Part shown: one piece after another, positions 1 to 21,421 of the stretch
Layout of the letters: each line of letters begins with the position of its first letter
How positions within the stretch are numbered: the first letter of the stretch is position 1
IMG/VR virus record: IMGVR_UViG_3300030109_004846
Location: 1-21,421 of that record
DNA: 21,421 nucleotides
Origin: a virus
Direction: 5' to 3' (one strand)
Notes under the pieces: model-generated
What the model was told of the DNA's origin: nothing
The model's input: only the letters and a program-made list of their open reading frames with translations
The model's database searches: none
Made by a program: the position numbers and the translations under genes

Positions 1-666
1 TCAGCCCTCAACGCATGCACCACCGCAGATAACAGCACCGCAGTCGGGTATGCAGCCCTCAACTCATCTACCACGGGCGCGGAAAATACAGCAATGGGCT
101 CTCAGGCGGGTTATGCCATAACTACTGGTAGTGAAAATGTTCATATAGGATATAAAACTGGTGACGGTCAAACCACAGCAAATTACAACACCTTTGTTGG
201 TTCTTTAGCTGCGTCTTACTCTACTGCAACAGGTAGTAACAATGTCGCGATTGGTCGCACTGCCTTGTATGCCGTAACAAGTGGTTACGATAATGTTTGT
301 GTGGGTTTAAATAGCGGCTATGACATTACTAGCGGTTATTCTAATACTTTGCTTGGTCTTGATTCAGGTCAAAACATTACAGGTGGCATCTCTAATGTTG
401 CTGTAGGAAAAAATGCCCTAGAAAGTTGTACTACTGACAGCAATAATGTTTGTATTGGGTACGATTCTGGTAATGACGCAACAGCAGGAGGTCTTATCCT
501 TCTAGGTGCTTACGCTGGAGATGGAATTAGTACGGGCGATTACAATATTTGTATCGGATATGACTCTGGTTCTTATAATCAAGTTATTACGACAGGCGAA
601 CAAAATATTTGTTTAGGGGCTTTTTCGCACCCGAGTGCCGCAGATGCCTCAAATCAAATAATGCTA
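1..666 (+). repeat. Degenerate 51-bp (17-codon) tandem repeats in the tail fibre
   Basis: Successive protein units line up every 17 residues, with occasional units of 18: GSNNVAIGRTALYAVTS, GYDNVCVGLNSGYDITS and GYSNTLLGLDSGQNITG are consecutive. At DNA level the repeats have mostly diverged, but an 11-base identity (cagccctcaac) recurs at 2-12 and 53-63, exactly 51 bases apart. Confidence 0.85.
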
Positions 667-1089
667 GGTTATAACTGTACTGGAGCAGGCAATAGTACTT
701 TTAGAGTTTTGGCTGCTTCTGGTGTATTTAATAGTAATAACACCTCTTCTTGGAATACAACCTCGGACGCTCGTATTAAGAAAAACATTGGTGATGCAAC
801 ACTTGGCTTGGATGCTTTAAATAGTGTTCAGGTTAGGCAGTTTGAATATCGAGAAAAAGAGGAAATCGAAATTGAGCTAGACGAAAAACTTCCTACTGGA
901 AAGCTCATTACTGGGGTTATAGCTCAAGAAATAGAAAACGTCATACCAGAAACAGTATCGACAAGAGATAACGGTCTGCTAACTGTAAAAACGGATGCAG
1001 TTCTTTGGACGGCTGTTAAGGCAATTCAAGAGCTGTCTGACAAGGTAGATGAGCTAACTGAAAAACTTAATAACTGCAATTGCGAATAG
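1..1089 (+). CDS. Tail fibre, C-terminal part, with YadA-head-like repeats and S74 self-cleaving chaperone domain (5' truncated by window edge)
   Basis: The frame is open from base 1, so the gene starts upstream; 362 codons are visible. Residues 1 to about 225 (counted from base 1) are tandem units of about 17 residues with a G-x-x-N-x-x-x-G core, such as GSNNVAIG and GYDNVCVG, resembling trimeric beta-roll head repeats. The end is a peptidase S74 intramolecular chaperone domain: the SDARIKKNI motif supplies the Ser255/Lys260 pair, the same S-x4-K spacing as the catalytic dyad of endosialidase-type chaperones. It continues through TGVIAQEIENVIPE to a C-terminal coiled coil. Known behaviour of the family is trimerisation followed by cleavage just before the Ser, which would release a 108-residue fragment. 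The likely role is host receptor binding. Base composition changes sharply near base 117 (see findings). The S74 assignment is firm; the receptor and host are unknown. Confidence 0.93.
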   Translation, partial: SALNACTTADNSTAVGYAALNSSTTGAENTAMGSQAGYAITTGSENVHIGYKTGDGQTTANYNTFVGSLAASYSTATGSNNVAIGRTALYAVTSGYDNVCVGLNSGYDITSGYSNTLLGLDSGQNITGGISNVAVGKNALESCTTDSNNVCIGYDSGNDATAGGLILLGAYAGDGISTGDYNICIGYDSGSYNQVITTGEQNICLGAFSHPSAADASNQIMLGYNCTGAGNSTFRVLAASGVFNSNNTSSWNTTSDARIKKNIGDATLGLDALNSVQVRQFEYREKEEIEIELDEKLPTGKLITGVIAQEIENVIPETVSTRDNGLLTVKTDAVLWTAVKAIQELSDKVDELTEKLNNCNCE

Positions 1090-1098
1090 GAGACTAAA

Positions 1099-1449
1099 AT
1101 GGCAGTAAAGAAAACATTAACTCAAGCTATCCCTTCAAGCGAGGATGGCAAGGTAGTTCGTTGGTCATTAACCATGATGTATGAACAAGGAACAGAGGGA
1201 AAAGCTGATTATTATCAAAGTGAAAAACATACCACTATTGAAGCGTCTGAAACACGCAGAACTCCTGATGGGGATGAAACAATCAACAATTTTACTGCTA
1301 AAGCGGAAGGCGATTGGACTAAAAAAGAGTTAGAAGATCTTTGCCCAACGGCTAAATGGGATGCAGTATTTTCAAGTCAATACGATTCTGTGATTACCAA
1401 TCCTTCTAAAGACCCTGTACCCAATAACGAGTTTGCGATACCGAGTTAA
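1099..1449 (+). CDS. Small phage protein of unknown function, 116 aa
   Basis: The start is well supported: an AGGAG ribosome site at 1088-1092, overlapping the fibre stop codon, lies 6 bases before the ATG. The protein is soluble, acidic to neutral, with no signal or membrane segment. The N-terminal half looks like a beta-rich segment (VVRWSLTMMYEQG) and the C-terminal part contains WTKKELEDLCPTAKWDAVF, which looks helical. I do not recognise a named family. Its place between the fibre and the oxygenase gene, with a 1-base TAATG overlap to the latter, suggests a fibre-associated or assembly role, but that is inference from position only. Confidence 0.85.
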   Translation: MAVKKTLTQAIPSSEDGKVVRWSLTMMYEQGTEGKADYYQSEKHTTIEASETRRTPDGDETINNFTAKAEGDWTKKELEDLCPTAKWDAVFSSQYDSVITNPSKDPVPNNEFAIPS

Positions 1450-2153
1450 TGGAACCGCAACCTTATAATTTCCATACACTGCCAGCGGTTTTTATGTTGG
1501 AAACCCAATTGCCTGAGAATATGGTGGGTGATTTAAACACTTACCTAGATAAGTTGATGGTTTCCGAAGAGCGTAAAAGCCATGCAGGTACGCTAGTAGG
1601 TCAGATAGGCCACGGGCAACAGCTTACGATGGATCATCTGTGTGAAGAATTAAAAGATTTCAACAGAATGATTCAGGGGTTAGCAATGGATTATGTGAAG
1701 CAGTTTTGTGCTGCATCTGGTAATTCGCTAGAAGGTAAGAGGGAGGTAATGACTGATGAACTTTGGTCTGTGCATAGCTATGAACGAGATTACAACCCCA
1801 TACACGATCATGGTACTAAGACCATTATGGGAGTCTCCTGTACTACATGGACAAAAGTACCGCAACAGATCTTAGATCAGCCGACAGCGGGAAGTCCTGA
1901 GTACAGCTTATATAATTCTTCTGGTAATGCAGATGGGTGTCTAGCATTTAGCTATGGCCGTAATAGTCTAATTGATGTAGAGCGGTTAGCCCCTCCACAA
2001 AGTTTCGTAATAAGGCCAGAGGTCGGAAAGTTTTTGATGTTTCCTAGCTGGCTAACGCACATGGTTTACCCCTTTGAGGGTGACGGAGAACGGCGCACAG
2101 TCGCTGCAAATTTGAATGTATGGAAGGTAGCAGAAGATGGAACAAGACACTAA
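1449..2153 (+). CDS. Putative 2-oxoglutarate/Fe(II)-dependent oxygenase (2OG-FeII_Oxy_5 / TIGR02466-like)
   Basis: A 234-residue protein with the features of the phage 2OG-Fe(II) oxygenase family: a proximal metal motif in NPIHDHG (His119, His121), then KTIMGVSCTTW, and near the end LMFPSWLTHMVYPF with distal His204, followed by GERRTVAANLNVW where Arg215 or Arg216 would bind the 2-oxoglutarate carboxylate. The FPSWLxH...RxxxxxN pattern is characteristic of this family. These enzymes couple 2-oxoglutarate decarboxylation to hydroxylation or demethylation; the substrate cannot be read from the sequence. It sits directly behind the tail fibre and small protein genes, joined by TAATG. Residues 135-170 form a longer loop than I would expect between the metal motifs, with acidic and Gly/Ser-rich segments. 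Family call is good; activity and substrate are unknown. Confidence 0.8.
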   Translation: MEPQPYNFHTLPAVFMLETQLPENMVGDLNTYLDKLMVSEERKSHAGTLVGQIGHGQQLTMDHLCEELKDFNRMIQGLAMDYVKQFCAASGNSLEGKREVMTDELWSVHSYERDYNPIHDHGTKTIMGVSCTTWTKVPQQILDQPTAGSPEYSLYNSSGNADGCLAFSYGRNSLIDVERLAPPQSFVIRPEVGKFLMFPSWLTHMVYPFEGDGERRTVAANLNVWKVAEDGTRH

Positions 2154-2367
2154 AGAAGTTGTAGACGCAGAGGTTGTGGAAGAAGCAGAGGTTGCTCAAC
2201 TTCCTCCTAATCCTGAGATGTTGACTGCTCGTATGGACGAACTTAGAGAAGAGATTGGGCAGATTACCAATGTAATTAATGCCAATCAAAAGCAGCTTGA
2301 TACTTATGTAGCGGCTTTTAATTGGTATGTACAACAACTAGAGGCGGTTACCCCGGAGCAAGAATAA
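2137..2367 (+). CDS. Small acidic coiled-coil protein, unknown function, 76 aa
   Basis: Starts 17 bases inside the end of the oxygenase gene and ends at a TAATG junction with the next gene, so it lies in the same translation-coupled chain. The N-terminal 25 residues are very acidic and Val/Glu-rich (VVDAEVVEEAEVAQ); residues about 28-60 form a predicted coiled coil (MDELREEIGQITNVINANQ). No membrane segment, no cysteine. I do not recognise a family. Position just ahead of two holin-like genes is the only functional hint. Confidence 0.75.
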   Translation: MEQDTKEVVDAEVVEEAEVAQLPPNPEMLTARMDELREEIGQITNVINANQKQLDTYVAAFNWYVQQLEAVTPEQE

Positions 2368-2597
2368 TGGAAGCAATTACAAATATTATTACTGTTGTAA
2401 CATCTATTGTGTGCATCGCAAGCATTGTATGCAGTTTAACAGATACTCCAAAAGACGATGCGTTAATCGGCAGACTTTATAAAATTCTGGAGATTGCAGC
2501 ATTAAACATAGGCAAAGCAAAACAATCCAGCGCAGAGGTAAAGCCAGTAAAGATGACAACAAATGCCAGCGAAAAAACGACAGACAAAAACAGCTAA
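2367..2597 (+). CDS. Small one-helix membrane protein, holin-like candidate, 76 aa
   Basis: The start is taken at ATG 2367, which overlaps the previous stop as TAATG; a longer in-frame start at 2322 would add 15 unlikely residues from inside the upstream gene. The N-terminus is a single hydrophobic segment, residues about 5-24 (IITVVTSIVCIASIVCSL). It is followed by TPKDDALIGRLYKILEIAAL, which I recall from small marine-phage membrane proteins, and a Lys/Thr/Ser-rich polar tail. Size and topology fit a class III-type holin or an accessory lysis membrane protein, but there is no diagnostic motif. It overlaps the next small membrane protein gene by 35 bases. Confidence 0.7.
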   Translation: MEAITNIITVVTSIVCIASIVCSLTDTPKDDALIGRLYKILEIAALNIGKAKQSSAEVKPVKMTTNASEKTTDKNS

Positions 2598-2826
2598 AGC
2601 TGTTAAGCCAACCACACCTACAGCATTGGCTTTAGAAGCGTTAGAACGTATAGCCCATCATGAAAAAGAGTGTGGTGAGCGCTGGGCAGAATGTACTATT
2701 GAACTTAGAGAACTAAAAAATGCAAGCAACGCTCATGCTGCTCGTTGGGAAAAGTTAGCATGGTTAGTAATAGGAACTGTTATCACTACTGCTTTAGCTG
2801 GTTGGATAACAATGATATTGAAGTGA
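2563..2826 (+). CDS. Small C-terminally anchored membrane protein, holin/XhlA-like candidate, 87 aa
   Basis: The first 20 residues are Lys/Thr-rich (MPAKKRQTKTAK). Residues about 23-62 are a charged amphipathic or coiled-coil helix with HHEKECGERW and RWEKLAW, and residues about 64-86 form one hydrophobic helix (WLVIGTVITTALAGWITMIL). A cytoplasmic helical head followed by a single C-terminal anchor recalls the haemolysin/XhlA type of phage holin partner. It overlaps the preceding membrane-protein gene by 35 bases and is followed 3 bases later by a structural gene. Two adjacent small membrane proteins suggest a holin pair or holin/antiholin, which is inference. Confidence 0.7.
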   Translation: MPAKKRQTKTAKAVKPTTPTALALEALERIAHHEKECGERWAECTIELRELKNASNAHAARWEKLAWLVIGTVITTALAGWITMILK

Positions 2827-2829
2827 GTT

Positions 2830-4719
2830 ATGCCATTACAAAAGTTTTTATTCAATCCAGGTATCGACAAAGAAGGAACCGCTTATACGGCTGAAGGCAA
2901 GTGGTTTGATGGTAATCTTGTTAGATTTCGTAAAGGATTTCCAGAAAAAATAGGTGGTTGGGCTAAAAACTCTCTCAATGCTTATTTGGGAACTGGGCGC
3001 AAACTTCATGCCTGGGTTAATCTTCAAGGTACAAAATTTCTAGGTATAGGAACTCGTCTAAAACTTTATATTCAAGAAGGCGACGAGTTTAACGATGTAA
3101 CTCCTCTTCGTTTAACTACTAGCGCGGGAGATGTTACTTTTTCAGCCAGCAATGGTTCTTCTACTATTACGGCAACTGACACTAACCATGGAGCAGTGGC
3201 TGGAGATTTTGTAACCTTTAGCGGATCTGCGAGTTTAGGCGGTAATGTAACCGCTGCTGTGCTTGATCAAGAGTATGAAATAGCTACTGTAACTAGTGCT
3301 AACGCCTACACGTTTACTGCAAAAGATACTTCAGGAGCTACCGTAACTGCTAATGCCAGCGATAGTGGCAATGGAGGAAGCAGTGTAGTTGGCGCATATC
3401 AAATTAATATTGGGCTTGATACTTATGTCCAGGGTTCTGGTTGGGGTTCTGGCACTTGGGGTAGCGGCACATTTGGCTCTGTTAGTGCGTTAAGTGCTTC
3501 CAGTCAATTACGTTTGTGGTCAATTGATAATTTCGGTGAAGATATGCTTTCTTGTGTTCGAGGAGGAGGTGTCTTTTATTGGGATAATTCAGATACTGTT
3601 TCAGTTAGATCTAAAGCGTTAGAAGATCTTTCTGGGGCTAATTTGCCGCCCACTGTAGGATTACAAGTGATTGTTTCAGATATAGATAGACACGCTATTG
3701 TTTTAGGCGCAGATCCTATTGATTCGGCGGGGGTTGCTCGTACAAGCGTTGTAGATCCACTACTTATTGCATTTTGTGACCAAGAAAATATATTGGAATG
3801 GGAGCCTAAAAGCACTAATACAGCAGGGTCTTTAAGAGTTTCTTCAGGATCTCAGATAATAGGTGGGTTAAGAGCTCGTCAAGAAGTTCTCATTTGGACG
3901 GATACTTCGTTATATAGCTTACAATTTATTGGTCCTCCGTTAACTTTTGGATTAAATCTAATTAACGAAGGTGTCGGGCTTATTGGTCCAAACGCCGCTA
4001 TTAACTCCCCTGCTGGAGTTTTCTGGATGGATCGTAAAGGTTTTTATGTATATAACGGTTCTGTTCAAAATGTACCTTGCTCAGTACATAGCTATGTTTT
4101 TGATGATATTAACGAAGAACAAAATTTTCAGTTTTTTTCTTTTTTAAATCGTCAATTTAATGAAGTAGGTTGGTTTTATAGTTCTAGTGATTCCAACTTG
4201 CCTAATCGTTATGCCACCTTTAATTATGTAGATAATGTTTGGTCTATAGGAGAACTAGACAGAACGGCGTGGATTGATGAGGGAATAGAAAATAATCCTA
4301 GAGCTGCGGGAGCAGCAAGTAGCAACTATTATATTTATGACCATGAAACTGGTAACGATGCAGACGGCTCCCCAATGACCAACGTATATGTCGAGTCAGG
4401 TGACTTCGATATAGGAGAAGGAGAAGAGTTTCAATTTATACGCCGCATGATACCAGACGTAAAATTCACAGGAACCGGAGGATCTGGTCAGCAAATCAAT
4501 ACGGTATTAAAAACCCGCAACTATCCCGCTGACTCATTAACAACTGATAATACTAGTTCGTTTACAGCAAGCACCACTAAAATAGATATGCGAGCCAGGG
4601 CAAGACAAGCTGTTGTGCGTTTTGAATCAGATGATGACGCCTCTGAAGGTGTACAATTAGGAGTAGGCTTTAGAGTCGGTGGCACTCGTTTAGATCTTCG
4701 TCCCAACGGCAGAAGATGA
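2830..4719 (+). CDS. Large tail/neck structural protein, possibly tail-nozzle or P22 gp10-type stabilisation protein
   Basis: The 629-residue protein starts MPLQKFLFNPGIDKEGTAY and continues with WFDGNLVRFRKGFPEKIGGW, an opening I associate with conserved podovirus tail or head-completion proteins of beta-propeller character. Residues about 97-210 interrupt it with a Ser/Thr/Gly-rich Ig-like segment (VTFSASNGSSTITATDTNHG) ending in a glycine-tryptophan stretch (GWGSGTWGSGTFGS), probably a surface-exposed decoration domain. After this the propeller-like part resumes (LRLWSIDNFGEDMLSC, VFWMDRKGFYVYNG). Near the C-terminus IDMRARARQAVVRFES and LGVGFRVGGTRLDLRPNGRR look like the closing strands. 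The gene ends in an ATGA overlap with the next. Virion structural role is quite sure; nozzle versus packaged-DNA stabilisation is undecided. Confidence 0.75.
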   Translation: MPLQKFLFNPGIDKEGTAYTAEGKWFDGNLVRFRKGFPEKIGGWAKNSLNAYLGTGRKLHAWVNLQGTKFLGIGTRLKLYIQEGDEFNDVTPLRLTTSAGDVTFSASNGSSTITATDTNHGAVAGDFVTFSGSASLGGNVTAAVLDQEYEIATVTSANAYTFTAKDTSGATVTANASDSGNGGSSVVGAYQINIGLDTYVQGSGWGSGTWGSGTFGSVSALSASSQLRLWSIDNFGEDMLSCVRGGGVFYWDNSDTVSVRSKALEDLSGANLPPTVGLQVIVSDIDRHAIVLGADPIDSAGVARTSVVDPLLIAFCDQENILEWEPKSTNTAGSLRVSSGSQIIGGLRARQEVLIWTDTSLYSLQFIGPPLTFGLNLINEGVGLIGPNAAINSPAGVFWMDRKGFYVYNGSVQNVPCSVHSYVFDDINEEQNFQFFSFLNRQFNEVGWFYSSSDSNLPNRYATFNYVDNVWSIGELDRTAWIDEGIENNPRAAGAASSNYYIYDHETGNDADGSPMTNVYVESGDFDIGEGEEFQFIRRMIPDVKFTGTGGSGQQINTVLKTRNYPADSLTTDNTSSFTASTTKIDMRARARQAVVRFESDDDASEGVQLGVGFRVGGTRLDLRPNGRR

Positions 4720-5054
4720 GCAAAATATTACAAGGGCGTTTGCCTTTAGTTTCACCGTACACGAATCAGTTTGTTGATGTAAATACGTTTAATAGATTTG
4801 TTCGTATATTAGAACTTAGCTTAGATGCGGTTGACTTTGACGCAACTCCTCAATACACCGATGAAGAAATAGATCAGTTACAGTTTCCAACAGGAGAAGT
4901 AATCTGGAATTTAACACAAGAAGTTCTTCAGGTTTGGTTAGGCACTCGTTGGGAATATCTTTCTACACCGTCAACTTCTGGTTTAAGTGCCACTGCAACT
5001 CTTGGTACAGTACAGGTAATTGCAAGCGGTAACATTACAGTGGAGATTAGCTAA
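4716..5054 (+). CDS. Small structural-type protein with beta C-terminus, 112 aa
   Basis: Begins in an ATGA overlap with the large structural gene and ends in a TAATG junction with the endolysin gene. The N-terminal half is helical (VDVNTFNRFVRILELSLDAV). The central FPTGEVIWNLTQEVLQVWLG resembles the trimeric beta motif of phage fibre and appendage proteins, in which a line such as 'NTTTNTLQVWDGS' recurs. The C-terminus is a Ser/Thr-rich strand segment (SATATLGTVQVIASGNITVEIS). A minor tail or fibre-attachment component is a reasonable guess; no named family is recognised. Confidence 0.75.
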   Translation: MSKILQGRLPLVSPYTNQFVDVNTFNRFVRILELSLDAVDFDATPQYTDEEIDQLQFPTGEVIWNLTQEVLQVWLGTRWEYLSTPSTSGLSATATLGTVQVIASGNITVEIS

Positions 5055-5509
5055 TGAGTGAAAAGTTAAGTGAACATTTTACTTTAAACGAATGCTGTAG
5101 AAGTGAAACCGCACAACGCCAAGGCATTGATAATACAGCCACTGGTGAAGAACTAGAGAACTTAAAGCGAGTTTTAGAAAATGTAATAGAGCCGGTTAGA
5201 GTACATTATGGAATACCGTTTACTCTTAATAGCGGGTATCGATGCCAAGAATTAAACGCGGCAATAGGGTCAAGCTCTAAAAGTCAGCATTGTAAAGGAC
5301 AAGCAATAGACTTTGAGATACCAGGAGTAGACAACGATAAAGTAGCTCGATGGGTCATAGACAACCTAGATTATGATCAGTTGATTCTTGAGTTTTATGA
5401 TGGAGTAGATCCTAACAGCGGTTGGATTCATGTAAGTTATGTGTCAGCGGGAGAAAATAGAAACCAAGCTCTGGTTTATCATGGCAAGCAATACACACCA
5501 TTTGAATGA
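5054..5509 (+). CDS. Endolysin, peptidase M15 (M15A/M15_3, D-Ala-D-Ala carboxypeptidase-like)
   Basis: A 151-residue zinc peptidase of the M15 fold. It opens with LSEHFTLNECCRSETA, then has NSGYRCQELNAAIGSSSKSQH and CKGQAIDFEIP, giving His79 and Asp86 as zinc ligands, and later LILEFYD and GWIHVSY, giving Glu113 as a probable acid/base and His126 as third zinc ligand. This is the usual length for single-domain phage M15 lysins; there is no signal peptide, so it would need a holin for export. Such enzymes cut peptide cross-links of peptidoglycan. The start forms TAATG with the previous gene and the end forms ATGA with the next. It is the clear lysis enzyme of this window and probably works with the nearby membrane proteins and the spanins. 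Confidence 0.92.
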   Translation: MSEKLSEHFTLNECCRSETAQRQGIDNTATGEELENLKRVLENVIEPVRVHYGIPFTLNSGYRCQELNAAIGSSSKSQHCKGQAIDFEIPGVDNDKVARWVIDNLDYDQLILEFYDGVDPNSGWIHVSYVSAGENRNQALVYHGKQYTPFE

Positions 5510-5733
5510 AAGGCACAATACTAGCCTTTATGTTAATTACGGTTATTGAGGGAAATGTGACTCAAGGTTCAGAACAAATGTTATTTAAGGACATTCACCG
5601 CTGCCAACAGTTTGCGTATTGGATTGAGCATAATTGCAGAGATGTCCGTTGTAGAGGGGGCATCAAACAACACAACATAACGGCTTATTGTAAGCCAGTA
5701 ATGGCTGGAGCCAACCAAAAGTTTTGGGATTAG
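5506..5733 (+). CDS. Small cysteine-rich, probably exported protein, 75 aa
   Basis: Begins in an ATGA overlap with the endolysin gene. Residues 3-14 (GTILAFMLITVI) form a short hydrophobic segment like a signal peptide or anchor, though preceded by only one Lys. The mature part has four cysteines, Cys33, Cys44, Cys49 and Cys62, in a basic context (HNCRDVRCRGG), consistent with two disulfides outside the cytoplasm. I do not recognise the family. Its coupling to the endolysin suggests a part in lysis, superinfection exclusion or antiholin-like control in the periplasm; all three are inference. Confidence 0.72.
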   Translation: MKGTILAFMLITVIEGNVTQGSEQMLFKDIHRCQQFAYWIEHNCRDVRCRGGIKQHNITAYCKPVMAGANQKFWD

Positions 5734-5735
5734 TT

Positions 5736-5843
5736 ATGAGTATATACAGCGGATTATTTTACATTCACGAAGAAAAACGATTTGCTCGATGGGAAGAATA
5801 CATTGAGTTTTATCGACAGCAACGGTTAAAAGAAAATGGCTAA
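5736..5843 (+). CDS. Predicted 35-aa small protein filling the gap before the EF-hand gene
   Basis: ATG 5736 opens 2 bases after the preceding stop and the frame runs to TAA 5841-5843, overlapping the next gene by 8 bases. The product (MSIYSGLFYIHEEKRFARWE, then a charged helix ending in QQRLKENG) is rich in aromatic and charged residues, plausible as an amphipathic helix. It fits the overlap pattern of this operon and fills an otherwise empty 102-base gap. There is no clear ribosome site upstream (only GGGATT), and I know of no family, so it stays tentative. Confidence 0.5.
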   Translation: MSIYSGLFYIHEEKRFARWEEYIEFYRQQRLKENG

Positions 5844-6156
5844 AAAGTTACAAGAAAATTCAGTTTGGGCCAAATATGATATTGACCAGGACGGCACAGT
5901 TTCTGATGAAGAACTAGAACGGGCAACGCAAATGCTCGAATTAGATCTGCGCGAAGAGAAGCAAGATTCACAGCGCAGAATAGCCTGGGTTGCTATGTCT
6001 TCTATGGTTCTTTATTCGTTATTACCCCTTTTGCCTTTCATTCCAGAAGCTCGTTTATCAACCCTAGCCTCCCTAAGTGATATGTTGTTCCTGAGTCAGG
6101 CTTCTATTATAGGTCTTTATTTCGGCGCTACGGCCTATATGTCCCGTAAACCATAG
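5836..6156 (+). CDS. EF-hand membrane protein, putative calcium-responsive holin-like protein
   Basis: A 106-residue protein. Residues 15-26 (DIDQDGTVSDEE) match the 12-residue EF-hand calcium loop at every key position: Asp15, Asp17, Asp19, Gly20, Val22 and Glu26. Flanking sequence can form the two helices, making one hand of a pair. A basic/acidic helix (residues 27-48) leads to two hydrophobic helices at about 49-68 (IAWVAMSSMVLYSLLPLLPF) and 83-102 (MLFLSQASIIGLYFGATAYM). One soluble EF-hand plus a two-helix anchor recalls small marine-phage membrane proteins sometimes annotated as holin-like. It lies between the M15 endolysin and the spanins, so a role in timing lysis is plausible but unproven. 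Confidence 0.8.
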   Translation: MAKKLQENSVWAKYDIDQDGTVSDEELERATQMLELDLREEKQDSQRRIAWVAMSSMVLYSLLPLLPFIPEARLSTLASLSDMLFLSQASIIGLYFGATAYMSRKP

Positions 6157-6165
6157 GGGTTTACC

Positions 6166-6630
6166 ATGATAATTGAATCAGTGGCTGCGGCAGGGGCGAT
6201 CCTCAGCACTATCAGCACCGCCATCAACAAACTCAATGAGGTTGGGGATGGAGCCAGCAAAGCTGTCGAATTAATGCAAGGGTTTTCTGATGCGCTAGAT
6301 TCGTTTGAGCGCGATAAGAAAGATTCGGTTATCAACAACCTCAGCTCACAGGAGCTTTTAAAATTGGAATCCATCAAACACCGCAGGGATCAGTGGGAAA
6401 AGTCGCTTCACGATATGCTGGTCATTCACGATCCAGCCTTGCTTCAAAGATGGGATGACGCTAAAGCAAGACAAAAAGCGAATCATAAACGTCAGATGGA
6501 GGCGATAAGAGCTAGGGCTGCGGCTAGAAAGAAAATGCTTCGGCAAATATATTTAATTATGGGGGTGAGTGCCATCGGCATTCTTTGTGCGTTTATTTTA
6601 ATTGGAGGGGTCATACTGATCTTTAAATAA
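6166..6630 (+). CDS. Helical membrane protein with C-terminal anchor, unknown function, 154 aa
   Basis: The first 20 residues are small and hydrophobic (ESVAAAGAILSTISTAIN). Residues about 25-120 are helical and charged, becoming strongly basic (KARQKANHKRQMEAIRARAA). Residues about 127-153 form a clear transmembrane helix (IYLIMGVSAIGILCAFILIG). A GGGG-type ribosome site lies about 9 bases before the ATG. The gene joins the next by TAATG. Topology would leave a long basic cytoplasmic helix anchored at its C-terminus. It could be a lysis accessory or an inner-membrane factor for virion assembly; I do not recognise a family. Confidence 0.75.
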   Translation: MIIESVAAAGAILSTISTAINKLNEVGDGASKAVELMQGFSDALDSFERDKKDSVINNLSSQELLKLESIKHRRDQWEKSLHDMLVIHDPALLQRWDDAKARQKANHKRQMEAIRARAAARKKMLRQIYLIMGVSAIGILCAFILIGGVILIFK

Positions 6631-6836
6631 TGGATATAGGAGCAACAAGTCCAGTAAATGACATCTCTTGGCGACAAGCAGCCGAAATACGTTATCAAAA
6701 GCTTATGGAGTCTACAAATCGTGAAGAGCGTAGGCAAAGAGTGCAGCAGCTAGACACTACACTCTATATTGCAAAGAATGGTAAAATAGAAATGCAGCGT
6801 ACCAAAGCGCCTAATAACATTAATTTTTTGGTGTAA
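6630..6836 (+). CDS. Small hydrophilic protein of unknown function, 68 aa
   Basis: Starts at a TAATG junction with the membrane-protein gene and ends 2 bases before the next gene. The middle is a charged helix (SWRQAAEIRYQKLMESTNRE then ERRQRVQQL); the C-terminus (YIAKNGKIEMQRTKAPNNIN) looks extended. There is no signal, membrane segment or cysteine. The family is unknown; position in the lysis/basic-protein block is the only clue. Confidence 0.72.
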   Translation: MDIGATSPVNDISWRQAAEIRYQKLMESTNREERRQRVQQLDTTLYIAKNGKIEMQRTKAPNNINFLV

Positions 6837-6838
6837 GA

Positions 6839-7054
6839 ATGTACAAAAAAACTCAGTCTCAAACTAAAAAGAAAAAAACCAAATCTAAAGTTAACGAAGC
6901 TGGTAACTACACTAAACCAGCTATGCGTGAAAAATTATTTGAACAGATAAAAGCATCAGGTAAAGGCGCAGCACCTGGCAAATGGTCTGCTCGCAAAGCT
7001 CAGATGTTAGCTAAACAATACAAAGCAAAAGGCGGAGGCTATAGAAATGTTTAA
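6839..7054 (+). CDS. Small very basic protein (GxWSARKAQ type), 71 aa
   Basis: Lysine-rich throughout (MYKKTQSQTKKKKTKSK at the start). Its conserved-looking core NYTKPAMREKLFEQIKASGK and then PGKWSARKAQMLAKQYKAKG is a sequence type I recall from many marine phages and some large algal viruses, always as short basic proteins without known function. It is the first of three consecutive basic genes and overlaps the next by 8 bases. High net positive charge suggests binding to DNA, RNA or anionic membrane, which is inference. It may belong to a DUF5872-like group, but I cannot confirm the number. Confidence 0.78.
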   Translation: MYKKTQSQTKKKKTKSKVNEAGNYTKPAMREKLFEQIKASGKGAAPGKWSARKAQMLAKQYKAKGGGYRNV

Positions 7055-7307
7055 AAAAACCCAAATGTCTTTAAAGAATTGGGGAAAGCAAAACTGGAAA
7101 ACCAAATCAGGAAGACCTTCAACTCAAGGTCCGAATGCATCTGGAGAAAGATACTTACCAGAAAGCGCAATCAAGTCTTTATCCTCTCAAGAGTATTCGG
7201 CGACCAGCAAAAAGAAAAAAGAAGATACCAAAAAGGGGAAGCAGCACAGTTCTCAGCCTAGAAAAATTGCAAAAAAAACCAGATCTCATAGAACTAGGAC
7301 CGCATAA
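7047..7307 (+). CDS. Small very basic protein (GERYLPESAIKSLSS type), 86 aa
   Basis: A GGAGG site at 7034-7038 lies 8 bases before the ATG, which decides the start. The core SLKNWGKQNWKTKSGRPS, ASGERYLPESAIKSLSSQEY, and the Lys-rich KKGKQHSSQPRKIAKKTRSH match a type of small basic protein found repeatedly in marine phages and other aquatic viruses; function is unknown. The start MFKKTQ mirrors MYKKTQ in the preceding protein, suggesting either shared ancestry of the N-termini or convergence. Ends in TAATG with the third basic gene. Two alternative-frame ORFs across this gene are by-products of the A-rich composition. Confidence 0.8.
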   Translation: MFKKTQMSLKNWGKQNWKTKSGRPSTQGPNASGERYLPESAIKSLSSQEYSATSKKKKEDTKKGKQHSSQPRKIAKKTRSHRTRTA

Positions 7308-7648
7308 TGAGAAGAAGAACAGCCTCAGACCCAGATTCAAAAAGAGATCCAAGACTAGCTAGAGCTGGCGTTAGTGGATTTAATCAACCTAAACGAACTC
7401 CAAAACACCCTACTAAATCTCATATTGTTGTAGCTAAACAAGGGGATAAAATAAAGACCATTAGATTTGGGCAGCAAGGTGTAAAGACAAATCAAACAGT
7501 TGGCCAGCGAAAAGCATTTAAATCTCGCCATGCTAAAAACATAGCCAGAGGTAAACTGTCAGCAGCTTATTGGGCAGACAAAGTTAAATGGAGCCCAAGC
7601 AAAACCCAGTCGCCCTCGAGAAAATGGAAGAAAGGAACGGTTGCTTAA
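7307..7648 (+). CDS. Small basic phage protein (DUF6321-like), 113 aa
   Basis: Basic throughout, opening with Arg residues (MRRRTASDPDSKRDPRLARA). The segment HIVVAKQGDKIKTIRFGQQG, followed by RKAFKSRHAKNIARGKLSAA and YWADKVKW, resembles the 'RFG..... R..F.ARH......SA.YW...W' pattern of a widespread phage and virus protein family that I know as DUF6321, with moderate certainty. Function is unknown. The gene begins with TAATG and ends just before the i-spanin. As third of the basic cluster it may act with the previous two. Confidence 0.78.
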   Translation: MRRRTASDPDSKRDPRLARAGVSGFNQPKRTPKHPTKSHIVVAKQGDKIKTIRFGQQGVKTNQTVGQRKAFKSRHAKNIARGKLSAAYWADKVKWSPSKTQSPSRKWKKGTVA

Positions 7649-7652
7649 CGAA

Positions 7653-8069
7653 ATGGGATTTAAACTAAGCATAGGATTAGGGATCGCTTTGGTTGCTTTA
7701 TCGGGAGCATTTAAGCTGTATTACGATAAGTCACAAGCTGAACTGGAATCGTTTCAAATAAGGTTAGAACAATCCATTCAGAATCAAAAGACTCTTGAAA
7801 GCACCATTCAAAAGCAAAATGACAACCTAAACGAAACCATCGAGAATCAAAAACTTATGGTTGCTCAGGTTGAGCGACTATCTAAAGAAAACCAAGACGC
7901 TCAAGAAGAGGTCATTGATATTAGAAAAAAGTGGTCGAAGCACAACTTAAATGTAATATCTATGAAAAAGCCTGGGTTGATAGAGAAAATTATTAATAAA
8001 GGTACTGCAAAAGTAGGAGAAGAACTTGAACAAATCACTAATCCTGATAGGACTGTTAGTTCTATTTAG
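7653..8069 (+). CDS. i-spanin (Rz-like inner-membrane spanin)
   Basis: I take ATG 7653, giving 138 residues; an upstream TTG at 7641 lies only a few bases from the AAGGAA site and inside the previous gene. Residues about 4-23 are one transmembrane helix (KLSIGLGIALVALSGAFKLY). A long coiled coil follows, about 27-90, rich in Gln, Glu and Asn, and then the C-terminal segment ISMKKPGLIEKIINKGTAKV typical of marine-phage i-spanins. The gene overlaps the following lipoprotein gene by 44 bases in another frame. That arrangement, with TM plus periplasmic coiled coil then lipoprotein, is the Rz/Rz1 type. The complex would span the periplasm and fuse inner and outer membranes after the endolysin acts, so the host is Gram-negative. 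Confidence 0.85.
   Translation: MGFKLSIGLGIALVALSGAFKLYYDKSQAELESFQIRLEQSIQNQKTLESTIQKQNDNLNETIENQKLMVAQVERLSKENQDAQEEVIDIRKKWSKHNLNVISMKKPGLIEKIINKGTAKVGEELEQITNPDRTVSSI
8015..8020 (+). promoter_or_regulatory. Ribosome binding site AGGAGA deciding the TTG start of the o-spanin
   Basis: AGGAGA sits 5 bases before TTG 8026, inside the i-spanin gene. It is among the better ribosome sites in the window and supports initiation at a non-ATG codon. Confidence 0.75.
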
Positions 8070-8409
8070 TGGATGTTCAATGCTTGGGGGTGGTAAACGC
8101 GACATCCCTGAAGTAAAGCCTGTAGAGGTGGTGACTGTGGTTAAAGAAGCACCCATGTATCACCCTCCTTTACCCGCTGCTATCAATGCATTACCAGTAG
8201 AGTGGAAGGTGCTAACGCCAGCCACTATGGAAGAGTATTTAAATGATTTGAGTGAGGGTAATGCACCTATGAATGTATACTATAGCCTCACTACAAAAGG
8301 GTATGAGAACCTTAGTAACAACATGGCAGATATCAAAAGATACCTGCGACAAGTCTTATCAATAGTGGATTATTACAAGAAATCCGATGAGACTACAAAG
8401 GAGAAATAG
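8026..8409 (+). CDS. o-spanin (Rz1-like outer-membrane lipoprotein), TTG start
   Basis: A 127-residue protein starting at TTG 8026 with a strong ribosome site 5 bases upstream. NKSLILIGLLVLFSGC is a lipoprotein signal; Cys17 would be lipidated, with FSG before it (Phe at -3 is less common but tolerated). The mature part begins with Gly/Lys/Pro-rich sequence (KRDIPEVKPVEVV), then a conserved-looking region around LTTKGYENLSNNMADIKRYL, as in marine-phage proteins paired with Rz-like genes. It is longer than lambda Rz1, and its end is helical. It overlaps the i-spanin by 44 bases in a shifted frame. Outer-membrane partner of the spanin complex is the best call. Confidence 0.82.
   Translation: MNKSLILIGLLVLFSGCSMLGGGKRDIPEVKPVEVVTVVKEAPMYHPPLPAAINALPVEWKVLTPATMEEYLNDLSEGNAPMNVYYSLTTKGYENLSNNMADIKRYLRQVLSIVDYYKKSDETTKEK
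8398..8403 (+). promoter_or_regulatory. Strong ribosome binding site AAGGAG before a 13-codon leader ORF
   Basis: AAGGAG lies at the very end of the o-spanin gene and 10 bases before ATG 8414. It is far better placed for the short leader ORF than for the 600-aa gene at 8455, which has no good site of its own. Confidence 0.7.
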
Positions 8410-8413
8410 TGAT

Positions 8414-8455
8414 ATGCTATTAGATGATTTTATTTTTGTTGGGCTGGGACTGTAA
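8414..8455 (+). CDS. Possible 13-aa leader peptide coupled to the first large virion gene
   Basis: ATG 8414 opens a short frame, MLLDDFIFVGLGL, whose TAA overlaps the next ATG as TAATG. The AAGGAG at 8398-8403 is optimally placed for it. Ribosomes ending here would be positioned to restart on the 600-aa gene, so it may serve to load that gene. It could also be a decayed remnant of a small hydrophobic protein. It covers what would otherwise be the longest intergenic gap (45 bases) on the plus strand. Confidence 0.5.
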   Translation: MLLDDFIFVGLGL

Positions 8456-10257
8456 TGGCAGATGCAGTAGAAGATGATCCAGTAAGAAGAGTCACGCAAG
8501 CCAAGGTTTTAGAGGCTTTAGGCAAGTTTCAGCCGGGGGTTAGTGACCTCGAAAGAATCTATATGGCATCAGGAATTGATCCTATTTATGGGCCTGATGT
8601 TGATTACAATTTGGATTACCAGCTCCTGGCTGGTCAGCCCTATGCCAACTATTTAACGACTACTGGTACTCCTATTGGTGGTACAGGTGGTAGTACAGGT
8701 GGTGGCATTTCTACACTCCCTGATTATACATATCCATCCACTCCTAGCGCTGAAGATTTTGAGCTTAATGTAATCAACCTTCCAGAAACTACTGAAACCA
8801 CAAGAAACACTGACGTTGGTAGTACAAGAAATATGGATTTCTTTTCTCCTCAGAATCTGTATGGGGAATACGCTGATGATTTTGACTTTTCAAAATTTGA
8901 TGGCAAGCCTATTGATTGGGGTAAGATAGGAAATAAAGCTAGAGAAGAAATTGCCAAGATTAGAGAAAAGTATGGAAGCACTGATGCTGGCATTAAAGCA
9001 TTAACAAAAATTGACCCTAAAGATATTTCAGATTTACCCATAGTTGGCGGATTGATTTCAATGGGGGAGAGAGGAATTGCTGCTCTTCGTAGGTTGATTC
9101 CTTTTGGTAAACAAAAAACCTCTGCGCCTGAAGACTATTCTCCTGTTTATCCTGAAATGAGCGACACTAAAACGGATATGGGTGGATATGCTGGTGGTTA
9201 TCAACAGCCGCCTGACATTATGAATGACCCGTCTTTTACTGGGGTTGATCCTGAACTATCAGATCTTAGCGATCCTTCTAATCTTTTAAAAAGATTAGAT
9301 AGAGCAATGAAAGAGCAAGGAATAGAAACCCAAAACAGAATAGATGCTTTAGCAAGAGTAAAAGAAAAATGGGAAGAAGCCAGAAAACAATCAGGCCAAA
9401 AAGATGAAAGAACTACAGAGCAAATGGTTGAAGATGCTTTAGCTGTAGACTTTAGTGCTTACCTCCCTAGTAGAGCAGAACAAAGAGCTGAAGCAAGAAG
9501 GCTTCAAGAAGTAGGAAAAGGCAAGCCAAGGTATGGTCATGTAGACGCGCCTGGTTCGGCGTGGAAAGTATCAACTCCTCATCTTGATCAATATGTTCCA
9601 ACTTTTGATAGAGACACAGGTGAACAGACAGGATACAGATTAAGCGCGGCAAATTTAGGCGCAAAAGGTTTTGGTGGAATACAAGGTCGAATGCTTCCTA
9701 AATCTAGTGGAAGCTGGGAAGGAGACAATCCATTTGGTAGAGATTATCAGCCACCTAGTCCAGGTGATCCTCGATACGCTGACTATGTTGCTGCTAGCAT
9801 GGGTCCAACCGACAACATGCTAAGAGAAATAGAAGCATCTGTAGCAAGAGATGTTCCATTTGTTCAGATGGATGACGGTCAAGGCAATTCATATTTAATT
9901 GATAAAAAAACTCAAGCAGTAATAGCAGGTCCATTTCCTAGCGGAGATGATTCAATTAGCTCTATTCCGTCCATAGGGTCAATGGCTCAAGGCGGATTGG
10001 CTGCATTTGCTAAGGGTAATTTAGTTGAAAACTTCCCTAGAAAGAACGGACAGATTTCTGGACCAGGTACTGAAAAATCAGATGATATACCTGCAATGTT
10101 AAGTGATGGTGAATTTGTAACAAATGCTGCGGCTTTAAGAGGTATTGGTCAGATGGCTGGTGCGCCAGCTAACGATGAAGCAGAGCAGCGTAGATTAGGT
10201 GCAAGAGAAATGTACAAACTTCAAAGAAAAGGCATGAAAGCTGCGGGAGTTGCGTAA
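8455..10257 (+). CDS. Large virion protein, probable internal/ejection type, 600 aa
   Basis: Acidic, Asp/Pro/Gly-rich protein without transmembrane helices. Residues about 75-85 are a Gly/Thr linker (IGGTGGSTGGG). The middle (about 280-350) is a charged helix (NRIDALARVKEKWEEARKQS). The end is characteristic: MAQGGLAAFAKG at about 510-521, ISGPGTEKSDDIPAMLSDGE at about 534-553, then FVTNAAALRGIG. The 'GPGT-SDDIPAMLSDGEFV' motif recurs in virion and tail-associated proteins of many marine phages. It lies first in a run of four large late genes, coupled by TAATG on both sides. I infer an internal or ejected virion protein; the exact role is unknown. Confidence 0.72.
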   Translation: MADAVEDDPVRRVTQAKVLEALGKFQPGVSDLERIYMASGIDPIYGPDVDYNLDYQLLAGQPYANYLTTTGTPIGGTGGSTGGGISTLPDYTYPSTPSAEDFELNVINLPETTETTRNTDVGSTRNMDFFSPQNLYGEYADDFDFSKFDGKPIDWGKIGNKAREEIAKIREKYGSTDAGIKALTKIDPKDISDLPIVGGLISMGERGIAALRRLIPFGKQKTSAPEDYSPVYPEMSDTKTDMGGYAGGYQQPPDIMNDPSFTGVDPELSDLSDPSNLLKRLDRAMKEQGIETQNRIDALARVKEKWEEARKQSGQKDERTTEQMVEDALAVDFSAYLPSRAEQRAEARRLQEVGKGKPRYGHVDAPGSAWKVSTPHLDQYVPTFDRDTGEQTGYRLSAANLGAKGFGGIQGRMLPKSSGSWEGDNPFGRDYQPPSPGDPRYADYVAASMGPTDNMLREIEASVARDVPFVQMDDGQGNSYLIDKKTQAVIAGPFPSGDDSISSIPSIGSMAQGGLAAFAKGNLVENFPRKNGQISGPGTEKSDDIPAMLSDGEFVTNAAALRGIGQMAGAPANDEAEQRRLGAREMYKLQRKGMKAAGVA

Positions 10258-11489
10258 TGTCAGCGTTTGAAACCGATACAGTTACTGTAGATACAACAGG
10301 CGCTTCTGTGCCATTGCCTTCTTATGACATGACAACACGGGCTCCATGGATAGAGTCCATTGCTCGTAACTTAGGTAGTGCTTATTTTGGAACGCCTACT
10401 CAACCTGGCATGATGTCTAAGCCAATACCAATACCTATGCAGCAAATTGCTGGTCTTTCTCCTCAAGAAATACAAGCCCGTAATTTAGCTCAGGGTCTTG
10501 GTGGTTTTTCTGGACAGCTTAACGAAGCACAAAGAATGTATCGTCAAGGATCAAGGCAGTTTAATCCTAACGAAGCGCGTCCTTACATGGACCAAGGCGC
10601 TAGAAATCTTTTCCAAACAAGTTATGGGCAGTTTGGTGGTGGTTTTGATGATCCGTCTATAAGAGGAATGTATCAGCAAAGCGCTGGTGGATTTAATCCT
10701 CAATCCACTCAAGCATATATGGATCCATATGAAGATGCTGTGGTTCAACAAACCATGAAAGACATTAGAGAGAGTGGTGCTAAATCAGATATTGGTCGAA
10801 GGGCTTCTGAAATTGGTCAAGGTGCATTTGGCGGATCTCGTTCTCGATTACAGCAGGGAGAATCAGACAGAGCTCTAGGTCGAGGATTAATGGATGCGGT
10901 TGGTGGTATTAGATCTCAGGGATACCAGCGAGCTCAACAAGCTGCGATGGGAGAATTTGGTAGGCAGCGTGATGCTATGGCCAGAGCTGCCCAAGGAATA
11001 GGTTCTTATGGAAGACAGGGTCAACAGCTAAGGCAGTCTGCTTTTGAAGACGCTCAACGCAGAAGACAACAAGCGGCATCTGGAATGGGAGGACTCTCTT
11101 CAGATGCGTTTGGTCAGGCAATGAACGCTTATCAAATGGGTACTGCTGGACAACGTGCTGGAGCCGCTGGCATTGGAGGTTTGGGTCGCCAAGGATTTGA
11201 TATGTTAACTTCTCAGATAGGAACTATGGGAGGACTTGGTCAAGTAGGAAGAGGAATCCAGGATAGAGGATTTGAATCTCAATACAGATCTGCAACTCAA
11301 ATGGCTGATGAACCATTTATGAGACTACAAAGAGGCATGCAATTACTAGGTGGAATTGCACCATATGGCGCTTCTATACGACAAGGATATGGCACTCAAC
11401 AGGGCTCTAAAGGATTCTACCAAGACCCTTCAAGCTTTATGAAGGGGGTTGGAACTTTGGGTGAGCTTTTGGCCCTTTTTAGAGATTAA
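10257..11489 (+). CDS. Gly/Gln/Arg-rich virion protein, probable DNA-ejection protein, 410 aa
   Basis: Highly repetitive composition, rich in Gly, Gln, Arg and Ala, with no cysteine. The segment YMDPYEDAVVQQTMKDI (from about residue 154), then GAFGGSRSRLQQGESDRAL (from about 188), matches a pattern seen in podovirus internal or ejection proteins, in which 'MDPY...V......I.' is followed by 'GAFGGSR'. The remainder is amphipathic helix punctuated by Gly (GFDMLTSQIGTMGGLGQVGR), suited to membrane insertion or channel formation. It ends LGELLALFRD. Overlaps the previous gene by TAATG; the next starts 2 bases after its stop. Ejection role is inferred from composition, motif and location. Confidence 0.75.
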   Translation: MSAFETDTVTVDTTGASVPLPSYDMTTRAPWIESIARNLGSAYFGTPTQPGMMSKPIPIPMQQIAGLSPQEIQARNLAQGLGGFSGQLNEAQRMYRQGSRQFNPNEARPYMDQGARNLFQTSYGQFGGGFDDPSIRGMYQQSAGGFNPQSTQAYMDPYEDAVVQQTMKDIRESGAKSDIGRRASEIGQGAFGGSRSRLQQGESDRALGRGLMDAVGGIRSQGYQRAQQAAMGEFGRQRDAMARAAQGIGSYGRQGQQLRQSAFEDAQRRRQQAASGMGGLSSDAFGQAMNAYQMGTAGQRAGAAGIGGLGRQGFDMLTSQIGTMGGLGQVGRGIQDRGFESQYRSATQMADEPFMRLQRGMQLLGGIAPYGASIRQGYGTQQGSKGFYQDPSSFMKGVGTLGELLALFRD

Positions 11490-11491
11490 AT

Positions 11492-13426
11492 ATGAATGAA
11501 TATATGAATCGACCTATGTTTCAGACCCCTCAAATGAGAGAGGGTAGTGGAATAATGGCTGGAGTTGCTCCAATCAATATGGATGAAGGCGGCTTTCTTG
11601 ATTCTCTCTCTGATATGGTTGAAGAATATAATCCGTTTTCTAGTAATTTTTTTACAACAGAAAAAACTGAAGAGGGATCAGGCATAACAGCTAGAGATAT
11701 GTTTGATTTTTTAATTGCTGATCCTGACGATCCGACTGATGTGGCAATTGCTGCTGCAATGGCTCCTTTGTGGTTATTTCCTCCCGCTGCTATAGCCGCA
11801 AGGCTTGCTCGTATGGGGTACAAAGGCGCTAAAGTTACTAAAGCCTTAGAAAAAGTAGCTGATGTTCAAAAGAAAGTTCCTGACAAATTAAAATTATTAG
11901 GCAAAGGTACTGGAAGAACGGCTGGATATGCACAATCCCAAACTGGCAGAATTGTTGGTGATCTTGGTGAGGGTGCAATCGATGCCATTATTCCTGAAGC
12001 TGTTGCTGAAGATGAAGGCGGCATTTCTAGTCTGCCAGAAATTGAAGATTTGCCAGAAGGTATTATTCAAACTCTCCCATACAAACCAGAAGATGGTGAC
12101 TTTGGTATTGATATTGATGAGGAAGGGAATATAACTTTTACCCCCGGAGGAGATATACCAGAGCTAACACAACCATTCATGAGATATGACGATGAGGAGG
12201 CTGAAGGCATTATGGAAATGCTTCCTCGCCCATCACCAACAAAAGAAACTCCATCTGAAGGCATTCAAGCTTTAATAGTTGATGAAGACGATGATGAGGA
12301 TGAAGACAGGCTATCTAGAAAAACAGGATGGTTCCCCGGCAAAAGAATATTAAGAAGCATAAGAGAGCTTGGTGACGATGAGCGTTGGCTTGCTGCTGAT
12401 GGCGGATTGGCTACTCCACAAAACTTTGCTGTGGGTGGTATTGCTCGACTTACCTCCAAGTATGGCCCTGAGATTGGCGCTATGTTAAAGAAAGTTGCTG
12501 ACCAGTTTGGAGAAAACTCTGATCGATTCAAGGCTGTTCTTAAAGGCTTAACTGGTGATGCTCAAACTAAAACTATGCCTAAGCTAACTGCTGAAACGCT
12601 CGGAATATCAAGCAAGGCGACCAAGAAACAAAGAGAAGCAGCAGCCAAACTAAAGAAAGAAAAAGATAAGGCAGAGGCTAAAGCAAAGAAAGCAGAGGCT
12701 AAGAAAGCAAAACAAGAAGAGCCTCTTCCTCCTGTAGAGCCAGAAGTAAAGCCAGGGATGATGGCAGCAATGGGAAGAAATAAATTGAGGACTGCTGGGG
12801 GAGCTCTTGGAGCTGGGGCATTAGGTCTTGGAGCTTATAGCCTTTATGAAGGTATTTTTGGTGATGATGAAGAAGCGCCAGCAGAAGAAGTCGTAGAAGA
12901 AAAAATGACTGTCACTGAGCAAGTTGATGAGCCTAGACAGTGGAGAGAAATCTTTAGCAATCTTGGTGAATTGCCAGGAGAGTTTCGTGACACGATCGTT
13001 AACTCGATGGATAGAATCAAAGAGGATCCTGTTTACCGAAGAGCAATGCTATCTGCCTTCAGAGCAATGACCACTCCTCGAGAAGGTTATGTTCCATTTA
13101 ATACTTTAAGTGAGGCGGTTAATGCTTACTATGGAGAGATGGATGCCATTGAGGCTCGTAAGAGCGAATTCGATCTTACCAAAGAAGCTCTTGCTGAAGC
13201 GTATCCTGAAATGTCAGAACAAGAATTAATCAAGATGGCTTTGGGAAGAAGTAAGTCTGACTTTGTTAAAAACCAACTGTCTTTATTTTATAAAGAAAAT
13301 CCTGGAATTAATCCTTTTGAAGATTCAATAGCTATTAATCCAGAAGACGATAACTCTGAAAAAGTAAGTCAATATGATTTAATAGTACAAAGCGCAAGTC
13401 AGCTTGAGAAAAAAGGATTAATCTAA
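11492..13426 (+). CDS. Large virion protein with membrane-like segments and charged linkers, probable ejection protein, 644 aa
   Basis: Residues about 84-108 are hydrophobic (VAIAAAMAPLWLFPPAAIAA) and about 434-456 a Gly/Ala helix (AGGALGAGALGLGAYSLYEG), both suited to membrane contact. In between lie an acidic tract at 264-272 (DEDDDEDED), a GGLA...FAVGGIARL segment from about 301 similar to the MAQGGLAAFAKG of the 600-aa protein, and a Lys/Ala/Glu coiled coil at about 377-410 (KKEKDKAEAKAKKAEAKKAK). The C-terminal 150 residues are globular-looking and contain FRAMTTPREGYVPFNTLSEA. There is no strong ribosome site at the ATG. No enzyme motif is visible. Ejection or internal virion protein is the best inference. 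Confidence 0.7.
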   Translation: MNEYMNRPMFQTPQMREGSGIMAGVAPINMDEGGFLDSLSDMVEEYNPFSSNFFTTEKTEEGSGITARDMFDFLIADPDDPTDVAIAAAMAPLWLFPPAAIAARLARMGYKGAKVTKALEKVADVQKKVPDKLKLLGKGTGRTAGYAQSQTGRIVGDLGEGAIDAIIPEAVAEDEGGISSLPEIEDLPEGIIQTLPYKPEDGDFGIDIDEEGNITFTPGGDIPELTQPFMRYDDEEAEGIMEMLPRPSPTKETPSEGIQALIVDEDDDEDEDRLSRKTGWFPGKRILRSIRELGDDERWLAADGGLATPQNFAVGGIARLTSKYGPEIGAMLKKVADQFGENSDRFKAVLKGLTGDAQTKTMPKLTAETLGISSKATKKQREAAAKLKKEKDKAEAKAKKAEAKKAKQEEPLPPVEPEVKPGMMAAMGRNKLRTAGGALGAGALGLGAYSLYEGIFGDDEEAPAEEVVEEKMTVTEQVDEPRQWREIFSNLGELPGEFRDTIVNSMDRIKEDPVYRRAMLSAFRAMTTPREGYVPFNTLSEAVNAYYGEMDAIEARKSEFDLTKEALAEAYPEMSEQELIKMALGRSKSDFVKNQLSLFYKENPGINPFEDSIAINPEDDNSEKVSQYDLIVQSASQLEKKGLI

Positions 13427-13429
13427 CCC

Positions 13430-16400
13430 ATGCAGGTTACCTTAGCTTCAGGTCGTGTTGTTGATATTGGCGATCAAGATCCTGAAGAATTTTTTAATAG
13501 CCTTAATAAAAGAGCTTTAAGTGGAGGGAAAAAAGGAGCAGAAACCACTGGGTTAGATTCTCTTGGTGAGTTTTTGTTTAAAGGACCAGCCGCTGGTTTA
13601 GTAAAAACAACAGAAGGGCTTGCTACTTTAGCTGCCACTCCTCTTGAGGCAATGCTTGGTGATTCGGAAATAGTCGATAGAACTAGAAAATTCTACGATA
13701 AAATAACACCAGAAATTAATACTGGCATGGGTAAGTTTTCAGAGATGCTTGCTCAGTTTGCTCTTCCAGGTAGCGTTGCTGCAAAAATGGCTAAAGCTCG
13801 AGGTCTTGGTTTTGCAGGTCAAGCAGCAGCGGTAACAGCCGCTGACTTCGCTGTAGCTACTCATGACATTGAATCGATGGCGAGCACTTTCTTTGATATA
13901 GCTCCCTTAAAACCAACAGACACTGAAGATTTAGAAGGTATGGAAAGAGTATCTGCTGAATTAGGTAATCGATTAAAGGTGGCTGGGGAAGGCGCTGCTT
14001 TAATATTGGGCCTGCCTCCTATGTTAAGAGCGGCTGGAGCAGCAGGTGGGGCTGGAATGACTGCTTTAGCAAGAACTGATTTAGCTAAAAACATCGCTCA
14101 ATCTAATGTGCTTAAAGGATTGAGAGAGATGAACTCGCCATTGGGCGGAGTAAAGACAGCAGATGATTTAGTTGAGCCTGGAAAGATAAGAAAGTTGTGG
14201 AATAAATACATGACTTTTCAGGGAGAGCTTCCCTCTAGAGCAGTAGCAGAAGCTAAAGCTTCTCAACTTTACGAGGCTAATTTAGTAGACAATCAACTCG
14301 CTAAAAGTTTTGATCAAGTAGATCGCGGCTTTAGTATTTTAAGTAGATCAGGAGCAACAAATAATACATTAGAAGAAGAAGCTATTACGGCATTAAACAA
14401 TAGTCTTTTTAGTAAGTCTGATGCTGTTAGAGAAAACGGGTTGAATGCTCTTAAAGAGCTCGATGAAAAGATTGGTTCTTTATATAAAGGAACAGACACC
14501 AAGCGGGTTAGTTTGTTCGAGGCTGCAACCGATATTAAAAAGCAGATTAAAGAACAATCGATCATGCTGACAGACCAAACAAAATTAAAACTATTAGGTG
14601 ATGATGAGTTCTATCAGAATTTAAGAGAGACCATTAATGCTCAGATGGAGTATTACGGCACTCGAGCTTATCGATCGTTAAGAGATCCTGACTATGTTCC
14701 AAGCGCAGAAAAAACTCAGGCAGCTAAGGATGAATTAAAAACATTGCTGCTCAATGAGGGGAGGACTCCTGGGGCAGAGTTAAATGCAGAGATAAACACC
14801 ACTCTCAGAAACATGCTTTCTCGTAAAAACTTCGGGGCAAGCAAGATGGAAACTCGAATGCAGTTCGATGAAGATGTTCTCTATGCTGCTGCTCAAGGAC
14901 CGCTCAAGGGAAGGAAGCTAGATAATCTTCCAGCGATTCGAGAGTTTCTTGGTGAGTATACAGGTGATGCAGTATTAAGAGCCAAAAAAGCTGATGGAAC
15001 TTATTACACAACTAATCGCCCACTCCAAGAAAGAAAAGAAGGACTGCTTACTAAAGTACAAGAGACCATAGAAGGTCAGTCAAAAATCATTACCAAAGGT
15101 AGATACTTTCAACGCATCAATGATTTTAATAATGCACTTCCAGCTAATTCTAGGTTTCTAAAAGAAGCCGATGAGATTGGTGATGACCTGGCTAACTGGG
15201 CTCAAATAGGAAGTGACTCAAAAGGCGATCGATTAAAGTTTGGAGAACTAAACGGCAAGTGGGCAAGAGAAGAGCATGTAAGAGCTTTTCAAGACATACC
15301 AGGAATCTTTGATAGCTTATCGCAAAATAAATTCTACGCTACTCTGTTAGGTGTGAAGGGTATATCTCAGATGGCTAAGACAGTTTATAGCCCGATTACT
15401 CAAATAAGAAACGCAACAACAGCTTCTTTCTTTGCATTAGCCAATGGTAATTTTGGAAGAGGCCAAGACCTTGTTGACTCTGCGCGACTGGTCTTTAACA
15501 ACACCTTTGATAAATATCGATTAGCTGAAAAAGCAAATTTAACTGGTCCCAGCAGCGGCTTAAACAAAGCCGGCTTAGATAAAGAGTTCGATGAATACAT
15601 AGAGTTAGGACTAGTAGACAGCGGCGCTAGGAAAGGAGAGTGGGAAGATCTTATTAAGGATGCCGGCAGCTCTTACCTCGGCGATGCAAAAATATTTAAC
15701 CGTAAAATAATTGACGTTGCATCGAGTAGAAAAAGCACATTCGCCAACAAGCTTTACCAAGGATCCGATGATGTCTGGAAGATCTATAGCTACAAAATGG
15801 AAAAGGGTAGGCTAGAAGGAATATTAAAAGCAGATCCTAACGCAAAGATTCCAGCCACTGATGTAAGAAACATTACTGAGTTTGGTTTGGATGTAGATGT
15901 ACGACAACTTAGCGATGAGGCTAGAGATCTTTTTCTCAAGCGAGAAGCTGTAGCTATTGTTAAGGACACGGTCCCCAACTATTCTCGAGTACCATTACTT
16001 ATTCAAAACATCAGGCGCATTCCTGTAGTCGGAAACTTTATTGCGTTCCCTGCTGAAATCTTGCGTACTGGATCTAATATCTTGGGTCGATCAGTTAAAG
16101 AGCTTGCTAGTGAGTCAGCAGCCGTTCGATCAGTTGGGATGAGAAGGCTTGTTGGTCTTAGTGCTGTTACTGGCGGTCTTAATACAGGACTTTATTCTGC
16201 TGGGCTCGCATTGACTGGCGTGGATAATGAACAAGTTAACGCCTATAAGAGATCATTCGCTGCACCTTGGGATAGGAATAGTGTATTGATCCCTGTTGGA
16301 TCAGATAAAGACGGAAACATAACTGAGCTTTATAACTTCTCATACACAAACCCATACGACTATTTGAAGAGACCAATCAGTGGTCTTTGGAATGCAGTTA

Positions 16401-17428
16401 ATAATGGAATAACTTCTGAACAAGAGCTCGGAGAAATAGCTCTTAACGCGCTCACTGAATCAACTGGAGAGTTCTTCACTCCATTCTTTGGTGAGGCCAT
16501 GGTTGCTGAAAAGACTTTAGATATTGTTAGAAATAGAACTCAGTTCGATCGTCCGATTGTCAACGAATCAGATCCATTCAATCTAAAATTTGCCAAAAGA
16601 TTTGCTCACATTGCTGAAGCCTTAACACCTGGAGTATCTCCTGGAGAGTTCGCTGCTAGTACTGATACAATTTTATCTGGCACTGGTATTCCTTTAGTTG
16701 AATACGTTGACTTCAACTTTAAAGACTTTCCTAAATCAGTTGGACTGGCGTTTGGAATGGATCCAGCCACCATGAGGAATCGAAGAGGAGAAAGGTTAAA
16801 TACAGCAGGTACGTTTGCTGAGTCTTTGAGTGGTGTAAAGATATTAAAACCTCAGCTAGAAAACACATTGTATTATCGAGGCGTTGAAGCATCCGATAAT
16901 GTTCGACAAGCAGCTAGAATATTTAATTCAGTTGCTCGAAGTCGTAGCTCCAAAAGTGCAGAGGATATAACCAAAGCCTATGTCTTGAGCAATGAGCAGC
17001 GGTTCAAAGCGTTGCGAGATTTATCAATAGCAATTGAAGATGCAAGAGCACTTGGTCTGACCGATTCAGAGATAGCAAAACCATTGAAGCGAGCTAAGAC
17101 GCCTAAGTATGAAAAGGTTATGAGGGGTCAGTTTGTGCCTTTCTTCCCATCAAAAGAAACGATCGTCCAGGCACAGCAAGAGACTGCAACTAAAGCTTCA
17201 AACCCGATTGACATGTCGATGATACAGACAGAAGCGACTAAAGTTTTTGGAAGACCTTTGCCAGACATTACGCCAAATAGATTGCCAGCAATTTCATCAC
17301 AACCAGACACTAGTTTTTTTGAGCCGCCAGAACCAATTAAACTTCCAACTCGATCATCTTTATTTAATCGACAGTCCGATGATGTATTAAGACAAGTTGA
17401 AATAGATAAACTGATGGGTGTGCGGTGA
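13430..17428 (+). CDS. Giant virion/ejection protein, 1332 aa (size like T7 gp16)
   Basis: The longest gene in the window. A moderate AAGGA site lies about 12 bases before ATG 13430. Helical and Ala/Gly-rich near the N-terminus (hydrophobic stretches around residues 110-150 and 186-212), then a long soluble middle with nothing I recognise as an enzyme; in particular no convincing lytic transglycosylase at the N-terminus as in T7 gp16. Residues about 855-880 contain RIPVVGNFIAFPAEILRTGS, preceded by DTVPNYSRVPLLIQNIR, a motif region that I associate with large marine-phage internal proteins; residues 904-931 are hydrophobic (VGLSAVTGGLNTGLYSAGLA). The C-terminus is Pro-rich and ends with a helix (DDVLRQVEIDKLMGVR). 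Size, position and membrane-active segments suggest a protein injected with the DNA. Confidence 0.75.
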   Translation: MQVTLASGRVVDIGDQDPEEFFNSLNKRALSGGKKGAETTGLDSLGEFLFKGPAAGLVKTTEGLATLAATPLEAMLGDSEIVDRTRKFYDKITPEINTGMGKFSEMLAQFALPGSVAAKMAKARGLGFAGQAAAVTAADFAVATHDIESMASTFFDIAPLKPTDTEDLEGMERVSAELGNRLKVAGEGAALILGLPPMLRAAGAAGGAGMTALARTDLAKNIAQSNVLKGLREMNSPLGGVKTADDLVEPGKIRKLWNKYMTFQGELPSRAVAEAKASQLYEANLVDNQLAKSFDQVDRGFSILSRSGATNNTLEEEAITALNNSLFSKSDAVRENGLNALKELDEKIGSLYKGTDTKRVSLFEAATDIKKQIKEQSIMLTDQTKLKLLGDDEFYQNLRETINAQMEYYGTRAYRSLRDPDYVPSAEKTQAAKDELKTLLLNEGRTPGAELNAEINTTLRNMLSRKNFGASKMETRMQFDEDVLYAAAQGPLKGRKLDNLPAIREFLGEYTGDAVLRAKKADGTYYTTNRPLQERKEGLLTKVQETIEGQSKIITKGRYFQRINDFNNALPANSRFLKEADEIGDDLANWAQIGSDSKGDRLKFGELNGKWAREEHVRAFQDIPGIFDSLSQNKFYATLLGVKGISQMAKTVYSPITQIRNATTASFFALANGNFGRGQDLVDSARLVFNNTFDKYRLAEKANLTGPSSGLNKAGLDKEFDEYIELGLVDSGARKGEWEDLIKDAGSSYLGDAKIFNRKIIDVASSRKSTFANKLYQGSDDVWKIYSYKMEKGRLEGILKADPNAKIPATDVRNITEFGLDVDVRQLSDEARDLFLKREAVAIVKDTVPNYSRVPLLIQNIRRIPVVGNFIAFPAEILRTGSNILGRSVKELASESAAVRSVGMRRLVGLSAVTGGLNTGLYSAGLALTGVDNEQVNAYKRSFAAPWDRNSVLIPVGSDKDGNITELYNFSYTNPYDYLKRPISGLWNAVNNGITSEQELGEIALNALTESTGEFFTPFFGEAMVAEKTLDIVRNRTQFDRPIVNESDPFNLKFAKRFAHIAEALTPGVSPGEFAASTDTILSGTGIPLVEYVDFNFKDFPKSVGLAFGMDPATMRNRRGERLNTAGTFAESLSGVKILKPQLENTLYYRGVEASDNVRQAARIFNSVARSRSSKSAEDITKAYVLSNEQRFKALRDLSIAIEDARALGLTDSEIAKPLKRAKTPKYEKVMRGQFVPFFPSKETIVQAQQETATKASNPIDMSMIQTEATKVFGRPLPDITPNRLPAISSQPDTSFFEPPEPIKLPTRSSLFNRQSDDVLRQVEIDKLMGVR

Positions 17429-17787
17429 CCCTCCGAAGAAAGTCAAAATACAAAGCAATCAAGGTTGAGTACGATGGCATTGTATTTGATTCCAAACTAG
17501 AAGGCGCTCGATACAAGATTCTCAAAGCATTAGAGAACAGTGGCCACATTACTGATCTAGAAGTACAGATCCCTTACAAATGTGAAGTTGAAGGCAAACA
17601 CATATGTAAATACATTGCTGACTTTAGATACAAAGTAAATGGCGAGACAGTGGTAGAGGATACCAAAGGAGTGCTCACTCAGGTCTTTAAGTTAAAGAAA
17701 AAACTAGTTGAAGCCCTGTACCCTGGAACGGTAATAGTAATAGTAAAAAACCCAAGAGCAGCCGTAGTCCAAGAGAAGACAGCTTAA
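17425..17787 (+). CDS. DUF1064-like PD-(D/E)XK endonuclease, GTG start
   Basis: Starts at GTG 17425 in a GTGA overlap with the giant virion gene. The 120-residue protein has the DUF1064 pattern: YKAIKVEYDGIVFDSKLEGA (Glu26), a middle helix and Q48, then CKYIADFRY (Asp66) and VVEDTKG (Asp79, Lys81), the D...(D/E)xK catalytic core, then FKLKKKLVEALYP. Members are small phage nucleases of the restriction-endonuclease fold, thought to act in recombination or branch resolution. Full length for the family. It is the last plus-strand gene and shares 4 bases with the convergent exonuclease gene. Being expressed with the virion genes rather than the replication genes is notable. Family call is firm, biological role inferred. 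Confidence 0.87.
   Translation: MTLRRKSKYKAIKVEYDGIVFDSKLEGARYKILKALENSGHITDLEVQIPYKCEVEGKHICKYIADFRYKVNGETVVEDTKGVLTQVFKLKKKLVEALYPGTVIVIVKNPRAAVVQEKTA
17784..17787. other. Convergent overlap of two stop codons
   Basis: The four bases ttaa hold TAA for the plus-strand nuclease (17785-17787) and, read on the other strand, TAA for the exonuclease (17784-17786). There is no intergenic space, and only a weak GGAA-tgg-TTCC inverted repeat (17793-17803) nearby, so no recognisable terminator. Confidence 0.9.
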
Positions 17788-18872
17788 AACGGAATGGTTC
17801 CCTCATCTTTCACCTCAACATAAGTTCCATCAAATTCATTTCTAATAGGCTCCATACTCTCTATCATCTCTAAATCAAAACCAGTCTTGGATAGTTCACG
17901 CATTTCACAACTGGTGTAACGATGTTCTCCTCGCTTGCTCGAGATCACATTAAAGATCTTCATGATACCAACTCGATAAGCAACTTCATCCTCAGTGCTT
18001 TCATCGGGCAAGTAATCAGCATTAACCAATGCGGGTATCCACAAATGGTCATCGCATGCAGTCCTCTGCTCTTCAAAAGTTAGTGCTTTGTTTCTTCTGG
18101 AACACAACCAAGTGGCTCCATTACTTTCTACAACAGGTTTTGAATTTATACAATTGCGACAGTTAACTGATTGTGGTAAGCGCCTTTTAAAATAAACGTC
18201 CTGATACACAGTGCTTTCGTTCTTAATACGCCAGTCACTTTCAGACCTCGAGGGCGGAGGAGGGGAGTCGCTGCATATTATCTTCCTGGCTTTTTCTTGG
18301 GCCTTCTCCCAGATGATTGGATCAAACTCGATGATCTCAGAGTAGATCTCACTGTTGTTTTTATTTACCACAACCACCAAAGCATGTGTTAAACTCATAG
18401 CACCCATGTAGCAGTGGATTTGCCAACGATAAGTTTCACTCCAACTTCCGTAATCTCTCTCTTTCTGGAGCTCTCTAAAACGCTTGTCGTTGGCACTTTT
18501 TACTTCCAATAAAACAATAGCTTCTTCATTAGGCTCTGGTAATACACCTTTAAGTATCCCATCGCACGATCCAGCAAAGTGTCCACCAAGAAGTGACGCG
18601 CTAAATTGTTTGCCATTCTCATCTTCACTAGCGACCGCAATGATCCCGGTCCTTCTGATGTCATCTACAACCTGGTCCTCGATGCGGTTTCCTAGATTAA
18701 ATAATCTAAGCATGCGCCCCTCAAAACTAGAATTAAGGCAGTGTCTGAACCCTAGCCAAAGCTTTCTCTCATCGTCATCGCCTATGCCACTCATACCTAA
18801 GTGATTGCGGTATCGAGTCTCGAGCTCAACAATCTTTTCATCGATCTGTTCAAAAATTTGCGTTGACAACAT
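17784..18872 (-). CDS. RecB/Cas4-like PD-(D/E)XK exonuclease with a four-cysteine cluster
   Basis: A 362-residue nuclease. Motif I is GNRIEDQVV (Glu65), motif II GSCDGIL (Asp104), motif III LLEVKSA (Glu123, Lys125), followed by RWQIHCYM with Gln151, the pattern of RecB-family nucleases. The C-terminal half has Cys238, Cys241, Cys257 and Cys273 plus His276 (CRNC, WLCSRR, ACDDHLW), which could bind a [4Fe-4S] cluster as in Cas4/AddB or a zinc ion; the tight CxxC with Gln269 nearby is common in phage members. A GAGGGG ribosome site lies about 10 bases upstream. It overlaps the helicase gene by 23 bases. Likely role is end resection for replication, recombination or host DNA breakdown, with the helicase and ssDNA-binding protein. 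Confidence 0.87.
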   Translation of the reverse strand: MLSTQIFEQIDEKIVELETRYRNHLGMSGIGDDDERKLWLGFRHCLNSSFEGRMLRLFNLGNRIEDQVVDDIRRTGIIAVASEDENGKQFSASLLGGHFAGSCDGILKGVLPEPNEEAIVLLEVKSANDKRFRELQKERDYGSWSETYRWQIHCYMGAMSLTHALVVVVNKNNSEIYSEIIEFDPIIWEKAQEKARKIICSDSPPPPSRSESDWRIKNESTVYQDVYFKRRLPQSVNCRNCINSKPVVESNGATWLCSRRNKALTFEEQRTACDDHLWIPALVNADYLPDESTEDEVAYRVGIMKIFNVISSKRGEHRYTSCEMRELSKTGFDLEMIESMEPIRNEFDGTYVEVKDEGTIPF

Positions 18873-20526
18873 TCCAGTATTTCCCCTCTTTTCTGACTAC
18901 TATTTCACGGATACTATCAAATACCCCACTATTAATTAGCATGACAGCTTCATCAACTGTATCGGGCTCATAACCTTTTTCTCTAGTTAGTGTGCTCCAC
19001 TTTCTGTGAGCAGCAAGCCCAGCTTTACCAGGCATGCCAATCATCAATGACAAACTGTAAGGATAATAACTGTCATAAGTCATGAACTTAACTTTGCAGT
19101 AAAGGTTACCGTTAGCCGATACAGTAGCTTCAGCTATAACATTGCTTACCTTCCTAGTTTCTTCTTTAACACCAACTTCTTGCATCTCATCTGAAAGAAC
19201 ATACCCTTCAGCCGCTTCGTTAGCTGCGGCTACATCTTTATCCACAAAGCCATCACCCTCTCCTTGTACAGCTTCTTCTTCAATCTTAATCTCAGGCTTA
19301 GGCTTGGGCTCTCCGCATTCAAAACAAAACTGCTCGTCCCAGTCGTTCACACCCAGGCAAGAGTCACAGATCCAAACCTTGTCATCAGTTTCATCTCTAT
19401 TATTCTTTGGCTTGGCTCGATCGATACAGCCATGGCGCTTCATGTTCTCTCCGTAATCTAGAAGTAGACAGTCTTTCTTGTCTTCCCAGGTACGCATGCC
19501 ACGGCCACATATCTGCACATAAAGACCTAAAGACTTAGTGGGGCGCAATATAGCGATACAATCCGTGCGCGGAGCGTCCCATCCTTCAGTAAGTACGGCT
19601 ACATTACACAAAGCATTGATCTCTCCTGACTCAAAATCCTCGAGTATCTGCACTCTTTCTTTAGTTGGAGTCTCTGCTGTAATGGCAGCGGCCTTAATAC
19701 CACTCTTCTTTAGATACATACACATCTTGTATGCATGAGCGACTGTGACGCAAAAGAAAACTGAACTGGTCCTTCCTTTGCTGAAGGCTTTGTCGATCCA
19801 GTCATCAATGATCTGCACTATGGTGTGATCTTCCATGGCAATCACCTCGAGGTCAGACTCTCGATAGTCACCACCTTTAAACTTCAACCTAGCAGTAGAG
19901 GCATCGATGATAGCGCTATCCGCTACTGCAAAAGCAGAAAGCCTGCATAGGTAATCTTGCTCTATGAGTTCTGGTATTGTCACCTGATGAGCTACACCAC
20001 CAAAGTAATGATCATCTTCCATTCCATAGATCATGCCCTGGCCCATTCGATATGGGGTTGCTGTCACTCCCATTACATACGGATCCCCGATCTCCTCGAG
20101 GTGGCTAAGTATCTTTCTATACCGGCTGTTTTTATCTGGGCCTACATGGTGGGCCTCATCAACCACAATCAAATCAAATGGTTCGCATGCATGTAGTCGT
20201 TTCTTTGAAGCCAATGTGTCCCTACTAGCAATAACAATAGGCGCGGTTGCATCGAATTCTTTTAATCCCGCAGCCATAATGCTGTAGGGAGCGCATTGCC
20301 ACACGCTAAGCAATTTATCTCGCGCTTGGCTAATCAACTCTTGTCTGTGCGCGATAATTAAAAATCTTTTATTCGGATTAATCCGATAGAGGTTCCGTAT
20401 AAGAGTAGCAAACACTACAGTCTTTCCAGATCCAGTAGGAAGAACAAGCAGAGGGGGTGTGGTTTGTGTGCCAAACCAATTTTTTATACCCTCAATGGAT
20501 TGTTCTTGGTATTGTCTCAGTTTCAT
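18850..20526 (-). CDS. SF2 DEAH-box DNA helicase with zinc ribbon and phage-type C-terminal domain
   Basis: A 558-residue SF2 helicase. The N-terminus MKLRQYQEQSIEGIKNW is the Q-motif; Walker A is PTGSGKT (30-36), DEAH 123-126, motif III TATP 155-158, motif VI QICGRGMR 338-345, with VLTEGWDAP just before. Residues 387-404 form a four-cysteine zinc ribbon (CDSC and CFEC). After an acidic linker (about 410-450), residues about 455-558 form a separate domain (KVKFMTYDSYYPYSLSLMIG, then GKYWNVV) that I recall from the ends of other phage helicases. RadD/UvsW-like branch migration or replication restart is the likely role. The gene overlaps the 50-codon gene upstream by 35 bases and the exonuclease downstream by 23. 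Confidence 0.92.
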   Translation of the reverse strand: MKLRQYQEQSIEGIKNWFGTQTTPPLLVLPTGSGKTVVFATLIRNLYRINPNKRFLIIAHRQELISQARDKLLSVWQCAPYSIMAAGLKEFDATAPIVIASRDTLASKKRLHACEPFDLIVVDEAHHVGPDKNSRYRKILSHLEEIGDPYVMGVTATPYRMGQGMIYGMEDDHYFGGVAHQVTIPELIEQDYLCRLSAFAVADSAIIDASTARLKFKGGDYRESDLEVIAMEDHTIVQIIDDWIDKAFSKGRTSSVFFCVTVAHAYKMCMYLKKSGIKAAAITAETPTKERVQILEDFESGEINALCNVAVLTEGWDAPRTDCIAILRPTKSLGLYVQICGRGMRTWEDKKDCLLLDYGENMKRHGCIDRAKPKNNRDETDDKVWICDSCLGVNDWDEQFCFECGEPKPKPEIKIEEEAVQGEGDGFVDKDVAAANEAAEGYVLSDEMQEVGVKEETRKVSNVIAEATVSANGNLYCKVKFMTYDSYYPYSLSLMIGMPGKAGLAAHRKWSTLTREKGYEPDTVDEAVMLINSGVFDSIREIVVRKEGKYWNVVNANF

Positions 20527-20644
20527 TTATCTGTGCCTTAGCAAGCTGCAAGTAAACATCGTGCCAGTAATCTAGAGCCCACATACTTAGTCTGGGCCTT
20601 TCCAAAACTTTCAGGACGGCCTGCATCTTCCTTTCATAATTCAT
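20492..20644 (-). CDS. Predicted 50-aa small protein overlapping the helicase start
   Basis: Read on the minus strand from ATG at 20644 to TGA at 20492-20494. The product begins MNYERKMQAVLKVLERPRLS and continues MWALDYWHDVYLQLAKAQ, an amphipathic helical protein of ordinary composition with Trp and Tyr residues. A GAGAAG sequence just upstream could act as ribosome site. It overlaps the helicase gene by 35 bases and the preceding 49-codon gene by 11 bases, matching the overlap style of this operon. The final 12 residues, inside the helicase overlap, are likely less constrained. No family is recognised. Confidence 0.65.
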   Translation of the reverse strand: MNYERKMQAVLKVLERPRLSMWALDYWHDVYLQLAKAQINETETIPRTIH

Positions 20645-20783
20645 GTTTCTTCTCGATTATCTTTACTATGTTCTCAGGCTGGATGCGATCGATAAAATCA
20701 TCGACCACATCCTGATTGGCATCGAAAAAACTCTGCCGAAATTCCTTCGAGCCAATCCTGAAAACAACTACTACTTCGACCAC
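20634..20783 (-). CDS. Predicted 49-aa small protein, GTG start, overlapping the ssDNA-binding gene
   Basis: Minus-strand frame from GTG at 20783 to TGA at 20634-20636. The product is protein-like: a strand (VEVVVVFRIGSKEFRQS), then an acidic helix (FFDANQDVVDDFIDRIQPEN) and a basic end (IVKIIEKKHEL), i.e. a beta-alpha unit. It overlaps the upstream ssDNA-binding gene by 13 bases and the downstream gene by 11. No ribosome site is visible before the GTG, so translation may be coupled to the upstream stop; the exact start is uncertain. Function unknown; it may assist replication proteins next to it. Confidence 0.6.
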   Translation of the reverse strand: MVEVVVVFRIGSKEFRQSFFDANQDVVDDFIDRIQPENIVKIIEKKHEL

Positions 20784-21343
20784 TGCGCGTTGAATTGCGC
20801 CGCTCCAGCAGGTTGTTGCTCTGGCTGTTGAACAGGCTGTTGCTGCATAGGCTGCTGCTGCTGCACAGGTGCTTGTTGAACAGGAGGCTGTTGGAACTGA
20901 GGTTGTTCTTGCTGCACTGGCTGAACTGGCTGTTGAGCCGGCGCTGCTTGTGGCTTTAAGAACGACTTGATCTTTGGTCTATCTGAAAACCCATTGCTGC
21001 CAGGTTCCATATAAACATTGCCCTGGAATCTACGATTCATGGCGCTATTTATTAAAGGCAAATTTAGATCTTGGTCACCAGAAAATCCGGTTGAAACAAT
21101 CCAACCCTTGAGTCTCCCATAGGCAACGGGCTGACCCTTAACAAAAGTTTCCCATATCTTACGACCGCTGAAGTTAGGGCCAACAATGGTGTACTCTATT
21201 TCAAGCATATCATTGTTATTACTAGACACTTTTTCTGCATAAGATGTAGCTTCCAAAGTGTATTCGCCCTCTGTGACGGGTGCGAAATCACCGCTCTTGT
21301 CCTCTACCTGCGAGAGGTTTACTTGTTGATCGAAAAAACTCAT
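20771..21343 (-). CDS. DUF669-like phage ssDNA-binding protein with Gln/Pro-rich tail
   Basis: 190 residues. The N-terminal about 130 residues resemble DUF669: GEYTLEATSYAEKVSSNNND, EIEYTIVGPNFSGRKIWETF (the G-x-x-x-GR-xx-W core), and LPLINSAMNRRFQGNVYME. Residues 131-184 are a low-complexity Gln/Pro/Ala/Val tail, and the end is AQFNAQWSK. DUF669 proteins are thought to bind single-stranded DNA, functioning as phage SSBs beside helicase and nuclease genes, as here. The disordered tail parallels the linker of bacterial SSBs but lacks their acidic tip. A perfect AAGGAGG site lies 7 bases before ATG. ATGA overlap with the upstream gene and 13-base overlap with the downstream one. Confidence 0.83.
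   Translation of the reverse strand: MSFFDQQVNLSQVEDKSGDFAPVTEGEYTLEATSYAEKVSSNNNDMLEIEYTIVGPNFSGRKIWETFVKGQPVAYGRLKGWIVSTGFSGDQDLNLPLINSAMNRRFQGNVYMEPGSNGFSDRPKIKSFLKPQAAPAQQPVQPVQQEQPQFQQPPVQQAPVQQQQPMQQQPVQQPEQQPAGAAQFNAQWSK
20795..20953 (-). repeat. CAG/CAA-rich low-complexity tract (Gln/Pro tail of the ssDNA-binding protein)
   Basis: Many near-repeats of the codons for Gln, Pro, Val and Ala (QQPVQQ-type units such as QQQPMQQQPVQQ). Such runs are prone to replication slippage, so length variation between related phages is expected. Confidence 0.8.
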
Positions 21344-21421
21344 GCTGTGGCCTCCTTAACCTGTTGCGTTTGAGTTGTACCCCTAGCTGCAAGAGCCTGG
21401 GTGTAATGCGTATAGAAAGAT
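21340..21421 (-). CDS. C-terminal end of an unknown gene (truncated by window edge)
   Basis: The minus-strand frame is open from the window edge to TGA at 21340-21342, which overlaps the ssDNA-binding protein start as ATGA. The visible 26 residues end in ALAARGTTQTQQVKEATA. Only the stop and the coupling pattern support it; a replication-operon gene is expected here, but its identity cannot be read. Confidence 0.55.
   Translation of the reverse strand, partial: SFYTHYTQALAARGTTQTQQVKEATA
21351..21357 (-). promoter_or_regulatory. Consensus ribosome binding site AAGGAGG
   Basis: On the minus strand AAGGAGG lies 7 bases before the ATG of the ssDNA-binding gene. It is the strongest ribosome site in the window, in line with the high copy number an SSB needs. 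Confidence 0.85.

Follow-up and report, generated by a model that had tools for sequence, protein, structure and literature searches.

A family of aquatic phage proteins joining a conserved EF-hand to a two-helix membrane hairpin

We describe a large and hitherto unannotated family of small membrane proteins that is found in many aquatic phages of cultured and uncultured kinds. In one of its two clades a hairpin of two transmembrane (TM) helices is preceded by a single EF-hand, which in the protein studied here is strongly predicted from its sequence to bind Ca2+. We infer a role in lysis for the family, the direct support for which is positional. The terms 'freshwater' and 'aquatic' rest on the records of the isolated phages, the contigs carrying no habitat label. 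The window is the whole analyzed stretch of 21,421 nucleotides from a virus (IMG/VR record IMGVR_UViG_3300030109_004846, positions 1 to 21,421).

The EF-hand protein and its neighbors in the window

The features of the gene under study and its surroundings are as follows.

2563..2826, + strand: phrog_937 ('hemolysin', XhlA-like) protein with one C-terminal TM (PHROG match, hydropathy)
5054..5509, + strand: endolysin, Peptidase_M15_3 (Pfam E 7e-20; phrog_894 endolysin E 6e-42)
5506..5733, + strand: 75-aa protein with an N-terminal hydrophobic segment (sequence, hydropathy)
5736..5843, + strand: 35-aa ORF with an 8-base overlap with the start of the EF-hand gene (read from sequence)
5836..6156, + strand: EF-hand and two-TM hairpin protein, the object of study (ATG to TAG, 106 aa)
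5878..5913, + strand: canonical 12-residue EF-hand calcium loop DIDQDGTVSDEE, residues 15-26 (sequence; invariance of positions 1, 6 and 12; codon test)
5905..5982, + strand: charged exit helix of the EF-hand, residues 24-49 (AlphaFold2 helix 24-65, conservation, spacing)
5983..6042, + strand: TM1, about residues 50-69 (hydropathy; AlphaFold2 model)
6067..6138, + strand: TM2, about residues 78-101 (hydropathy; AlphaFold2 model)
6166..6630, + strand: phrog_1544-like coiled-coil protein with a C-terminal TM (PHROG match, hydropathy)
7641..8069, + strand: Rz-like inner-membrane spanin (phrog_739, E 1e-12)
8026..8409, + strand: Rz1-like spanin lipoprotein (phrog_812, E 6e-14)

A preliminary description of this DNA had claimed that the ORF at 5836-6156 carries one canonical calcium loop on a two-TM membrane anchor and lies between an endolysin and spanins, and the architecture and the location both hold. 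The loop (D15-I-D-Q-D-G-T-V-S-D-E-E26) is followed by two segments that hydropathy marks as hydrophobic (about residues 51-69 and 76-94), and the gene is flanked by the M15 endolysin (5054-5509) and the Rz/Rz1 pair (7641-8409). Translational coupling of the EF-hand gene with the overlapping 35-aa ORF is possible, judging from the overlap. The phrog_937 XhlA-like protein is a possible holin partner. In many freshwater cassettes a protein similar to the phrog_1544-like one is encoded immediately before the family gene; coiled-coil proteins of the phrog_1544 / 32327 type with a C-terminal TM repeatedly adjoin the EF-hand gene, also in locus L082 (5517-5996), and may be partners of the EF-hand protein.

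Elsewhere in the window, three consecutive small Lys/Arg-rich proteins (71, 86 and 113 aa) without a Pfam match are encoded at 6839-7648, and similar small basic proteins are repeatedly encoded close to the family gene at other loci and in Roseobacter CRP phages. A repeat protein of tail type with a Peptidase_S74 intramolecular chaperone at its end is encoded at 94-1089, and a 2OG-Fe(II) oxygenase of the 2OG-FeII_Oxy_5 family at 1449-2153.

The AlphaFold2 model of the window protein (mean pLDDT 80.5, the part ahead of residue 20 being less certain) contains helices at residues 10-14, 24-65 and 71-103. The first two flank the loop on either side, the entry helix (10-14) being of low confidence, and the exit helix is modelled as continuous with TM1. 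At the membrane edge this helix carries a conserved Q46-R47-x-M/I-A-W motif, which is separated from E12 of the loop by 19 residues in 323 relatives and by 21 in 86. TM2 has a pattern of small residues at positions 93 (A/G/V), 97 (G/A) and 100 (A), i.e. A/G-x3-G/A-x2-A. Two hydrophobic segments are predicted by hydropathy in 419 of 423 EF-bearing members. The C-terminal tail of these members has 2.5 K/R against 0.8 in the loop between the TMs, and the N-flank of EF-less relatives has 4.8, so that positive-inside counts favor an N-in/C-in topology; with both termini cytoplasmic, the EF loop would face the cytoplasm. Foldseek searches of viral and PDB libraries yielded nothing significant, an expected outcome with a two-helix hairpin, which is a common structure. 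A Pfam match of the window protein to the VIT1 iron transporter was rejected as a weak helical similarity under threshold.

Conservation of the calcium loop

The main conservation test was run on 423 loci of the EF-bearing clade without a loop filter. The 12-residue pattern (D, N or S ligands at positions 1, 3 and 5, G at 6, a hydrophobic residue at 8 and E at 12) was present in 419 of them; of the four deviating loci, two are cut by a contig end within the loop, one is cut before the loop and one has an N base. By weighted entropy over all columns, D1, G6 and E12 rank as the top three, Q46 is fourth and D5 fifth. Loop positions 2, 7, 10 and 11 vary freely, which, judged from the alignment, is the mark of a constraint on ligands and not on the backbone. 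Position 12 is E and never D in the EF-bearing family, and this fits Ca2+ rather than Mg2+. The six key codons of the loop, compared across 69 distinct close relatives, contain 10 synonymous variants and a single amino-acid variant, D3N; asparagine at position 3 is still a legal ligand.

The family profile matched solved calmodulin-type EF-hand structures over positions 4-48 (E 1.8e-10 to about 3e-8); its 92 diverse members had been picked with the loop filter, so that loop invariance within this profile is not independent evidence. The family resembles calmodulin-type EF-hands in possessing a half-pair with E-helix, loop and the start of the F-helix, and differs from them in having a single hand, with the F-helix modelled as running into the membrane helix. 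Each of 305 distinct loop-bearing proteins has one loop, in agreement with the preliminary description, so that the pairing within a chain that is typical of EF-hands, if not strictly defining, was found in none of these 305; pairing between chains is possible.

The view that an EF-like motif arose by chance in an acidic linker can draw on the Pfam EF-hand score of the window sequence taken alone, which is sub-threshold (19.5 bits against a curated cut-off of 25.4, E 6.6e-4), as expected of a lone half-pair. It is already refuted by the family-wide invariance, the codon data, the calmodulin match and the rarity of the pattern in the background, where it occurs in 5 of 4,804 neighboring proteins, and its probability is negligible. 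Ligand conservation, codon variation and the profile match thus support the earlier proposal of a real EF-hand and point to its selective maintenance.

Relatives and the EF-less sister clade

One scan of IMG/VR gave 539 relatives, and additional seeds from isolated phages gave the family set of 506 members, the window protein included; these counts depend on the seeds. EF-bearing relatives are encoded by the Roseobacter phages CRP-1, -9, -207, -345 and -810, Limnohabitans phage DC31, the Sinorhizobium phages phiM12, phiM7, phiM19 and phiN3, Pelagibacter phage HTVC008M and the Methylophilales phages Melnitz. EF-less ones are found in Limnohabitans phage DC33, contig MW202520 and Stenotrophomonas phage DLP_6. 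All of these named relatives are annotated as hypothetical or carry no annotation, and open-access literature on EF-hands with holin, holin-like, pelagiphage or cyanophage contained no description of the family. Among PHROGs the window protein matches 27150 alone (E 9e-10), a group whose function is not annotated. This group, which includes phiM12 gene 165, has the same EF-hand and two-TM layout, with the loop DLDGDGKIVEHE; the N-terminal tail of the phiM12 protein is longer and its linker shorter than in the window protein, and its gene is located in a hub cluster instead of a lysis cassette. The family gene is single-copy in each of the seven longer related records searched. A profile scan of MAG and genome contigs gave 9 loci, one of them assigned to a MAG labelled Euryarchaeota. 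MAG contigs labelled Muricauda (L339) and Euryarchaeota (L337) contain the family gene within a T4-like phage gene order and are probably misbinned phage contigs.

The EF-less clade (DRWKNRRRMAW proteins and the protein of phage DLP_6; PHROG 22774 and 14936) retains the hairpin and lacks the loop. Its hairpin is homologous to that of the EF-bearing clade (hhalign probability 97%, E 3e-11), from which it differs by the absence of the EF-hand, a strongly basic N-terminus and a separate, well-supported branch. The two clades part at one branch of the hairpin-only tree (SH-aLRT 97), with only one truncated sequence and one with N as EF-less rows inside the EF side; the tree is built on few columns and has long branches, and its finer detail is unsure. 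A single well-supported split suggests an old single gain or loss of the EF-hand and not erosion of the loop. Most EF-less genes are still located in lysis cassettes, in the order one-TM protein, hairpin, Rz, endolysin, with Rz directly downstream in 34 loci. Since this clade keeps the hairpin in the lysis position without an EF-hand, calcium cannot be needed for the basic job of the hairpin. Homologues that lack the loop residues and keep the rest, which the preliminary description had held to speak against a calcium function, therefore exist as a sister clade; the EF clade itself keeps the loop (419/423).

Several EF-less loci have a second, 70-aa hairpin protein. In some cassettes a second two-TM protein of 70-80 aa is encoded near Rz and the endolysin (L346 5599-5811, L374 5599-5811, L165 5330-5572), with the pattern GLFD..VDN.EIFKLI.PAF..IVG.F.G and no PHROG annotation. 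A similarity of the EF-less clade to SLATT/DUF4231 two-TM effectors was under threshold (E 0.02). The DC33 record (PQ492659, L336) is classified as Inoviridae, yet it spans 39 kb and encodes an Rz-like protein and an M15 endolysin; the label looks like a taxonomic error.

Genomic context

Gene context was surveyed in 279 EF-bearing loci with at least three genes per side using strict models; the contig gene calls, neighbor models and hydropathy cut-off were made in this analysis and are crude. An endolysin or Rz gene occurs within four genes in 176 loci, 35 loci, all T4-like, belong to a T4-like hub cluster not beside an endolysin, and 68 were assigned to neither context. At 85% non-redundancy (65 loci), the corresponding numbers are 24 lysis, 17 T4-like hub and 24 neither. 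The strict lysis counts exclude the 'lysozyme' of CRP-207 and of its relatives, since that assignment finds no confirmation in PHROGs. The location in a lysis region, as originally proposed, is hence recurrent in the family and not universal.

Within the larger EF group, 57 loci have the family gene followed by Rz and then by an M15/VanY endolysin. The common freshwater order is an XhlA-like one-TM protein, a phrog_1544-like or other one-TM protein, the family gene, Rz and the M15 endolysin. In 28 of 31 EF-bearing lysis loci no other small same-strand hairpin protein is encoded within four genes, a count made at 85% non-redundancy with a loose lysis definition and a crude hydropathy cut, the phrog_1544-like and spanin proteins being set aside. 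In CRP-810 the family gene lies directly beside a recognized 3-TM holin (phrog_3427, E 7e-33), so that in this phage the family protein can at most be an additional membrane lysis protein.

In T4-like phages the family gene follows gp26 and gp51 and precedes the tape measure. HTVC008M, Melnitz, phiM12 and many contigs have the gene between gp51 and the tape-measure gene, EF-less DLP_6 has it in the same slot, and gp51 at -1 and/or the tape measure at +1 were found in 70 loci. This T4-like setting makes a tail-associated or hub-assembly membrane protein the main rival, in which case the lysis-cassette position would be a late-operon coincidence. Such a protein might anchor assembly of the hub and tape measure at the membrane, or be ejected with the tape measure and help DNA to cross the inner membrane, sensing Ca2+ at injection. 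In T4 itself, the hub protein gene 28 directly precedes gene 29, and gp28, which has been discussed as a hub component (PMC3004832), is encoded, like the T4-like family members, after hub genes and before the tape-measure gene; Pfam scans of family proteins gave no match to the gp28 Pfam family. However, most loci adjoin endolysin and Rz genes, and the window gene itself is not in a hub/tape-measure cluster. In the T4-like cyanophages P-SSM2 and S-RIM8 gp51 is directly followed by the next large gene, which shows that the family gene is not a universal hub part. Moreover, the hairpin tree needs several context switches, eight by parsimony, of which well-supported branches alone force three for the EF-bearing T4 group; the EF-hand has thus remained attached to the hairpin as the gene shifted between lysis and hub settings. 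Taken together with its variants, we consider a tail or hub role rather unlikely.

A small two-TM protein encoded beside the tape-measure gene in T4-like phages could also serve superinfection exclusion or modify the host membrane, blocking entry or tape-measure function of competing phages, and other phages are known to encode small membrane proteins for exclusion. The recurrent place directly before Rz and the endolysin in late operons is typical of lysis genes and not of early exclusion genes, and we regard exclusion as improbable, more so than a tail or hub role.

A candidate lysis protein and its possible response to calcium

The simplest common role for the family is a late inner-membrane lysis protein, either a holin or a holin partner, with the EF-hand as a regulatory addition that was gained or lost once. 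We give nearly even chances to the fuller proposal of a holin-class or holin-partner protein whose triggering is tuned by a cytoplasmic EF-hand.

The family has traits of class II holins, being small, with two TM helices, and encoded beside endolysin or spanins in the 176 loci above. The phage 21 S protein and PBSX XhlA/XhlB represent two-TM hairpin holin systems. The family resembles these and Mycobacterium phage LysF1a/LysF1b in forming a small two-TM hairpin, predicted to be N-in/C-in, near endolysin and Rz, often with a one-TM XhlA-like neighbor as in two-component holin systems, and differs in having no sequence homology to them above threshold. To our knowledge, an EF-hand is not described in class II or two-component holin systems. 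No Pfam, NCBIfam or PHROG holin matched the family above threshold, none of the matched PHROGs is annotated as holin, and a weak Phage_holin_3_6 signal was obtained for 15 of 92 members (best E 9e-5). LysF1a is a two-TMD N-in-C-in holin-like protein that acts with a one-TMD partner (PMC13056207). An EF-hand-like calcium-binding site in a phage lysis protein is described for the endolysin LysGH15, which unlike the family is a soluble CHAP enzyme whose activity is supported by calcium (PMC4022735).

For the family protein, we infer Ca2+ binding, oligomerization and gating of the hairpin. A two-TM hairpin with cytoplasmic N and C termini would oligomerize in the inner membrane, its single cytoplasmic EF-hand connected by an exit helix that runs straight into TM1. 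While the membrane is intact, free cytoplasmic Ca2+ would be low and the hand empty; a first leak or depolarization would let Ca2+ enter and fill the hand, perhaps pairing the hands of neighboring subunits. The filled hand would then move the TM1 helix, and this movement might drive an all-or-none conversion to a lesion, or lock or release a holin partner.

Alternatively, the EF-hand may be a structural staple in a protein that still acts at the membrane or in lysis, and not a sensor, constitutively bound Ca2+/Mg2+ stiffening the exit helix or dimerizing the protein. Strict ligand conservation is equally expected of such a staple, and single unpaired EF-hands often bind weakly and may serve oligomerization. 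On the other hand, the invariant E12 favors Ca2+, the predicted topology puts the loop in the cytoplasm, in which this ion is scarce, and the EF-less clade manages without a staple. We judge this alternative to have a low probability.

Implications for phage lysis

The timing of lysis by holins, and what holins sense, is a long-standing open question. The broadest interpretation of the family is that calcium-gated lysis proteins are widespread in aquatic phages of very different types, with a holin-type hairpin triggered by Ca2+ entering through the first lesion and an EF-hand helix continuous with TM1; this is a speculative scenario with a small likelihood. For the Kyanoviridae phages that infect SAR11 and OM43 (HTVC008M and Melnitz), the family would supply a candidate for a membrane protein acting in lysis. 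The HTVC008M genome record contains no annotated holin, and for Melnitz a curli pore was proposed by its authors as a possible pinholin (PMC9004378). The phages of Limnohabitans sp. DCL3 provide a natural comparison, DC31 having the EF-hand form and DC33 the EF-less form. More generally, the family places a specific and easily mutated candidate sensor on a membrane protein of the lysis cassette in both cultured and uncultured aquatic phages.
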